From NCBI RefSeq assembly GCF_009177095.1, contig NZ_AP021861.1, positions 2,028,501 through 2,092,500 on the forward strand: a stretch of 64,000 bases of DNA. The letters run 5' to 3'. This document shows, in pieces, positions 1 to 64,000 of this stretch (position 1 is its first letter; each line of letters begins with the position of its first letter). The position numbers and the translations under genes are program-made. The stretch is from Lacipirellula parvula (lineage in GTDB: Bacteria; Planctomycetota; Planctomycetia; Pirellulales; Lacipirellulaceae). The notes under the pieces were generated by a model. The model did no database searches and was not told where the DNA came from. It saw nothing but the letters and a program-made list of their open reading frames with translations.

Positions 1-81
1 ACTTGTCACGGGAAGAGGCTTCCCGGATGGCGCTGCTTGCCTCTCGGCAACTCGCCGCGCGATCGTTACGGGAAAGAACAT
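1..81. other. Upstream edge before pilT, small hairpin
   Basis: No complete gene is seen here. Positions 9-25 form a short hairpin (CGGGAAG, loop AGG, CTTCCCG). It could be the terminator of a gene outside the window or part of the pilT leader; there is no T-run after it, so a terminator role is weak. Confidence 0.35.
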
Positions 82-1188
82 ATGGGTACGATTCTCATCG
101 ACAAGCTCCTCTCTGCTCAAGTCAAGCAGGGGGCGAGCGATCTTCACATCTCCGTCGGGCAGCCGCCCGTGCTGCGGCTCCACGGTCATATGCAGAAGCT
201 CAAGACGAAGGTGCTTGAGCCCGCCGACACGATCGCGTTGATGAAGTCCATCACGCCCGATCGTTGCCAACAAGAATTCCAAGAAACCGGCAGCGCCGAC
301 TTCGGCTTCGCATTCGGCGATCAGGCCCGTTTCCGCGTCTCGATTTTCCGCCAAAAGGGCAACGTCTCGATGGTTCTCCGGCAGATTCCGGTGAACCTGA
401 TGTCGATGGATCAATTGGGCCTCCCCCCAATTTTCAAAGACCTCATTCTGCGGCCGCGCGGTCTGCTGCTCGTCACCGGGCCAACCGGTTCGGGCAAGTC
501 GACCTCGCTCGCGGCGATGGTCGATCACCTCAACTCGACGGTCGACCATCACATCATCACGATCGAAGACCCGATCGAATTTTATCACAACCACAAGAAG
601 TCGACGGTCAACCAGCGCGAAGTAGGCGTCGACGTCACGTCGTTCGCTGAAGCGATTCGTCGCGCATTGCGGCAGGATCCCGACGTCATTCTCGTCGGTG
701 AATTACGCGACTTGGAAACGATTGAAGCCGCCATCACCGCGGCCGAAACAGGCCACGTCGTGTTCGGCACGCTCCATACGTCGAGCGCTGCCGGCACGAT
801 CAACCGCGTCATCGACGTGTTCCCCAGCCATCAGCAAGATCAGATCCGCACGCAGCTCGCGACGGCGATCATCGGCATTCTCGCCCAGCAGCTCGTCCCC
901 CGCATCGGCGGCGGCCGCGCGGCGGCGTTCGAGACGCTGGTCGTTACCCCGGGCATTGCCAACCTGATCCGCGAGAACAAGATTTTCCGCATTACCTCGG
1001 CCATTCAAACCGGCTCGAAGTACGGCATGCAGCTCCTCGACGATCACCTTTTCCAGCACTGGCGGAATGAAGTCGCCACGAAGGAAGACGTAATGATGAA
1101 GTCGAACAGCCCCGACGATTTGGCCAAGCGGATCGCCGCGGCCGAGCGTGGGATCTTCGACGAACCGCAAGCGAACGATCCCGGCTAG
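82..1188 (+). CDS. pilT: PilT-like twitching/retraction ATPase
   Basis: A hexameric AAA+-like secretion ATPase of the PilT/GspE superfamily (368 aa), expected to power pilus retraction or assembly at the inner membrane. Walker A GPTGSGKS lies at residues 133-140. It is followed by the Asp-box region (IIT-IEDPIE), the RQDPDVILVGELRD Walker B block and the AETGHVVFGTLHT His-box, the usual PilT order. The start at 82 is preferred because GGGAAAG sits just upstream and MGTILIDKLL is a typical PilT N-terminus; an in-frame ATG at 37 would add 15 non-family residues. It is first in a run with pilB, pilC and pseudopilins. The family is clear; whether it retracts pili or serves a secretion system cannot be told from sequence. 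Confidence 0.93.
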   Translation: MGTILIDKLLSAQVKQGASDLHISVGQPPVLRLHGHMQKLKTKVLEPADTIALMKSITPDRCQQEFQETGSADFGFAFGDQARFRVSIFRQKGNVSMVLRQIPVNLMSMDQLGLPPIFKDLILRPRGLLLVTGPTGSGKSTSLAAMVDHLNSTVDHHIITIEDPIEFYHNHKKSTVNQREVGVDVTSFAEAIRRALRQDPDVILVGELRDLETIEAAITAAETGHVVFGTLHTSSAAGTINRVIDVFPSHQQDQIRTQLATAIIGILAQQLVPRIGGGRAAAFETLVVTPGIANLIRENKIFRITSAIQTGSKYGMQLLDDHLFQHWRNEVATKEDVMMKSNSPDDLAKRIAAAERGIFDEPQANDPG

Positions 1189-1211
1189 TAGTCTCGACGA
1201 AGAGAAGAAGA

Positions 1212-1314
1212 TTTCACGCAAAGGCGCGAAGGCGCAAAGGAAATGCAAAAAAAACGCACAGGTTCGGCGCACTGATCAATGGTTTTCTTTGCGCCTTCGC
1301 GCCTTTGCGAGAAA
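1212..1314. repeat. Dyad repeat, AAGGCGCGAAGG family (copy 1)
   Basis: Inverted arms at 1212-1239 and 1287-1314, 28 bases each with one mismatch. The arm reads as near-tandem words (CGCAAAGG, CGCGAAGG, CGCAAAG). It fills the pilT-pilB gap. The same family recurs at 44837, 47126, 50271 and 53411. Confidence 0.9.
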
Positions 1315-1360
1315 TTTCCTTAGTTCATCCTTATTCAATTAGCATCCTGACGCGCAAGCC

Positions 1361-3076
1361 ATGGCCCAACGCCGCATCGGACAAATCCTGGTCGACCTCG
1401 GTTACGTCTCCGACGACCAGCTCGAATTGCTGCTCGAAGAGCAACATCAGCGCACCGGCCAATTGCTGGGCCAGGTCGCGCAGGACATGGGTCTGATCAA
1501 CGACGATCAGCTCGCCCAGGCCCTCGCCGAACAGCTCCACCTCCGCGTCGTCACCGTCACGGATCTCACCATCGATCCCAAAGTGATCTCCATGGTCACC
1601 GAGCCGATGGCGCAGATGTATCGCATCATTCCCACCGAGTTCGACGGTAACACGCTCACCGTCGCCATGTGCGACCCGCAGAACCTCGGCGTTCAGGACG
1701 AGCTGCGCACCTTCCTCGGCTACAACATCCGCGTCGTCGTCGCCACCGAGCCGGGCATCATCAAATCCCTCGAACGCTACTACGGCGAAAGCACCGAAAG
1801 CGTCGAGTCGATCGTCACCGCGATGGAGGACGACGCCGAACTGGCCGCCGCCGCCGCGAAGGTTGCCGGCAACTCGGTCGACCTCACCAGCGTCGAAGCC
1901 CTCGCCGACAGCGCTCCGGTCCGCAAGCTGCTCAACATGGTGCTGCTGCTCGCGATCAAGGACCACGCGAGCGACTTGCACTTCGAGCCGTTCGAAGACG
2001 AATTCCGCATTCGCATCAAGGCGGACGGCGTCCTCTACGAAATGGTGCCGCCTCCCCGCCACTTGGCCTTCGCGATCACCACCCGCATCAAGGTCATGGC
2101 GAACCTCGACATCGCCGAGCGCCGTCTGCCGCAAGACGGTCGCATCGAGCTCACCGTGGGCGGTCACCCTGTCGATCTCCGCGTCAGCGTCTTGCCGACC
2201 TTGTTCGGCGAGAGCGTCGTTATGCGGGTGCTCGACCGCTCGGTCGTGTCGCTCGACCTCCGTAACGTCGGCATGAACCAGGAGACGATGGACGTCTTCC
2301 GCCTAGCCATCGCCAAGCCGAACGGCATTGTCCTGGTCACCGGCCCGACCGGTTCCGGCAAGACGACGACGCTCTACTCGGCGCTCAACGAGCTCAATAC
2401 GATCCACGACAAACTGATCACCACCGAAGATCCGGTCGAGTACGACATGGAAGGGATCATCCAGGTCCCCATCGACGCCTCGATCGGCAACACCTTCGCC
2501 GCCTGCCTCCGGGCCATCCTGCGGCAAGACCCCGACAAGATCCTGGTGGGCGAGATCCGCGACCTCGAAACGGCCGAAATCGCCGTTCAGGCGTCGCTCA
2601 CCGGCCACATGGTGTTCAGCACGCTCCACACGAACGACGCCCCCAGCACGATCACGCGTTTGAAGGATATGGGGGTTCCCGTGTTCCTCATCACCGCCAC
2701 GGTCGAGGCAATCCTCGCCCAGCGGCTGGTCCGGCGCGTCTGCACCAAGTGCCGCGAAGAGCACACGCCGACGAAGGAAATGCTGGACGATTTGGAGCTT
2801 TCGCCTGCCGACCTGAAGGGAAAACGCTTTTTTCGTGGCTCAGGTTGCGAAAATTGCAACAATACTGGGTACAAGGGGCGCGTTGGTCTGTTCGAGCTGA
2901 TGATCATGAACAACGAGCTCCGCGAGCTCATCATGCGCAACGCCTCGACCGACGAACTCCGCGAGGCGGCCCGTCGGGGCGGCATGGTCACCCTCCGCGA
3001 CGCCGGCATGAAGGCCTGCTTCGATGGGCTGACCACCGCCGAAGAAACGATCCGCGAAACGATTATGGAAGCGTAA
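1361..3076 (+). CDS. pilB: PilB/GspE-family assembly ATPase
   Basis: Traffic ATPase that powers pilin or pseudopilin polymerisation (571 aa, normal length). The N-terminal region of about 150 residues is an MshEN/GspE_N-type domain (GQILVDLGYVSDDQLELLL). The C-terminal ATPase carries Walker A GPTGSGKT at residues 328-335, the RQDPDKILVGEIRD Walker B block and the GHMVFSTLHTN His-box. A zinc-binding tetracysteine motif is present as C461-x2-C464 and C496-x2-C499, which is typical of PilB/GspE and absent from PilT. The gene lies between pilT and pilC, with a dyad repeat in each gap. Type II secretion (gspE) and type IV pilus (pilB) names cannot be separated by sequence alone. Confidence 0.93.
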   Translation: MAQRRIGQILVDLGYVSDDQLELLLEEQHQRTGQLLGQVAQDMGLINDDQLAQALAEQLHLRVVTVTDLTIDPKVISMVTEPMAQMYRIIPTEFDGNTLTVAMCDPQNLGVQDELRTFLGYNIRVVVATEPGIIKSLERYYGESTESVESIVTAMEDDAELAAAAAKVAGNSVDLTSVEALADSAPVRKLLNMVLLLAIKDHASDLHFEPFEDEFRIRIKADGVLYEMVPPPRHLAFAITTRIKVMANLDIAERRLPQDGRIELTVGGHPVDLRVSVLPTLFGESVVMRVLDRSVVSLDLRNVGMNQETMDVFRLAIAKPNGIVLVTGPTGSGKTTTLYSALNELNTIHDKLITTEDPVEYDMEGIIQVPIDASIGNTFAACLRAILRQDPDKILVGEIRDLETAEIAVQASLTGHMVFSTLHTNDAPSTITRLKDMGVPVFLITATVEAILAQRLVRRVCTKCREEHTPTKEMLDDLELSPADLKGKRFFRGSGCENCNNTGYKGRVGLFELMIMNNELRELIMRNASTDELREAARRGGMVTLRDAGMKACFDGLTTAEETIRETIMEA

Positions 3077-3081
3077 GAGAG

Positions 3082-3162
3082 GTCAGTTGTCAGTGGTCCG
3101 TGGTCAGTTGCGAGCAACTCAACGACCTCCCAGCAACTGACCACGGACCACTGACAACTGAC
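3082..3162. repeat. Perfect 30-bp inverted repeat between pilB and pilC
   Basis: Arms at 3082-3111 and 3133-3162 are exact reverse complements over 30 bases, with a 21-base spacer. The arm is built from repeated words (GTCAGTTGTCAGTGGTC, then TGGTCAGTTG). The left arm starts 5 bases after the pilB stop codon. A related but diverged dyad lies at 30513-30612 next to mraZ. Confidence 0.92.
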
Positions 3163-3241
3163 AGAGTTAGAGGAACGGGACTGAGGACCCACTGCGGACT
3201 GCGCCGCTTCAGCGACCAGCCCGACGCTAAGGATCGCCGCT

Positions 3242-4570
3242 ATGCCAACTTTCCAATTCGAGGCGATGGACTCCACCGGGGCGGAGATCAAGGACGTCAT
3301 TGACGCCGCCACCGAGGAAGATGCGCAAGCGACTATCCGGCAGATGGGATACTTCGTCACGAAGATCTCCGTCAAGAAGGTTCGCAAGAAGGCCGAAGCC
3401 GGCGGAGCCAAAAAGAAACGCGGCTTCGTTTTCGGCGGCGTCCGCTCCAAAGATCTCACCGCCTTCACCCGCCAGCTTTCCATTCTCCAGGACGCCGGCC
3501 TGCCGATTCTCCGCTCGCTCCGCATTCTCGGCGAGCAAGCGAAGCCGGGCCGTCTGAAGTACTCCCTCGAAGACACTTGCGAAGCGATCGAAGGCGGCGA
3601 CACCCTCTCCGAGGCGATGGCCAAGTCGCCCAAATGCTTCGACCGCCTGTACGTCAACATGATCAAGGCCGGCGAGGCGGGCGGCGCCCTCGAAGTCATT
3701 CTCCAGCGTCTCGCCGACTTCAAAGAACGGGCCGAGTCCCTCAAACGCAAAGTTAAGTCGGCGATGATCTATCCGGTCGTCGTCGTCTGCGTCGCCGTCG
3801 GTATTTTGACGTTCATCATGATCAAGATCGTCCCGAGCTTTCAGGACATCTTCGAGGACTTTGACCTTGAGCTGCCGACGCTCACGATCTACCTGATCAA
3901 CGTCGCCGAGTGGTGCCAAAACTACTGGTACCTCATCCCTGGCATCCCGATCGCCATTTGGCTCACGATCAAGCTCATTCGCAAGTTCCGCCACGGCCGC
4001 ATCGGCTGGGACCAGTTCTGCATCAAGATGCCGATTTTCGGCCAGCTGGTCGAAAAGAACATCATGGCCCGCACGTCGCGGACGCTCGGCACGCTGATCG
4101 CTTCGGGCGTGCCGATTCTCGAGGCCCTCAACATCACCCGCGAGACCGCCGGCAATGCGATTTTCGAGAAGATGTTCTTGAAGATCAGCGAGCGGATCCG
4201 CGAGGGCGACGCCATCGCCGGCCCGATGAAGGAATTCTCCCGCCTCAGCTTCCACCCCGTGGCGGCCTTCTTCTGGTTCTGCTTTATCGGCGGCCCGATC
4301 GGGCTCCTGATGTACATGCTCAAATACCGCCAGCGGGTCGTCGACGACATCGTCGTCAACATGGTCGACGTCGGCGAGGAAACGGGCGAGCTCGACACGA
4401 TGCTCTACAAGGTGGCCGACACCTACGACGAAGAAGTCGCTGTCCTCACGGACGGCCTGACGAAGCTCATGGAACCGCTGCTGATTATCTTCCTCGGCGG
4501 CGCCGTCGGCTTCATCGTCATCGCCCTGTTCGTCCCCCTGGTCGACCTCATCAACAACCTGTCGGGCTAG
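3242..4570 (+). CDS. pilC: PilC/GspF-family inner-membrane platform protein
   Basis: Polytopic membrane protein of the T2SSF/PilC family (442 aa) that sits above the assembly ATPase. The usual layout is seen: a short N-terminal domain (PTFQFEAMDSTGAEI), then two T2SF repeats. The first carries FTRQLSILQDAGLPILRSL, the second ARTSRTLGTLIASGVPILEA, each followed by hydrophobic segments, and the family motif VGEETGELD lies near residue 380. It is unusual in having an extra hydrophobic stretch (about residues 331-365, VAAFFWFCFIGGPIGLLMY) inside the second repeat, just before the VGEETG motif. It is probably co-transcribed with pilB despite the repeat between them. Confidence 0.92.
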   Translation: MPTFQFEAMDSTGAEIKDVIDAATEEDAQATIRQMGYFVTKISVKKVRKKAEAGGAKKKRGFVFGGVRSKDLTAFTRQLSILQDAGLPILRSLRILGEQAKPGRLKYSLEDTCEAIEGGDTLSEAMAKSPKCFDRLYVNMIKAGEAGGALEVILQRLADFKERAESLKRKVKSAMIYPVVVVCVAVGILTFIMIKIVPSFQDIFEDFDLELPTLTIYLINVAEWCQNYWYLIPGIPIAIWLTIKLIRKFRHGRIGWDQFCIKMPIFGQLVEKNIMARTSRTLGTLIASGVPILEALNITRETAGNAIFEKMFLKISERIREGDAIAGPMKEFSRLSFHPVAAFFWFCFIGGPIGLLMYMLKYRQRVVDDIVVNMVDVGEETGELDTMLYKVADTYDEEVAVLTDGLTKLMEPLLIIFLGGAVGFIVIALFVPLVDLINNLSG

Positions 4571-4577
4571 GCGGAAA

Positions 4578-4661
4578 ATGACCGAATGACGAAACCCGAA
4601 TGACGAATGGAGGGTCCTGACCCCCATTCGTCATTCGTCATTTAGGCATTCGTCATTACGC
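4578..4661. repeat. GAATGACGAATG dyad repeat (copy 1)
   Basis: Left arm CGAATGACGAATGG at 4597-4610 and right arm CCATTCGTCATTCG at 4625-4638, with GGGTC/GACCC-like pairing in the spacer and extra copies of the word on both sides (4578, 4650). The same word family forms the tandem arrays at 51689-51765. Confidence 0.85.
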
Positions 4662-5113
4662 CCCACGGGCGTCTCCGGTTAGTTCCCAGCTACCCCGAAA
4701 GCAGTTAAACTCCATCCGGCACACAGTTTGCGGTTGCTAGCGATTCAACGTGCGAACTTGCTAATTTCCGCGGACTTGCGTCGGGGGGCGCCTTATTCCG
4801 CCTTGCGAAATCAAACGCTTCGTCTCATTCCAATACGCCTCTCTCCCACACGGAGAGAGGGCAGGGTGAGGGGAGGAAACTCCCATGGTGAGATTTCGCC
4901 ACAGGCAGACAGGTCGAACCCCGCCGCCTGGCCACCCCCATTCGGGGGAGCCAGCCGCCAACAGTGCCCACTAAACGAACAGTGCCACTAGCCGAACGGC
5001 CCCGCCGTCCGGTCGCCCCGAACCAGACGCCAGTCCCGGAAACCAACCAGAACCGCCCAGCATCAACGCCCGGCCAGGCGAGCCAGAAGAGCAAGACAAG
5101 GAGCCAAAGTCAC
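4662..5113. other. Gap between pilC and first pseudopilin
   Basis: No gene is supported in these 452 bases; an in-frame ATG at 4964 only extends the next gene. A hairpin at 4838-4860 (CCTCTCTCC, loop CACAC, GGAGAGAGG) is followed by GCAGGGTGAGGGG. AAGGAG at 5098-5103 is the likely ribosome binding site of the next gene. I see no convincing promoter. Confidence 0.5.
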
Positions 5114-6184
5114 ATGCAAGAATCGCAAGTCACCGCCGCCGCCACCAGCCAGCGTCGCGCGACCGCCCGCCGCAAGGGCTTCACCCTTACCGAACTGCTG
5201 GTGGTCATCGCGATCATCGCCGTTCTCGCCGGCCTGATCGCCGCCGCGGCGGTGAATGCGTTGAAGAACGCCAAGCGAGCCCGCATCGTTTTAGAGGTGA
5301 AGAATCTCTCGGGCGCAGCGGAGAATTTCAAGAACGACTACGGCATCTATCCGCCGAACGGGATGAACCCTTCCGGCGGGACCGTGGGGCCGATGGTGAG
5401 GGCCGACTTCGTGCGTGCGTTCAAGAAGGCCTTCCCGCGGCACAACGAGCCCGCGGACCTGATTGACGCCCTTGCCGGGGTCACGCCGTCTTCCACAACC
5501 ATTGTGACGTCAGGCGCGCTTCCGAACGGCATGACCGGCGCCGAAGCCCTCTATTTCTGGCTGGGGGGATTCAGCAGCGACGAGCAATATCCCATCTCTG
5601 GGCCAGGCGGTCCGTCGTTTTCCACGGCAACCGGAAGTCCCGGCGAGGTTCTCGAAAATAGAAACAAGCGTTATGAGTTCGATTTGGGCCGCTTAACGCC
5701 CAGAAACGACGACGGTTCGTTCTTGGACGACACGTCCAACGCGGCCGCAGGCAGATTCGTAACGTATGTAGATCCGCAGAACAGCGCCATCACTCGTCGT
5801 ATTAATCTCTGGCGATACATCCCTGCTGGATCGACGCAGCCGCTCGTCTACTTCGATACGTCGCGTCACAAGCCGTACCAGTACGATCCGTACGCCTCGG
5901 CGACGGCGAACAACGTCTTCGCCCTCAAGAAAGTCCGCGAAGGCAAAGCGACCGCCGCGAGCTTGCAGGACCTGGCGTTCGTGGACGCTAAGTTCCAAAT
6001 TCTGCACTGCGGTCTCGACGACGATTGGGGCGACTTCGGCGTTAGCGCGTCGGGCAATTCCCCGGTTCCGACCGTCGCACAACTCGAACCTTATCTGTTC
6101 CCCAAGGGTGTCTACATCGGCCCGATCGCCGACACGCTGACCAATTTCACCGAAGGCGAACTCTCCGCCGCAGCGGAGCAATGA
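5114..6184 (+). CDS. GspG-like major pseudopilin candidate
   Basis: Prepilin-type protein (356 aa from this start). A basic leader ends in RRKG, then FTLTELLVVIAIIAVLAG forms the pilin N-terminal helix with Glu at position 5 of the mature chain, so a PilD-type peptidase should cut G|F. The next block (KNLSGAAENFKNDYGIYPPNG) is typical of GspG-type pseudopilins with an insert before the C-terminal part. The start at 5114 is favoured by AAGGAG ten bases upstream; an earlier in-frame ATG at 4964 would add 50 Pro/Arg-rich residues. It is the first of five prepilin-like genes in a row, and its stop overlaps the next start by four bases. At about 330 mature residues it is much longer than a typical GspG. 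Confidence 0.85.
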   Translation: MQESQVTAAATSQRRATARRKGFTLTELLVVIAIIAVLAGLIAAAAVNALKNAKRARIVLEVKNLSGAAENFKNDYGIYPPNGMNPSGGTVGPMVRADFVRAFKKAFPRHNEPADLIDALAGVTPSSTTIVTSGALPNGMTGAEALYFWLGGFSSDEQYPISGPGGPSFSTATGSPGEVLENRNKRYEFDLGRLTPRNDDGSFLDDTSNAAAGRFVTYVDPQNSAITRRINLWRYIPAGSTQPLVYFDTSRHKPYQYDPYASATANNVFALKKVREGKATAASLQDLAFVDAKFQILHCGLDDDWGDFGVSASGNSPVPTVAQLEPYLFPKGVYIGPIADTLTNFTEGELSAAAEQ

Positions 6185-7347
6185 GCATGAAGAATCAATG
6201 CGGAATGTCGAATGGAAAGTGGGGAATGGAGCCAGAGCGGCTGCGCGCTGAGCGTGCGCTCCCCATTCAACATTCCGCATTCTCCATTGGCACGGGCCCC
6301 ATTCGCACCGGCCTCACGCTCGTTGAGCTCCTGATCACCATGGCGATCATGGCGATCATCGCCGCCGCCATCCTCGGCACCGCCGCAGCGGCGATCGAGG
6401 GGGCGCGCGAGAAGCGTACGCAAACGCTGATCACGAAGATCCATACGCTCATCCTCGAACGTTACAACTCGTACGAAACGCGACGGGTCGAGGTGAAGGC
6501 CAAAATCATCAGTGATATTGACGCGTGGGTTGCGAGCTTTGTTGCAGGTTCCAGCAACCCTCAGCAAGCGATGAAAGAAGCTTCAAAGGCTCGTGGAGAG
6601 ATGATTGCGGATGCAAGGCTGCTTGGCATCCGTGAGTTGATGAAAAAAGAAATGCCGGATCGGGTGGAGGACATTCTTTACGTCCCGCAGATTCTCGCTC
6701 AACCGCCGCAGTTGGCGTTCGCCTACGATCGGCGTCGGCTTCAGTTGCCGGCTACAGCCGGGCTTTCGCAAGCGGAATGCCTCTATCTTGTAGTAATGAA
6801 CGCGACTGGCGACGGCGAAGCCCGAACTCTGTTCGCCAAGCAAGACATTGGAGATACGGACGACGACGGGGCTCCCGAATTCATCGATGGATGGGGAAAT
6901 CCGATTGGCTGGATACGTTGGCCTGCCGGAGTGACGTCTGATTTGCAGCCTCGCAACCCTGACGGCACCCGCCCAGGAGAGACGGACCACGATCCTTTCG
7001 ATCTCTACCGTCGCGATTCACCAACGGTGGTCACTCCGAATTTGGGTTACTATCCCGCGTCGCTTCGTAGCGTCTACGAGGCCAACATGCGCAACCGGAT
7101 GACGCGTGCGACGGGGGCTAATATGACGCATCAGCAAGCATATCGATTGGTGCCGTTGATTTACTCTGGTGGTCCGGACGGCGAATCGAAGCTGCAACTC
7201 ACTGGCGCTCAAAATGGCGATAACATCGATCCCTATGTCGCCAATCAGAGTGAGAGTTACGTCGACGGCACGCAGTCAGGCGCGCCTGTTCTCGACTCGG
7301 TGCAGCTCACCAAAGACAACATCACCAACCACCTCATCGAGTACTAA
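6181..7347 (+). CDS. Prepilin-type pseudopilin with repeat-derived leader
   Basis: Secreted pseudopilin (388 aa) with an ATGA overlap to the preceding gene, showing translational coupling. The type III signal is RTG|LTLVELLITMAIMAIIAA, with Glu at mature position 5. The leader is about 44 residues, far longer than the usual 6-25. Much of it is the translation of an intergenic-type dyad repeat: AATGCGGAATG at about 6198 and its inverse CATTCCGCATT at about 6271, giving MSNGKWGME and IQHSAFSIG. The mature part matches no family I know beyond the pilin helix. A start downstream of the repeat is not available before the signal helix, so the long leader seems real. Confidence 0.8.
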   Translation: MSMKNQCGMSNGKWGMEPERLRAERALPIQHSAFSIGTGPIRTGLTLVELLITMAIMAIIAAAILGTAAAAIEGAREKRTQTLITKIHTLILERYNSYETRRVEVKAKIISDIDAWVASFVAGSSNPQQAMKEASKARGEMIADARLLGIRELMKKEMPDRVEDILYVPQILAQPPQLAFAYDRRRLQLPATAGLSQAECLYLVVMNATGDGEARTLFAKQDIGDTDDDGAPEFIDGWGNPIGWIRWPAGVTSDLQPRNPDGTRPGETDHDPFDLYRRDSPTVVTPNLGYYPASLRSVYEANMRNRMTRATGANMTHQQAYRLVPLIYSGGPDGESKLQLTGAQNGDNIDPYVANQSESYVDGTQSGAPVLDSVQLTKDNITNHLIEY

Positions 7348-7377
7348 CCGCCAATCGCCGCAGCAACTGCCGAAATA

Positions 7378-7401
7378 GCCCTGACCTAGCGAGGTCAGGG
7401 C
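7378..7401. repeat. Short palindrome in pseudopilin gap
   Basis: GCCCTGACCT (7378-7387), loop AGCG, AGGTCAGGGC (7392-7401), a perfect 10-bp stem, 20 bases before the next start codon. There is no T-run, so it is more likely a repeat unit or mRNA-stability hairpin than a terminator. A related AGGTCAGG/CCTGACC pair lies at 35333-35356. Confidence 0.7.
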
Positions 7402-7421
7402 CGCCGCCAAGAGACGAAGCT

Positions 7422-8681
7422 ATGAACCGCCACGACCAACTGCGAACTGCCGAATGCGGAGCGATCGCCGCCGCGTCGCCGACCGCTTCCGCGCGCCGCG
7501 GCCTGACGCTGATCGAACTCCTCGTGACGATCGTCATCATGGTGACGGTCCTCGCCGGAGCCCTGCCGCTGCTTTCGCCCAACAACAACTCCCGCAAGAT
7601 TCGCGAAGCTTCGCGCCAGCTCACCACGCTGTTGTCTCAAGCCCAGGCCCAAGCTGCGCGCGACGGCCGGCCCGTCGGCGTCGCCTTCCGGGAGACCGGA
7701 ACCAGCTCGCCGTTCAGCGGCATGGCGCTCGAAGCCTACATGATCGCCCAGCCGCCCGCGTTCACGGGTTTCAGTGAGTTTTCTCGCGTCTCCGTGAATA
7801 AGCCCCGTTCGAACGACAAGCTGACCTATGGCGAGCCGACGACGGACAACGCCAACGGCAATGGCGGCACGATGTTCGACGCCCGTTACCGCGGAGCGGG
7901 GGTTTGGGAATTGGCGTTCACGCTGTACGGCGCCGAGGATCCCATTCCGCCGCGCATGGTTCGCAACGGCGACGTCGTCAACGCCGGCGGGAACTACTTC
8001 TTGATCGTCGACGACGGCGGCGGCACCGAGGGGGCTCATCAAGTCGACCAGGCGACCGGTTACGTCATGCCGACGAATTTCTTGCTCGCCATTTGGCTCA
8101 ACCAAAACGGCCAGCAACTGGCGCCAGGCGCGCTCAAGCCGTTCTCGTTTGCCCGCCTGCCAGTCAACACTTCGGAGCAGCCGCTGCAGTTTCCTCGCGG
8201 CATCGGCATCGATCTCGAAGCATCGGGCGCTACCGGCGTCGGCGCCTCCATGCCAATGGACTTCGACTCTGGCGGAGCGACGACTGTCGGCATCATGTTC
8301 AGTCCCAACGGCTCGATCGAAGCCGTCTACCGCGACGGCGTCCGCCGTGAGGGGGCCGAGCAGATTTTCCTGCTCCTCGGCCTCTTTGAGAATGGCAACA
8401 ACGGCTCGCAAGATCCCAACGACTACGATTTCTCCGCTGGAGCGAGCATTTCCAACGACGAGTTGACCCAACGTCGCACGCGCATCAACTGGCTGAGCGC
8501 TGATAGCCGTTGGGTGACGATCAACCGCGCCGGCCGCATCATCACGGCTGATAACAACATCAGCTTTGATCCGCGTCTTTCGCCTTACATCGACGACACT
8601 GCGCCTGCGGCTCAGCGTGCCAAGCAAATTGGCGACGCCCGCCAAGCCGCCAAGAACATGACTGCCGCCACCGGCCGCTAA
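7422..8681 (+). CDS. GspH-like pseudopilin
   Basis: Prepilin-type protein (419 aa). The cleavage site is RRG|LTLIELLVTIVIMVTVLAG with Glu at mature position 5. It is followed by REASRQLTTLLSQAQAQAARDGRPVGV, which resembles the GspH/FimT block, where a small residue run and early beta strands come after the helix. Its position between the longer pseudopilin and a GspI-like gene fits a minor pseudopilin that caps the filament tip. It is much longer than GspH of proteobacteria (about 170 aa), as are all the pseudopilins here. The spacing of 12 bases to the next gene indicates one transcript. Confidence 0.82.
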   Translation: MNRHDQLRTAECGAIAAASPTASARRGLTLIELLVTIVIMVTVLAGALPLLSPNNNSRKIREASRQLTTLLSQAQAQAARDGRPVGVAFRETGTSSPFSGMALEAYMIAQPPAFTGFSEFSRVSVNKPRSNDKLTYGEPTTDNANGNGGTMFDARYRGAGVWELAFTLYGAEDPIPPRMVRNGDVVNAGGNYFLIVDDGGGTEGAHQVDQATGYVMPTNFLLAIWLNQNGQQLAPGALKPFSFARLPVNTSEQPLQFPRGIGIDLEASGATGVGASMPMDFDSGGATTVGIMFSPNGSIEAVYRDGVRREGAEQIFLLLGLFENGNNGSQDPNDYDFSAGASISNDELTQRRTRINWLSADSRWVTINRAGRIITADNNISFDPRLSPYIDDTAPAAQRAKQIGDARQAAKNMTAATGR

Positions 8682-8693
8682 CGCCTTGAACAT

Positions 8694-10004
8694 ATGACCA
8701 ATCAACTCCACATCCGCCGCGGCATCTCGCTCCTCGAAGTCCTGATTTCGATGTTCGTGTTGCTGTTCGGCCTGATGGGCGTCGCCGCCGTGTTCCCGGT
8801 CGGCAACCACTACGCCGGCAAGGGCGAGCAATTCGACCGCGGCTCCGCCCTCGCCGAAGCCGCCATGGCCGACCTCAAGGCCCGCGGATACCTCAAGCCG
8901 GAGAACTGGCTCTACGCTGCCCAGCCGACGAACGGCGTGGTCGCTGGCGACTATCGCGTCATTCAGCCCGACTGGATTCCCGGCGGCTCCCCGACGCTCA
9001 ATCCGACTGCGGACTACTTCAACACGACCGGCACGGTCGGGGGAGGGCAGGCGTTCGTGATCGACCCGCTCGGCGAAGCTGCGGCGCGCAATGACGGTAT
9101 GATCGCGGATCGCGACATTTTTCCGTTCGCGTTCTTCAGCGACGCTTACCCGACAGGCGCAGACAACGACCCGCTATTTTCGACGAACTCTCAGAACGTC
9201 ACTTGGCCCGCTACCCCTCTACCGCCGTCAACCGTCGGCCTCGCCGAAACCCGTTGGCCAATCCGTCGCCTGACGCTCTCCTCGACGAATGTTCCGACGA
9301 CGACCGTCGCAGTTCCCAACATGAGCGTCGCTTTCGCTGAGACGATCTTCCGCCTCCACGACGACGTCACGAACGAACTGCCCAAGCAAGACGATCGACC
9401 CGCCATCCAGCGCTGGAGCGCCGTCGATAGCAACGCGACCCCGACACCGAATTATGCAGCAGACGACACGCTGCTGTCGCGTCAGTATAGCGGCAGCTAC
9501 TCCTGGATTGCGACGATCGTGCCGACGACCACCGGCGGCCTCAATGCGTTGCAGCCGATTAATCCGCAGTTCGGCAGCGAGCTCTACGAAGTTTCCGTCG
9601 CCGTCTTGAACAAGCGCGAACTGACGCCTTCGGCCGCGTCGGAGCGTTCGATCGCCGCCGTCATGAACCTGGGCAACGAACTTGTCATTTCGGCCGCCAA
9701 CAACAACACGGACGCGGTCGACAACGCCGTCGACGGCATTCGCGCCGGCAACTGGATCGCCGTCGCCGGGGTCCATCAGGGGACGGGCCAGTTCCTGATG
9801 CGATGGTACCGAATCTTATCGATCGACGATGAATCTCAAGATCGCATGCTCGCCGATGGCAGTAACACCGGCAACTTCGCCATCCGCCGCTTGATGCTCG
9901 ACGGCCCCGAATGGCCGTTGAATTCCGGCTCGAACCTCCGCGCCATCCTCCTCCCCGGCGTCATCAGCGTCGCCACGCAAATGCTGCCGATGGAGGCTCA
10001 ATAA
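8694..10004 (+). CDS. GspI/PilV-like minor pseudopilin
   Basis: Prepilin-type protein (436 aa) with the signal RRG|ISLLEVLISMFVLLFGLMG, and Glu at mature position 5. The ISLLEVLIS form of the helix is the one usually seen in GspI/PilV proteins. The rest is a large extracellular part without a family I recognise. It starts 12 bases after the preceding gene, with no clear Shine-Dalgarno sequence. A partner of the neighbouring minor pseudopilins by order (G, unknown, H, I, K), which is the type II secretion order. Confidence 0.82.
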   Translation: MTNQLHIRRGISLLEVLISMFVLLFGLMGVAAVFPVGNHYAGKGEQFDRGSALAEAAMADLKARGYLKPENWLYAAQPTNGVVAGDYRVIQPDWIPGGSPTLNPTADYFNTTGTVGGGQAFVIDPLGEAAARNDGMIADRDIFPFAFFSDAYPTGADNDPLFSTNSQNVTWPATPLPPSTVGLAETRWPIRRLTLSSTNVPTTTVAVPNMSVAFAETIFRLHDDVTNELPKQDDRPAIQRWSAVDSNATPTPNYAADDTLLSRQYSGSYSWIATIVPTTTGGLNALQPINPQFGSELYEVSVAVLNKRELTPSAASERSIAAVMNLGNELVISAANNNTDAVDNAVDGIRAGNWIAVAGVHQGTGQFLMRWYRILSIDDESQDRMLADGSNTGNFAIRRLMLDGPEWPLNSGSNLRAILLPGVISVATQMLPMEAQ

Positions 10005-10110
10005 GTTGCGAGTGACGAGTGGCAAGAAGCCAAGCCGCACGACGACGCTCCCACTGACAACCGCCATCAACAACTCGCAACTCGTCGCTCGCAACCCGCA
10101 ACTCGCAACT
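10004..10110. repeat. GTTGCGAGT/ACTCGCAAC dyad repeat
   Basis: Left arm AGTTGCGAGTGACGAG starts at the last base of the preceding stop codon (10004-10019). The right side (10074-10110) holds several inverse words (ACTCGCAAC, ACTCGTCGCTCGCAAC, CCGCAACTCGCAACT). It fills the gap between the GspI-like and GspK-like genes. Confidence 0.8.
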
Positions 10111-10162
10111 AGATTCGTCCGTTACTTGGGGCAAAACAAGTAGCACAGGAACAGCAGTCGCC

Positions 10163-13100
10163 ATGTCTCCGCACCGCCGCCAACCATCGTCGTCGCCAGC
10201 TCCCCGCCGAGCTCGCGTCGGCCGCACCGCTCGCACCAGCCGCAGCCGGCCCGCCCGCCGCGCCCGGCTGCTCACCCGCCGCGCGAAGCTAAACGCCGCC
10301 CGCCGCCCCCGCCGCGGCGTGCTGCTGCTGGTCGTTCTCAGCTTGCTGGTGCTGTTCATGATGGTCGGCACCGCGTTCATCATCACGGCGAAGCAGTCGG
10401 AAAAGACGGCCAAGACCGCGATGAAGGCCTCGGTCCGCCTCGCCAGCGAAGCGGCCCAAACGCAACTCCTCGACGAAGTCCTGCTGCAAGTCCTCCGCGA
10501 CACGAATAATCCCAACAGCTCGCTGCGATTCCACTCGCTGCTGGGGGATATGTATGGGAATGAGGGAATCAAGACGCAGGTAATGACTGGGGCGGCTTCC
10601 GCGTCGTGGGCAAAGGATGCCTCAGGATTCCCGATTGCTGGCGATCAGATTGTTGAGTTGAACCTCGACGCCAACTTCGTGCAGAATCTGCAGGGCATCG
10701 ATATCGACGGCTACGGAAACTATTTTGTCACTTCAGCAACCCCGCCGCCGCGCTTTAGCCCGTACGACAACGCCTACAACGGCCAAGTCCTGACATTTCT
10801 GAGCGGCCCCGCCAGAGGTCGTAGCACGCGCATCGTCGGCTTCGTGCCGCCGAATCGCATGCGCATCATGAACGTGCAGCTGGCCGATGGATCGTTGATT
10901 ACCGCTGCGAACGTCGGGACGCTCGCCGAATCTCGCATTCTCATCAACGGCCGTCCGTTCAGCGGCACGGGTTTCGGTTACAACCGTGCGGCGGCGAACA
11001 ATGCCGCGAAGCTGAGCCTGCTCGAGGAAGTCAACGTCGGCGGTACGCCGTACTCGTTTGAACTCGCGTTACTGCCGAACACGACGTTCCTCAACGTGAT
11101 GCAAATTCACCAAACCGCGACCGACACGGCGAACGCGAACTACCTGCTGAACAGCGCCTCGCTGCAGTTTATCGACCAGTACACCGGCGCCGACAAAGCC
11201 GCTCGCAGCATCGCCCTGGCGAACCTCGTGGGCCCGGCCGCGGCCGGCGGCGGCAACGAAGGTTACGACGCCGTCGATTTCCAGAACATGGCGCTCGCCT
11301 ACCTCCCCGCGACCGCGTTGTCGGAGACGTTGATTCAGGGAGTTGACTACACAACGATGCCCGCGGCGCTTTCGCAGGCCAATACGGCGCTGCCGACTTT
11401 CGGCTCGTTGGTGCTTCCCTCCTGGCATCGTCCCGACCTGCTCTACTACTGGGCGATGCGGGCGCCCTACGCCGCCGCCACGCCCGACCTCATGACGTCG
11501 ACCCTCGGCACCCAAGCGATGATGCTTCGCAAGGTGTTGCTCCGCCCGAACTGGCTCGATCATCCAAAGTTCAGCGGCAGCAATCCCGAGTTCGCCGCGA
11601 CGCAAACGCCGCAACAAAAGCTGGCCCGCATGATTTACGGGCCGTGGGACGTCGACAACGACAACGACGGCGTCCGCGACAGCGTGTGGATCGACGTCGG
11701 CCTGCCCGTGATGGCCGGCCCCAACGGCAAGTTGGTGAAGCCGCTCGTGGCGATGCTGATCGTCGATCAGGACGGCAAGGCGAACGTCAACGCCGCCGGC
11801 ACCTGCGACTTGGCGGGGGCTTGGGATAGTAGCGCGGGAGGAATGGCGTCGCTTCAAAACACGGGGACGCCGCCGAACACCGGTCGGCCCTCGACCATTG
11901 CTTCAACGGGCCTCACCTCCTTCACCACGCCCCGCGGCATCGGCTACGGCCCGGGCGACGTCAATCTGGCCTATCTGTTCCCCGATCCCAACCCGATTCA
12001 GCGTTTCCAACAACTGCTCACTGGCGATGGCGGCACGCCGCTCGTTCCGGGACGCTACGGCTTGCCGACCGCCGTCGGCGCTCCGATTCGTCCTGGCGTC
12101 GTCAGCGCCGTCGACCAGATGGCCCAAATCAGCATGTTCGGCTGGCCGCTGCGGGCGAACATTCGTTCAAGTTTTGGGACGCCGCCTGATCTCCGCGCGC
12201 GTTACGGCTCGGCAGTCAATTACCACGGCCAGCCGGTCTTCGACGCCACGCTAACGACGGAAATGAATACCGCCACCGACCCTGGTCTGCTGATGGACTC
12301 GCCCTACGAGCTCAATCTCTCGCAGAAGACGGCCGCCGGCGTAAATGGTTACGTCGGCGCGAGCGGCAGCGACGCTCCGTTCACCGACGGCGAGTTGGAA
12401 CGGGTGCTGCGAGCCTATGACTCAGACGCCGGTTCGCTTCCTCCACGGTTAGCGACGCTGTCGCAAGCTCAAGGCACGACTCGCAACAAGCTCACGACGA
12501 CCAGCTTTGATTTGCCGACGCCAAACGTCTCTTTGCCGCACGAACTGGCGAATGATGCGACGATGTATTCGACGAATCCGCTCTACAAGCGTCCTCCGCG
12601 CACGCCGGCGGATCTGGTGGAAATGCGCGTCCGCAAAGCGCTGGGGCTTCGCCCATTTCCGGAACCTCTCGCAGGGATTGGCGCCATCCGTCTGCGCAAT
12701 CACATGCGACGGCTCGTAGCGCCTGAATTGCTAAACGGCACGCCTCTCAATGTGAATCGCACGCTTGGCAACGGCGCCGATGACAACAACAACGGCGTCG
12801 TCGACGAACCGGGCGAAGGGGGCGCAACCGGACAGCCGGTTTGGACGAACCGGACAGGATTAAACGCAGACTTCGATAGCTATTTTCCCCAATACGCCGC
12901 TGATTACGTTCCGGACGCCTCGAATGTTGTGACTCGCGAGGATGCCGATCACCGTCAGTTGATGGCGCGTCATCTCTACGTTCTCGCCCTCACGACGGCG
13001 GCCGAGGCAGACTACGCCGGCACGAGCGCTCAAGACAAGGAACTCGCCCGTCGCATTGCCCAGTGGGCGATCAACGTCGTCGATTTCCGCGATGCGGACA

Positions 13101-16027
13101 ACATCATGACGCCGTTTGAATACGACACCAATCCATTTGACGGATGGGACGTGAACGGTTGGGTGGGCGACGCCAAGCCTGGCCCAGACGGCATTCTGGG
13201 CACGGCGGACGACGTCTCGGTGACGCCAGCCGATGATACTGCCGCGCATCGCGGATTAGTCTGGGGCGCCGAACGCCCCGAACTCGTGATGACCGAGACG
13301 CTCGCGTGGCACGATCGAAATACAACCGATGAAACAGACGAAGATCCTAACCCGGGCGAACAGGCCGCCTCGACGACGGACTCGCCTCCTCGAGGACCAG
13401 ATCCGGACTTCGATCAACTCTATCGACCGCGCGGTGCGTTCTTTATGGAGATTTACAACCCCTGGCCGGAGACGCCGTCTCCGAGCCGCGACTTGCACCT
13501 TACGGATACGACCAACGCCGCCTTGCCGCAGCACGATTTGGGCGTCGACGTCACGCGCACTCATAATCAGCAACGCGACGGGTCGCCGGTCTGGCGCGTG
13601 ATTGTGACCCGCGACGTCGACCCGCGGAAGGATCCCGACGATCCGCTGCCGGCCAATCGCCCCGCGCAAATCGACCGCTCGATCTATTTTGGCGATCGCG
13701 ATCCGCAGATTGCGAACGATGGCGTCGCCTTTTATCGATTCCCGGGCGCAACGGGCGATACCGCAGACCCCGTCGTTCCGCCAGTTCGCCCAGGTCGCTA
13801 CCTGGTGGTTGGTTCGGGAACTCGCGATAAGACCAATCCAAAGATCTACGCATCGCAGCTGGGGCAACGCCTGGACCAAACGCCATCGCAACGACCGCGA
13901 CGTCCGCTACGGCGAGTGGAACTCGACTCCGATCTGAGCACGCTTCACTCGGTGCGCCTTCTCGACAACGCGAGTGGCGACAACACTGTAGCGACGAATG
14001 CGCAAGACGCCGCCAACCAGTACCAAATGGAGGCGCCGTCTGAAGCGCAGGCTTCGGGAGCGAACGCCGTGCCGACCATCACCGTCAACAACAGTCGCTG
14101 CGTGGCCGACGTTGCGATTATCAATGGCGCTGAAGGCGTGCGTCGCCGATTGACGTTGTCGGAGCCTGCCGGAGGATATCCCAATCGAGTGGGGAACGTG
14201 CAGTTCGTCAAATTTGATCCGCCGCCTCAGAATGCCGGTACTTCGTACGATCCCAGCGAGGATGGCATGTATTGCAACGGCGGCGATATCACGACGCCGA
14301 AAGCGATTGATACTCCTTTGGACGACGGCGACGCCGAGTTGACGAAATTAGGCACCGACTTCACGAAAGGCCGCCGACTATTTTTGCAGCGTCTCGCCAA
14401 TCCGCTTGCGCCCTACCATGTGACGGCGAACCCCTATCTCACGATCGATGATACGCAGGCGTACATTACCGTATTCAACGGCCGATTGAGCCAATCTCAA
14501 TCGGAACTGGGAGCTCGGAATTCGACCGTTCGAAGCGGATTCTCTAGCGCTGAACGCGGATATGGCGCACGCGGCCAGACGGAGGATCGCGATTTGTGGA
14601 AAACTCGCGCTCCTGATACCGCTAGTTTCACCAACCAGGACGCCAAACGCGCCGCAATCAATGCGAATACGACGTACTCGTTGTCGCGAATTCCTCAAAT
14701 GAGCTTAGGGTTCTTGAACCGGCCCCTCATGAACACCACGGAGCCTACCCCGGCAAAGAAGCTTCTACAGCCTAAGCAGCCGTTCCCGTGGCTGACTTGG
14801 AACAATCGACCTTTCGTCAGCGGCAATGAGTTGATGCTCGTGCCACGGCATCGATCGTCGCAGATGCTTCGCTATTTCCGGTCCGGCGAAAACCCTGTGG
14901 CTGGTTGGAAGCAGTACGATCCAACCGACGCCGACGATCCGCAACAACAGCTTGCCAATCCCAATTTTCAGCCGAAACCGTTTAGCCACTTCGAAAATTT
15001 CTTCTCGACCGAAAACGCGGGCGGAACGCCTACGCCCGGCGTGCCGCTTCATCTCTATCGAATGTTGGAGTACGTCCACACTCCATCGCTATTCGTGGGA
15101 ACGCAAACCTGGCTCAATCCCAACTATTTTGATTCTGCCGTCTATGCATCGCCCCCAGGCGCTGAGGACCCGCGGCTCAATTTGCAAGCGCCGTTCAACC
15201 AAGTATCAGAGTTCCGCGACCCTGGGCGGATCAATCTGAATACGGTGTCGGAGCGCGATATGAAGCCAAATGCGCCGACCTCGGCGATTGAGATGAGAAA
15301 GCGCAACGTCTGGAACACTCTCTTCCATGGCGAAACGAGCCGCAACGTCGCGCCAGGAGCAATTCATCCTGGCCCGAGCATCGATGACTGGATCATCTCG
15401 CGCAGCGGGCAGCTGCCTCCGGCGGCGCCGTCGACGCCGCCTCGCTCAGCGACGATGCTCGATCGAACGCTCCCGACTGTCTTCGCAAACCCGCTCCGCA
15501 GTCCCGACGCCGGCGATCTCGTGCCGGTTGCCGCGATGATGCGATCAGGGGTCGATTGCACGTTGCTGCGAAGCATCAGCGGCACGGCGGGGAGCACGGC
15601 TGCGCCTAACGGCGAGCCATTGTTCTCTACTGATCTGAAAGGCGCCGGCAACGATCATTGGAACTCCGAACGCAACGGCTACTTTCGATATCAGCCGATC
15701 GTCCGCCTCGACAATCTCGTCACCAACCGATCGAACGTTTACGCGATGTGGGTGACGATTGGTTTCTTCGAGGTGGAGGAAGTTCCTGATTGGAACACCG
15801 CTACTGCTGCTCAATTGAACAAAGCTAACTTCAACAATGATCCTCAGCTCTACAAAAAGGTTTACCCTGAAGGGTACGCCTTCACCCGCGAAGACGGCGT
15901 CGACGTCGGCAACGTGCGGCGAATCCGTGGTTTCTACATTATCGATCGGACTCAGATGGCTGGTTTCGAGCCAGGCGCCGATCACAACGTCGAAAACACG
16001 GTCAGGCTTCGCCGCAGGATCGAGTAA
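10163..16027 (+). CDS. Giant GspK-like prepilin-type protein
   Basis: A 1954-residue protein. A long Arg-rich leader (about 50 residues) ends in RRPRRG, followed by VLLLVVLSLLVLFMMVGTAF. This helix lacks the Glu at position 5, as GspK/PilX-type pseudopilins do. Two GspK-like blocks are far apart: VDQDGKANVNAAG near residue 536 and DPGRINLNTVS near 1690. Aspartate-rich, calcium-loop-like stretches lie near 496 (DVDNDNDGVRD), 868 (GADDNNNGVVDEPGEG) and 1007 (GPDGILGTADDV). It is last in the pseudopilin run and, by analogy with GspK, may cap the pseudopilus tip. At six times the usual GspK length (about 320 aa) it presumably carries a large extracellular part; that role is inference. Confidence 0.78.
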   Translation: MSPHRRQPSSSPAPRRARVGRTARTSRSRPARRARLLTRRAKLNAARRPRRGVLLLVVLSLLVLFMMVGTAFIITAKQSEKTAKTAMKASVRLASEAAQTQLLDEVLLQVLRDTNNPNSSLRFHSLLGDMYGNEGIKTQVMTGAASASWAKDASGFPIAGDQIVELNLDANFVQNLQGIDIDGYGNYFVTSATPPPRFSPYDNAYNGQVLTFLSGPARGRSTRIVGFVPPNRMRIMNVQLADGSLITAANVGTLAESRILINGRPFSGTGFGYNRAAANNAAKLSLLEEVNVGGTPYSFELALLPNTTFLNVMQIHQTATDTANANYLLNSASLQFIDQYTGADKAARSIALANLVGPAAAGGGNEGYDAVDFQNMALAYLPATALSETLIQGVDYTTMPAALSQANTALPTFGSLVLPSWHRPDLLYYWAMRAPYAAATPDLMTSTLGTQAMMLRKVLLRPNWLDHPKFSGSNPEFAATQTPQQKLARMIYGPWDVDNDNDGVRDSVWIDVGLPVMAGPNGKLVKPLVAMLIVDQDGKANVNAAGTCDLAGAWDSSAGGMASLQNTGTPPNTGRPSTIASTGLTSFTTPRGIGYGPGDVNLAYLFPDPNPIQRFQQLLTGDGGTPLVPGRYGLPTAVGAPIRPGVVSAVDQMAQISMFGWPLRANIRSSFGTPPDLRARYGSAVNYHGQPVFDATLTTEMNTATDPGLLMDSPYELNLSQKTAAGVNGYVGASGSDAPFTDGELERVLRAYDSDAGSLPPRLATLSQAQGTTRNKLTTTSFDLPTPNVSLPHELANDATMYSTNPLYKRPPRTPADLVEMRVRKALGLRPFPEPLAGIGAIRLRNHMRRLVAPELLNGTPLNVNRTLGNGADDNNNGVVDEPGEGGATGQPVWTNRTGLNADFDSYFPQYAADYVPDASNVVTREDADHRQLMARHLYVLALTTAAEADYAGTSAQDKELARRIAQWAINVVDFRDADNIMTPFEYDTNPFDGWDVNGWVGDAKPGPDGILGTADDVSVTPADDTAAHRGLVWGAERPELVMTETLAWHDRNTTDETDEDPNPGEQAASTTDSPPRGPDPDFDQLYRPRGAFFMEIYNPWPETPSPSRDLHLTDTTNAALPQHDLGVDVTRTHNQQRDGSPVWRVIVTRDVDPRKDPDDPLPANRPAQIDRSIYFGDRDPQIANDGVAFYRFPGATGDTADPVVPPVRPGRYLVVGSGTRDKTNPKIYASQLGQRLDQTPSQRPRRPLRRVELDSDLSTLHSVRLLDNASGDNTVATNAQDAANQYQMEAPSEAQASGANAVPTITVNNSRCVADVAIINGAEGVRRRLTLSEPAGGYPNRVGNVQFVKFDPPPQNAGTSYDPSEDGMYCNGGDITTPKAIDTPLDDGDAELTKLGTDFTKGRRLFLQRLANPLAPYHVTANPYLTIDDTQAYITVFNGRLSQSQSELGARNSTVRSGFSSAERGYGARGQTEDRDLWKTRAPDTASFTNQDAKRAAINANTTYSLSRIPQMSLGFLNRPLMNTTEPTPAKKLLQPKQPFPWLTWNNRPFVSGNELMLVPRHRSSQMLRYFRSGENPVAGWKQYDPTDADDPQQQLANPNFQPKPFSHFENFFSTENAGGTPTPGVPLHLYRMLEYVHTPSLFVGTQTWLNPNYFDSAVYASPPGAEDPRLNLQAPFNQVSEFRDPGRINLNTVSERDMKPNAPTSAIEMRKRNVWNTLFHGETSRNVAPGAIHPGPSIDDWIISRSGQLPPAAPSTPPRSATMLDRTLPTVFANPLRSPDAGDLVPVAAMMRSGVDCTLLRSISGTAGSTAAPNGEPLFSTDLKGAGNDHWNSERNGYFRYQPIVRLDNLVTNRSNVYAMWVTIGFFEVEEVPDWNTATAAQLNKANFNNDPQLYKKVYPEGYAFTREDGVDVGNVRRIRGFYIIDRTQMAGFEPGADHNVENTVRLRRRIE

Positions 16028-16332
16028 GCAGCTATTTTTCCGAGCAACGGAGCCAGCGTGCCAAACGAGCGCCTTCCCGGAACCTCGAACGCTACACCCC
16101 CGAACCCTTCCGACAGAGACAAACGCCGCCCGCAGCGGCCATAAGTAGTAGCCCCCAGCAGCGGCAAACCGGGGCTGCCGACCGTAATTGCTCATTTAGC
16201 CCCGGCCGGCGGGGCGGGCGACAATTTGCTGGCACTTCCCCCAGTTTTCAACGATTATAGAACGACGGGCCAGATACCGACCGGGGCGAAGCTGTGCGCC
16301 GCGGTCGACGAGATTAGAAAGAGGCATCATCG
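16028..16332. other. Gap before PEP-CTERM gene
   Basis: No gene is supported. A weak GC-rich dyad of the CCCCGG...CCGGGG type lies around 16150-16180. AAAGAGG at about 16317 is the likely ribosome binding site of the next gene. I see no clear terminator for the pilus cluster. Confidence 0.4.
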
Positions 16333-18309
16333 ATGAAGCGTAGCAATTGGCGGCTCCCCGCGATTTTGTGGTTCAAGCGACAGGGGGCGGCGGCACTGCT
16401 GGCCGCAGCTGGGTTGGCGGTCGCGCTCCCTCTGCAGTTTGCGCAGGCAGACGTTGTTGGCGAAGGCGACTACAGCCCGTTTGGAGGCCTACCTCTCGAC
16501 GGCGGAGTTGTCGCAGGAGACATCATCGTTGGCGGCACTGGCTTTGACCCGCTCTTCACGGTCGGCCGCATGGCAATCGATGTGCCGGCGTTCACGCTTC
16601 CCCTCGTCTCAAACAATGGTTTCATCGGTTTGAGTACTGACGGCGTCGGCGAAGTCGCCGTCTCCGGCTTTCTGTCGGAATGGACGATTCAAGAGCTATT
16701 GTCCGTCGGCGTCGAAGGGCAAGCGTATCTGACAATCTCCGGCGGCGCCATCGTACGAACCAACTTCGATGGAACCGTGTCGACGGACGCTGACGGCGTC
16801 GTCGGCGAGATGCTCGGGTCGCAAGGCTTCGTCTCGCTGACCGGCGTCGGTTCTAGGCTCATCAATACGGATCTGACGGTCGGGTTACGCGGGAAGGGCG
16901 ATATCTCCGTCGTCGCCGGCGCGCAGCTGATTACTCTCAACGAGGCGATTCTTGGCGAAGAGTCGCGACTGACGAGCGGCACGCTCGCCATCGGTTCCGG
17001 ATTGGTGACCGTCTCCGGCGCTGGTTCGCGCTGGACCGTCGCAGATCAGTTGACGGTTGGCGACGAAGGACGCGGCGAAGTCCATGTCTTCGAAGGCGGC
17101 CTGGTGCACGTCGAAGAAGATATCACGTTCGGCGCACAGAACACTGCGTCCGCGACGATCCCGGCGGTCTATTCAAAGGCAATCGTTTCTGGCCAAAACT
17201 CGCTGATGTGGGCGGAGCAAACGATTACCGTTTCCACTCCGCTGACAAATGCTCAAGCGGAAGTCTACGTTGAAGATCGGGGCATCCTCCGCGCCGACAC
17301 TGATATCGTTGTCGGCCAGCAAGGGTTCATTAACCTCAATGGCGGGACGTTGCTGACGCCTATAGTGACGTCGTCTGGCGTTATTCGCGGCGCTGGTACC
17401 GTCAATGGCGCCGTGGTCAACAACGGCGACATCCGCAACGCGGCTTCAACGACCAACCCGAACGTTCGCGAACGCCTTCTCTTCACCGGCGCCGTCACGA
17501 ACAACGATAACATCGAGTCGGTCGGCGGCGAGATGGAGTTCAAAGGCAACGTCACCAACAATTCGCCGAACGGCGATATTTACGGCAAGGATGCGATCCT
17601 CCGTTTCATCGGCCCCAACGGCCTCGTCAATAATAGCCGTGTGACGCTCGACAACACCATCGTCGAGTCGACCGTCTTCGCCAACAATGCCGCACTCGCC
17701 GTGCAAGCCGACGCCAAGTCGACCATCATCGGCGATCTCACGTTGAGCAGTTCCAGCATCCTTGAGATGGACCTCGGCAAAGATTACAGCCAACTCTGGG
17801 TGACCGGCACGGCCGACCTCGGCGGCATCTTATCGCTGTCGCTGATCCCGAGCTACGTTCCGCAACTCGGCGACTCGTTCGAGATCCTTCGCAGCGATAC
17901 GCTGGCAGGCTCCACCTTTGATGCGGTGATTAGCCCCGGCACGTTGTGGAACGTCACCTACCCGGGCGACAGCGTCTTCGTGACGTACGCCGGCATCGCG
18001 GCCCCGGGCACTGGCGCCGACTTCAACGGCGACAACATCGTCAACGCGGCCGACCTCGCCATTTGGAAGCTGAACTTTGGCGTCGGCCTGAACCCTCCGC
18101 CAGCCGCGACGAAGGCGCAAGGCGACGCGAATGGCGACGGCGTCGTCGACGGCTCCGACTTCCTGCTGATTCAGCAGCAATACGGCGGCCCGCCAGTCGC
18201 GATTCCCGCTTCGGGCGGTTCGATCGTCGGCGTGCCGGAACCGAGTTCGCTGGTGCTCGCCGCCGCCGTGCTCGGCTTGCCGCTGGCCGCTCGCCGTCGC
18301 CGCAAGTAA
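16333..18309 (+). CDS. PEP-CTERM surface protein with dockerin repeats
   Basis: Exported protein (658 aa). A long signal peptide (hydrophobic AAALLAAAGLAVALPLQF, ending near AQADV) is followed by a beta-helix-like region of repeated motifs such as LTISGGAIVRT, VTVSGAGSRWTV and LTVGDEGRGEVHVFEGG. These resemble the autotransporter-associated or PEP-CTERM 'graphical' repeats. Near residues 562-610 there are two dockerin-type calcium motifs (DFNGDNIVNAADLAIW and GDANGDGVVDGSDF). The C-terminus has VPEPSSLVL, a hydrophobic helix and RRRRK, the PEP-CTERM/exosortase sorting signal. It is likely cut by exosortase and placed on the cell surface or in extracellular matrix. Dockerins could bind a cohesin partner that is not seen here. 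Confidence 0.9.
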   Translation: MKRSNWRLPAILWFKRQGAAALLAAAGLAVALPLQFAQADVVGEGDYSPFGGLPLDGGVVAGDIIVGGTGFDPLFTVGRMAIDVPAFTLPLVSNNGFIGLSTDGVGEVAVSGFLSEWTIQELLSVGVEGQAYLTISGGAIVRTNFDGTVSTDADGVVGEMLGSQGFVSLTGVGSRLINTDLTVGLRGKGDISVVAGAQLITLNEAILGEESRLTSGTLAIGSGLVTVSGAGSRWTVADQLTVGDEGRGEVHVFEGGLVHVEEDITFGAQNTASATIPAVYSKAIVSGQNSLMWAEQTITVSTPLTNAQAEVYVEDRGILRADTDIVVGQQGFINLNGGTLLTPIVTSSGVIRGAGTVNGAVVNNGDIRNAASTTNPNVRERLLFTGAVTNNDNIESVGGEMEFKGNVTNNSPNGDIYGKDAILRFIGPNGLVNNSRVTLDNTIVESTVFANNAALAVQADAKSTIIGDLTLSSSSILEMDLGKDYSQLWVTGTADLGGILSLSLIPSYVPQLGDSFEILRSDTLAGSTFDAVISPGTLWNVTYPGDSVFVTYAGIAAPGTGADFNGDNIVNAADLAIWKLNFGVGLNPPPAATKAQGDANGDGVVDGSDFLLIQQQYGGPPVAIPASGGSIVGVPEPSSLVLAAAVLGLPLAARRRRK

Positions 18310-18378
18310 TCGCCGCTGAATCGGCGTTCGCGCCCATCGCCCCGATGATCGCGAATCGCGAATTGAACGAAGCAACCT

Positions 18379-18418
18379 GACGCCGTGAGAGATCGCATTA
18401 GCGGTTTCTCACGGCGTC
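18379..18418 (+). terminator. 12-bp hairpin after PEP-CTERM gene
   Basis: GACGCCGTGAGA (18379-18390) pairs perfectly with TCTCACGGCGTC (18407-18418) across a 16-base loop. It lies 70 bases after the PEP-CTERM stop and 16 bases before the next start. There is no long T-run, so termination is likely but not certain; the position suits a terminator. Confidence 0.5.
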
Positions 18419-18434
18419 GTGCTATATTGCCGCG

Positions 18435-18977
18435 ATGGAAAAGCGTGCAAGCTTCGGCGATTCGTTCGGCGTTATTCTGTTGATCATTGCGATTGTCGGC
18501 GGCGTCTGGATGCTGCGCGGCGTCTCAAGCCCGAGCTCCGATCTCAAAGTCGGCACGCCGATGCCGCCGCTCGGCGTCGAAGGTTGGTTGAACGTCCCCG
18601 AGGATTTCGCGTTCGAGCCTGCCGGCAAAGTGGTCGTCGTCGACCTCTGGGCGACTTGGTGCGGGCCGTGCCGTGCGGAAATTCCGCGGCTCGCGAAGGT
18701 CGTTGAGAGGTACCAGCCCCTCGGCGTTCAGTTCGTCGGCTTGACTGACGAATCAAAACGCGACGTGCAGCTGATCAAAGAATTCGTGGCCGCACGGCCG
18801 GAGTTCACCTGGCCGGTCGGCTGGGGCGCGAGGGAGTTCTTCGACGCATTGCCGATCGAAGGCATCCCGACCGTGATCGTCTTCGGTCGCGACGGCAAGC
18901 TGCGCTGGTCGGCCGTCGGTTCTGGGCAGACGGGGCTAGAGGCCGCGCTCGATGCCGCCCTCGCCGAGGCTGGTTGA
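18435..18977 (+). CDS. TlpA-like membrane-anchored thioredoxin
   Basis: Thiol-disulfide oxidoreductase of the TlpA/ResA type (180 aa). An N-terminal membrane anchor (VILLIIAIVGGVWMLRG) places the thioredoxin fold outside the cytoplasmic membrane. The active site WATWCGPC has C76 and C79, and the cis-proline loop is GIPTVIVF. Expected to reduce or exchange disulfides in exported proteins, such as apocytochromes. No cytochrome maturation gene is adjacent. TATATT at 18422-18427 is only seven bases before the start codon; if it is a -10 box, the mRNA would be leaderless, which is speculation. Confidence 0.87.
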   Translation: MEKRASFGDSFGVILLIIAIVGGVWMLRGVSSPSSDLKVGTPMPPLGVEGWLNVPEDFAFEPAGKVVVVDLWATWCGPCRAEIPRLAKVVERYQPLGVQFVGLTDESKRDVQLIKEFVAARPEFTWPVGWGAREFFDALPIEGIPTVIVFGRDGKLRWSAVGSGQTGLEAALDAALAEAG

Positions 18978-19004
18978 CCGGCCTCCGCTGCGCGGTTAGG
19001 TGGG

Positions 19005-19027
19005 GTGCCACTGGCATCTTGCCAGTG
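19005..19027. repeat. Lone arm of GTGCCACTGGCA repeat
   Basis: CACTGGCATCTTGCCAGTG (19009-19027), preceded by GGGTGC, is one palindromic end of the element seen whole at 36832-36909, 46371-46445, 58034-58183 and 60113-60262. No second arm is found in the next 150 bases, so this copy is truncated or solo. Confidence 0.8.
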
Positions 19028-19077
19028 CTGAGGCGGACTCCCGCTCCGCCGTCGTGTTCGGCCGACGTTCGTTGTCG

Positions 19078-20382
19078 CTAATTCGTCAGCGGCTCGCGCA
19101 CATACACCACGCGAGGCTTGTGCTTCCCCGAAGCCTTCAGCGTCGTGTAATCAGTCGCATACCGCAGCCGCTCGCGACGTCGCTCGGGAACGCGGAAGTT
19201 GTCTCCCTTCTGGAAGATCACCATCGGCAACGGCATCTCGCCGAAGGCCCGCGTCCCCGCGAGCTGAGCAGGATACCAGTAGCCTTTGCCTTCCTCGTCT
19301 TCCAGATAGAACTCGGCGTACTGATGATTGTCGACCCACACCATGCGGGCCGGAACCTTCATTGTGCGGGCCATCGCGACAAAGAGCGCCGACAGTCCAT
19401 AGCAATCGGCTTCGCCGTCTTCGAGGGCTTTCGTCGCCGGCATATCCTCGGCGCCGTCGAGGTACTTCACCTTCGTGCGGACGAAGTCGTAGAGCGCTTC
19501 AACTTTTTGCCAGTCGGTCAGCTCGTCGATCTTGGCTTCAAGCTCCGCCAACTCTTCCTTGGTCTTCGGCTTCGGCTTTTCTTTTGCCGCTTTTTTCTTG
19601 GCGTCTTTATCGTCCACTGCGTCGGCTGCGACCGATGCGGCTGGCGCGACGGAAAGATTGGCGCTTCGAATCGCATTCGAATCTGCCGCCAGCTTGTCGC
19701 CCAACGTAACGCGCTTTTCCAGCGCTTCGGCAACCGCATCGCGAATCTCGCGGTCGTTCACTTCGATGAACGGGCTCGACTTCACGAACAGCTTCAAATC
19801 GCTCGGCGTCTTGGGCGGAATCCGCAGCCCGGCCGTTTCCGTCGGAGCGTAGACGTGATCGGTTTGGATTTCGTACGTCACCACCGCATTGGCCGTTTGC
19901 CGTGCGGGCAGCTGCGGGATCGAAATCAACATCTGGTTCGCGCCCGGCTTCGACCGCTTGTCGTCCGGCAGCGTGCGGAAGTCCACCGTTCCGAGGTCGG
20001 TGGGATACTCTTCTTCGATGATCTCCACGCGCTGCTCAGGACAAGAGAGCGGCGCCGCGACCATGATGTAAATGTTCTGAACCTCGCCCCCCTTGGCCTC
20101 GACGCGTGCGCCGATCCGCATCCGCCGCGTGACGGGCGCACCATAGGTCGGCTGGCCAGCGCTTGGCTCAGCGTTCTTGGCCTCGTCGCTTGCCGCGTCC
20201 GATTTATCGTCAGCAATAATCACGTCGGCCGCGGCCGTATCCGCCGCTTGCTGCGTATCATCAGCAGCGTGCAGCATGGCCGGCGCCGCAGCGAATGTGA
20301 GAGCGGCGGCGAACAAACGGCAGGGCAGGGGAGCGGTGCGAATTGACACGGAGCGCGAGTCCTGAGGTACGGAGCAGTCCAT
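19078..20382 (-). CDS. Secreted transglutaminase-like domain protein
   Basis: Periplasmic or secreted protein (434 aa from this start) with a signal peptide (LFAAALTFAAAPAMLHA). The C-terminal third is a transglutaminase-like fold: C327 in EADCYGLSALFVAMAR and H353 in VDNHQYAEFYLED, followed by a Trp/Tyr-rich strand, GYWYPAQL, in the place of the catalytic Asp. The middle has a beta-rich region and a Lys/Glu-rich linker (KKKAAKEKPKPKTKEELAE). An earlier in-frame ATG (20589) is rejected because its first 40 residues are the translation of a dyad repeat. Expected to act as a peptidase or transpeptidase on peptide bonds; the substrate is unknown. Confidence 0.82.
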   Translation of the reverse strand: MDCSVPQDSRSVSIRTAPLPCRLFAAALTFAAAPAMLHAADDTQQAADTAAADVIIADDKSDAASDEAKNAEPSAGQPTYGAPVTRRMRIGARVEAKGGEVQNIYIMVAAPLSCPEQRVEIIEEEYPTDLGTVDFRTLPDDKRSKPGANQMLISIPQLPARQTANAVVTYEIQTDHVYAPTETAGLRIPPKTPSDLKLFVKSSPFIEVNDREIRDAVAEALEKRVTLGDKLAADSNAIRSANLSVAPAASVAADAVDDKDAKKKAAKEKPKPKTKEELAELEAKIDELTDWQKVEALYDFVRTKVKYLDGAEDMPATKALEDGEADCYGLSALFVAMARTMKVPARMVWVDNHQYAEFYLEDEEGKGYWYPAQLAGTRAFGEMPLPMVIFQKGDNFRVPERRRERLRYATDYTTLKASGKHKPRVVYVREPLTN

Positions 20383-20477
20383 ACTCTCAGCATAGCCCAA
20401 GGGAAAAGCAGCGGCGAATTTGCCGGTCGTACCGGCCGCGACGACCAGCCGCATTGACTCAGGTTCTGAGTAATAAA

Positions 20478-20553
20478 AGCCACCGGCTCTGCCGGTGGAG
20501 GCGGCAAAAGCACGGCCAACTAGCACTTCGTCCACCGGCGGAGCCGGTGGCTT
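20478..20553. repeat. GCCACCGGCTC dyad repeat
   Basis: Arms AAGCCACCGGCTCTGCCGGT (from 20478) and its inverse ending at 20553 differ at one base. Each arm is itself a palindrome (CCACCGGC...GCCGGTGG). It lies upstream of the transglutaminase-like gene. A single arm of the same family occurs at 59738-59760. Confidence 0.88.
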
Positions 20554-20586
20554 GGATTCGGCGTATTCTCTGAACCTCAATAAACG

Positions 20587-20647
20587 CAAAAAAACTCGAA
20601 GCCGCCCGACCGCGTTCAGGATGGCGCGGTGCGAACGGCTTCGAGTT
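20587..20647 (-). terminator. Rho-independent terminator of Cys-rich gene
   Basis: On the minus strand AACTCGAAGCCG (20647-20636) pairs perfectly with CGGCTTCGAGTT (20604-20593) and is followed directly by a run of T (seven in total through 20588). It lies 25 bases after the stop of the 20672-21106 gene. Strong stem plus T-run make this one of the clearest terminators in the window. Confidence 0.88.
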
Positions 20648-20671
20648 CGTTAAATCAGCTCAAACAGCAGA

Positions 20672-21106
20672 TCAATCGGCGCCCGGCGACGGAACGGGCA
20701 TCGAGCCGCCTTGCATGATCTGCGGGGCGCTCATGATCGCTCCGGCGCCGCCGCCAGAGCAACCGCAACCCTCGGGCGACGCGTAACCGCCGTCGCCGCC
20801 GTAGCCCATCGTCACCATCCCGCCGGTGGCGCAGGGATCGGCGCACGGGTCCGCGCACGGGTCGACGGGCATGCACATCGGAGCTTGCGGCACGCACATC
20901 GGGCCGGCCATCATCGGGGCCGATACCGGCATCGTCATGGGCGTTCCCATGGCGAGCGGGGCGCCCATCACGGCCGGAGCGGTCATCGCGGTCCCGCAAG
21001 GCGAGCCTTTGTGGAACAAATTTCTGCAGCGGCCGATGCAGCTCGAGCATCCGCTGCTCGCGGCGACGGTCGTCGCCAGCGCCATCAGAATCGTCAATTT
21101 CCTCAT
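20672..21106 (-). CDS. Small Cys/Met/Pro-rich exported protein
   Basis: A 144-residue protein with a signal peptide (RKLTILMALATTVAASSGC) and a possible lipoprotein cysteine at SSGC|SSC, though the -3 position is not the usual Leu. The mature part is low complexity: many Met-Pro pairs, eleven or more Cys, and the tandem motif DPCADPCADPC, ending in a Gly-rich stretch. GGAGA nine bases upstream supports the start, and a strong terminator follows. I do not recognise a family. The Cys/Met pattern could bind metal (copper, for example) or form cross-linked surface material; both are guesses. The start context and terminator make it a real transcription unit. Confidence 0.75.
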   Translation of the reverse strand: MRKLTILMALATTVAASSGCSSCIGRCRNLFHKGSPCGTAMTAPAVMGAPLAMGTPMTMPVSAPMMAGPMCVPQAPMCMPVDPCADPCADPCATGGMVTMGYGGDGGYASPEGCGCSGGGAGAIMSAPQIMQGGSMPVPSPGAD

Positions 21107-21139
21107 GACTTGGTTCTCCGCTGCCAGCGCACTGTAGCG

Positions 21140-21246
21140 AAGGCGTAGAAGGGGGGAGGGGTGTTTTGCTTCAGGAGGGCAAAACGGAGGGTCCGGCAAC
21201 TCTACAACACGTGGAATGATGTGCAAACGCAACACGCGTTTTTTTT
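21140..21246 (+). ncRNA. Candidate small RNA with terminator
   Basis: On the plus strand a hairpin GTTTTGC (21163-21169), loop with AGGAGG, GCAAAAC (21179-21185) is followed by a short terminator-like stem AAACGC (21225-21230), loop AACAC, GCGTTT (21236-21241) and a T-run to 21246. No plus-strand gene ends just before it, so a short independent transcript is possible. Alternatively this is only the leader of the divergent genes. Confidence 0.25.
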
Positions 21247-21385
21247 CGCCCTCATAGCTTCCGCCTGCGCGCAGAAAAAATGCTACGCTTGTGCGGGTCG
21301 TAGGTGCGCACCCGCCCAAAGGAGTTATTGGTCTCACTTCGGTGCGCCTGCCGTGCGGATTGGACGAAGTCCGCGCTAAACGGTC

Positions 21386-22528
21386 ATGATGGAACGAGCA
21401 ACAGATATGCTGAGACGCGGCGTCCTGCCGTTCGCGATGGCGATGCCGTTGGCATGCGCCGCCGGGAATTCTGCCTTCGCGATGAATCATCCGGACGCCC
21501 TCAAGCAGGGCGGCGGAATCATCGCTGCCTCGGCGTCGCCAACACGCGGCTTCCCGAACGCGTCGCTGCGCCGTCAGCAAGAGGAAGACCAAGATCAAAT
21601 CTTCCTCATCAACACGCGCGCTATCGGCACGCGCTGCGAAGGCGACGCAATGTGTTCCGGCCTGGTGTGCGAAACGCACGCCGGCCTCGGCGGCCCGTAT
21701 GGTTGGGAATCGTTGAGCTGGGAACAGCTCTCCGCGGAACTCGCCAAGCCGACGCCGACGATCATTTACATTCACGGCAATCGCGTCGACTGCGGCTACT
21801 CGAAGTCGCACGGCCTCGCGATGTACCGCTCACTTGCCAATCGTCGTCAAGACGACGGACCGATCCGCTTCATCATCTGGTCGTGGCCGTCGTCGCAGAT
21901 TCGCGGCCAAGTGCGCGATTATCAGGTGAAGGCCGCCCGCACGAAGCAAGTCGGCTGGCAGCTCGCGTGGGCGATCGATCAGCTGCCGGCTGAAACGCCC
22001 CTCGCGGTGATCGGCTACAGCTACGGCGCCCGCGTGGCGACTGGCGCGCTGCACCTGCTCGCCGGCGGCCGACTCGGCTCGTTGGAGCTGAATGAACGTC
22101 TCCACCCCGAGCGCCCGCCAGTGCGAGCCGCCCTCGTCGCCGCCGCACTCGACGCCAATTGGATCCGTCCCGGCGGCTACCACGGTCGCGCGCTCGAACA
22201 AATCGACGAGTTACTGCTCGTCAACAATCACCTTGACCCGGCAATGCGGTTCTATCACCTCGCAATGGAAAGCGGCGCCCGCCCGCTGGGCTTCGGCGGC
22301 ACTGGCGGCCTCGGCCAATTCGCCACGCGCGTTCGTTCGGTTGACGTGACGAATTCCGTCGGCCGCCATCACGCGATCGAGGAGTATCTCTCCTCCTCCA
22401 GTCGCGTGACGCGCGTCCTGGAACAAGTCGCCCAGTTCCCGCCGCAACATCCGCAAGAGCCGGTCCTCGCCGACGCAGAAATGTCTGACGCCGAAGCCTC
22501 GGAAACCGAAGTCGCATTAGCCCCGTAA
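21386..22528 (+). CDS. Exported alpha/beta-hydrolase-fold protein
   Basis: Protein of 380 aa with an N-terminal signal-like segment (GVLPFAMAMPLACAAGNSAFA). The hydrolase fold is shown by the oxyanion-region motif IIYIHGN, the nucleophile elbow GYSYG with S212, and a late GRHHAIEEYL that can supply the catalytic His. An esterase or lipase role is expected; substrate unknown. Three in-frame ATG codons lie close together (21386, 21389, 21407); 21386 is kept. The last codons and stop (ALAP-stop) lie inside a GCCCCGTAAGGGGC palindrome of the repeat array that follows. Confidence 0.75.
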   Translation: MMERATDMLRRGVLPFAMAMPLACAAGNSAFAMNHPDALKQGGGIIAASASPTRGFPNASLRRQQEEDQDQIFLINTRAIGTRCEGDAMCSGLVCETHAGLGGPYGWESLSWEQLSAELAKPTPTIIYIHGNRVDCGYSKSHGLAMYRSLANRRQDDGPIRFIIWSWPSSQIRGQVRDYQVKAARTKQVGWQLAWAIDQLPAETPLAVIGYSYGARVATGALHLLAGGRLGSLELNERLHPERPPVRAALVAAALDANWIRPGGYHGRALEQIDELLLVNNHLDPAMRFYHLAMESGARPLGFGGTGGLGQFATRVRSVDVTNSVGRHHAIEEYLSSSSRVTRVLEQVAQFPPQHPQEPVLADAEMSDAEASETEVALAP

Positions 22529-22715
22529 GGGGCGACATGTTGTAGCCAGGGGCGTAAGCCCCTGGAATCGGTGCGGCCTAGGTGATGAAAGCCCCAGCGG
22601 GGCGACACCTTCCAGCTGAGTACGAACGATGTCGCCCCTCGCGGGGCTGCGTTTGGCTAAACCAGGGGCTCGCGCCCCTGGCTACAATATGCCGCCCCTG
22701 CCGGGGCTCCCGCCG
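22518..22715. repeat. Array of GC-rich palindromes
   Basis: Several GC palindromes in a row: GCCCCGTAAGGGGC around 22520-22533, CCAGGGGCGTAAGCCCCTGG at 22546-22565, GCCCCAGCGGGGC near 22591, GTCGCCCCTCGCGGGGC near 22631, CCAGGGGCTCGCGCCCCTGG at 22662-22681 and GCCCCTGCCGGGGC near 22694. The two long ones are inverse copies with flanking GTAGCC/GGCTAC, so the whole block can fold as one large hairpin made of smaller ones. Confidence 0.85.
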
Positions 22716-22754
22716 CCGTGGCCAAACCACCGCGCCCCCGCCATACTGGGCTGC

Positions 22755-23654
22755 ATGAACCTCAGCCAAGCCTACCTTAGCGGCGAGTGGATCCCGCTGC
22801 AAAACGCCCTCATTCCGCTCAGCGACGTCGGCTTCGGCCTTGGCGTCGTCGTCGTCGAACGCCTCCGCACGTTCGCCGGCCAGCCCTTCCGCGTCGAAGA
22901 GCATCTCAAGCGTCTCCACCGCTCGCTCGAAATCGTCGGGTGGAATGCCGCCGCGATCGTCGACGAAGTTCGCGCGGCTGTGGCTGCATTTCCCGACGTG
23001 AACGCCGAATTGATGGCGCCCGGCGATGATTGGTATGTTGCGATCTTCGTCACGCCCGGCGATTCCCCCGCCGCCACGCAGCCGCGCATCGGCGTCCACG
23101 GCGGCCCGCTGCCGTTCGCCGGCTGGGCCGACAAGTTTGATACCGGCGTCGACACCGTCATCACCGACGTCCGCCAAACGCCCGCCAACTGCTGGCCGCC
23201 GGAACTCAAGTGCCGCAGCCGCATGCACTACTATCTCGCCGACCAAGAAGCCGCCCGCCGGCAACCTGGCGCACGCGCCGTCCTCCTTGACCAACAAGGT
23301 TTCATCGGCGAAGCGTCGACCGCCAACGTCGTCGCCTGCTACGCCAACCGCGGCCTCGTCACCCCTCGCATCGACGGCGTCCTCCCCGGCATCAGCCAGC
23401 AGGTGCTATTCGAACTCGCCGACGCGGCCGGCATTTCCCACACCGAAGCCGACCTAACGCCCGCCGAGTTCGCACGCGCCGACGAGCTCTTCATCACCAG
23501 CACCTCGATCTGCCTGCAACCGATCGTCCGCGTCGATGGCCAACCCATCGGCAACGCCCAACCCGGCCCCGTCTACAAAAAATTCCTCGCCGCCTGGAGC
23601 GAGAAGGTCGGCGTCGACATCGCCGCCCAGGCACGGCAATTCGCGGCGAGATAA
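22755..23654 (+). CDS. Class IV PLP-dependent aminotransferase
   Basis: Fold-type IV PLP enzyme (299 aa, family length) such as a branched-chain or D-amino acid aminotransferase, or aminodeoxychorismate lyase. The PLP-binding lysine is K152 in LKCRSRMHYYLADQEA, and the cofactor loops GFIGEASTANVVACY and ELFITSTS are in their usual places. The N-terminal IPLSDVGFGLGVVVVERLRTF is the typical class IV start. I prefer the ATG at 22755 because the upstream in-frame extension runs through the palindrome array. Substrate cannot be assigned from sequence alone. It is followed with no gap by a small membrane protein. Confidence 0.85.
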   Translation: MNLSQAYLSGEWIPLQNALIPLSDVGFGLGVVVVERLRTFAGQPFRVEEHLKRLHRSLEIVGWNAAAIVDEVRAAVAAFPDVNAELMAPGDDWYVAIFVTPGDSPAATQPRIGVHGGPLPFAGWADKFDTGVDTVITDVRQTPANCWPPELKCRSRMHYYLADQEAARRQPGARAVLLDQQGFIGEASTANVVACYANRGLVTPRIDGVLPGISQQVLFELADAAGISHTEADLTPAEFARADELFITSTSICLQPIVRVDGQPIGNAQPGPVYKKFLAAWSEKVGVDIAAQARQFAAR

Positions 23655-23918
23655 ATGAGTAAATTCTGGCTAGCCATCGCTGGACTCGTGTTCGCCGTCC
23701 TCGCGGTGCTAGTGGCTCAGTCGCCGACTAATTACCTGGATGTGCCCCATCCCGCGGTAAAGCCTATCAGCGCTGGTTTGCTTGTGAGCGCGGTCTGGGC
23801 GATTTTCTTTCGCATGCAAATCGAGCAACGCCGAATTAGTCTCTTCGCGATGTTCGTTCTGGTGACGCTACTGGCCAGTTGGTTTGCTGCCGATCAGTTC
23901 TTCAATCCGAGGAGATGA
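23655..23918 (+). CDS. Small three-helix membrane protein
   Basis: An 87-residue protein whose ATG follows directly after the TAA of the aminotransferase gene, suggesting translational coupling. Three hydrophobic segments are visible (LAIAGLVFAVLAVLVA, ISAGLLVSAVWAIFF, LFAMFVLVTLLASWFAA) with a short basic loop QIEQRR between the second and third. No family recognised; function unknown. The GC content is lower than that of its neighbours. Confidence 0.6.
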   Translation: MSKFWLAIAGLVFAVLAVLVAQSPTNYLDVPHPAVKPISAGLLVSAVWAIFFRMQIEQRRISLFAMFVLVTLLASWFAADQFFNPRR

Positions 23919-24044
23919 TCGTTCTATAAGTTCGCTCGACAAAGATCTTTTCGAGTAGAAATCGGCCACCTATGTCGCTATACTGTTCGTTTGTGTAGGT
24001 CGGTCTGCGGCACTGTGTTAACTGTCGCGGCCATTGCCCGCATG

Positions 24045-24136
24045 TCGCGTGCTAATCACGCGATAACTTCACGCGCCGCAACAACTTAGCATTAATGTCG
24101 CCAAAAACGCGTCGAGGCGACAAAAAGCGATGCGAC
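24045..24136. repeat. TGTCGCC hairpin element (copy 1) and flanking hairpin
   Basis: First, TCGCGTG (24045-24051), loop CTAAT, CACGCGA (24057-24063). Then an element starting CAACAACTTAG (24079) with the hairpin TGTCGCC (24096-24102), loop AAAAACGCGTCGA, GGCGACA (24116-24122). The second hairpin and its leading CAACAACTTAG recur at 62948-62989. The rest of the 23919-24294 gap shows no gene. Confidence 0.7.
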
Positions 24137-24294
24137 AGCAGCCGCGGCTCAACGAGCCGCCGGAGCGCTGCCACTCTGCGGTTACAAGCGAACGGGCCAT
24201 TCTGCCGCCATCCCTTCGCCTATATCAGCCGTACCCCTTCCGCTAGAATTGCGAGTCTCACGACCCAATCCAACGCTTACGCCTCTCAAGTGCC

Positions 24295-25788
24295 ATGTTC
24301 GAAGCCCTCCAAGACGGTCTCTCCAGCGCCTTCAAAACCCTCCGCGGGCAGGGGAAGCTCTCCGAATCGAACATGCGCGACGGGCTGAAGCTCGTCGAAC
24401 GCTCGCTCCTCGAAGCCGACGTCAGCTTCGCGGTCGTCCGCGACTTCATGAAGCGCGTCAACGACGAGGCGGTCGGCGAGGCGGTGCTCAAGTCGCTCAA
24501 CCCGAGCCAGCAGGTCGTCGGCGTCGTCTACCAGGCCCTCGTCGACTTCATGGGTCCGGTCGATCACTCGCTCCACCTCAAGGGGAAAGGCGAGCTGACG
24601 ACGATCATGATGTGCGGTCTGCAGGGCTCCGGCAAAACGACGACTACCGGCAAGCTCGGCCGCCAGCTCAAGGCCGCGGGCCGTATGCCGTTGATGGTCG
24701 CGTGCGACTTGCAGCGTCCCGGCGCCATCGACCAGCTCCACATTCTCGGCGAGCAGCTCGAAGTCCCGGTTTTTTCCGATCGGACGCAAAAGGATCCCGT
24801 CGCGGTTACGAAGGCCGCGCAGGCCCACGCGAAGAAGATCGGCGCCGACGTCCTGCTGCTCGATACGGCCGGCCGACTCCATGTCGACGAAGCTCTCATG
24901 GAAGAGCTCAAGCGGGTCGACCGCCAGGCGATGCCCGACCAAGTGCTGCTCGTCATCGACAGCATGACCGGCCAAGACGCGGTGAACAGCGCCCAGGCGT
25001 TTAACGACGCGCTCGAACTCGACGGCGTCATTCTCACGAAGCTCGACGGCGACGCCCGCGGCGGCGCCGCCCTCTCGGTGAAGCATGTCACCGGCGTGCC
25101 GATCAAGTACATCGGCGTCGGAGAGCACCTCGACGCCCTCGAAGAATTCCATCCCGACCGGATGGCCGGTCGGATCCTGGGACAGGGCGATATTCTCACG
25201 CTCGTCGAAAAGGCGCAGCGCGAGTTCGACCAGGACGAGATGGCCCGTCAGGAAGAGCGGCTGCGGAAGGGCGAGTTCACTCTCGACGACTTCCGCAAGC
25301 AAATGAGCCAGATCAGTCGGCTCGGCCCGCTGCAAAAGATCATGGGCATGATCCCTGGCATGGGCGGCCTGATGAAGCATCTCGACAACGTCGACGCCGA
25401 GCAGGGCATGCGGCGGATGCTCGGCATCGTCGACTCGATGACGGCCGAAGAAAAGCGAAATCCCTCGAAGGTGATCGACCAGAACCGCCGCCGCCGTATC
25501 GCCGCGGGTTCCGGCGTTCAGCCGCACGAGGTGAACGAACTGGTCAAGCAGTTCGACGCCATGTCCCAGGTGATGACCGCCATGGCGGGCAAGGGCGCTC
25601 GCGACCGCATGAAAATGGTCCGCGACCTGCAAAACGGCGCCATGGCCAACCCTGGCGGCCAATTGACCCGGCAAAAGCAGGCTTCGGGCAAGCGGTTGAG
25701 CCCGCAGGAGAAGGCGAAACAGAAAAAACAGCGGGAAAAAGAGATGCGTAAGCGTCGCCGCGACGAAAAAGGGGGGAACAAGGAGTAA
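24295..25788 (+). CDS. ffh: Signal recognition particle protein Ffh
   Basis: SRP54-type GTPase (497 aa) that binds SRP RNA and signal sequences and delivers ribosomes to FtsY. The N domain occupies residues 1-90. The G domain has P-loop GLQGSGKTTT at 108-117, the DLQRPGA block, DTAGR, the TKLDGDARGG guanine-specificity loop and the C-terminal closing loop. A Met-rich M domain follows (LQKIMGMIPGMGGLMK), then a Lys/Arg-rich C-terminal tail. It heads the common ffh-rpsP-trmD-rplS order. No SRP RNA gene is seen nearby. Confidence 0.97.
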   Translation: MFEALQDGLSSAFKTLRGQGKLSESNMRDGLKLVERSLLEADVSFAVVRDFMKRVNDEAVGEAVLKSLNPSQQVVGVVYQALVDFMGPVDHSLHLKGKGELTTIMMCGLQGSGKTTTTGKLGRQLKAAGRMPLMVACDLQRPGAIDQLHILGEQLEVPVFSDRTQKDPVAVTKAAQAHAKKIGADVLLLDTAGRLHVDEALMEELKRVDRQAMPDQVLLVIDSMTGQDAVNSAQAFNDALELDGVILTKLDGDARGGAALSVKHVTGVPIKYIGVGEHLDALEEFHPDRMAGRILGQGDILTLVEKAQREFDQDEMARQEERLRKGEFTLDDFRKQMSQISRLGPLQKIMGMIPGMGGLMKHLDNVDAEQGMRRMLGIVDSMTAEEKRNPSKVIDQNRRRRIAAGSGVQPHEVNELVKQFDAMSQVMTAMAGKGARDRMKMVRDLQNGAMANPGGQLTRQKQASGKRLSPQEKAKQKKQREKEMRKRRRDEKGGNKE

Positions 25789-25922
25789 CACGCTCTGGGC
25801 GGGGCCTGAGTCGGTCTGGCGGTTCCAAAATGCTGGCAGAAGGGCCCTTGCCAAATACCCCCACATTCTGACAAGATACTGGATTCCCGTCTGGCCCCTA
25901 AGCTATGCCTGGGCGGGCACTT

Positions 25923-25944
25923 GTGAACTGTGAAAGCGGTTCAC
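25923..25944 (+). promoter_or_regulatory. Leader hairpin before rpsP
   Basis: GTGAAC (25923-25928) and GTTCAC (25939-25944) form a six-base stem in the 5' leader, ending 13 bases before AGGAG (25958-25962), the ribosome binding site. It could be a leader control hairpin of the ribosomal protein operon, but the stem is short and no known leader motif is matched. Confidence 0.3.
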
Positions 25945-25969
25945 GCACCGATTACCGAGGAGATTGAAC

Positions 25970-26437
25970 GTGGCGGTATGCATCCGCATGAAGAAGATGG
26001 GCCGCACCCATCGCGCCTTCTTTCGCATTTGTGCGACCGACAAGCGCGCCCCGCGCGACGGTCGCGTCCTGGAAGAGTTGGGCACTTACGACCCGTCGGT
26101 TCCTGATACCGACGCGCGGGCGTTGTTCAACCAAGAGCGAGTCGCCCACTGGCTGAGCGTTGGCGCCCAGCCGAGCGAGAAGGTCGCTGTCCTGATCAAG
26201 AAGTACGGCCCGAACGGCACGCACCTCGAACAGCAAACGAAGGCTCTCGAGAAGCTGAAGGGCCCGAAGACGGTTCCGGATGCCGGCCCCGCCGCTCCGT
26301 CGCGCAAGAAGTTGGCTGAAGAAGCTGCCGCCAAGGCCGCTGAAGAAGCCGCTGCGGCGAAGGCTGCCGAAGAAGCGGCCGCTGCCGCTGAAGCTCCGGC
26401 TGCTGAAGAGGCTCCGGCCGAATCGGCTGAAGGTTAA
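25970..26437 (+). CDS. rpsP: 30S ribosomal protein S16 with long acidic tail
   Basis: S16 binds 16S rRNA in the 30S body. The protein (155 aa) starts with AVCIRMKKMGRTHRAFFRI, the standard S16 N-terminus, and continues through KVAVLIKKYGPNGTH. The GTG at 25970 is chosen because AGGAG lies seven bases upstream; the TTG at 25964 would sit on the ribosome binding site. After the roughly 95-residue core there is an Ala/Glu-rich C-terminal extension (from about residue 105, EEAAAKAAEEAAAAKAA and similar), which most S16 proteins do not have. Usual place in the ffh-rpsP-trmD-rplS order. Confidence 0.95.
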   Translation: MAVCIRMKKMGRTHRAFFRICATDKRAPRDGRVLEELGTYDPSVPDTDARALFNQERVAHWLSVGAQPSEKVAVLIKKYGPNGTHLEQQTKALEKLKGPKTVPDAGPAAPSRKKLAEEAAAKAAEEAAAAKAAEEAAAAAEAPAAEEAPAESAEG

Positions 26438-26470
26438 TCACGCGGCGAGCAGCCAAGGAGCCGTCCAACC

Positions 26471-27157
26471 ATGCGGTTCGACGTCCTCACGCTGTTCCCC
26501 GAAATGTTCTCGGGCTACCTGACGCAGAGCTTGCTGAAGCTCGCGATTGAGCGATCCATCGTCTCGGTCGACCTTCACAACATCCGCGACTGGGCTCAGG
26601 ACAAACACCACTCGGTCGACGACCGTCCCTACGGGGGCGGGCCTGGCATGGTGATCATGCCGGGGCCCGCGGTCGAAGCGGTCGAAGCGGTGCAGAAGTT
26701 GGACGTAACGCCGGGGCGAGTTGTCATGCTCACCCCGCAGGGCCGGCCGCTTAACCAGCGGCTGGTCGAAGAGTTGGCGACCCATCCACGGCTGCTCCTC
26801 ATGTGCGGCCGCTACGAGGGGTTCGACCAACGCGTGATCGACATTTTGGAACCTGAGGAAGTCTCGATCGGCGACTTCATCATCAACGGCGGCGAAGTCG
26901 CCGCGATGGTGGTGATCGACTCGGTCATCCGACTGGTTCCCGGAGTGTTGGGCGACGAAGACAGCGGCCGGTACGATTCATTTTCGACCGGCAACCGGCT
27001 GTTGGAGTTCGCCCAGTACACCCGTCCGCGGGAGTATCGGGGGCTGCAAGTTCCCGAGGTCTTGCTGGCGGGCGATCACCAGAAGATCGCCAAGTGGCGC
27101 GAAGAAAGCAGCTTGCAGCGGACGAGAAAGCAGCGTCCCGACTTGCTGAACGAATAA
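26471..27157 (+). CDS. trmD: tRNA (guanine-37-N1)-methyltransferase
   Basis: SPOUT-family enzyme (228 aa) that methylates G37 of tRNAs and prevents +1 frameshifts. Conserved blocks are MRFDVLTLFPEMF at the start, the DRPYGGGPGMVI loop, the knot region LLMCGRYEGFDQRV and SIGDFIINGGEVAAM, which bind S-adenosylmethionine. AAGGAG ten bases upstream supports the start. It lies between rpsP and rplS as in most bacteria. Confidence 0.96.
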   Translation: MRFDVLTLFPEMFSGYLTQSLLKLAIERSIVSVDLHNIRDWAQDKHHSVDDRPYGGGPGMVIMPGPAVEAVEAVQKLDVTPGRVVMLTPQGRPLNQRLVEELATHPRLLLMCGRYEGFDQRVIDILEPEEVSIGDFIINGGEVAAMVVIDSVIRLVPGVLGDEDSGRYDSFSTGNRLLEFAQYTRPREYRGLQVPEVLLAGDHQKIAKWREESSLQRTRKQRPDLLNE

Positions 27158-27231
27158 AAACTCGCTGTTGAGATCGCTAACCGCTCTCTGCAGTCACTTA
27201 CCAAAACGCATTTGCTTACGGATTAGCCAAG

Positions 27232-27612
27232 ATGAGCCAGCAAATCCTTGCCGCCGTCGAGAAGTCGAGCCTCAAGCCGGCCGAAGACATTCAGAAGTTC
27301 GAGATCGGCGACACCGTCGACGTCCACACGAAGATTCTCGAAGGCGAAAAAGAACGCATTCAGGTCTTCTCGGGCATCGTGATCGCTCGCAGCGGTTCGG
27401 GCTCGAAGGAAATGTTCACCGTCCGCCGCATCGTCGCCGGCGAAGGCGTGGAGCGCAAGTTCCCGCTCCACTCGCCGCGCATCGCGAAGATCGACGTCAA
27501 GCGCAGCGCCGTCGTCCGCCGTGCGAAGCTCTACTACATGCGGGAACGCTCGGGCAAGTCGGCCCGTCTGCGTGAACGCCGCAGCGAGCAAGCCGGCACC
27601 GACAAGAAGTAG
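27232..27612 (+). CDS. rplS: 50S ribosomal protein L19
   Basis: L19 (126 aa), at the 30S-50S interface. Recognised by FEIGDTVDVHTKILEGEKER, the IQVFSGIVIARSG block and GVERKFPLHSPRIAKIDVKR, then VRRAKLYYMRER. Length and place after trmD are normal. A short basic C-terminal tail follows the core. No strong Shine-Dalgarno sequence is seen in front of the ATG. Confidence 0.97.
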   Translation: MSQQILAAVEKSSLKPAEDIQKFEIGDTVDVHTKILEGEKERIQVFSGIVIARSGSGSKEMFTVRRIVAGEGVERKFPLHSPRIAKIDVKRSAVVRRAKLYYMRERSGKSARLRERRSEQAGTDKK

Positions 27613-27735
27613 TCAATTTCTTGTTGATCGCTGGCTGATTGGGGCTGGGCTGGGAGGTGTCTCCCGTCGTGCTCCGCAGTCGACGTGCCGGCGGGAGTGG
27701 CGTGCGACGCATCGCCTCCTGCCCTCGGCGCGATC

Positions 27736-28152
27736 ATGACGCTTCCGCAGTGGTTCGGCCTCCGCTGGCGACCGCTCACCTTCGGTGAGCAGGGCGAGCG
27801 CGCCGCCGCACGATTCTTACGCCGGTTGGGTTACCGCATCGTGGTGACCCGCCGGCGTTTGCGTTATGGCGAGATCGACGTCATTGCCGTCGACGGCCGC
27901 ACTGTCGTCTTCGTCGAAGTGAAGACCCGTCGCAGCGCTGCGATTCGTCCCGCGCTCTCCGTCGATGCGGTCCGCCGCCAGCGCATGACCCGCGCCGCCG
28001 TGGCGTTCCTGAAGTCCCACGGCTTGCTGCAAAAGTGTCCGGCTCGGTTCGATATCGTCGAAGTCATTTGGCCGGCGGGCGATCCGCGGCCGACCGTGGT
28101 GCACCATCCGAACGCGTTCCAGGCGGAAGGGCAGGGGCAGTTTTTCTCTTGA
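27736..28152 (+). CDS. yraN: YraN/UPF0102 nuclease-like protein
   Basis: Small protein with a restriction-endonuclease-like fold (138 aa from this start). Family blocks: GEQGERAAARFLRRLGYRIV, then YGEIDVIAVDGRTVVFVEVKTRR, which holds the E-D-ExK residues of the PD-(D/E)XK core, and VDAVRRQRMTRAAVAFL. It commonly follows rplS/rnhB in this order. The exact role is not known; DNA uptake or repair has been suggested for relatives. An in-frame ATG at 27685 gives 17 extra residues without family match, so 27736 is preferred, though no Shine-Dalgarno sequence supports either. Confidence 0.88.
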   Translation: MTLPQWFGLRWRPLTFGEQGERAAARFLRRLGYRIVVTRRRLRYGEIDVIAVDGRTVVFVEVKTRRSAAIRPALSVDAVRRQRMTRAAVAFLKSHGLLQKCPARFDIVEVIWPAGDPRPTVVHHPNAFQAEGQGQFFS

Positions 28153-28213
28153 GTGCGAAGCACTGTTCCCCGGCCAATTCTCAGGACTGCGCGCCTCGCA
28201 CTTCCCCGACTAG

Positions 28214-29962
<1,749 letters not shown>

Positions 29963-29988
29963 CGACTTTTCACGGTTGGCAACGAACT

Positions 29989-30375
29989 ATGAGCGACGCG
30001 AAGAAAATCATCATCGACGAAGATTGGAAGTCGCAGGTCGCGGCCGAGAAGGAAGCGGCCAAGCATCCTGGCGCTGGCGCGGAAGGCGTCGGCGACGAGA
30101 TGTCGGCACACGACGGCGAGTTGCCAGAGGCGTCGTTCGAGTTGCTAATCTCGACGTTCGTTACCGAAGCGATGGTGGCGCTGGGGCAGTTCCCGCATCC
30201 GGGCACCGGCGAGATCGCCGCCGATCCGGGGCATGCGAAGTTCGCGATCGACATGATCGGCGTCATTGCCGACAAGACCAAGGGGAATCTCAATCCCATG
30301 GAAGAGCAGGGTCTGCAAGACCTGCTCCATCAACTGCGGATGACATACGTCGCCGCGACGCAGGGCGTCAAATAA
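29989..30375 (+). CDS. DUF1844 family protein
   Basis: A 128-residue soluble protein. The C-terminal half carries the DUF1844 pattern: FELLISTFVTEAMVALGQFPHP, then HAKFAIDMIGVIADKTKGNL and EEQGLQDLLHQLRMTYV. The first 45 residues are charged and likely flexible. Function is not established. It starts 26 bases after pyrG. In-frame extension upstream lies inside pyrG and is not used. Confidence 0.85.
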   Translation: MSDAKKIIIDEDWKSQVAAEKEAAKHPGAGAEGVGDEMSAHDGELPEASFELLISTFVTEAMVALGQFPHPGTGEIAADPGHAKFAIDMIGVIADKTKGNLNPMEEQGLQDLLHQLRMTYVAATQGVK

Positions 30376-30500
30376 AAAACCGCGCCCAGCCAGCAGGAGA
30401 TGCGGGTCTCCTTTGCCGATTAGCCTACCGATAGACTTGCATCCCGAACCGGGTGACAACGGACGGGTGGTGTGTGGCTAACCGTGCCAGCCAGGCGCGG
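30371..30500 (-). ncRNA. Candidate structured RNA downstream of mraZ
   Basis: Three nested or side-by-side helices are possible: closing stem CCGCGCC (30380-30386) with GGCGCGG (30494-30500); AGGAGA with TCTCCT (about 30395-30412); TAGCC (30421-30425) with GGCTA (30476-30480), which encloses CCCG/CGGG. Read on the minus strand, the closing stem is followed at once by TTTTTTATTT. This looks like a folded RNA or a large terminator of the mraZ transcript. No known RNA family is recognised. Confidence 0.35.
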
Positions 30501-30512
30501 ATTGTTCTGTAG

Positions 30513-30612
30513 TAAGGAAGCGGTCAGCTGTCAGCATTCAGCCAAACTTCCTCAGTTTTTTTTTCTGCTTGTATTTGCTGACGGCTGAAAGCTGATCGCT
30601 GACAGCTCCTTA
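30513..30612. repeat. GTCAGC-word dyad repeat next to mraZ
   Basis: Left arm (30513-30543) AAGCGGTCAGCTGTCAGC with ATTCAGCC, right arm (30583-30612) GGCTGAAAGCTGATCGCTGA with CAGCTCCTTA, similar when reversed but with several changes. The spacer holds a nine-T run. The right arm ends one base before the mraZ stop codon. Word use resembles the perfect dyad at 3082-3162. Confidence 0.75.
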
Positions 30613-30613
30613 G

Positions 30614-31099
30614 TTACTCCGTTAACTGGTCGAACAGCTGCCGGAAGCCCGGCATCTGATCTCCGATGTGTTGGCTCCAGCTCGCTGGCCGCCAGATTTC
30701 TACGCAAACCGCGGCGCCGACGATTAATACGTCTCCGCCCGGCTCGACTCCCAGGAACTCCCGAAACGCGTCGGGGATCGCAATCCGTCCGCGGCCGGCA
30801 ATCGGCAGCGTGTAGTGGCGAGTCGATAGCAGCCGCCCGACGAGCTGAACGCTCTCCGTGCGACGATCGAGTCGCCCGCTGCGGATCTTGCTTTGCAACA
30901 GCTCGACGCCGTTGCTCAGCCAGCCTTGCCACTGCTTGGTGTTCCACAGGCTGAGGCATCCCGGCCGTTCCTTGGCCAAGGTGCAGTTCGCCGTGTCGAC
31001 CGCGAGCGGTTCAACCCATTCCGGCGGGAGCGAGAGGCGGAAGCGATCGTCGATCGTTCGTGGCCACTCGCCGAGGAACAGGTCAAAGGAATCGGTCAT
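30614..31099 (-). CDS. mraZ: MraZ-like transcriptional regulator
   Basis: MraZ (161 aa) is a ring-forming DNA-binding protein with two SpoVT/AbrB-like halves. They are visible here as GEWPRTIDDRFRLSLPPEW near the start and LPIAGRGRIAIPDAFREFLGV near residue 100. In most bacteria it represses the division and cell-wall cluster. Here it stands alone, with no rsmH, ftsL or ftsI neighbours; that suits planctomycetes, which lack much of that cluster. The C-terminal extension (PASWSQHIGDQMPGFRQLFDQL) is usual in length. An inverted GTGGG pair lies 42-58 bases upstream. Confidence 0.85.
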   Translation of the reverse strand: MTDSFDLFLGEWPRTIDDRFRLSLPPEWVEPLAVDTANCTLAKERPGCLSLWNTKQWQGWLSNGVELLQSKIRSGRLDRRTESVQLVGRLLSTRHYTLPIAGRGRIAIPDAFREFLGVEPGGDVLIVGAAVCVEIWRPASWSQHIGDQMPGFRQLFDQLTE

Positions 31100-31140
31100 G
31101 CCGTCCCGGCGGTTGCTGGAAATCCCTCCGTGTGTCGTAT

Positions 31141-31157
31141 GTGGGGATTAGACCCAC
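31141..31157. promoter_or_regulatory. Inverted GTGGG pair upstream of mraZ
   Basis: GTGGG (31141-31145) and CCCAC (31153-31157) face each other across seven bases, 42-58 bases upstream of the mraZ start. MraZ of other bacteria binds TGGG-type boxes, but as direct repeats. This could therefore be an autoregulatory site of changed geometry or a chance match. Confidence 0.25.
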
Positions 31158-31463
31158 TTAAATTACTGGTTTAATTGCTGTATTGGGCTTCCGTTCCCAG
31201 TTAGCGTTGTGCGGCTGATTCTACCCGCCGCGCGCGCGCTCGCAAGCCCCCGGCAGAGGGATTTGCTAGCATTCCGCACGATTTCGCTTCCCGGCGCGCG
31301 TTTCATCACCGGCAAAGTTGCGGCAGTCGCCCCACTTTCCCATTTCTCGCCTAAGTCGCCGCAACTCGGGTAGCGGCGTTCACGCAGAACCCGTATTCCT
31401 TGCGTTTCTGAAAGAGATCTCTGCTGCCGCCACTTCCTGCGCCCTCACCACATTGCGGATTCG

Positions 31464-32732
31464 ATGGACGATCGCGTCGTTATCACCGGCATCGGCATGG
31501 TCACCGCCGTAGGGCGTGATCGTGAATCGACGTGGAATGCCGTGAAGGCCGGCCGCAACGGCGTGAGCAAACTCTGCGGCATGCCCGGAATCCCCGATGG
31601 GTTGCTGCTCGGCGCCACGGTCGAAGGCGTCGGGCTCGATCGTTACGGCGACCGCAACTTCCCGATCGCGCTCGCCGCGGCTCGTGAAGCGCTCGACGAC
31701 AGCCGCCTCGATCTCAAGCGCGTCGATCGCTCACGCATCGCCCACTCGTACGGCACCTGCGGCGGACCGACTCCGTGGATGGCCGAGGAATACGCCCGCC
31801 GCGACGGGACGACTCAAATCAAGCCTTGGTGGGAGAACCTGCTTTACTCAGCAGTCCCCACGCGCGTCGCCAACCGGCTCGGCATCTACGGCCCGCGCAT
31901 GGTCAACTCGACCGCGTGTGCGACCGGCTCGATTGCCACGATCAGCGGCATGCGGGCGATCCTCGACGGTCAGTGCGACATTGCCTTCGTCGGCTCGGCG
32001 CAAACGCTTCACCCGATTCTCTCCGCCGGCTTTTACAACATGCGCGTCCTGGCGAACGCCGACGACCCGGCCTCCGCGTGCCGGCCGTTCGACGTCAATC
32101 GCACGGGTTTTGTGATGGGCGAGGGCGCCGCGACGCTCGTCCTTGAGCGTCTCAGTTCCGCCCGCGCTCGCGGAGCGTCGATCTATGCGGAGATCTTAGG
32201 CGGCGCGCTGATGAGCGACTCGACCCACGTGACCGATCTGAGCGCCGACAGTCGGCCGCTCACGCACCTGCTCGCTCGCACGCTGCGAAAGTCGAATCTC
32301 GTGCCCAGCGACGTCGCGTACATCAACGCCCACGGCACTGGTACCAAGCAGAACGACGCCATGGAAACTCGCGGCATTCGCGCTGCGTTCGGTTCCGCCG
32401 CCAATCATCTCTGCGTCAGCACGATCAAGGCCAACCTCGGCCATCTGGTGAACGCCGCGGGCGCCGTGGAGCTCGCAATCACCGCAATGGCGCTCCGCGA
32501 CGGTTTTGCTCCGCCGACGGTCAACCTCACTCACCCCGATCCTGATTGCGATCTCGATTGCGTGCCGCTCGTCGGTCGCCGTCGTGCCCTCGAGCACGCC
32601 GTCAAAATCTCGATCGCGTTCGGCGGCCATCTTGCCGCCGTCGCCCTGCGTCGTTGGTCCGGTGCGGGCGAACGCTGCGAACCCGCTCCGGCTGCTGTCG
32701 CCGCCGTCGCCGCTCGTCGTATGGCGGCCTAG
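31464..32732 (+). CDS. Stand-alone beta-ketoacyl-ACP synthase (KAS II-like)
   Basis: Thiolase-fold condensing enzyme (422 aa) of the FabF family. The catalytic triad is present: C152 in [12 protein letters not shown]290 in [11 protein letters not shown] and H327 in [12 protein letters not shown]. The [20 protein letters not shown] block is typical. It would condense malonyl-ACP with acyl-ACP in fatty acid or related synthesis. No acyl carrier protein, ketoreductase or dehydratase is near, so it may be a second FabF or serve a special lipid. The Ala-rich tail after residue 405 is unusual. Start codon without clear Shine-Dalgarno sequence. Confidence 0.88.
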
Positions 32733-32760
32733 CCGCTCGCGGCTTAGCGGCTAACACGCG

Positions 32761-34101
32761 CTACGCCCCGGGATGTGTCCATGGCTTCCGATAAGGCCGT
32801 GCCAACCGCGCATTAGCTTCGTCGTCGCCGACGATTTTTCCTGCGGCAGCGTCCCACTTGAAGCTCCGTCCCAAGTCCATCGACATGTTCGCCAGGATGC
32901 AGGAGGCCGAGCTGATGTGGCCCTGCTCGATGTTGCTCACCGGCAACCGCTGCTCCTGCCGCGCGGCGAGAAAGTCTTGCATGTGGCGGCGCGTGGCGGC
33001 AGCGGCGAACATTTCCGTCTCTTTGTGCTGCGCGTCTTCAGGATACTTGTCGCGCTCGTCGAGGTGGTCGCCATGTTCGGCGGCGCCGTCGCCATGCGGT
33101 TTGAAATCGTAGCTGTGGACGCTCAGCTTGAGCGTTCCTTTGTCGCCATAGAGCGTGGCGCCCCACGGGTATTCCTTGTCGCCTGACTCGCCCCAGTTGC
33201 GCTGCGTCCAGACGACTTGCAGCTCGGGATACTCGAACGTCGCCGTTTGCGTGTCGGCGATCGTGGCGATCGACTTCTTGTCGCGTTGGAAGACGCCGCC
33301 GCTCGCCGAGATGGTCATCGGCCAGCCGATGTCGAGGAAGTAACGCACGACGTCGAACATGTGCACGCAGAGGTCGCCGATTTGCCCGTTGCTGAAGTTG
33401 CGGAAGTCGCGCCAGCTGCGCGGGTGGATGCGGGGGTGATAGTCGAGCCACGGCGCCGGGCCGACGTACATTTCCCAATCGAGATTGGCGGGGGGCTTTT
33501 CCTGTGGCGGAAATCCGCCCGGGCCGCCGTAGTAGCTGTGGATGTCGACGAACGCCACTTTGCCGAGCTTGCCGCTCCGGATATAACGATCGCGGGCCTC
33601 GATGAGGTGCGGCGTGCTGCGGCGTTGCAGGCCGACTTGCACGGTGCGGCCGGTGCGTTTGGCGGCGGCAACCATCGCGGCGCCTTCGGCGACGTCGACG
33701 CTGATCGGTTTCTGGCAGTAGACGTCCGCGCCTGCTTCCACCGCGGCGATCATTGGCAGCGCGTGCCAATGGTCGGGCGTGCCGATGTTGACGATATCTG
33801 GTTTTTCCGCGGCGAGCAGCTTGCGGAAGTCGCCGTAAATCGGCGGCTTTTTCTTCGAGGGTTGCCGCTGCGCGACCAATTCCGCGGCGCCCTCTGCCAT
33901 CGTCGCATCAACGTCGCACAAGCCGACGACTTCCACCGGGGCGACCTGCATCAAATGAAACAGGTCGGTCTTGCCATACCAACCGCAGCCGATCGTCGCC
34001 ACCCGCAGCGGCTTGTCGCCGGCGGCGGCGAAGGCGCGGGGCTGAATGGCGGCGAGCGACGCGGCGAAGGCAGTGCTTTGCAGGAAGCGGCGACGATCCA
34101 T
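32761..34101 (-). CDS. Twin-arginine-exported Gfo/Idh/MocA oxidoreductase
   Basis: NAD(P)-dependent sugar or inositol-type dehydrogenase fold (446 aa). The N-terminus MDRRRFLQSTAFAASLAA is a twin-arginine signal, so the folded enzyme is exported. The Rossmann motif VATIGCGWYGKTD, then IVNIGTPDHWHALPM and the active-site lysine in YCQKPISVD, are family marks. Planctomycetes have many such secreted paralogues, with substrates mostly unknown. The start at the RR-containing Met (34101) is preferred to the ATG at 34134, which would put 11 extra residues before the signal. Confidence 0.9.
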   Translation of the reverse strand: MDRRRFLQSTAFAASLAAIQPRAFAAAGDKPLRVATIGCGWYGKTDLFHLMQVAPVEVVGLCDVDATMAEGAAELVAQRQPSKKKPPIYGDFRKLLAAEKPDIVNIGTPDHWHALPMIAAVEAGADVYCQKPISVDVAEGAAMVAAAKRTGRTVQVGLQRRSTPHLIEARDRYIRSGKLGKVAFVDIHSYYGGPGGFPPQEKPPANLDWEMYVGPAPWLDYHPRIHPRSWRDFRNFSNGQIGDLCVHMFDVVRYFLDIGWPMTISASGGVFQRDKKSIATIADTQTATFEYPELQVVWTQRNWGESGDKEYPWGATLYGDKGTLKLSVHSYDFKPHGDGAAEHGDHLDERDKYPEDAQHKETEMFAAAATRRHMQDFLAARQEQRLPVSNIEQGHISSASCILANMSMDLGRSFKWDAAAGKIVGDDEANARLARPYRKPWTHPGA

Positions 34102-34280
34102 GGCTGAACTCTTCTGAGGGGGAATGCTGACCACAAAGACTCGAGGTCAGGAAGATGAGCACGAAGGGGGCGAAGAACAGAATGCGAGGTAGCGAGACGT
34201 TAATCTTCGCTGATCCTCACGCGCCAAGTCAATTAGCCCAGTTCCGTGGAACAACGCCAACGCGGCACTTCTTCGTGCTT

Positions 34281-34305
34281 TTCTTGGCGCCTTCGCGACT
34301 TAGTG
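34281..34305. repeat. Lone degenerate arm of GGCGCCTTCGCG repeat
   Basis: TTCTTGGCGCCTTCGCGACT at 34281-34300 resembles one arm of the AAGGCGCGAAGG family. No matching second arm is close; a diffuse AGCACGAAGGGGGCGAAGAA lies at about 34155. It overlaps the stop codon of the cation-efflux gene. The remainder of 34102-34299 shows no gene. Confidence 0.45.
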
Positions 34306-35202
34306 GTGATCGCATTGATGCCCAGCGGGCGGGAACTCGCTGTTACAGTGCTCCCCCTCCAGCTCGGTTTCAATCGTGATGTGCTCGAACTCACGATTCC
34401 GCAGCAGGCGGTAGAGTTCGCCCTTAGCAGCGCAGATTTCCTCGCGCGTCGTGCCCGAACGCATCAGCAGGTGCGTGGCAATGACGTGCCGTTCGCCATC
34501 GAGCGTCCAGGTGTAGGTGTCGTGCAGTTCCACGACCTTCGGCAACTCAAGAGCTTCCTTGCGGAACGCTTCAACGTCGAAGCCTGCGGGAGAGGCCTGC
34601 AGGAACACCATGCCGACCTTCTTCAGATTGCGAACGACGTTGTACAGCACGAAGATCGAGATGCCGATCGACAGCAGCGGGTCGATGATCGGCACATCCC
34701 AGAAGGCCATGATCGTGCCGCCGATGAGGACGGCGACCCAACCGAGCGTATCTTCGAGCAGATGCCACGTGGCGACCTGTTCGTTGAGCGACGTGCCGCT
34801 GCGGAGGCGCCATGCGGCGGCGCCGTTGGCGAGGACGCCGACCACCGCCAGCGCGACCATGCCGCCGGCGCGAACTTCCTTCGGTTCGAAGAGGCGGTGG
34901 ATTGATTCGTACGCGACGAAGCCGAGGCCGACGATCAAGACGCAGCCGGTGATGAAGGCGCCGAGCGCGGAGAGGCGACGGTAGCCATAGGTGAACCGTT
35001 CATTTGCCTCGCGATCCGACACGCCTTGGAGGTACCAGGCGAGGCCGAGCGAAATGCAATCGCCAGCGTCGTGCACCGCGTCGCTCAGAATGGCGACGCT
35101 GCCGGTCCAAATGCCGCCGGCAATTTCGATGAACGTGAACACGAAGTTCACGAAAAACGCGAACCGCAGATTCTTGCCGGCGGGATGGGGATGATCGTGC
35201 AT
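34300..35202 (-). CDS. Cation diffusion facilitator (CzcD-like)
   Basis: Membrane metal/proton antiporter of the CDF family (300 aa), expected to export Zn, Co or Cd. Six hydrophobic segments are seen. The metal site is formed by SDAVHDAGD in the second helix and by HLLEDTLGW in the fifth. A cytoplasmic C-terminal domain (residues 210-290, VVELHDTYTWTLDGERHVI) has the usual dimerisation fold, and both ends are His-rich (MHDHPHPAG and GHQCDHH). No regulator is adjacent. Confidence 0.9.
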   Translation of the reverse strand: MHDHPHPAGKNLRFAFFVNFVFTFIEIAGGIWTGSVAILSDAVHDAGDCISLGLAWYLQGVSDREANERFTYGYRRLSALGAFITGCVLIVGLGFVAYESIHRLFEPKEVRAGGMVALAVVGVLANGAAAWRLRSGTSLNEQVATWHLLEDTLGWVAVLIGGTIMAFWDVPIIDPLLSIGISIFVLYNVVRNLKKVGMVFLQASPAGFDVEAFRKEALELPKVVELHDTYTWTLDGERHVIATHLLMRSGTTREEICAAKGELYRLLRNREFEHITIETELEGEHCNSEFPPAGHQCDHH

Positions 35203-35223
35203 GCGGAATCAGCAGTGATCTTT

Positions 35224-35311
35224 TAGCCCCGGGCTCCGCCCGGGGGTGAGTTTGACGCAGGGCCAACCGTTGCCTTGGGGCGACGCGACCCCCGGGCGGA
35301 GCCCGGGGCTA
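35224..35311. repeat. Perfect 24-bp GC inverted repeat
   Basis: TAGCCCCGGGCTCCGCCCGG... (35224-35247) and its exact reverse complement (35288-35311) are separated by 40 bases. Each arm is itself nearly palindromic (CCCCGGGC, TCC, GCCCGGGG). It fills the gap between the divergent-facing uvrC end and the efflux gene start. Confidence 0.92.
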
Positions 35312-35332
35312 GAACGGCGGCTGCCAAAGTGT

Positions 35333-35356
35333 AGGTCAGGGTTGTAGGGCCTGACC
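35333..35356. repeat. AGGTCAGG palindrome
   Basis: AGGTCAGG (35333-35340) and CCTGACC (35350-35356) with a nine-base loop, just downstream of uvrC. It shares its stem with the palindrome at 7378-7401. Confidence 0.55.
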
Positions 35357-35365
35357 AGCCGGCTT

Positions 35366-36757
35366 TTACGAGTCGCCGAGCGTCCGTTTTCGCCGCAGCA
35401 AATGATGATAATGCTGGGCAAATCGGTGTGCCTCATCCCGCACGTATTGCAGCAGCCGCAGGGCGAACGCATGCCGGCTCAGCCGCAGCGGCTCGTCGCG
35501 GCCCATCACGTAAATGAGCTCTTCCTTCTTGGCGAGCGACAACACGAGCGGCGGTTTGATGCCAAGCGTTTCGAACGCCGTGAGCGCTTTGCCAAGCTGC
35601 CCCTTGCCGCCGTCGATCAGCAGAATGTCAGGGAAGACTTCGCCTTCGCGTTCGAGCCGGCGGAAGCGACGGGCGACGACTTCGTGCATGCTTGCGTAGT
35701 CGTCGATTCCCTGCACTTCGCGAATGCGAAAGCGGCGGTAGCCCGGTTTGAACGGCAGTCCGTCGATGAACTGCACGAGACTCGCGACCGTTTCCGTGCC
35801 GCCGAGATGGGCGATGTCGCACCCCTCGATCGTCCGCGGCTGGAAGTCGAGTTTGAGCACCTTCTGCAGCCCCGCGAGTCCCTTCTTCGGATCGAGGTAA
35901 AAGACCTCGGGCTGCTCGTTCTTTTCGAGGTCGCCGCGATCTTCGAGCGACTCAAGCATTTGGATTTCGTCACGTAGCTTGGCCGCTTGCTCGAAGCGCC
36001 GTGCGGCCGCCGCCTCTTGCATCTCGGCCCGCATCTCGGCGAGCAACGGTTTGCGGCCGCCGTCGAGGAATTTGCGGAGGCGGTTGATGTCCTTGCGATA
36101 CTCCTCTTTCGAGATTCGCAGATTGCACGGCGCCGTGCATTGGCGGATCGAAGCAAGCAGACAAGGGCGGAACCACCGCCAGCGGTCGTCGCTCTCTTCG
36201 ATGTCGAGCGGGCACGTGCGGAACTTGAAGACTCGCTGCAGCACTTGCAGCGCGCCGCGCAGCGAGCTGACGTTCGCGAACGGACCATACAGTTTCACGC
36301 CGCTACTCTGCGGCGTGCGGGTGATCTCGACGCGGGGGAAGTCTTCGTGCGTCGTAATCTGCAGGTAGGGAAACGTCTTGTCGTCGCGGAGGTCGCGGTT
36401 GAACTTCGGCTGGATGTCTTTCACCAGCCGAGCTTCTTTCAGCAGAGCGTCGACTTCGCTCTCCGTTTCCATGAAGTCGATGTCGTAGGCCTCGAGCACG
36501 AGCTGGGCGGTGCGCGAATCTTCCGCCGCCGCCTTCAGGAAGTAGCTGCCGGCCCGGGCGCGCAGGTTCTTCGCCTTGCCGATGTAGATCACTCGGCCGA
36601 GCTTGTCCTGGAAGAGGTAGACGCCGGGGGTATTGGGAAACTGCGTCCGCACCTTTTCGGCGGCGCGGAGGAAGAACTCGACCTGCGACTTCGGCAAGTC
36701 GGGCGGCGCCTCCGGCTGAGCATCCTGCGGCAATTCGTTGGCGTCGGGGGCGTCCAT
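35366..36757 (-). CDS. uvrC: UvrC excinuclease subunit, short form
   Basis: Nucleotide excision repair endonuclease that cuts on both sides of damage with UvrAB (463 aa). The GIY-YIG domain (PGVYLFQDKLGRVIYIGKAKN) cuts 3'. The Cys-rich region (CLLASIRQCTAPC) and UVR motif (AARRFEQAAKLRDEI) follow, then the RNase H-like 5' nuclease with CDIAHLGGTETVASLVQF, DILLIDGGKGQL and the RDEAHRFA block. The protein ends just after that block, so the C-terminal helix-hairpin-helix pair of full-length UvrC (about 600 aa) is missing. No frameshift is visible, and the frame ends in a normal stop codon. Confidence 0.9.
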   Translation of the reverse strand: MDAPDANELPQDAQPEAPPDLPKSQVEFFLRAAEKVRTQFPNTPGVYLFQDKLGRVIYIGKAKNLRARAGSYFLKAAAEDSRTAQLVLEAYDIDFMETESEVDALLKEARLVKDIQPKFNRDLRDDKTFPYLQITTHEDFPRVEITRTPQSSGVKLYGPFANVSSLRGALQVLQRVFKFRTCPLDIEESDDRWRWFRPCLLASIRQCTAPCNLRISKEEYRKDINRLRKFLDGGRKPLLAEMRAEMQEAAAARRFEQAAKLRDEIQMLESLEDRGDLEKNEQPEVFYLDPKKGLAGLQKVLKLDFQPRTIEGCDIAHLGGTETVASLVQFIDGLPFKPGYRRFRIREVQGIDDYASMHEVVARRFRRLEREGEVFPDILLIDGGKGQLGKALTAFETLGIKPPLVLSLAKKEELIYVMGRDEPLRLSRHAFALRLLQYVRDEAHRFAQHYHHLLRRKRTLGDS

Positions 36758-36831
36758 GCGTGAATTGTAGCGCAGCGGTTAGCCCACGGTCAGTGACCGG
36801 GGGAAAACGAGGCGAAAAATACGATACCGCG

Positions 36832-36909
36832 GGGTGCCACTGGCATCCTGCCAGTGCAGAAGTGGATTCTCGCTCGGCAATTCACACTGGCAAGATGCCA
36901 GTGGCACCC
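36832..36909. repeat. GTGCCACTGGCA element, short form
   Basis: Left end GGGTGCCACTGGCATCCTGC (36832-) ... and right end finishing GATGCCAGTGGCACCC (36909), 25-base arms with one mismatch. Each end also folds as its own small hairpin. The spacer GCTCGGCAATTCACACTGGC matches that of the copy at 46371-46445. Confidence 0.9.
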
Positions 36910-36923
36910 TTTCGGTGGGCAGT

Positions 36924-38729
36924 TTAAACCCCCGCAAACGCCCGCATGTCGGCTTCCATCGCTAGCAGCCGCTGGTCGAGCATCTGCTTCGCGTCTTCCA
37001 GGTTCGCCAACTGCTCCGGCGGTTCGTAGGTGAACATGTAGAGCTTGATCTTCGGCTCGGTGCCGCTGGGGCGAATCGCGACGTAATTTCCTTCGAGAGC
37101 CAGATCAAGAATCACTAGGTCCCCCTTCGGCCCATCGAGCGGCTGCTTGCCGCCGCCAGGGAGGATGACCGTCTGGTCGAAGTAGTCGCGCACCTGCACC
37201 ACCGGGCTGCCGGCGAGCGTCTTCGGCGGCGCCGCGCGGAACTGCGCCATCACTTCATTCATCCGCAGCATGCCTTCGCTGCCGGGCATTTGCACCGAGA
37301 CAGTCCGCTCAATGTGCACGCCATGCTGCCAGAACAGATCGTCGAGCTTCTGGTGCAGCGTCTTCTTCTGCGACTTCAGCTTCGCGGCGAGTTCGCACAG
37401 CAGCATCGTGGCGAGGCCGCCGTCCTTGTCGCGGTTGTAGTTGCCGGCCATGTAGCCGTGCGACTCTTCGGTGCCGTACAGGAACTTGTCGGCGCCTTCG
37501 CGATCGATGACGCCGGCGATCCACTTGAAGCCGACGAGGTTGTCGCCAAACGTCTTCACGCCGTAGCTATCGCCGATGCGGCGAGTTAGCTCGGTGGTGA
37601 CGAGCGTTTTCACAATGAAGTTCTGCGGCGACAGTCGGCCGGCGGCTTTGCGCGATTCGCACATGTACTCAGCGAGCAGGGCGCCGATTTCGTTGCCGGT
37701 CAGGGTAAGCCACGGCGAACCCTTGGCCATCGTCAGCGGCGCCGCGCAGCCGATGCGATCGCAATCGGGGTCGGTCGCCACGGCGAGGTCGGCGCCGTTG
37801 TGGCTGCCGTGGGCGATCATCGTGTCGAAGACTTGCGGATTCTCGGGATTCGAGACATGTCCCGGCACGTTCGGGAAGTCGCCGTCCGGCTTCGCGTGGA
37901 GGCTGAACAGTTCGACATCCTTGAACCCGGCCGCTTCTAGCACCGGCAGCACCGCGCTGGCGCCGACGCCATGCAGCGGCGAGTAAATCACCTTCAGGTC
38001 GCGCGGGCCGGGGATCGACTGCTCGACCACCGCGGCGACGTACTTGGGATCGACTTCGTCCTGACAGATTTCGATCCGGCCATCGGCGACCGCGGTATCG
38101 AACGGCACCCGCTCAATCGCGTTCACCGACATCACGCGGTCGATGACCCCCTTGTCGTGCGGCGGCAGCAGCTGCCCGCCGGTCGACCAGTACGCCTTCA
38201 CCGCGTTGTCGCTCGGCGGGTTGTGGCTGGCGGTGACCATGATGCCGCACGACGCGTTTTTGTAGCGAACGCAGAACGAAAGCTCCGGCGTGCTGCGGTA
38301 GCCTTGCAGGAAGAAGACGCGGAAGCCGCTGGCGACCATGATCTCCGCACAGAGCCGGGCGAAATGTTCCGACCGATGCCGCGTATCGTATGCCAGCGCG
38401 CACGACAGGTTCCCATCGGCGCCGAGTTGCTCTTTCACATAGTCGGCCAAGCCCTGGGCGCTCTCGCCGATCGTGCGATCGTTGATCGCGTTCGACCCCA
38501 CCGGATACATCCGCCCGCGGCGGCCGCCGGTGCCGAACGGAATGACCGTCCAAAACACGTCGTCGAGCGTTTGCCACTGCCCCGATTCCACCATCTCGGC
38601 CACTTGCCCGGCATACTCGCTGTAGCGGGGCTCGGTAAGCCACGCGGCAATGTTCTTCTGCGCGGTGCTGGTGATCTTGCCGGTCTCGGCGGCCTGGCGG
38701 ACGAGGGCGAGCGTGTTGTCGTACGACAT
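36924..38729 (-). CDS. Phosphoglucomutase/phosphomannomutase
   Basis: Alpha-D-phosphohexomutase (601 aa) that interconverts hexose 1- and 6-phosphates. The active-site serine is S168 in VTASHNPPSDNAVK. The Mg loop is ATDPDCDRIG, the sugar-binding loop YGTEESHGY and the phosphate-binding loop IRPSGTEPKIKLY. The size and N-terminal extension match the PgcA-like group, which also includes phosphopentomutase-like members. The start at 38729 is chosen because the upstream in-frame stretch runs through a GAATGCGGAATG-type repeat. Confidence 0.9.
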   Translation of the reverse strand: MSYDNTLALVRQAAETGKITSTAQKNIAAWLTEPRYSEYAGQVAEMVESGQWQTLDDVFWTVIPFGTGGRRGRMYPVGSNAINDRTIGESAQGLADYVKEQLGADGNLSCALAYDTRHRSEHFARLCAEIMVASGFRVFFLQGYRSTPELSFCVRYKNASCGIMVTASHNPPSDNAVKAYWSTGGQLLPPHDKGVIDRVMSVNAIERVPFDTAVADGRIEICQDEVDPKYVAAVVEQSIPGPRDLKVIYSPLHGVGASAVLPVLEAAGFKDVELFSLHAKPDGDFPNVPGHVSNPENPQVFDTMIAHGSHNGADLAVATDPDCDRIGCAAPLTMAKGSPWLTLTGNEIGALLAEYMCESRKAAGRLSPQNFIVKTLVTTELTRRIGDSYGVKTFGDNLVGFKWIAGVIDREGADKFLYGTEESHGYMAGNYNRDKDGGLATMLLCELAAKLKSQKKTLHQKLDDLFWQHGVHIERTVSVQMPGSEGMLRMNEVMAQFRAAPPKTLAGSPVVQVRDYFDQTVILPGGGKQPLDGPKGDLVILDLALEGNYVAIRPSGTEPKIKLYMFTYEPPEQLANLEDAKQMLDQRLLAMEADMRAFAGV

Positions 38730-38887
38730 GGTGCGGCGGTTCCTGGGGGGCGGAGAACCAGGGAAATGGGCAGGCCGAGGATTGGCCTGGAAGGGCGATT
38801 TAACGTACACCATAGTGCAGGAACGGGGAAGTTGGCGGGAAGGAGGAAGGGCGAATGCGGAATGCTGAATGGGGAAGGGGGAAGGGC

Positions 38888-39847
38888 ATGCGGGGAGCGT
38901 TCTCTGCGGCATTCGTTGTGGCCATCGCGCTAGGCGAGGCCGGCTTGGCAGCAGAGAAGGCGCGGCCGGTGAAGCGGGCCAAGCCGCCGGTTTGGTCGCA
39001 GGATGTGCTCGACGAGTTTTTCGCTGACGCGCGCGAGCAACTCGTTGGCGAGCGGCCCGTGAAACGGACTGAAGCTATCGCGGCGACTTCAGCGGCGGGG
39101 CAGGGGAGTGGCAATGCAACCGCCGAAGGGGCCGGCTCAAATTCTGACGCCGCGACTTGGTCGCAACTCATTTCCGGCGACACGCTTGCAGCCGAAGTAA
39201 AGCGACTCGCTGCGACGCTCCGCGATCCGCTCGCCAACCCCGCTAAGTTCAAATCGGGCGGCTACAAGGTCTGCCGCGGTGCGTTCAGCGAACTCGCCGT
39301 TTTGTTCGCAGTGATCGCCGAGTACGACGGCGATGTCCGCTGGCAAGACGATGCGCCAGCCCTCCGCGATGCTTTTGCTCGGGCCGCCCGCAATTGCAAA
39401 ACGGGAACCGACCAAACGTTCGCCGAAGGCGCCGAACTGCGGACACAACTCGACGACCTCGTCCGCGGCGAGCGCCTGGGCGGTAAGCCCGCGCCGCCGC
39501 CCGAGCAGTGGAGCAAAATCGCCGACCGGCCGCTCCTCATGAAACGGATGGAGTCAGCGCTGCAAGAAGGGATCTCGCCCGCGCTCGCCAATGCCCGCGA
39601 GTTTTCACGCAAGGCGGTCGACGTCCAACAGCAGGCCGAAGTCCTCGCGATGCTCGCGGCGATCATCGATCGCGAAGCGTACGAGTACTGGGATGACGAG
39701 AACTTTCAGCAGCAAAGCAATGACCTCCGCGCCGCCTCGCGCGAGCTAACCCGTGCCGCCGCCGATGCCAACTACGAAGCCGCCCGCGCCGCCGCGGGAC
39801 GAGCAAGCCAATCGTGCACTGCCTGCCACGAAGGCTACCGCGGCTAA
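38888..39847 (+). CDS. Exported protein with C-terminal heme-c motif
   Basis: A 319-residue exported protein with signal peptide (GAFSAAFVVAIALGEAGLAA). Only one heme-binding motif, CTACHEG, lies six to ten residues from the C-terminus. The region before it is a helix-rich bundle (DVQQQAEVLAMLAAII and following), which resembles cytochrome c' / CytC_2-type four-helix proteins where CxxCH is at the end of the last helix. Likely a periplasmic electron carrier or heme sensor. An ATG at 38855 is rejected: its 11 extra residues come from the repeat AATGCGGAATGCTGAATGG. It is divergent from the phosphohexomutase gene. Confidence 0.75.
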   Translation: MRGAFSAAFVVAIALGEAGLAAEKARPVKRAKPPVWSQDVLDEFFADAREQLVGERPVKRTEAIAATSAAGQGSGNATAEGAGSNSDAATWSQLISGDTLAAEVKRLAATLRDPLANPAKFKSGGYKVCRGAFSELAVLFAVIAEYDGDVRWQDDAPALRDAFARAARNCKTGTDQTFAEGAELRTQLDDLVRGERLGGKPAPPPEQWSKIADRPLLMKRMESALQEGISPALANAREFSRKAVDVQQQAEVLAMLAAIIDREAYEYWDDENFQQQSNDLRAASRELTRAAADANYEAARAAAGRASQSCTACHEGYRG

Positions 39848-39855
39848 ACGCGGCG

Positions 39856-40431
39856 TTATTTTCGCATCCGAAAAATTGCCCGCCAATCGGCCGGCGTTGA
39901 GAGCGCCGCCGTCGCTCCGCCGTGGTATTCGCGCACCAAGTCGACGCTGTAGTAAATGTGCGGATCAACGCCCCGCGCCGTTTCCAGTAGCTCGCTGGTG
40001 CGACGGCGCGGAGCAATAACGAAGATCATCGTATTAGGCCCCTCGGCGCCAATGCCTTGAAACGTCGTCGGCTGCCAGCCTGCGATGCTGAGCGCTGAGG
40101 CAATCGCTCCGCCCGCTTGCGACGAGAACATCCGGATCACCACGATTCCCAAGGCGATCTTACGCTCAATTTGAATCCCCACGGCATTGCCAGCCGCGAA
40201 CCCCGCGCAGTACGCGATGATCAGCATCGGGTGCTTCTCGACGCCCATTAGCGCCTGAGCCACGGCGGTGAGCCAAACGAACGTTTCGAAGAAGCCCAGC
40301 ACGACCGCGAGCTCAATGCGGCCTTGCACGACCGAGATCGTGCGGAGCGTCCCAAGCGAAACGTCGATGATTCGCAAGAAGAAGATCAGCAGTGCGGCCG
40401 CGAGCGGGTGGAGCGAAATGAGGAAGTCCAT
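39856..40431 (-). CDS. UPF0316/DUF2179-type membrane protein
   Basis: A 191-residue membrane protein. The N-terminal DUF5698-like part has FFLRIIDVSLGTLRTISVVQGR and two further hydrophobic segments (VVLGFFETFVWLTAVAQAL, MLIIAYCAGFAAGNAVG). The C-terminal soluble part has the DUF2179-like fold (TTFQGIGAEGPNTMIFVIAPRR, then VDPHIYYSVDLVREYHGG). Function unknown. The start is uncertain (40455 is an alternative); 40431 matches the family N-terminus MDFLISLHP best. Confidence 0.8.
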   Translation of the reverse strand: MDFLISLHPLAAALLIFFLRIIDVSLGTLRTISVVQGRIELAVVLGFFETFVWLTAVAQALMGVEKHPMLIIAYCAGFAAGNAVGIQIERKIALGIVVIRMFSSQAGGAIASALSIAGWQPTTFQGIGAEGPNTMIFVIAPRRRTSELLETARGVDPHIYYSVDLVREYHGGATAALSTPADWRAIFRMRK

Positions 40432-40735
40432 AGCGAGTGATCCAGTAAAGGGCATTCCGCCCGCAGCGAGGAATCTTGCGCTTCGACAACAGCAATGCAT
40501 CAGATTCTTCGTTTCATTCTCCATGACGCAAGATGATGCGGCGAATGAAGCATGCCGCTGCAGCCGCGCTGCTCGCATAGGCGCTCGCGATGCCGCCCAT
40601 AGGTAAAAACGTCGCAAATCAAGGCGTTTTCACAGCGCTCGTCGAGTTTACGCCCGTCGGCCACCCCTCTATAATTCCCCCTTCACCCACCCACCGTGGG
40701 TTCATTAAAAGTTTGTGCCGGAAGGATGTGCGACT

Positions 40736-41785
40736 GTGGCTGAACATGTGGTGATTATTGGCAGCGGACCCGCGGGATGGACCTCGGCAATCTACACGGC
40801 GCGGGCCAATCTCTGCCCGATCGTGTTCGAAGGCGCCATCACCGAAGAGAATCGCCAGGTCGGCACGCTGCCGCTTGGCCAGCTCGCCCTCACCACCGAA
40901 GTCGAGAACTTCCCCGGCTTCCCGAAGGGAGATCTGAGCCACTACCTCCGCTCGGCGCTCGACGAAGAGAATCACTACCTCGCCGACATGCATCATCAGG
41001 AAGGCTGCTCGGGCCCCGAGCTGATGCACCTGATGCGCAAGCAGGCGCAGAACTTCGGCACCCGCATCGAGACCGACGACATCGTCAAAGTCGATTTCAG
41101 CAAGCGGCCGTTCGTGCTCCACTCGGCGAGTGGGCAGCGGATTGAAGCACAGTCGGTGATCATCGCCACCGGGGCCCGCGCGAACTACCTTGGCCTGCCG
41201 TCGGAAGATGCCTACAAGAATCGCGGCGTCAGCGCTTGTGCGGTGTGCGACGGCGCGTTGCCGCGGTTCCGCAATAAGCCGCTCGTGGTCGTCGGCGGCG
41301 GCGACTCGGCGGTGGAAGAGGCCGACTACCTGTCGAAGTTCGGCAGCGTCGTCTACATGATCCACCGCCGCGATCAGCTGCGGGCGTCGAAGATTATGGC
41401 GGACCGAGCGATCGCCAATCCGAAAATCAACATCCAGTGGAACACAGAAGTTGACGAAGTGATCGGCGACGACGCCACTGGCGTGAAGGGCGTGCGGCTC
41501 AAGTCGACGACCGGCGACGGCAAGACGATCGATCTCGATGCCACGGGCATGTTCGTCGCGATCGGCCATACGCCGAACACGCGGTTCCTCGAAGGCCACC
41601 TCGAGATGACGTCGAAGAAGTATCTCAAGTGGACGGTGCCGTTCCGCACCAACACGAGCGTCGAAGGGGTCTTCGCCGCGGGCGACGTGGCGGACGATTA
41701 CTATCGGCAAGCGATCACCGCCGCCGGCAGCGGCTGCATGGCGGCGATCGACGCGGAGCGCTGGTTGGCTTCGCAGGGGCTGTAA
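40736..41785 (+). CDS. trxB: Thioredoxin reductase
   Basis: FAD- and NADPH-dependent disulfide reductase (349 aa). The FAD-binding [21 protein letters not shown]-binding [16 protein letters not shown] and redox-active C168-x2-C171 ([11 protein letters not shown]) are present. The C-terminal FAD contact is [16 protein letters not shown]. The GTG start at 40736 is chosen because GGAAGGA lies nine bases upstream. It is 30-40 residues longer than typical TrxB because of an insert in the FAD domain (about residues 63-85, [20 protein letters not shown]). No thioredoxin gene is adjacent. Confidence 0.92.
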
Positions 41786-41837
41786 ATACTAGCAGTTCTT
41801 TGATGATGCTGGGGCTGGGGCCTAAATTCAAAAAATG

Positions 41838-41930
41838 CTTAAACACAGAGAGCACAGAGGACACAGAGAGATTTAGTAAATTTCACAAATTTGCATTGAC
41901 TCTGTGTTCTCTGTGAACTCTGTGTTTAAG
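41838..41930. repeat. CACAGAG-word dyad repeat (copy 1)
   Basis: Arms at 41838-41868 (CTTAAACACAGAGAGCACAG...) and 41900-41930, 31 bases with three differences. Arms are three near-copies of ACACAGAG. It is in the trxB-asnS gap and belongs to the same family as the outer dyad at 43401-43587. Confidence 0.88.
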
Positions 41931-41993
41931 AATTAATCGGCCAGCAAGTACGCAGGCGACGGTCGATATCAACATTGCACCAGGGATGACGCG

Positions 41994-43388
41994 ATGGAAA
42001 AGCTTTCAGTCTGGGCGGCTCGGCAGGCAGAGGCGATTGGCAAGCAGGCGACGCTGCAAGGTTGGGTGCGCACGCGTCGCGACTCGAAGGGGGGCTTCAG
42101 CTTCATCGAGCTGAACGACGGCTCCTGCCTCGCCAACATTCAGATCGTCGCGGACGCGCAGCTACCAAATTATGAAGCAGAAATAAAACATCTCAGCGCT
42201 GGTTGCAGCATTACGGTTCACGGCGAAGTGAAACCTTCAGGCGGCAAGGAGCAGGCGACCGAGCTGCTCGCGAGCGAGGTGATCGTCCACGGCCTCGCCG
42301 ACCCCGACGACTACCCGCTGCAAAAGAAGCGGCACACGCTCGAAAAGCTTCGTGAGTGGGCGCACCTCCGCCCGCGGACGAACACGATGGGCGCCGTGAT
42401 GCGGGTGCGAAACCGCATCTGCCGCTCGATCCACGATTTCTTCCAAGAAGAAGGCTTCCTCTACGTCCACACGCCGATCATCACTGCCAGCGATTGCGAA
42501 GGCGCTGGCGAGATGTTCCGCGTGAGCACGATCGACCCCGCCAATCCGCCGAAGACGGCAGACGGCAAGGTCGACTACGCTCAAGACTTCTTCGGCAAGC
42601 CGGCGTTCCTCACGGTCTCCGGCCAGCTCGAGGGTGAAATCTACGCGACCGCACTCGGCAAGATCTACACCTTCGGCCCAACGTTCCGCGCGGAGAATTC
42701 GAACACCTCGCGCCACTTGGCCGAGTTCTGGATGGTCGAGCCCGAGGCGGCGTTCTTCGATCTCTACGACGACATGGCGCTCGCTGAGCGGTTCCTCAAA
42801 CGCATCGTCAACGACGTGCTTGCCGACTGCCAGGAAGACATGGCGTTCTTCCAAGAGCGGATCGACAACACGATCATGGCAGCGCTCGAAACGGTTCGCG
42901 ATCGTGACTTCTTGCGGCTCAGCTACACCGAAGCGGTTGAGATTCTGGAGAAGTCGGGCGAGAAGTTCGAGTACCCGGTGAAGTGGGGCTCCGATCTCCA
43001 AGCCGAACACGAACGCTACCTCACCGAAAAGAAGTTCAACGCCCCGGTGATCCTCTACGATTACCCTCGCGGCATCAAAGCGTTTTACATGCGCGTCAAC
43101 GACGACGGCAAAACGGTTCGCGCGATGGATGTTCTCGTTCCTCGCGTTGGCGAAATCATCGGCGGCAGCCAGCGGGAAGAGCGGCTCGACGTGCTGATCG
43201 AGCGGATGAAAGAGCAGGATCTCAATCCCGACGACTACTGGTGGTACCTCGACCTGCGCCGCTTCGGTACGGTGCCGCATGCCGGCTTTGGTTTGGGTCT
43301 CGAGCGGATCGTGCAGTTCGTCACCGGCATGGCGAACATCCGCGATGTGATCCCGTTCCCCCGGACGCCCGGCAGCGCGGAGTTCTGA
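41994..43388 (+). CDS. asnS: Asparaginyl-tRNA synthetase
   Basis: Class IIb aminoacyl-tRNA synthetase (464 aa, normal length). The N-terminal OB-fold binds the anticodon ([25 protein letters not shown]). The catalytic core has motif 2 in [25 protein letters not shown] (split across helix and strand) and motif 3 in [21 protein letters not shown], with FPRTPG at the end. Residue pattern fits AsnRS rather than AspRS or LysRS. AGGGATGA lies in front of the ATG. Confidence 0.96.
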
Positions 43389-43400
43389 GGAAAATGCGAT

Positions 43401-43587
43401 TTAACACAGAGAGCACAGAGGACACAGAGAGAAAGCTTTAGCCCGCGAATCACGCGAATCACGCGAATAATTTTTGCTGCAAGCGAACGCGATATCGAGT
43501 TGACACTAACACGGCAATTATTTCATTCGCGTGATTCGCGGGCTGTCTTTACCGCATTCTCCGTGTCCTCTGTGCTCTCTGTGTTAA
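43401..43587. repeat. Two different dyads nested in one another
   Basis: Outer arms 43401-43431 and 43557-43587 belong to the CACAGAG family (29 of 31 positions pair). Inside them lies a second, unrelated dyad: AGCCCGCGAATCACGCGAAT... at 43440-43470 and its inverse at 43518-43544, the left arm having one more CACGCGAAT word than the right. The inner spacer is AT-rich. Confidence 0.92.
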
Positions 43588-43624
43588 AGTAATCCCCGTA
43601 TTCAAGCAAGTCCCCGAGCCAGCC

Positions 43625-44353
43625 ATGATCCTCGAAGAAATGACCACCGTCGAAGTCGAAGCCGCACTAAAATCGTGCCGCAGCGTCTTCATTCCCTTCG
43701 GCGTCATGGAAGCCCACGGCCCGCACTTGCCGCTCTCGACCGACACGATCCAGGCGTACGACGCCGGCAAGCGGGCCGCCCAGCTTGTGCCGCTGTTCGT
43801 CGCTCCGCCGATTCCCTACGGTTATTGCCGCAGCCTCGGCGGCCACGATGGGACGATCAGCATTAGCGCGGAAACGCTGCGCTCGCTGGTTCGCGATATC
43901 GTCCAGTCGCTCTACCAAACGGGCCTGCGAAACTTCATCCTCTATTCCGGCCACGCGAGCGCGCTGCAAATGGCGGCGATCGAAGAGGCGGCCGAGCGTG
44001 TGCTCCGCAGCTGTCCCGACGCGAACGTGGCGATCGTGCTCGAGTACGACGTTCTACTGAAGCGGATGGCCGGCATCATCGAAACGCCCGGCGACATGCA
44101 CGGCGGCGAAATCGAAACCTCGCGGTTGATGTCGATTTGCCCCGAACTCGTCCGCAACGATTTGCTCCCCGAAGAGAGCGGCCGCGAATCGCCCAAGCCG
44201 CTCCTGGTGCGCGACGTGAAACGCTACTGGCCGAGCTCCGTGCTCGGCGCCCCGCGCAAGGGAACGCCCGAAAAGGGCGAACGCCTCGGTAAGATCATCG
44301 CCGAGTATCTTGCCGACCTCGTGAAGCGGATGGAAGCCTTCGAGCCCCACTAG
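43625..44353 (+). CDS. Creatininase/MftE-family amidohydrolase
   Basis: Metal-dependent hydrolase of the creatininase fold (242 aa). Metal ligands are seen in GVMEAHGPHLPLSTD, then the SLGGHDGTISIS loop and GDMHGGEIETSRLM, with the glutamate and histidine at the usual spacing. Relatives act on creatinine, formamidopyrimidines or peptide tails of cofactors; the substrate here is unknown. It has no co-directional close neighbour. Confidence 0.88.
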   Translation: MILEEMTTVEVEAALKSCRSVFIPFGVMEAHGPHLPLSTDTIQAYDAGKRAAQLVPLFVAPPIPYGYCRSLGGHDGTISISAETLRSLVRDIVQSLYQTGLRNFILYSGHASALQMAAIEEAAERVLRSCPDANVAIVLEYDVLLKRMAGIIETPGDMHGGEIETSRLMSICPELVRNDLLPEESGRESPKPLLVRDVKRYWPSSVLGAPRKGTPEKGERLGKIIAEYLADLVKRMEAFEPH

Positions 44354-44361
44354 CGCCGCGT

Positions 44362-44733
44362 TTAGCGTTGCAGCGCCATTACCAGCACCGCCAAGATCGG
44401 CGCCAGCGCACTGCAGATGGCGAACGTCAAGAACCCGCCCGGCGGCGGCGTCTTCCGAAACCGCAACACCACCGGCAGCAGCAACAGCGAAATCAGCCCA
44501 ATCGCCGCCGCGCAAAACAGCAGCAGTTGGCTGAGCATTTGCGCACCGCCCAGCCGTGGATTCGCCCGTGCGTACAAGTGAGCCGCCACGGCGGCGATAT
44601 CGCACAGGAATACCGTCGTCACCGACACGGTCCACGCGACAGTCGCGACCTCGGCGTTGCGCGTGTCCGAAACGCGGTGCTCCAGGTCACGGGCCGAGTT
44701 CTGACGACGCGGTTTCGTCTTACGCTTCGACAT
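44362..44733 (-). CDS. Three-helix membrane protein of unknown function
   Basis: A 123-residue protein with a basic N-terminus (SKRKTKPRRQNSARDLEHR) and three hydrophobic segments (VAWTVSVTTVFLCDIAAVAAHLY, LLLFCAAAIGLISLLLLPVVL, FLTFAICSALAPILAVLVMAL). The start is supported by AGGAGG 11 bases upstream. An in-frame extension up to 44979 reads through an AAGGCGCGAAGG dyad and is rejected. No family recognised. It faces the creatininase gene, tail to tail, with eight bases between. Confidence 0.65.
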   Translation of the reverse strand: MSKRKTKPRRQNSARDLEHRVSDTRNAEVATVAWTVSVTTVFLCDIAAVAAHLYARANPRLGGAQMLSQLLLFCAAAIGLISLLLLPVVLRFRKTPPPGGFLTFAICSALAPILAVLVMALQR

Positions 44734-44836
44734 GGCGAACGCCGCCTCCTGCGGGGGAAGAGAAGTACGCTTCACAATACGAAGTTTCACCAAATTGGCA
44801 ACTCCGCCGGCATCCTCCGCTCGTTTCCCGGTATTT

Positions 44837-44907
44837 CTTTGCGCCTTCGCGCCTTTGCGTGAGATCTCAATCAGAAATGTCTCACGCAAAGGCGCGAAGG
44901 CGCAAAG
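44837..44907. repeat. Perfect 28-bp dyad, AAGGCGCGAAGG family (copy 2)
   Basis: Arms 44837-44864 and 44880-44907 are exact inverse copies. The spacer TCTCAATCAGAAATG (15 bases) resembles that of the copy at 53411-53487 and, when reversed, that at 47126-47200. Confidence 0.93.
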
Positions 44908-45274
44908 GGGATGCGGGGGGGCTTCCAGGTGCGGTTGTAACGACCACTGCCCGCGCTTCCCCGCAAGTTTCTTCGCCATCCGCTCCGCCGCGCGCCCGCA
45001 AGCAAGCTAAATTTCCCATGGAGTCGAGTTGCATCGCTGCACTCGCTCCGCTGCTCGTCAGTCTTGCCCCTTTTCAAGTTGCGACGCCGCCACGACGCAC
45101 TCGCGGTCGGAACCAATCCCGGCCACGCGGAGCGACGCAAGTGGATGGCTCGCAGTTGTCAGGTCTCGCTTCGCATGCGTGAGCGTCGCACTGCGCGCTC
45201 CAACCGTTCGCGCGAGGCCGCGCTATTCGTCCGCCGATACATCCGCCGCACCATCCAGCTCACTCAACACGGCA
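44908..45274. other. Gap before coiled-coil gene
   Basis: No gene, clear promoter or terminator is supported in these 367 bases; long open frames here have no coding look (Arg/Ser-rich without any motif). Confidence 0.4.
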
Positions 45275-45940
45275 ATGGTCGAATTTCGGTCGTTGGAGAC
45301 CCTTCGCGAGGCGTTAGCCCCGGTCGAGGCGCTCCGAGGGGAACAATCTGAACTCGAGTCGTGGGTCTGCGAATCGTTCGCGACGCTCGATTCGCTGCAT
45401 GGCGAACTTTCGGACTGGCAGCGCGACCTCACGCGACAGCAGGCGCTGCTCGATCAGCGCCAGGCGGCGGCCGACGATGCCTCGCAGCACCTCGCGCACG
45501 CCGAGGAGTACGAACGTCGGCTTGTCGCGGCTGAGGAAGAGTACCGACAGCTCGTCGCCGAGAACGCCGAGCAACTGCAAACCTTGGAAGAGGTTGGCCG
45601 CAAGCTCGCCGTGGCGAAGTCGGAGTTACGGCTGCTCCAGCAATCGAATGAGGAGCGAGGCACAGCTCTTGAACGCGAGCGGCAGCGGGCGACTGAAGAA
45701 CATCACGAATGGCTCACCGAACTACGAGAATTACGGAGGACGATGCAATTGCATGGATCATTGCTGCAACGATTGACCGGATCTACGCACGAGGGGAATG
45801 CCTTGCCCGACGGCGCCGCAACTGGCCCGGCGAATGATGCCGCCGGGCAGACGCCGCTCGACGACGACGTGGCGTGTCGCGCCGCCGAACTGCGGCGGCG
45901 GGCGGAACTCCGCCGGGCCGCCCACGGGCGAACTTCCTGA
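45275..45940 (+). CDS. Coiled-coil protein of unknown function
   Basis: A 221-residue cytoplasmic protein that is almost all helix from residue 10 to 165, with heptad-like runs (LREALAPVEALRGEQSELES, LEEVGRKLAVAKSELRLL, ALERERQRATEEHHEWL). No signal or membrane segment is seen. The start at 45275 is the Met at which helix begins; an in-frame ATG at 45029 would add an unlikely Arg/Ser-rich stretch. It is followed 51 bases later by a 119-aa gene on the same strand, so the two probably form a small operon. A structural or scaffold role is a guess. Confidence 0.65.
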   Translation: MVEFRSLETLREALAPVEALRGEQSELESWVCESFATLDSLHGELSDWQRDLTRQQALLDQRQAAADDASQHLAHAEEYERRLVAAEEEYRQLVAENAEQLQTLEEVGRKLAVAKSELRLLQQSNEERGTALERERQRATEEHHEWLTELRELRRTMQLHGSLLQRLTGSTHEGNALPDGAATGPANDAAGQTPLDDDVACRAAELRRRAELRRAAHGRTS

Positions 45941-45991
45941 TTCCTGCGTTTGTCTCTCTTCCGGCTCAATCGATCTTCAGGCGGCTCAGCA

Positions 45992-46351
45992 ATGGCAAAG
46001 AATCTCAACATGCATGGCGCGCATCTGCGGCGCATCAAACCCGGCAGCGAATTACCGCCGACGGTCCCGCTCGATCCCGAATCGCGCGAAGCGAACGAAC
46101 TGCTCGAAGCGCTCGACGACGCGATGTTCGAAGCAATCGCGGGCGACGAAGCGGCGCTCGCCCGCGCGCGTGAACTATGGCAACGAGCCCTAATCGCCGT
46201 CGGCGGCGAGCGCGTCGAAGAGTCGCGTGAGCAGTATTTGCGATTTGCCGTCGAGACTACCAACCGCCACTCGGCGGGCGAAATCCGCGAATCGGCCCGC
46301 ATGGTCGCCGCCGTAGAAGTCATCGCCTGGCTTACCCGTGGCGCGGCGTGA
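45992..46351 (+). CDS. Small helical protein of unknown function
   Basis: A 119-residue soluble protein, rich in helix-forming residues (REANELLEALDDAMFEAIA, DEAALARARELWQRALIAVG, VEESREQYLRFAVETT). It starts MAKNLNMHGAHLRRIKPGSE. No domain recognised, no catalytic motif obvious. Lies directly downstream of the coiled-coil gene, and the pair likely work together. Confidence 0.65.
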   Translation: MAKNLNMHGAHLRRIKPGSELPPTVPLDPESREANELLEALDDAMFEAIAGDEAALARARELWQRALIAVGGERVEESREQYLRFAVETTNRHSAGEIRESARMVAAVEVIAWLTRGAA

Positions 46352-46370
46352 CAGAAGGTTCGGCGAGGGG

Positions 46371-46445
46371 GGCCACTGGCATCTTGCCAGTGCTGAAGTG
46401 AAGACCCGCTTGGCAATTCACACTGGCAAGATGCCAGTGGCACCC
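46371..46445. repeat. GTGCCACTGGCA element, short form (copy 2)
   Basis: GGCCACTGGCATCTTGCCAG (46371-) and right end CACTGGCAAGATGCCAGTGG (46421-) closing with CACCC at 46445. The spacer shares GGCAATTCACACTGG with the 36832 copy, so both descend from one element rather than being two chance hairpins. Confidence 0.9.
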
Positions 46446-46456
46446 AAGTCGCTTTC

Positions 46457-46954
46457 TCACCCCTCCGGAAACTGCCGGCAGTACTCATACAGCGCCATCG
46501 TCGTCGCCGTCGCGACGTTGTAGCTGAACGGTAGCCCCCAGACCGGAATCTCGACGACGTCGTCGAGCAACTTCAGCAGATCGGGCGTTAGTCCCGTCCG
46601 CTCGTTGCCGATCACCAGCGCCGTCTTCCGCTGGAACTGGAAGTGATGCATGTCGTGCGAGTCGGTCGTCTGCTCGAGCCCAACCAGCCGGTAGCCTTCC
46701 TCGCGGAGTCGCTCCAGCACCGGCGGCAGCGTCCGCCGGACTTCAATCGTGATCGTATCGGCCCCGTCGCGAGCGATCTTGCGATCAAGACTCGCCTGAC
46801 CGGTGCAAATGATCCGGTCGAGCCCGCAGCAACTCGCCACCCGCGCGATCCGCGACAGGTTGATGTTGCTTCGCATCGGCGCACAGACGATGAGCAACTC
46901 GCGCGGGTGAGTGAGTTCACGGGGTGGTTTGTGACGTAAGTGTTCGAAACTCAT
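46457..46954 (-). CDS. SpoU/TrmH-family RNA 2'-O-methyltransferase
   Basis: SPOUT methyltransferase (165 aa). The S-adenosylmethionine-binding trefoil knot is recognised by ALVIGNERTGL (motif 2) and IPVWGLPFSYNVATATTMALYEY (motif 3), and motif 1 by NLSRIARVASCCGLD with Asn and Arg. It lacks the N-terminal L30e-like domain of RlmB, so it is of the short TrmL/TrmH type, acting on tRNA or rRNA. Target not assignable. Confidence 0.87.
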   Translation of the reverse strand: MSFEHLRHKPPRELTHPRELLIVCAPMRSNINLSRIARVASCCGLDRIICTGQASLDRKIARDGADTITIEVRRTLPPVLERLREEGYRLVGLEQTTDSHDMHHFQFQRKTALVIGNERTGLTPDLLKLLDDVVEIPVWGLPFSYNVATATTMALYEYCRQFPEG

Positions 46955-47003
46955 AGAGAGCGATTCTAGCAGGCTGCTTGGTTCTGTTCAGGAGAAGAAG
47001 ATT

Positions 47004-47253
47004 AACCGCCAAGGACGCCAAGGACGCCAAGGTTCGCCAAGGGAATGCGGGAATGTGAACCACAACGGCACGACGAGCACGACGAAAGGCAGGTTATGTC
47101 AGAGCTAAGTGTTCTCAAGCCGTATTTCTTTGCGCCTTCGCGCCTTTGCGTGAGACGATTCTGATTGAGATCTCACGCAAAGGCGCGAAGGCGCAAAGAA
47201 GAGCAGGGAAATAGCAGTTGCCCTTGGCGAACGTTGGCGTCCTTGGCGGTTCA
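47004..47253. repeat. Composite nested repeat, about 250 bp (copy 1)
   Basis: Outer arms: AACCGCCAAGGACGCCAAGG... (47004-47043) and its inverse (47221-47253), the left having one more AGGACGCCAA word. Inside, AACCACAACGGCACGACGAG with CACGACGAAAG (about 47058-47088), then a perfect 30-bp AAGGCGCGAAGG-family dyad (47126-47155 with 47171-47200). Homologous, module by module, to 53296-53527. It fills the gap before oppA; nothing else is seen there. Confidence 0.92.
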
Positions 47254-47391
47254 AATTGAAGCTCAGTAAGTTCTTTGCCCCGTCCTCTCCGTCCGGTAAG
47301 CTAACAACGGCGGTTCGCAGGCGTCGGCTGGGTGAATCAAGCATTCACGTACCTACCTACTCACTTACTCACCTAAACCACCCAGCCCATC

Positions 47392-49326
47392 ATGCCACTG
47401 GATGGCCGATCGCTGTTCCCCTGGATCGCCGGCATTGCGATTCTCGGCTCCATTGGCTGGGCCCTCAACCGTGGCCAACTTCCGCCTGCCGACTTCACGT
47501 TCATCAACGGCACGGAAGTCAAAAGCCTCGATCCCGCGATCGTTACCGGCCAGCCCGAGAACCGGATGATCAACGCCCTCTTCGAAGGGCTGACGAGCTG
47601 GAACCCCAAAACGCTCAAGCCCGAGCCAGGCGTCGCCGAGCGTTGGGACGTCTCCGAAGACCTGCTCACCTACACCTTCCACCTGCGGAAGGATGCGAAG
47701 TGGTCCGACGGCTCGCCGGTGACGGCCCACGACTTTATCTACTCGATGCGGCGGTTTCTCGACCCCCGCACCGCGGCCGAGTATTCGTACCAAGCGTGGT
47801 ACGTAAAGAACGCCAAACGCTACAGCGGCGGCGGCCGCGCGGTGCGGCCGGGCGACAACGTTGAGGTGGAACTCAACGTCGATCCCGACTCCTCGAACGC
47901 GCTCCGCGGCGAACTCGTGCATGGCAAGCTCGTTCGCATCGAAGATAAGAGCGGCCAGGAACTCACCGGCGAAGCGCTCGACAAGGCCGCCGCCGACGAG
48001 ACGCTGAAGATCGAAGACTGGGTCTTCGTCATCTCCACCGAAGCGGGCGAAGAACGCTTCCGCTACGCCGACGACGGGGCTGCCGCCGACAACGAGCCAG
48101 CGAAAGGCGAACGCCACGCACGGCAGATTCTGCTTGACCTGAAAGAAGTCGGCATGCGGGCAATCGACGATCACACGCTCGAGTTCACGCTCGAAAACCC
48201 GACGCCTTACTTCCTCACGCTCGTCGGCTTCTACCCGCTCTTCCCCGTGCAGCAAAAGTGCGTCGAAACCTTCGGCTCGCCCGATTGGACCGACGTCGAG
48301 AACATCGTTTGCAACGGCCCCTTCAAGCCGGAGTTCCGCCACTTGCGCGATCGGACCCGCGTCGTGAAGAACGAGCACTACTGGGATCGCGACAATGTCA
48401 AACTCAATAGCGTCGACTTCCTCGCCGTCGAGTCGAGCACCACGGCGCTCAACCTCTACCTCACCGGCGAGGTCGACTGGATTTACGACGTCCCCGCCTC
48501 GGCGCTGCGGACGTTGATGGCCGAGCGGCCGGTGCGAGACGATCTCAATCCGCAGCCGATGCTCAACACCTACTTCTATCTCCTCAACGTTAAACGCAAG
48601 CCATTCGACGACGTGCGGGTCCGCAAGGCGTTGTCGATGGCGATGGATCGCAATGAACTCACCCAAGTCCTGCTCGGCGCCGGCGAACTGCCGACCTACA
48701 GCCTCGTCCCGCCGGGGCTGCCCGGCTACGATCCGCCGCAGGGCCCGCACGAAGACGTTAAAGAGGCTCAGCGGCTCCTCGCTGAAGCGGGCTATCCGAA
48801 CGGACGCGGCTTCCCCGAGATCGAGATCCTTCACAACACGCACGAAGGCCATCACGCGATTGCCCAACTCATCCGCGACCAATGGCGGAAGAATCTCGGC
48901 ATTAGCGTCAAAACTCGCAACGAAGAGTGGGCCACCTTCAACGCCAGCCAGCGGCAACTCAAGTACGATGTCAGCCGCCGTGGCTGGATTGGCGACTACG
49001 CCGACCCCAACACGTTCCTCGACATGTTCGTTACCGGCGGCGAGAACAACTGCACCGGCTGGGGCAACGCCGAGTACGACCGACTGATCGCCGCCGCAGC
49101 GACCGAAACAGATTTCACGAAGCGGCTCGAACTCCTCCATCAGGCCGAAGCGATCCTCATGGACGAGCAGCCGATCATTCCGTTCTACAACTACGTCAGC
49201 AAGAACATGGTGAAGCCGACCATCCGCGGCTTTTACAACAACATTCAGGACACCCATCCGCTCTCGGCGATCTGGATCGACGCCGAAGAGAAGACGCCCA
49301 ATCCGTTCATGGAGGGCCGGGAATGA
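47392..49326 (+). CDS. oppA: Oligopeptide ABC transporter solute-binding protein
   Basis: Family 5 extracellular solute-binding protein (644 aa) that captures peptides for an ABC importer. N-terminal anchor helix LFPWIAGIAILGSIGWAL without a lipobox cysteine, so it may be membrane-tethered rather than lipid-anchored. Family blocks: GTEVKSLDPAIVTGQPENRM, then GVAERWDVSEDLLTYTFHLR and DDVRVRKALSMAMDRNEL. About 90 residues (137-225) are an insert compared with typical OppA, rich in charged residues. The stop overlaps the next start (ATGA). No Shine-Dalgarno sequence is seen. Confidence 0.92.
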   Translation: MPLDGRSLFPWIAGIAILGSIGWALNRGQLPPADFTFINGTEVKSLDPAIVTGQPENRMINALFEGLTSWNPKTLKPEPGVAERWDVSEDLLTYTFHLRKDAKWSDGSPVTAHDFIYSMRRFLDPRTAAEYSYQAWYVKNAKRYSGGGRAVRPGDNVEVELNVDPDSSNALRGELVHGKLVRIEDKSGQELTGEALDKAAADETLKIEDWVFVISTEAGEERFRYADDGAAADNEPAKGERHARQILLDLKEVGMRAIDDHTLEFTLENPTPYFLTLVGFYPLFPVQQKCVETFGSPDWTDVENIVCNGPFKPEFRHLRDRTRVVKNEHYWDRDNVKLNSVDFLAVESSTTALNLYLTGEVDWIYDVPASALRTLMAERPVRDDLNPQPMLNTYFYLLNVKRKPFDDVRVRKALSMAMDRNELTQVLLGAGELPTYSLVPPGLPGYDPPQGPHEDVKEAQRLLAEAGYPNGRGFPEIEILHNTHEGHHAIAQLIRDQWRKNLGISVKTRNEEWATFNASQRQLKYDVSRRGWIGDYADPNTFLDMFVTGGENNCTGWGNAEYDRLIAAAATETDFTKRLELLHQAEAILMDEQPIIPFYNYVSKNMVKPTIRGFYNNIQDTHPLSAIWIDAEEKTPNPFMEGRE

Positions 49327-50243
49327 TTACGTTCATCATTCGGCGCCTCTTCTGGCTAGTCGTCACGATGTGGGCGGTCTTCACCGTTTCGTTCATCTTA
49401 ATGCGAAGCGTCCCCGGCGGACCGTTCGACGGCGATCGGCAGGTTGCGCCGGAAATTAAGCGGAACATGGAGCGGCGCTACAACCTCGACAAGGAACTAC
49501 ACGAGCAGTACTTCATTGAGCTGAAACGGACGTTCCTCGAAGGCGATCTCGGCTTCTGCATGCGGCTGACCGACCGCAGCGTGAACTACGTGATCGCCCA
49601 AGGCTTGCCGATCTCGGCGGCGCTCGGCGTGCTGGCGCTCGCCTTTGCGATGACGTTCGGCCTGCTGACCGGCGTCGTCTCGGCGGCACGGCGAGGGAGT
49701 GCGCTCGACGTCGGCTTGCGACTCGTCGCGACGATCGGCATCGCGCTGCCGAGCTTCGTCGTCGCGACGATTTGCATCATGTTGTTCGTGTTCATGATTC
49801 CACTCTTCCCAGCTGCCGGTTGGGGAAGCGCGTCGCAACTCGTGCTGCCGGCGTTTTGCCTCGGCGCCCCGTACGCCGCGGAAGTCGCGCGGATCTCGCG
49901 TACGAGCTTGCTCGACGCCCTTTCGCAAGACTACATCCGCACCGCCCGGGCGAAGGGCCTCAGCAGCAGCCGTGTGATCCTCGTCCACGGCTTGCGAAAT
50001 TCGCTGCTGCCGGTCGTTTCGTTCCTCGGCCCCGCAGTGGCCGGCATTCTTACTGGCTCGCTCGTCGTCGAGACGGTGTTCGCGATCCCCGGGCTGGGAA
50101 TCTACTTCGTGAAAGCGGCCGAGCTCCGTGACTTCACCCTCGCGATGGGCGTGGTGCTGCTCTACACGCTCGTGCTCTACACGATGAACTTCCTCGTCGA
50201 CCTCTCCTACGCCTACCTCGATCCCCGCGTGGAGCTGGAATGA
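49323..50243 (+). CDS. oppB: Oligopeptide ABC transporter permease
   Basis: Inner-membrane permease of the OppB/DppB type (306 aa). N-terminal MITFIIRRLFWLVVTMWAVF and the GGPFD segment are typical, and the EAA-like cytoplasmic loop is RTARAKGLSSSRVILVHGLRN. It has six predicted helices. The gene overlaps oppA by four bases, so translation is coupled. Confidence 0.94.
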   Translation: MITFIIRRLFWLVVTMWAVFTVSFILMRSVPGGPFDGDRQVAPEIKRNMERRYNLDKELHEQYFIELKRTFLEGDLGFCMRLTDRSVNYVIAQGLPISAALGVLALAFAMTFGLLTGVVSAARRGSALDVGLRLVATIGIALPSFVVATICIMLFVFMIPLFPAAGWGSASQLVLPAFCLGAPYAAEVARISRTSLLDALSQDYIRTARAKGLSSSRVILVHGLRNSLLPVVSFLGPAVAGILTGSLVVETVFAIPGLGIYFVKAAELRDFTLAMGVVLLYTLVLYTMNFLVDLSYAYLDPRVELE

Positions 50244-50270
50244 CGGCGTTTGTATTTCATATGAATAAAG

Positions 50271-50360
50271 ATCTCACGCAAAGGCGCAAAGACGCAAAGA
50301 AGACTGCCAGCAAGTTGGGATGCTGCATTTCCTTCGCGCCTTTGCGCCTTTGCGTGAGAT
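50271..50360. repeat. AAGGCGCAAAG dyad between oppB and oppC (copy 4)
   Basis: Arms 50271-50299 and 50332-50360 with two mismatches (ATCTCACGCAAAGGCGCAAAG at the outer side). The word order in the inner part differs from copies 2, 3 and 5. It interrupts an otherwise compact operon. Confidence 0.9.
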
Positions 50361-50374
50361 AAAAAAAGAGCAGT

Positions 50375-51670
50375 ATGTCGACGCCAGACGCCAAATCGAC
50401 CGCCGGAACATCGCTCGCTCGCGATGCCTGGCGGCGGCTGCGCCGCGATTGGGCCGCCATGGCCGCGCTCGCCACGCTGGTGGTCGTCTGCTTGCTGGCT
50501 GCCATCACGCCGCTACTGCCGCTGCAGCCGCCCGATCGCGTGCAGACCGATTTGCAATATCGCCCGCCGACGCTCGCGCCGCTCTGGATCGACGGGTTTT
50601 CATTGAACCTCGAAGCGATTGAAACCGGCCCCGCCGAAGTCGCGGAACTCCGCGGCCAATTGCCAGAACTCGAGGCCGCTCACCGTAAGGCGACCGAGGC
50701 GTTTCGCACCGCCGAGCGCGAGCTTCCCGCCGACCTGCCGCCGCTCGAACGTGAAGCCGAGCTGGAACCATTGCGCACAGCTCGCAACGACGCCTTCGAA
50801 GCCCTGGTCCGCAAGCACAACGAAATCGACGACGTCATCCAATCGCCCTACGCTAAGGCTGGCTTCGCCGACCTCGGCCCGCTGAGCCGCTGGATGGTCC
50901 GCACCCGCTACGCGATATTCGGCGAGTCTCAGCTCAACTCGCTATGGGGCCGCGATATCTTCGGCCGCGATCTCCTCTCCCGTGTCTTCTGGGGCGCCCG
51001 CATCTCGCTGATGGTAGGGCTCGTGGCGACCGCAGTCTCGCTAGTCATCGGCGTCACCTACGGCGCCGTTGCCGGGTACTTCGGCGGTTGGCTCGACGAT
51101 GCAATGATGCGATTCGTCGATCTGCTCTACTCGATCCCGTTCATCTTCGTGGTGATCTTCATCATCACGATTCTCAACGACGACAGCACGCCCGAAAGTT
51201 GGGGCACGCGTCTCGCCTATCTCGGCCTCAACAAAATCACGGTCTTCTACCTCGTCGTCGGCGCCATCTACTGGCTGACGATGGCCCGCGTCGTTCGCGG
51301 CCAAGTGATCTCGCTGAAGACCGAGCCGTTCGTCGAGGCCGCCCGCTCGCTAGGCGCCGGCCACTGGCGGATCATCTTCCGCCATCTGCTGCCGAACGTC
51401 TCGAGCGTTGTGCTCGTTTACCTGACGCTTACCATCCCGCGGGTGATGCTCTTCGAAGCATTCCTCTCGTTCCTCGGCCTCGGCGTCGAAGCTCCCGACG
51501 TCTCCTGGGGCATGCTCGCCCGCGAGGGAATCAACGATCTCACCCCAGTAAAAATTTATTGGTGGCTCGTCCTCTTCCCCAGCCTCGCCCTCGGCGTGAC
51601 GCTGCTGGCCTTAAACTTCCTCGGCGACGGCGTCCGCGACGCGCTCGACCCGCGCATGAAAGACCGGTAG
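50375..51670 (+). CDS. oppC: Oligopeptide ABC transporter permease with coiled-coil insert
   Basis: OppC/DppC permease (431 aa; typical length about 300). First membrane segment at residues 26-50 (MAALATLVVVCLLAAITPLL). Then an insert of about 110 residues (60-165, e.g. ELRGQLPELEAAHRKATEAF), charged and heptad-like. The usual OppC core follows from LWGRDIFGRDLLSRVFWGAR, with EAARSLGAGHWRIIFRHLLP as the EAA loop. No ATPase gene (oppD, oppF) follows; the next gene is on the other strand. The ATPases must be encoded elsewhere. Confidence 0.92.
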   Translation: MSTPDAKSTAGTSLARDAWRRLRRDWAAMAALATLVVVCLLAAITPLLPLQPPDRVQTDLQYRPPTLAPLWIDGFSLNLEAIETGPAEVAELRGQLPELEAAHRKATEAFRTAERELPADLPPLEREAELEPLRTARNDAFEALVRKHNEIDDVIQSPYAKAGFADLGPLSRWMVRTRYAIFGESQLNSLWGRDIFGRDLLSRVFWGARISLMVGLVATAVSLVIGVTYGAVAGYFGGWLDDAMMRFVDLLYSIPFIFVVIFIITILNDDSTPESWGTRLAYLGLNKITVFYLVVGAIYWLTMARVVRGQVISLKTEPFVEAARSLGAGHWRIIFRHLLPNVSSVVLVYLTLTIPRVMLFEAFLSFLGLGVEAPDVSWGMLAREGINDLTPVKIYWWLVLFPSLALGVTLLALNFLGDGVRDALDPRMKDR

Positions 51671-51688
51671 GAGTAATGACGAATTCCC

Positions 51689-51797
51689 GAATGACGAATG
51701 GGAATAGAAGGCAGCGCCGTCCTCGCCAGCATTCGTCATTCGTCATTCGTCATTCGTCATTCGTCATTTGCTCATTTGCTCATTTGCTCATTTGCTC
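51689..51797. repeat. ATTCGTC and ATTTGCTC tandem arrays
   Basis: A CGAATGACGAATG arm (51689-51701) faces five exact tandem copies of ATTCGTC (51731-51765), followed directly by four tandem copies of ATTTGCTC (51766-51797). The second array encodes the last residues and the stop codon of the amidohydrolase on the other strand. Copy number may vary between strains. Confidence 0.93.
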
Positions 51798-53150
51798 ATT
51801 CTTCTTCGCGAGTAAATCAAGCGCAGCGGCCGTCAGCGTTCGCACGCCGGTCGTCAGCGTGCCGTCGATGTCGGGGTAGAACAGCGGCGAGTGGAGCGAC
51901 GGCGGCTGGACGGCCTCTTTCTCGTACTTGTCGAGCCGCGCCTGGTCGACGGCCCCCACAGAGATCATCAGAATCGGCACGCCCGCTCGGCCGTAGGCGC
52001 CGAAGTCTTCGCCTCCCATCGAGGGTTCCGACTCCTCCACCTTGTTTTTGCCCAGTTCCTTCTGAATCACCGGCTCCAACCGCTTCGCTAAGTCGGCGTC
52101 GTTCGCCAGGGCAGGGGTGCCGTCTGAAATGGTGATGTCCGGCTGCGGCGCTCCCGCACTCGCGGCAGCGGCGTTCGCCTTCCGTTTAATCGCATCAAGA
52201 ATCTGCTTCCGCACTTCGGGGGTGTAGCTCCGCACCGTGAGTTGCAGCGTGCAGTCGTCGCTGATGACGTTGTGCTTCGCCCCGCCGTGGATCGAACCGA
52301 CTGTCACCACCACCGGTTCGATCGGCTTCACCTCCCGGCTGGCGATCGTTTGTAGGTCGAGCACCAGCTTCGCCGCGATGACGATCGGGTCGATCGTCAT
52401 GTGCGGATAAGCGCCGTGACCCCCTTTGCCGTGGATGACGATATCGACGCTGTCGACGTTGGCCATCGCATAGCCTGGGCGCCACGCGACGTTGCCGGTC
52501 GGTCGGTCGGCGGCAACGTGCAGCGCGAGGGCGTAGTCTGGTTTCGGGAAGCGGCGGAACAACCCGTCGTCGAGCATCTTCTGCGCGCCGGCGCCTTTTT
52601 CTTCCGCAGGTTGGAAGATCGGCACAAGCGTTCCGCTCCACTGGTCGCGATGCGTTGCCAGATATTCGAGCGTCCCCATCAGCATCGTCATGTGCATGTC
52701 GTGCCCGCACGCGTGCATCACGCCGACCGTCGCCCCGCGCGCGTCGCGCACCTTGACTTGCGACGCGTACGGCAACCCCGTCTCTTCCACCACCGGCAGG
52801 CCGTCCATGTCGGCCCGCAGGAGCAGCGTCGGACCGGCGCCATTCTTCAGCACGCCGACAACGCCATGCCCGCCGACTTTCTCAGTGACTGTGAAGCCCA
52901 GTTTGCGAAGCGTCTCGGCCATCGTTGCCGCCGTTTTTTCCTCTTCGTGCGATAGTTCCGGCGCCTGATGGAGCGACTTGTAAAATTGGGTAAGCTCGGG
53001 CAACGCGCCTTGCACCCAGTCGCTCGCCGACTCGGCGCCGCTGGCGGGGGGGATGGCGCCAGCCAGCAGACACAAAAAGAGCCAAAACCCGTTGGCGAGG
53101 GAAAACAGGCGCGTTACACTTCGGGCATTCATTCGACTGCTCTTGTTCAT
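51780..53150 (-). CDS. Secreted M20-family amidohydrolase
   Basis: Metal-dependent amidohydrolase or carboxypeptidase of the M20D type (456 aa), similar to N-acyl-amino acid, hippurate and IAA-amino acid hydrolases. Signal peptide LFSLANGFWLFLCLLAGAIPPASGA. Metal ligands: the HACGHDMHMT block with Cys, PAEEKGAGA with catalytic Glu, and HVAADRPTGN; the lid domain has HGKGGHGAYPH. The end SEPSMGGEDFG has the last metal ligand. The C-terminus NEQMSK and stop are encoded in the ATTTGCTC tandem array. Start could also be 53132. Confidence 0.88.
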   Translation of the reverse strand: MNKSSRMNARSVTRLFSLANGFWLFLCLLAGAIPPASGAESASDWVQGALPELTQFYKSLHQAPELSHEEEKTAATMAETLRKLGFTVTEKVGGHGVVGVLKNGAGPTLLLRADMDGLPVVEETGLPYASQVKVRDARGATVGVMHACGHDMHMTMLMGTLEYLATHRDQWSGTLVPIFQPAEEKGAGAQKMLDDGLFRRFPKPDYALALHVAADRPTGNVAWRPGYAMANVDSVDIVIHGKGGHGAYPHMTIDPIVIAAKLVLDLQTIASREVKPIEPVVVTVGSIHGGAKHNVISDDCTLQLTVRSYTPEVRKQILDAIKRKANAAAASAGAPQPDITISDGTPALANDADLAKRLEPVIQKELGKNKVEESEPSMGGEDFGAYGRAGVPILMISVGAVDQARLDKYEKEAVQPPSLHSPLFYPDIDGTLTTGVRTLTAAALDLLAKKNEQMSK

Positions 53151-53295
53151 TGGAGCCGCTGTGAGTTCATCGCTCGCAGCGGCTCCTCTTATTTGGTGAA
53201 CGAAGCGTTCACGAACAAGCAGCAGCCCGCCGCGGCACGGCTGATTGTAATCCCCCACGCCGCCGGTGCCATTCTTCTCTGGCTGAGAAATGCCT

Positions 53296-53527
53296 CACCG
53301 CCAAGGACGCCAAGGTGCGCCAAGGAAATACAGGGGCGGTTGAACCACAACGGCACAACGAGCACAACGAAAGTCAGATCAAGCCAGAGAGAATTACTTT
53401 CAAGCCGTATTTCTTTTGCGCCTTCGCGCCTTTGCGTGAGATCAAAATCAGAAATGTCTCACGCAAAGGCGCGAAGGCGCAAAAGAAGATGGAGTACTTA
53501 TAGTCCCCCTTGGCGTCCTTGGCGGTT
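53296..53527. repeat. Composite nested repeat, about 232 bp (copy 2)
   Basis: Outer arms ACCGCCAAGGACGCCAAGG... (53296-53325) and its inverse (53508-53527). Inside, AACCACAACGGCACAACGAG with CACAACGAAAG (about 53343-53371), then a perfect 31-bp AAGGCGCGAAGG-family dyad (53411-53441 with 53457-53487). Matches 47004-47253 in order and in the linking text CAAGCCGTATTTCTTT. The gap 53151-53540 shows no gene. Confidence 0.92.
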
Positions 53528-53540
53528 CAATTCTTTCTCT

Positions 53541-54164
53541 TTAGCCCCACGCCCCGCTCGCCTTCAGCGCGAGTAGCTTCGGCACCACGCTCCGCAGCGC
53601 CCGCGCTCGGTGGCTGATCGCCCCCTTCACCAGCGGCCCCAGCTGGCCGAAGGTTTGGTGATACTCCACGACCTCGAAGAGCGGGTCATACCCGAACCCA
53701 TTCGTTCCCGCCGGTTCGAACACGATCCGGCCGCGGCAAATGTCGGCGCATTCCGTCCGAATCTCGCCCCGCGGATCGGCCACCGCCACGTGGCAAACGT
53801 AGTGGGCCGTCCGCTTGGCGAGCGACAGGTCGCCCAACTCCGCGAGCAGCTTCGCGTTGTTGTCGGCGTCGGTCGCGTTCTCGCCCGCATACCGCGCCGA
53901 GTAGACGCCAGGCCGGCCGTCGAGCGCATCGACGGCCAGTCCGCTGTCGTCCGCCATCACCCATGCGCCCAGATAGATCGCTTGCTCCGCCGCCTTCTTC
54001 CGCGCGTTGTAGGCGAACGTGTCGCCATCCTCAACCACGTCGAGAATCGGCCGCCCCGCCTCGCGCAGCGTCTGCACCTCGAACCCATACGGAGCGAGCA
54101 GCTCCTGCAGCTCGAGTCCCTTCTTGAGGTTGGTGGTACCGATGACAAGACGATGCGCGGCCAT
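53541..54164 (-). CDS. rdgB: XTP/dITP pyrophosphatase (RdgB/HAM1)
   Basis: Hydrolyses non-canonical purine triphosphates such as dITP and XTP to keep them out of DNA (207 aa). N-terminal VIGTTNLKKGLELQELL has the T-x-N-x-x-K signature. The ADDSGLAVDALDGRPGVYSARYA block and the NGFGYDPLFE and SHRARALR segments bind nucleotide and metal. Length normal. It faces a repeat-filled gap and the amidohydrolase. Confidence 0.94.
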   Translation of the reverse strand: MAAHRLVIGTTNLKKGLELQELLAPYGFEVQTLREAGRPILDVVEDGDTFAYNARKKAAEQAIYLGAWVMADDSGLAVDALDGRPGVYSARYAGENATDADNNAKLLAELGDLSLAKRTAHYVCHVAVADPRGEIRTECADICRGRIVFEPAGTNGFGYDPLFEVVEYHQTFGQLGPLVKGAISHRARALRSVVPKLLALKASGAWG

Positions 54165-54275
54165 AGTGCGTTCCCAGCGACGTGAGTGGAACGCATCATT
54201 GTAGCGCCGCCGGCGCTCAGGCAGAACCGCGAATCCGCCGCGGCTTGCCGACTTCAGCCGCTATTCCGGCTCGTA

Positions 54276-55553
54276 CTATTTCCGCACGTACGCCGAGCTC
54301 ACCGAAACCTTCGGCGCGTCGATCGGCTGCGGTTGAATATCGAACGGCAGTCCGACGAAGTCCTTGGGGTGAAATCCGTCGGCAACGTCGCCGAACTTCG
54401 CGGAGAACTGCTTGTCGAATTGCTGCAACACTTCGCCTTCGGTGTGTTCCGCCTGCTGAATGTCTTCCGCATCGGCGCCGATCGCTTGATACGTCGCACG
54501 CTCGAAACCGACGTTGGGCGTCGCCGCGCCGAACGTGTTGACGATGATCTGCGCTTCGCGGGTCGAGGGCGTCAGCTGGCCATTCTGATTCCGCTGCAGG
54601 TCGTCGAACGACCCGACAGTGACGTAGCTCTCGTAGCGATCATGGAATTCGTAAGCCTCCCAGCCCTTCGCACGCAGGGCGACGGTCAGCTTGTGAGCAT
54701 TTTCTCCAGCGACGACCAGGGCGTCGTTGTCTTTGGCGCCGCGGATCGACGAACCCTTGGCCGCTTCGATATCGCTCGACTTGAGCGACGTTTTGCCGGC
54801 GAACGTCGCCACTTTGATGGTGTACTTGCCGGGGCAATTGAGCAGGGAGTGCTCAAAGTTCTTGTTCCACTTGGCGATTTCTTGATCAACGCCGACCGGA
54901 GCAAAGTATTCCTTGGGCAGCAGCGGGTTGCGCGTCAGGAATGCGTGGCTCATCGGCCCGCGATTTACTTGCTTGCCGAGCTTCTGCTTCACCGACCGCT
55001 GCAATTGACGCATGCCGATCAAGCTTTGCGATGTCGCTTCGCCCGATTCAATCTTCAGCGATTCGGGCTCCAGGGTTTTCACGCGATCCAACAGCGCCTG
55101 CGCCGCAGGATCTTCGATCGTGTGGAACTCGCCCACGAGCACAGCGTGCTCTACCACCTCGCTCCCGCGCTGATATCGCCGCTTGATCGGGGCGCCGTAA
55201 TTATCGATCCCCAGGCCAGTCCGCTCGTCTTCCAGCTTGAACGTCATCGCGTAGTAATACGCGGGCAAGTTGAACTTCGAGCGCAGCTCGTTGACCAACT
55301 CGCGGGCTTCCGTCTCGCCCCCCTCGCCGTTGAACGACATCGCCATCACCAACCACGGGCCGTTCTGCTCGGTTAGCGTGTAATCGCCGTTCGCTTCGAA
55401 CGCCACCTTCTTCTGCGGCATCACTTGCCGCCAAAACGGCTCGGCGGCGTGGCTCGTCGCGGGAATTCCAGCCACCATCGCCGTAGCGACGGCGAGCGAC
55501 GAACTACGGCGAACAAACAAAGAGCGGAGGGCCTGCGAAAATGCTGAGGTCAT
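54276..55553 (-). CDS. Secreted protein with SPOR-like modules
   Basis: A 425-residue exported protein (signal SSSLAVATAMVAGIPATSHA). Two stretches resemble SPOR-type units, in which a beta strand, two helices and further strands follow: PWLVMAMSFNGEGGETEARE with LVNELRSKFNLPAYYY near residue 60, and YTIKVATFAGK with ENAHKLTVALRAKGWEAYEF and ESYVTVGSF near residues 245-320. SPOR domains bind peptidoglycan; this link is inference from pattern only. The start at 55553 is chosen because upstream in-frame codons give a Pro/Arg-rich stretch without signal. Confidence 0.65.
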   Translation of the reverse strand: MTSAFSQALRSLFVRRSSSLAVATAMVAGIPATSHAAEPFWRQVMPQKKVAFEANGDYTLTEQNGPWLVMAMSFNGEGGETEARELVNELRSKFNLPAYYYAMTFKLEDERTGLGIDNYGAPIKRRYQRGSEVVEHAVLVGEFHTIEDPAAQALLDRVKTLEPESLKIESGEATSQSLIGMRQLQRSVKQKLGKQVNRGPMSHAFLTRNPLLPKEYFAPVGVDQEIAKWNKNFEHSLLNCPGKYTIKVATFAGKTSLKSSDIEAAKGSSIRGAKDNDALVVAGENAHKLTVALRAKGWEAYEFHDRYESYVTVGSFDDLQRNQNGQLTPSTREAQIIVNTFGAATPNVGFERATYQAIGADAEDIQQAEHTEGEVLQQFDKQFSAKFGDVADGFHPKDFVGLPFDIQPQPIDAPKVSVSSAYVRK

Positions 55554-55885
55554 GGTCGGTTCCGCGATCGGGGAGCACGGTGGAGCGGGAGACGCCGGGC
55601 GGGCCGGCAAAAAGTCGCGCGGGAAAAGTATCAAACCGCGGTGCGATCGCCCAGGGCGGATTGCACCGCCGCTAGCATGGCGGAGAGGTCGCGCCGGTTG
55701 CACTGCCCCGGCAAAATCGGGCCGCCGCGGAATTCGGCCCAATTTGGGCAAGATAGCCCGGCCCCTGGCGAATGCCCGGCATCTACCCGCTATAGTGGTA
55801 ATGACGCCGGGAAGCGGCCTGAGTAGGCGGTTGAATCTCGCGGCGTCAGCGAAATCACGAGAGACTCAGAACGGGGATACCAGCA
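55554..55885. other. Gap between divergent genes
   Basis: No gene is supported in these 332 bases between the divergent SPOR-like and sppA genes; both promoters should be here. A TATAGT at about 55791 could be a -10 box for sppA, but no matching -35 is seen. Confidence 0.35.
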
Positions 55886-57949
55886 ATGCGTGAATTCTTG
55901 CTCGGGATGTGGTTGGCCATCGCGCTCGTCGTCGCCGGACCGGCGACTTGGTCCTTCGCCGCCGACAAATCGGCGTCCGACGACAAAGCCGCAGCGGCGG
56001 AAAAGAAAGCCGACGACAAGGAAACCGATAAGAAGTCAGCCGACGAGAAGTCGGACGCCAAGGCCGACGCCGACAAGAAGGCCGACGACGCCGACGAGAA
56101 GGCGGAAGCCAAGGACGAAGCCAAAATCGAATCCAAGCGCGTGAAGGCCAAGAAGGCCGAAGCCGCCCGCGCCGCCGAAAAAGCCAAGGCCGAAGAGCAA
56201 GCCAAGAAGGACAAAGAAGCCGCCGACAAAGAAGCAGCCGCGAAGGCCGCCAAGAAAAAAGTCCGCATCGCCTACATCATCGTCGACGGCGCCCTCCCCG
56301 AATCCCCCGGCGAGATGTCCCTCTTCGGCGACCTCGGCGTCGATCTCCGCAAGACGATGGCCCGCATCGAAAAGGCGGGCGACGACGAATCCATCGCCGG
56401 CGTCATCCTCCAAATCGACGCCGCTCCAGGCCGCGGCAAGCTGAACGAACTCCGCGACTCGATCAAGCGCGTCCAGTCGAAGGGTAAGAAGGTTTACGCC
56501 CTGCTCGAATCGGCCATGGGCCCGCAGTACCAACTCGCCTCGGCCTGCGACGAAATCATCATCCCCGAGTCGGGCGAAGTCCTGCTCCCTGGCGTCCGCG
56601 CCGAGTTCTCGTTCTACAAAGACCTCCTCGGCAAGGTCGGCGTCGAGGCCGACATGCTCCACGTCGGCGACTTCAAAGGCGCCGCCGAACCCTACACTCG
56701 CGACAGCCTCAGCGAGCCGGTTCGCAAGAACATGACTGCGCTCATCGACGACGTCTACGACGAAATGCTCACCACGATCGCCTCCGACCGCGATCTGAAG
56801 GTCGAAGAGGTGCGGCTCATCGTCGACCAAGGCCTGCTCATGGCGAACGAAGCCAAGGAAGCCGGCCTCGTCGATCGCATCGCCTACCCCGACCAATTCC
56901 GCGATTCACTCCAGAAGGAATACAAAGCCGACAAGCTCGTCTACGTCGAGAACTACGCCAAGCAAAAAGTCGACGCCGACTTCAGCGGCCCGATGGGCAT
57001 GATGAAGCTCTTCCAGTCGATGATGGGCGAAGGCAAGGGGGGCAGCGGCGACAGCAACCCGAAAATTGCTATCGTCTACGCCGTCGGCCCGATCATGAGC
57101 GGCAAAAGCCAGAGCAGCATTCTCGGCGAAACCACGATGGGCTCGACCACCATCGTTGAAGCCCTGCAAGAAGCCGCTAAGGATGAAACCGTGAAGGCGA
57201 TCGTCCTCCGCGTCGACAGCCCCGGCGGCTCGGCCCTCGCCAGCGACCTCATCTGGCGGCAGACCCAAGCGATCGACAAGCCGATCGTCGCCAGCATGGG
57301 CGACGTCGCCGCCAGCGGCGGCTACTACATCTCGATGGGCGCCGACCGCATCTTCGCCGAACCTGGCACCGTCACCGGCTCGATCGGCGTCGTCGGCGGT
57401 AAGCTTGCGATGAAGGGCGTCTACGACAAGCTCGGCATCGACACCGAATCGATCTCGCGCGGCGAGAACAGCGGCATCTTCTCGACAACCCACAAGTTCT
57501 CCGACTCGGAGCGCAAAGTCGTCGAGCGGATGATGAAAGACGTCTACCGACAGTTCACCACGAAGGCCGCCGAAGGCCGCAAGATGAAGGTCGAACAACT
57601 TGAAAAGCTTGCCGGCGGCCAAGTCTACACCGGCCGCGTCGCCAAACGCCTCGGCCTGATCGACGAAGTCGGCACGCTCCGCGACTCGATCCAATCGGCC
57701 AAGCGGCTCGCCGGCCTCGACCCCGACAAGAAGGTCGAAGTCCTCGTCCTGCCGAAGCCCGAGAACCCGTTCGAGGCGATGTTCGGCGGCAACATGGACG
57801 CCGAACGCGAAGCCGAAGCCCGCGTCATCGCCGGCATCACGTCCCTCGCGCCGGAACTCCGCGGCGTCCTGCGTCACGCCGTACAGCTTCGCCAAGTGAT
57901 GCGCGAACCGGTGGCGGTGATGATGCCGTATTGGTTCGAAATCAAGTAA
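55886..57949 (+). CDS. sppA: Signal peptide peptidase SppA, 67K type
   Basis: Membrane-associated serine protease that degrades cleaved signal peptides (687 aa). It has a signal or anchor (LLGMWLAIALVVAGPATWSFA), then a long Ala/Lys/Asp/Glu-rich stretch (residues 27-125), then two tandem SppA-like halves. K264 in HVGDFKGAAEPYTRDS supplies the general base in the first half, and S477 in GDVAASGGYYISMGAD the nucleophile in the second, as in the E. coli 67K form. The charged stretch is not usual for the family. A strong terminator follows at 57978-58018. Confidence 0.92.
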   Translation: MREFLLGMWLAIALVVAGPATWSFAADKSASDDKAAAAEKKADDKETDKKSADEKSDAKADADKKADDADEKAEAKDEAKIESKRVKAKKAEAARAAEKAKAEEQAKKDKEAADKEAAAKAAKKKVRIAYIIVDGALPESPGEMSLFGDLGVDLRKTMARIEKAGDDESIAGVILQIDAAPGRGKLNELRDSIKRVQSKGKKVYALLESAMGPQYQLASACDEIIIPESGEVLLPGVRAEFSFYKDLLGKVGVEADMLHVGDFKGAAEPYTRDSLSEPVRKNMTALIDDVYDEMLTTIASDRDLKVEEVRLIVDQGLLMANEAKEAGLVDRIAYPDQFRDSLQKEYKADKLVYVENYAKQKVDADFSGPMGMMKLFQSMMGEGKGGSGDSNPKIAIVYAVGPIMSGKSQSSILGETTMGSTTIVEALQEAAKDETVKAIVLRVDSPGGSALASDLIWRQTQAIDKPIVASMGDVAASGGYYISMGADRIFAEPGTVTGSIGVVGGKLAMKGVYDKLGIDTESISRGENSGIFSTTHKFSDSERKVVERMMKDVYRQFTTKAAEGRKMKVEQLEKLAGGQVYTGRVAKRLGLIDEVGTLRDSIQSAKRLAGLDPDKKVEVLVLPKPENPFEAMFGGNMDAEREAEARVIAGITSLAPELRGVLRHAVQLRQVMREPVAVMMPYWFEIK

Positions 57950-57977
57950 CCTGTTCGCTTTGTAATGCTTTACCTCG

Positions 57978-58018
57978 AATCGGCCGGTCGCCCTTTGCGA
58001 TCGGCCGATTTTTTTTTT
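57978..58018 (+). terminator. Rho-independent terminator of sppA
   Basis: AATCGGCCG (57978-57986) pairs with CGGCCGATT (58002-58010); TCGC with GCGA extends the stem towards a CCTTT loop, and ten T follow. Placed 28 bases after the sppA stop. Very strong intrinsic terminator. Confidence 0.93.
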
Positions 58019-58033
58019 GCGTGCGTCTTCCGA

Positions 58034-58183
58034 GGGTGCCACTGGCATCCTGCCAGTACGAAGTACCGCAACGCATTGTCTAACGATCAACACCCAAGCA
58101 GCCTGAAAAGCAAAGCTGGCTGCGCTGTGCAGGTGATGGAGAGCATGTACCCGCTGCGCACTGGCGACACGCCAGTGGCGCCC
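58034..58183. repeat. 150-bp ACTGGC-ended element (copy 1)
   Basis: Ends GGGTGCCACTGGCATCCTGC and ACTGGCGACACGCCAGTGGC with GCCC. The ends fold on themselves (ACTGGC...GCCAGT) and pair with each other (GGGTGCCACTGGC with GCCAGTGGCGCCC, one wobble). A hand alignment with 60113-60262 shows no gap and about 125 of 150 identical bases, identical at both ends over 24 and 27 bases. Confidence 0.93.
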
Positions 58184-58282
58184 AGTATCAAGCGCCAACG
58201 CTTGAGGCCGCTCAATCCGCTCGTTAATCTGCTTGAATCAGCGGACTCATCTCATCTTATCTTGCAGCGTGAAGAGGCGAAC

Positions 58283-59719
58283 ATGAAACTCGCAGCGGCA
58301 GTTTTCCTAGCGATCGGTCTCTCTGCTCACGCCCACGTCGCCCGGGCGGCAGACGCTCCGCAACCGCTCGCCCTCGCCTCGGTCTTCTCCGACCACATGG
58401 TGCTGCAACGCGACGCGCGAACTCCCGTCTGGGGAACCGCGGCGCCGCACGCCAACGTGACGGTCTCCATCGACGGCAAAGCGAGCGTCGCCGCCACCGC
58501 CGACGCCGACGGCAAATGGAAGCTCGCCCTCGCCCCTCATCCCGCCGGCGGGCCCGTGACCGTCCAAGTAAAATCGGGCGACGAATCGATCACGCTCGAC
58601 GACGTACTGTTCGGCGACGTCTGGATCGCCGGCGGCCAATCGAACATGGAGTGGACCGTCAAAGATTCGGACGGCACTGATGCAGCGCTCGCCGCCGCGG
58701 CCAACCCCATGATTCGCGCCATCGACGTCCCCAATCGCCCCATGGACGAACCGCAAGCATCCTTCGACACGCTAGGTTGGCAAGTCGCAGCCCCGGAAAC
58801 GATCGCCTCGTGGCCCGCCGTCGCTTACTACTTCGCCCGCGACTTGCAGCAGGAGCTGGGCGTGCCGATCGGGATCCTCTCGTGCAATCAGGGGGGCACC
58901 CCCATGGAAGCCTGGACCAGTCGCGAAGCGCTCGCCGCCGTCCCCACGTTCGCCGACGACTACGACCAGGCGCAGGAACTGCTCAAGAGCAACGCTAAAG
59001 ACGCTGAGGGCCGCCCCCGCATGTACTCGCACCACGTCCCCACCGTCCTCTTCAACGGCATGCTGTCGCCGATCATTCCCTACGCCGTCAAAGGCGTCGT
59101 CTGGTATCAGGGCGAAGACAACGCCGGCCGACCCGCCGAGTACCACGAGCTCTCCAAAACGATGATTGCCGACTGGCGAGCGCGGTTCGGCCAAGGCGAC
59201 TTCCCCTTCCTCTTCGTCCAGTTGGCCGCGTTCGAACCGGGCGGCGAGACCTGGCCGCTCCTGCGGGAAGCTCAGGCCGAGACGCTCGACGTCCCCCGCA
59301 CCGGCATGGCGGTCGCCATCGACGTCGGCGATCGGCACGACGTCCACCCGCGCAACAAGGCCGAAGTCGGCCGGCGGCTGGCCCTCGTCGCCCGTCATGT
59401 TGCTTACAACGACGATCAGATCGAATATTCCGGACCGACGTATCGCGATCTACAAACGGAGGGCGACAAGCTGCGCGTCTCGTTCGACCACGCCGCAGGC
59501 CTCCGCTCAGCCGTCGGCGAACTGAAGGGCTTCGAAATCGCGGGTGCTGACGGCCGGTATGTCCCCGCCCAAGCAACCATCGACGGCGACGCCGTCATCC
59601 TCTCCGCCACCGGCGTCACCGAGCCAAAGTCGGCCCGCTACGCCTGGGCCGCCTACCCCGAAGCAACGCTAAAAAACGCCGCCGGCCTACCAGCCGTCCC
59701 GTTCCGGTCAAAAAAGTGA
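58283..59719 (+). CDS. Secreted sialate O-acetylesterase-like hydrolase
   Basis: SGNH-type carbohydrate esterase (478 aa), expected to remove acetyl groups from sialic acid or plant and algal polysaccharides. Signal peptide LAAAVFLAIGLSAHAHVARA. An N-terminal beta domain (ASVFSDHMVLQRDARTPVWG) is typical. The nucleophile is S120 in AGGQSNMEW, with the Gly and Asn (GTPMEAWTS, WYQGEDNAG) of the oxyanion hole and the D353-x-H355 pair in DRHDVHPRNK. The start at 58283 follows GAAGAGG; longer in-frame starts run through the 150-bp repeat. Confidence 0.9.
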   Translation: MKLAAAVFLAIGLSAHAHVARAADAPQPLALASVFSDHMVLQRDARTPVWGTAAPHANVTVSIDGKASVAATADADGKWKLALAPHPAGGPVTVQVKSGDESITLDDVLFGDVWIAGGQSNMEWTVKDSDGTDAALAAAANPMIRAIDVPNRPMDEPQASFDTLGWQVAAPETIASWPAVAYYFARDLQQELGVPIGILSCNQGGTPMEAWTSREALAAVPTFADDYDQAQELLKSNAKDAEGRPRMYSHHVPTVLFNGMLSPIIPYAVKGVVWYQGEDNAGRPAEYHELSKTMIADWRARFGQGDFPFLFVQLAAFEPGGETWPLLREAQAETLDVPRTGMAVAIDVGDRHDVHPRNKAEVGRRLALVARHVAYNDDQIEYSGPTYRDLQTEGDKLRVSFDHAAGLRSAVGELKGFEIAGADGRYVPAQATIDGDAVILSATGVTEPKSARYAWAAYPEATLKNAAGLPAVPFRSKK

Positions 59720-59737
59720 CCCGAACCCAAAACAATA

Positions 59738-59760
59738 AAAGCCACCGGCTCCGCCGGTGG
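59738..59760. repeat. Lone GCCACCGGCTC palindrome
   Basis: AAAGCCACCGGCTCCGCCGG with TGG, one arm of the 20478-20553 family, 19 bases after the esterase stop. No second arm found. Confidence 0.75.
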
Positions 59761-59822
59761 ACGAAGCACGAACATTCCCGCCACTCAGCGCGTTTCCCGG
59801 CGGGTAATCGGATAGCGGGTAG

Positions 59823-59852
59823 CCCCGGTTGCCGCCCAAGCGGCTACCGGGG
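59823..59852. repeat. CCCCGGT-GCCGC hairpin (copy 1)
   Basis: CCCCGGTTGCCGC (59823-59835), loop CCAA, GCGGCTACCGGGG (59840-59852), one mismatch, then CAGCG. The same hairpin, fully paired and also followed by CAGCG, lies at 62530-62560. Confidence 0.8.
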
Positions 59853-59921
59853 CAGCGCAGCTGCAAGAGGCAACTCACATCGAATCGTCCAACCCGCGAC
59901 AGTGTGAGCCTCTCACGGCCG

Positions 59922-60030
59922 GGTGGCATGGTCTCGGCTGTACTCGGCCGTGGCCATGTGAAGCGTGAAGAGCCTGCACGCTCCTCAGCAAATTCGCATG
60001 CTCACGGCTTGAGGCCGAGAGCATGCCACC
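59922..60030. repeat. 109-bp element with 17-base inverted ends
   Basis: Ends GGTGGCATGGTCTCGGC (59922-59938) and GCCGAGAGCATGCCACC (60014-60030) pair at 16 of 17 positions. Internal text has more inverse words (CGGCCGTGGCCATG, CACGGCTTGAGGCC). Only one copy is in this window. Right after it, ATCCCGAGCGAAGCGAGGGA (about 60052-60071) is another short dyad-like unit. Confidence 0.75.
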
Positions 60031-60112
60031 TGCCGAGCAGAGCATCTGTCATCCCGAGCGAAGCGAGGGATCTAGCAACTCAAACAAACTCCCAAATTCC
60101 TCACCCGCCCAA

Positions 60113-60262
60113 GGGTGCCACTGGCATCCTGCCAGTGCGAGCCGCCGCAACGCCCTGGTTACCGACCAGTACGCAAGCAGCCTAAAAATCAAAGCCGCCT
60201 GCGTCCTGCAGATGATGGAGAACACGTACCCGCTCCGCACTGGCGACACGCCAGTGGCGCCC
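60113..60262. repeat. 150-bp ACTGGC-ended element (copy 2)
   Basis: Same length and ends as 58034-58183, differing at about 25 internal bases. Its right end lies 24 bases before the end of the minus-strand GYF gene. Confidence 0.93.
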
Positions 60263-60285
60263 GGCGATTGGCATACTCCGTCAGT

Positions 60286-61041
60286 TTACCGATAAGGGTC
60301 GCCGCTCGCGGCGCCAATGATGCAACATAGGTGAAGCACTAAACCTGGGATGACGAGAGCGAAATAGCCGATTGTGGTGACGATGAACCAAGCTAAGCCG
60401 TTGAAGATTTGCCCCTTGTACATCTGCCCGAGGCCGGGAATCAGGAAGCTCAAAACAATGGCAACGCCACGGCTCCACCGCGGACCGTGGTGCATGCCGA
60501 CTACCTGATTAACTACGACGTTAACGGGGGCTGCGGCGGGAGCAGCATGGAACACTGTCTGCGCGACTGGTTGTGCCTGCTCGCGTGGTCGGCCGTCAAG
60601 GAACTCGTTGCAATGCCTACACTTGATCGCGGTCGGTGCAATCGACTCGCCGCAAAAAGGGCACAGACGATTCACCACGGGCGGAGCGGCAGGCGCGGGG
60701 ACCGCAATCGCCCTGTGCGTAGTTGAAGTCGCGACGGGAGCCGACTGGTTTTGGCCTGCCTCGATAATGTCGATAGCGCGGGCGGGTGGTGCAGGCGATC
60801 GGGTAGCGACTGTGGTTGAGCGAACGGCTGGCGGTTTGACGGCCGGCGCGAGTTCGCGAGATGGTGAGTCGAATAGTCCCTTAACTTTTTCAGCCGAAGT
60901 CCACTTCCCTTCGACGCCCATGCGAATCTGGGTGTCAGGTTTGATCTTACCCGTGTTGGCAAGTTCTTTCAGCTGCGCTGAAGTGAACGGCCCGTAGGTC
61001 TTATCACTCTTGTTGACGAACCACTCGGTTTTGGTTGCCAT
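60286..61041 (-). CDS. GYF_2 / zinc-ribbon / membrane-helix protein
   Basis: Three-part protein (251 aa). Residues 5-60 are a GYF_2-like domain (EWFVNKSDKTYGPFTSAQLKELANTGKI...), a small protein-binding fold common in bacterial membrane proteins. Residues 125-148 hold a zinc ribbon with CPFCGE and CRHCNEF. The C-terminal 65 residues carry two or three hydrophobic helices (GVAIVLSFLIPGLGQMYKG, AWFIVTTIGYFALVIPGLVLHLCC), with GLGQMYKGQ typical of TM2-type proteins. Linkers are Pro/Ala-rich. Function not known; likely a membrane sensor or scaffold. Lower GC than neighbours. Confidence 0.82.
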   Translation of the reverse strand: MATKTEWFVNKSDKTYGPFTSAQLKELANTGKIKPDTQIRMGVEGKWTSAEKVKGLFDSPSRELAPAVKPPAVRSTTVATRSPAPPARAIDIIEAGQNQSAPVATSTTHRAIAVPAPAAPPVVNRLCPFCGESIAPTAIKCRHCNEFLDGRPREQAQPVAQTVFHAAPAAAPVNVVVNQVVGMHHGPRWSRGVAIVLSFLIPGLGQMYKGQIFNGLAWFIVTTIGYFALVIPGLVLHLCCIIGAASGDPYR

Positions 61042-61405
61042 TGCGCGCTCATGCGAGAAGAGTCGTAATTTATACTTTTGTGATGGTAATCGAGCTATTG
61101 GTCTCGGTCAATTTTCCTTGCTGTCGAGCGGGATTATTCCGTCCAGCAATGCCACTTTGTGGTGGATTTCATCTAGGCGTTGAGGGCTAACGTGGCGTCG
61201 CCCAACGGTAAGGGCCAACCGCCCCTCCCCAACGACTTTGCCGCCCAGGCAAGCCAGTCCGCCCCCTCACCCCCCGCCACTCGGTCCGCTTATTCCGGTT
61301 GTACCGCTTAACCCGTCCCGCCAGTTTTCCCGCAGAAGATGCCTAAAACCGTGCGATCTACGGAATGGACACGACGTCCACTCGTAAGTCACGGAGGGCG
61401 GTACC
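61042..61405. other. Gap before outer-membrane barrel gene
   Basis: No gene is supported in these 364 bases between two divergent genes. CGGAGGG lies eight bases before the next start. TATAAA near 61070 (minus strand) could be a -10 box for the GYF gene, without a good -35. Confidence 0.35.
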
Positions 61406-62479
61406 ATGCGGAAGCTTGTCAGTTTGGCCTTTTTAAACGCGGCGCTCATCGGTTCGACCGGGGCGGCCTACGCGGAAGAAACCAGCGTCGCGAATTTCCT
61501 CGACGGCGAAGTCAAAAGCGAAGCCAGCCTCTCCGAGGCCTGCTTCAACGAGAAGGGTGGCTACGAGCTCTGTAGCTACAGCGACTCGTGCGAACCCTGT
61601 AACGACAGCTGCAGCCCCTGCATTGGGAACTGGCTCGATAACACCGTGGTCTTCGCCGGCGCCGACGTCTACAAGTCGATCGGCGACCGCCTCACGAACA
61701 TCAACGGCGGCACCGGCTCGCTCACCAGCAGCTTCGGCGGCGTCACCGGCTTCAACACCGGCTTCGCCCTCGGCGATTCCGAGCTCCGCGGACAAGTCGG
61801 CGGCAGCTACGGCGTCTACGATCCTCGCGGCCGCTTGGCCGTCGTTCCCGAATCGACCGACGTCGAAACACAGGGCTTCGTCACCGCCGGCGTGTACAAA
61901 CGGGGCGACATGCTCCACAACACCGACCGCATTAGCTACGGTGCCGTCGTCGACTCGTTCATGGCCGACAACTGGGGCATCAACGCGAACACGGTCCAGA
62001 TGGGCCAGCTCCGCGGCATCGCCGGCTACGCCCTGAGCGAACGGTTTGAAGTCGGCGGTTTCGGCACCGTGCACCTGTGGCACGATCAAGCCGCCGTCAC
62101 CGTCGCCGGCGCCCCCAGCGTCCGCCGCGAAGTTCGCGCGGCGAACCAAGCCAACCTCTACCTCCGCGGCAACACCGCCTCCGGCGGCTCGCTGATGGGT
62201 TACGTCGGCGCCTTCGACCGCGCCGACATCCAGTCGTGGCAGTTCGGCTTCACCGGTGAAGCCCCGCTCAGCCGCTGGTTCTCGCTCTACGGCAACGCGA
62301 ACTACGCCGTCCCCGGCGCCAGCGCCGGCCCCCGTGGCTCGGGCGAAGAACAGTTTGCCGCGCAGTTCGGCGTCGCCTACTACTTCGGCGGCAAGGCAGC
62401 CAGCCCGACCGTCACCGGCCAAAAGGGCCTGCCGCTGCTCGACGTCGCGAACAACGGCTCGTTCCTGGTCACCGACTGA
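61406..62479 (+). CDS. Predicted outer-membrane beta-barrel protein
   Basis: Exported protein (357 aa) with signal peptide LVSLAFLNAALIGSTGAAYA. After a Cys-rich N-terminal stretch (CSYSDSCEPCNDSCSPC) comes a chain of amphipathic strands separated by short turns (VVFAGADVYKSIGD, FGGVTGFNTGFALG, RISYGAVVDSFMADNW, WFSLYGNANYAVPG), ending FAAQFGVAYYFGG. This is the look of a planctomycete-type outer-membrane or surface barrel. The Cys cluster may form disulfides or bind metal. No named family assigned with certainty. Confidence 0.7.
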   Translation: MRKLVSLAFLNAALIGSTGAAYAEETSVANFLDGEVKSEASLSEACFNEKGGYELCSYSDSCEPCNDSCSPCIGNWLDNTVVFAGADVYKSIGDRLTNINGGTGSLTSSFGGVTGFNTGFALGDSELRGQVGGSYGVYDPRGRLAVVPESTDVETQGFVTAGVYKRGDMLHNTDRISYGAVVDSFMADNWGINANTVQMGQLRGIAGYALSERFEVGGFGTVHLWHDQAAVTVAGAPSVRREVRAANQANLYLRGNTASGGSLMGYVGAFDRADIQSWQFGFTGEAPLSRWFSLYGNANYAVPGASAGPRGSGEEQFAAQFGVAYYFGGKAASPTVTGQKGLPLLDVANNGSFLVTD

Positions 62480-62529
62480 TCGGCTTAGGATCGGGCCTGA
62501 TCGAGATCGGATAGCTACGCGAAGCACGC

Positions 62530-62560
62530 CCCCGGTCGCCGCCGCACGCGGCGACCGGGG
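62530..62560 (+). repeat. CCCCGGTCGCCGC hairpin (copy 2)
   Basis: CCCCGGTCGCCGC (62530-62542), loop CGCAC, GCGGCGACCGGGG (62548-62560), fully paired, 50 bases after the barrel gene. It may help end transcription, but no T-run follows. Same family as 59823-59852. Confidence 0.8.
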
Positions 62561-63157
62561 CAGCGTCGCTGTATGACGAATTAAAACAAACTTGTCCCTA
62601 AAGTGCCGAGCGCCATCGCTCAACCCTTTTCGCATCGTTTCGCCACCACAGCCCCCCCCACCGCAGCGAGCCGGGTCGTCCCGACCCCGGCGCATTTCGA
62701 GGGTGGCAGAAACTGCCATCTACCCACGCAGTGTTTTCTCCGCTAGGTTGAAGAGCGTCGCGCCTGCGTGTGAAGATCGCACAAGCGTGCGAACAGCAAC
62801 TCGGCTTCAGCGCCAACCACGTAGGTGAGCCGCCGCGCCGCAGCATCGCCGCCCGCGCAACGACCGGAGCGTTCCGTCCCAAAATGCGACTTCCAACGCG
62901 TCAAAACATTCTGTCGCCACAACCGCCGCACCTAACAGCAGCCCCAACAACAACTTAGGATTCTGTCGCCAAAAACGCGTTTCGCGACAAAATAGATCGC
63001 AACGTTGAACGAACGAGGCGTACAAACTCTCTGGGCACGAGATCCAAAGCCGGAGACGTGAAAGTAGCTTGATGGAGCGCTGGCGGCAAGCCGCCGCTGG
63101 CCGCGAAATGTTCGCAACAAGCGCGAGGCACAACATGACTGTTGAGGTTGCACCGGG
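62561..63157. other. Long gap with TGTCGCC hairpin element (copy 2)
   Basis: No gene is supported in these 597 bases. CAACAACTTAG (62948-62958) leads into the hairpin TGTCGC (62964-62969), loop CAAAAACGCGTTTC, GCGACA (62984-62989), the second copy of the element at 24079-24122. A partial copy (CATTCTGTCGCC) is at 62907. A GGTGGCAGAAACTGCCATC dyad lies at about 62703. Confidence 0.6.
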
Positions 63158-64000
63158 CTAGGCGCCGGAAGCACGCAAGCTAGTGGTCTTGATGTCGCCT
63201 AAACGTTGACCCGCGGCTGCGCGGCGGGACAAATCGTCGGCAATGACCGCATCGACCTCGCGTTCATTGAGCCATTCGACTGTCGGCGCTCTGAGCTGGG
63301 CCAGGCTCCTGGCGTAGCGATAGGCGGAGTTGGCGGATAGGCCGCGGTCCAGCGACTCGCACAATTGGTCAGCGATTGAGGAGCGAGCACTCAGCGCGGG
63401 TTCGAACAGGCGGAGCACGTAGTTTGCATTCGCTTCGTCGGCGGCGAGTTGGGCAAATCGGGGGGCAAGGTTGAACTCGCAAAACAGTGATTGCAGAACC
63501 GACTCGACATGGGCCGCGTTGAGTTTTTCGCCGACCAGATCGCTTGTGGCATCGGTCTTGCCGACGAAGCGCAGCAGCGGCGTCTCGCGGAAGAAGCCCA
63601 CGACTTCGATTTGGTCGTGCAGTTGGTAGCGATAAAGTCCGCCCTGCGTGGTAACCAGCACTTCGTAGTGGCGTCCCGCTTCGAGTTCATGGGCCAGGAG
63701 CAAGCGAGCCGCTTCCAGCGGCGGGCGATCGATGGGGCGAAATTCGAAGAAGTGCGATCGAATCGCCAAGGCTGGCGCCGTCTGGCTTACGAGGGGGACG
63801 CTGACGAACGCCTCGGTTGCTAACAGCCCCTTGGGTTGAAGTTCAATGCCATTGAGATAAGTTTGTAGATGATTGGCGTAAGATCGCGACGGGCCGTCCG
63901 TCCAGCAGCTGACGAGCCGTAGCTTCGGCCAGATCGCGCGAATGCAATCGGCGATGCGATCGCTGTTGCCCAGCAGTTCGCGAAGTGCTTGGGCTCGCTG
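63158..64000 (-). CDS. GH3-like acyl-adenylating enzyme, 3' part only
   Basis: The frame stays open to the window edge, giving 280 C-terminal residues of a protein whose start lies outside. Pattern of the GH3 (auxin-responsive promoter) superfamily of acyl-acid amido synthetases: IWPKLRLVSCWTDGPSRSYA, then GLLATEAFVSVPL and SHFFEFRPID, then YEVLVTTQGGLYRYQLHDQI, with the cofactor region LLRFVGKTDATSDLVGEKL. In bacteria these enzymes activate acids with ATP and join them to amino acids or other amines; the substrate is unknown. The stop (63158) has no close terminator. Confidence 0.85.
   Translation of the reverse strand, partial: QRAQALRELLGNSDRIADCIRAIWPKLRLVSCWTDGPSRSYANHLQTYLNGIELQPKGLLATEAFVSVPLVSQTAPALAIRSHFFEFRPIDRPPLEAARLLLAHELEAGRHYEVLVTTQGGLYRYQLHDQIEVVGFFRETPLLRFVGKTDATSDLVGEKLNAAHVESVLQSLFCEFNLAPRFAQLAADEANANYVLRLFEPALSARSSIADQLCESLDRGLSANSAYRYARSLAQLRAPTVEWLNEREVDAVIADDLSRRAAAGQRLGDIKTTSLRASGA

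Follow-up and report, generated by a model that had tools for sequence, protein, structure and literature searches.

According to two reports, template switching leaves two marks, inversion of the spacer and homogenisation of the arms (PMC8604942, PMC8794818). The inversions documented there are of a few bp: in yeast genes, inversion of the spacer alters 2 to 5 bp (PMC8604942), and in the work on rRNA and microRNA loops those of rRNA are typically 4 and at most 7-8 nt long (PMC8794818). A survey of inverted repeats deals with spacers of at most 8 bp (PMC13155455), below the lengths found in Lacipirellula. The hairpins described here resemble the yeast and rRNA cases in that the spacer is replaced by its own reverse complement while the flanks stay fixed. 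However, they belong to a bacterial repeat of high copy number: one genus carries dozens of closely similar hairpins, whose spacers measure 12 to about 25 nt, and congeners show both orientations at several orthologous sites.

Among bacterial repeats, REP elements are palindromes tagged at one end with GTAG or CGTC, reported from Planctomycetes too (PMC3733652), and BIMEs are composites of such palindromic REPs (PMC2817692). The Lacipirellula family is likewise high-copy, palindromic and combined into composites. In contrast to REPs, its C and A arms consist of phased repeats of 8-9 nt and end in GATCTC or AACC, and the GTAG/CGTC end tag was absent when sought on these arms. Around the four Y1_Tnp gene matches (L248-L251), a search of about 1.5 kb allowing up to 3 mismatches found none of the modules, save one weak A-like match in L251. 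MITEs are short gene-less elements with terminal inverted repeats that sit inside one another. The present elements share the small size, the absence of genes, the terminal inverted repeats and the nesting, but differ in that no clear excess of target-site duplications was seen around 45 outer elements, with at most three exact matches at any length or offset tried. No account of this repeat was found at title or abstract level among the matches listed, and the literature containing the module strings was off topic by title.

Two nested composites in the window

The window (64,000 nt of Lacipirellula parvula contig NZ_AP021861.1) holds two composites on the plus strand, each built as A - B - C core - A'. 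Copy 1 (47004..47251) lies between divergent genes, SpoU_methylase on the minus and SBP_bac_5 on the plus strand, while copy 2 (53297..53528) lies between two minus-strand genes, Peptidase_M20 and Ham1p_like. In copy 1, the left outer arm, taken from the inverted-repeat list, carries the A module CGCCAAGGACGCCAAGG with a 9-nt period (47004..47043), followed by the B module AACCACAACGGCACGACGAGCACGACG, located by module search (47058..47088), the 30-nt left core arm (47126..47155), the loop CGATTCTGATTGAGA (47156..47170), the right core arm (47171..47200) and the right outer arm A' (47221..47251). The core of copy 2 has a 31-nt left arm (53411..53441), the loop TCAAAATCAGAAATG (53442..53456) and a right arm (53457..53487), with the right outer arm at 53508..53528.

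Every module named in the original prediction was located in both copies, so that the shared module order is borne out. The B module CACAACGGCAC starts at 47061 and 53346, CAAGCCGTATTTCTTT lies at 47116 and 53401, and the segments 47056-47131 and 53341-53416, which run in the same direction, share 83% identity. Neither copy has more than a single arm of the B module. The perfect inverted arms that had been described hold for the window: the core arms are 100% complementary in both copies, with loops of 15 nt each, as are the outer arms over 18 nt in copy 1 (47004-47021/47234-47251) and 19 nt in copy 2 (53297-53315/53508-53526). They do not hold throughout the family, since the arms at one flipped locus match at 20/30 (S56) and 21/30 (S77) positions. 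Folded as single-stranded DNA, the copies gave z = -13.3 (copy 1) and -14.8 (copy 2). At the gathering threshold, Rfam gave two matches in the window, both away from the hairpin elements, and a plasmid collection searched with copy 1 as query gave zero matches.

The inner spacers do match better in inverted form, as had been noticed, with 11/15 positions inverted and 4/15 direct; the difference was reached by 0/5000 shuffles (p = 2e-4). The two copies belong to a large family, as the suggested search for further copies found at least 55 C cores in the fetched loci of the own genome. The BLAST-type search scored the best 40 of 245 candidates there, of 85 in G003 and of 75 in G004, with at most 30 loci per genome; all counts rest on these searches and the fetched loci instead of a complete genome scan, so that the three genomes cannot be compared in their numbers of cores.

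Composites were oriented by the one-sided B arm at up to 105 nt from the core. B-like matches beyond this distance were ignored in four composites (L004, L018:1582, L020:1534 and L173), and cores with a B arm on each side did not enter the count. In the own genome (G000), 17/18 oriented composites share one loop orientation, that of copy 2, as do 15/15 composites with loops of at least 17 nt among themselves. Copy 1 is the single exception (1/18) and is therefore, judged by the majority, probably the flipped copy. The congeners carry both orientations, 2 and 2 in G003, and 2 and 3 in G004 plus 2 composites without a call. The case that all other copies share one orientation, raised with the original prediction, is thus nearly realised in the own genome and does not extend to G003 and G004.

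Inverted spacers at orthologous loci

The family is numerous and its arms form inverted repeats; at several orthologous loci, the spacer aligns in inverted form with its counterpart between flanks and arms that have not moved. A uniform test of 39 orthologous pairs at 31 loci gave 6 flipped, 10 same and 23 without a call. The spacer thus matches the reverse complement of its orthologue between unmoved flanks at 6/16 loci with a call. Pairs whose flanks matched weakly or on one side only were not used, nor were cross-matches to neighbouring dyads within a cluster; T14/T33 was nevertheless retained, although a single flank matches. In S31/S61 and S61/S85 the core-adjacent sequence does not align, and both pairs were discarded for this reason. 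The same test on non-orthologous pairs called 29/400 flipped and 34/400 same for inside-out dyads, and 9/400 flipped and 7/400 same for outside-in dyads. Such chance flip calls arise because the loops have a common family consensus. Four of the six flips are strong and about two could be chance, the weak ones being S05/S73 and S49/S82.

The cleanest flipped locus is T05/T31 (G003 L257 / own L284), whose 23-nt spacer scores -6 direct and 15 inverted (0/4000 shuffles). The loop of S56/S77 (L137:9738 / L136:10226) is inverted at 15/15 positions with the flanks in register, and that of S60/S86, where the left flanks are almost identical, at 14/15. T21/T40 scores -2 direct and 14 inverted (0/4000 shuffles). 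Two G004 paralogues with homologous flanks also have inverted loops (11/12; p of difference 0.018). The copy-1 locus (S00/S75) gave no orientation call against its G004 orthologue (direct -1, inverted 1). The flipping of the core that had been proposed is partly supported: loop inversion within fixed flanks is found for the two window copies and, independently, among the orthologues of congeners.

Several other candidate flips were rejected. The first-pass flip scores of T01/T06 and T24/T45 failed once the palindromic part of the arms was trimmed, and likewise T10/T11 gave no call in the uniform test. S06/S57 and S28/S66 looked inverted at first and also gave no call.

Origin of the inversions

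We consider it likely that the hairpins form a dispersed, partly nested repeat family in which spacers are now and then inverted in situ, most probably by template switching between strands. A polymerase copying one arm would jump at the other arm to the complementary strand, copy the spacer from that strand and then switch back, which would leave the spacer inverted and the flanks fixed. Such a turn in place fits the published signature of template switching. At some loci, RecA recombination, an invertase or ectopic conversion by a second copy may be at work.

Arm homogenisation, the second mark of template switching, appears weakly supported by the arm alignments. In overall identity, the two arms of one core resemble each other no more closely than arms taken from different cores do (25.95 vs 25.79 of 30; 496/2000 permutations). 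Rare arm alleles are common to both arms of a core in 12/140 cases vs 3.6 expected (3/3000 permutations), a count pooled over three genomes with 89/95 cores kept and six dropped beforehand; within single genomes the excess is not strong (256, 92 and 44 of 3000 permutations).

In ectopic gene conversion, a copy elsewhere would overwrite the loop, the palindromic arms aligning either way. Core arms are indeed interchangeable between cores, and the loop CAATCTTGATTTAGA is common to several loci and genomes. Furthermore, the loop of S56/S77 and S60/S86 recurs at other loci, so ectopic replacement could have occurred there, and the best match of T21 is the neighbouring dyad T39 (15), slightly above its orthologue T40 (14). 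However, T05 and T31 are mutual best matches (15) among 28 and 24 spacers, with next best scores of 5 and 8, so that a locus-specific spacer is nevertheless inverted. In the outside-in group, a spacer score of at least 10 is reached by 8/17 orthologous pairs vs 3/639 other pairs; therefore, roughly half of these spacers can still be recognised as retained, not replaced. As a general explanation, ectopic conversion is thus unlikely.

Independent insertion of the core element twice into one slot, in opposite orientations, is quite improbable. One intergenic slot does hold different dyads in different species, so slots are re-used, but at S56/S77, S60/S86 and T21/T40 the flanking sequence is homologous and stays in register as far as the core arms. 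A dedicated site-specific invertase flipping the loop as a regulatory switch would suit the position of copy 1 between divergent genes, that of another dyad between two permease genes and the loci where orientation differs between species, but is very hard to credit with inside-out loops of 12 to 21 nt and no evident common crossover site.

The hairpin set offers natural replicates for the frequency of inversion and for the effect of arm and loop length. We give little credence to the bolder idea of genome-wide orientation toggles, in which loop inversion on dozens of dyads, with orientation nearly free between sister species, would alter transcription of neighbouring genes as an undescribed, invertase-free layer of phase variation in Planctomycetota.

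These nested palindromes, whose arms are phased at 8-9 nt, also occupy intergenic slots interchangeably between species. At 44837..44907 (plus strand), the window carries a C core without A arms, with loop TCTCAATCAGAAATG (44865-44879), while in G003 and G004 the orthologous slot is occupied by an A-B-C-A' composite; this locus, at 44.8 kb, gave no orientation call in the uniform test. The dyad between the two BPD_transp_1 permease genes (50271..50360, plus strand) has the same arm sequence in opposite polarity, with the TCTC ends outside, and both congeners carry a dyad of this kind at the orthologous place. A further C dyad, of outside-in polarity, lies at 1212..1314 on the plus strand.

Module order and orientation of the two composites

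Copy 1 (47004..47251) and copy 2 (53297..53528) each contain all modules in the order A, B, C core and A', which bears out the original prediction of two nested composites of about 240 bp. The outer dyad A consists of CCGCCAAGGACGCCAAGG and its inverse, B is one arm (AACCACAACGGCAC...), the text CAAGCCGTATTTCTTT lies between B and the core, and the core dyad C has fully complementary arms of 30 or 31 nt around 15-nt loops. As also claimed, the loop of copy 1 matches that of copy 2 better inverted (11/15) than direct (4/15), a difference reached in 0/5000 shuffles. The observation of two composites with inverted loops stands. DNA folding indicates that copies 1 and 2 are far stabler than shuffles, with z-scores of -13.3 and -14.8. 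Divergent SpoU_methylase and SBP_bac_5 genes flank copy 1, and copy 2 is flanked by Peptidase_M20 and Ham1p_like genes.

Composite orientation was set by the side of the single B arm within 105 nt. A uniform orientation of all other copies, named in the original prediction as speaking against a flip, was found nearly so in the Lacipirellula parvula genome, where 17/18 composites are alike and copy 1 is the exception. Therefore, copy 1 is probably the flipped member of the window pair and copy 2 the ordinary one. L. parvula composites with loops of at least 17 nt have one orientation in 15/15 cases. The oriented composites of the congener genomes divide 2 vs 2 (G003) and 2 vs 3 (G004, with a further 2 lacking a call). 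Two neighbouring composites of G004, one at the copy-1 site and one at the 44.8-kb site, have flank text in common, in one orientation, and their 12-nt loops match at 11/12 positions inverted (p of the difference 0.018).

Flipped and kept loops at orthologous loci

Spacers of 22 inside-out and 17 outside-in orthologous pairs (31 loci) were aligned direct and inverted, and called at p < 0.01 with 3000 shuffles. Six pairs were flipped (4 inside-out, 2 outside-in), 10 were the same (4 and 6) and 23 received no call; the 16 called pairs represent 16 different loci. Because loops have a common family consensus, random non-orthologous pairs (400 shuffles) were also called, as flipped in 29/400 inside-out and 9/400 outside-in pairs and as 'same' in 34/400 and 7/400, so that about two flips and about two 'same' calls are expected by chance.

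Four of the six flips are strong. In S56/S77, the same composite lies between permease and peptidase genes in G003 and G004, with flank text in the same orientation and loops (CAATCTTGATTTAGA and TCTAAATCAAGATTG) that are exact reverse complements. The loops of S60/S86 match 14/15 inverted beside a nearly identical left flank. The outside-in dyad T05/T31 (G003 and L. parvula) has a 23-nt inner spacer aligning at -6 direct and 15 inverted (shuffles 0/4000) with flank identities of 76% and 73% beside the dyad; both spacers are mutual best matches, the next best being 5 and 8. T21/T40 gives -2 direct and 14 inverted (shuffles 0/4000; flanks 85% and 85%), although T21 also scores 15 against the similar dyad T39, which lies 1.1 kb away from T40, so exchange between neighbouring dyads may have occurred. 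Orientation is kept at similar divergence in S31/S85, S46/S58, T02/T32 and T22/T39, among others. Core flipping is real at the scale of species divergence, with spacers inverted and flanks in place at several orthologous loci.

The inversions are likely due to a mutational process already known elsewhere, at work here on a family of nested palindromes. Inter-strand template switching between inverted repeats would invert the spacer, and the observed marks fit. Excerpts of two papers describe such switching in yeast genes (PMC8604942) and in hairpins of rRNA and microRNA (PMC8794818); in the cases covered there, inverted spacers measure a few bases, compared to 12 to about 25 nt here. Homogenised arms, a second mark expected of template switching, are a weak signal. 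With 89/95 cores kept, rare arm alleles are common to both arms of a core in 12/140 against 3.6 expected (3/3000 permutations for the pooled genomes; 256/3000, 92/3000 and 44/3000 for each genome alone), and overall arm likeness within cores is not above that between cores (25.95 vs 25.79 of 30; 496/2000 permutations). Ectopic conversion could lie behind flips of consensus loops because such loops are present at several loci, but it does not easily account for the T05/T31 inversion.

Size, reach and ends of the repeat family

The search for further copies returned many, placing copies 1 and 2 in a family. In the L. parvula genome (6.92 Mb, one contig), the exact core pattern TTTGCGTGAGA-N5..30-TCTCACGCAAA occurs in 33 places (reversed control 0) and the outer arm, with at most 2 mismatches, has 63 forward and 59 reverse matches (control 0). 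Looser matching of fetched loci yielded at least 95 cores, at least 55 from L. parvula and at least 20 each from G003 and G004, these being lower bounds not comparable between genomes. One core with the same loop occurs at two places both in L. parvula (G000:C1:1097289 and 4764287, identical also for 60 bases either side; the second place was merged as a duplicate in the collection) and in G003 (C1:1279186 and 4547630). The loop of A can hold other dyads, e.g. types GAACCGCAGATGAACGC, CCCGCGAATCACGCGAA and CCACGAAACACACGAAA. The C arm also occurs in opposite polarity, TCTC ends outside, at 24 (L. parvula), 17 (G003), 2 (G004) and 3 (G082, from the phylum sample) exact places; one such dyad separates two permease genes in each of the three species compared (window 50271-50360, L136:8673-8772 and L137:8194-8272).

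Exact arm-pattern matches are present in 16/294 genomes of a phylum sample that includes L. parvula but neither congener, with 138 in L. parvula, 152 in G082 and 10 in the next. A genome_contigs scan gave 23 stretches, the majority from the two congeners and others with the labels Pirellulales, Rhodopirellula, Blastocatellia, Desulfobacterales, Pseudomonadota and Alphaproteobacteria. The alphaproteobacterial stretch (L233) has the short pattern alone, without surrounding GCGCC repeats. Hairpins of the same arm repeats are seen in contigs labelled Blastocatellia, Desulfobacterales and Pseudomonadota (L225, L240, L246), the latter two looking identical around the matching hairpin. Among the matches listed for open-licence PMC papers, no published description of this nested palindrome family was found.

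The sequence around 45 outer elements showed no clear target-site duplication. In 31 of these elements TTG stands before the arm on one side only, in 2 on both sides and in 12 on neither (Fisher p 0.004). The ends are unlike, often TTG at one and ACT, ATT, GGC or TGC at the other, and the palindromes therefore seem to carry a direction. The four Y1_Tnp matches of L. parvula have no such repeats around them, bar one weak A-like match.

Intergenic slots are re-used by different dyads. At the copy-1 site of G003, A arms enclose a CCACGAAACAT-type stretch in place of B and C; at the copy-2 site, A encloses a B arm and a further dyad in G004, and G003 has a different palindrome. Window 51675-51800 carries a GACGAAT/ATTCGTC dyad with tandem repeats where both congeners have an A-B-C-A' composite (S56/S77). 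Elsewhere in the window, a nested dyad pair lies at 43400-43590, with TTTAACACAGAG..CTCTGTGTTAAA around an inner CCCGCGAATCACGCGAAT dyad, and at 22519-22708 Rfam gives two matches to Acido-Lenti-1 RNA (46.1 and 43.6 bits), one on each strand and separated by about 100 bp.
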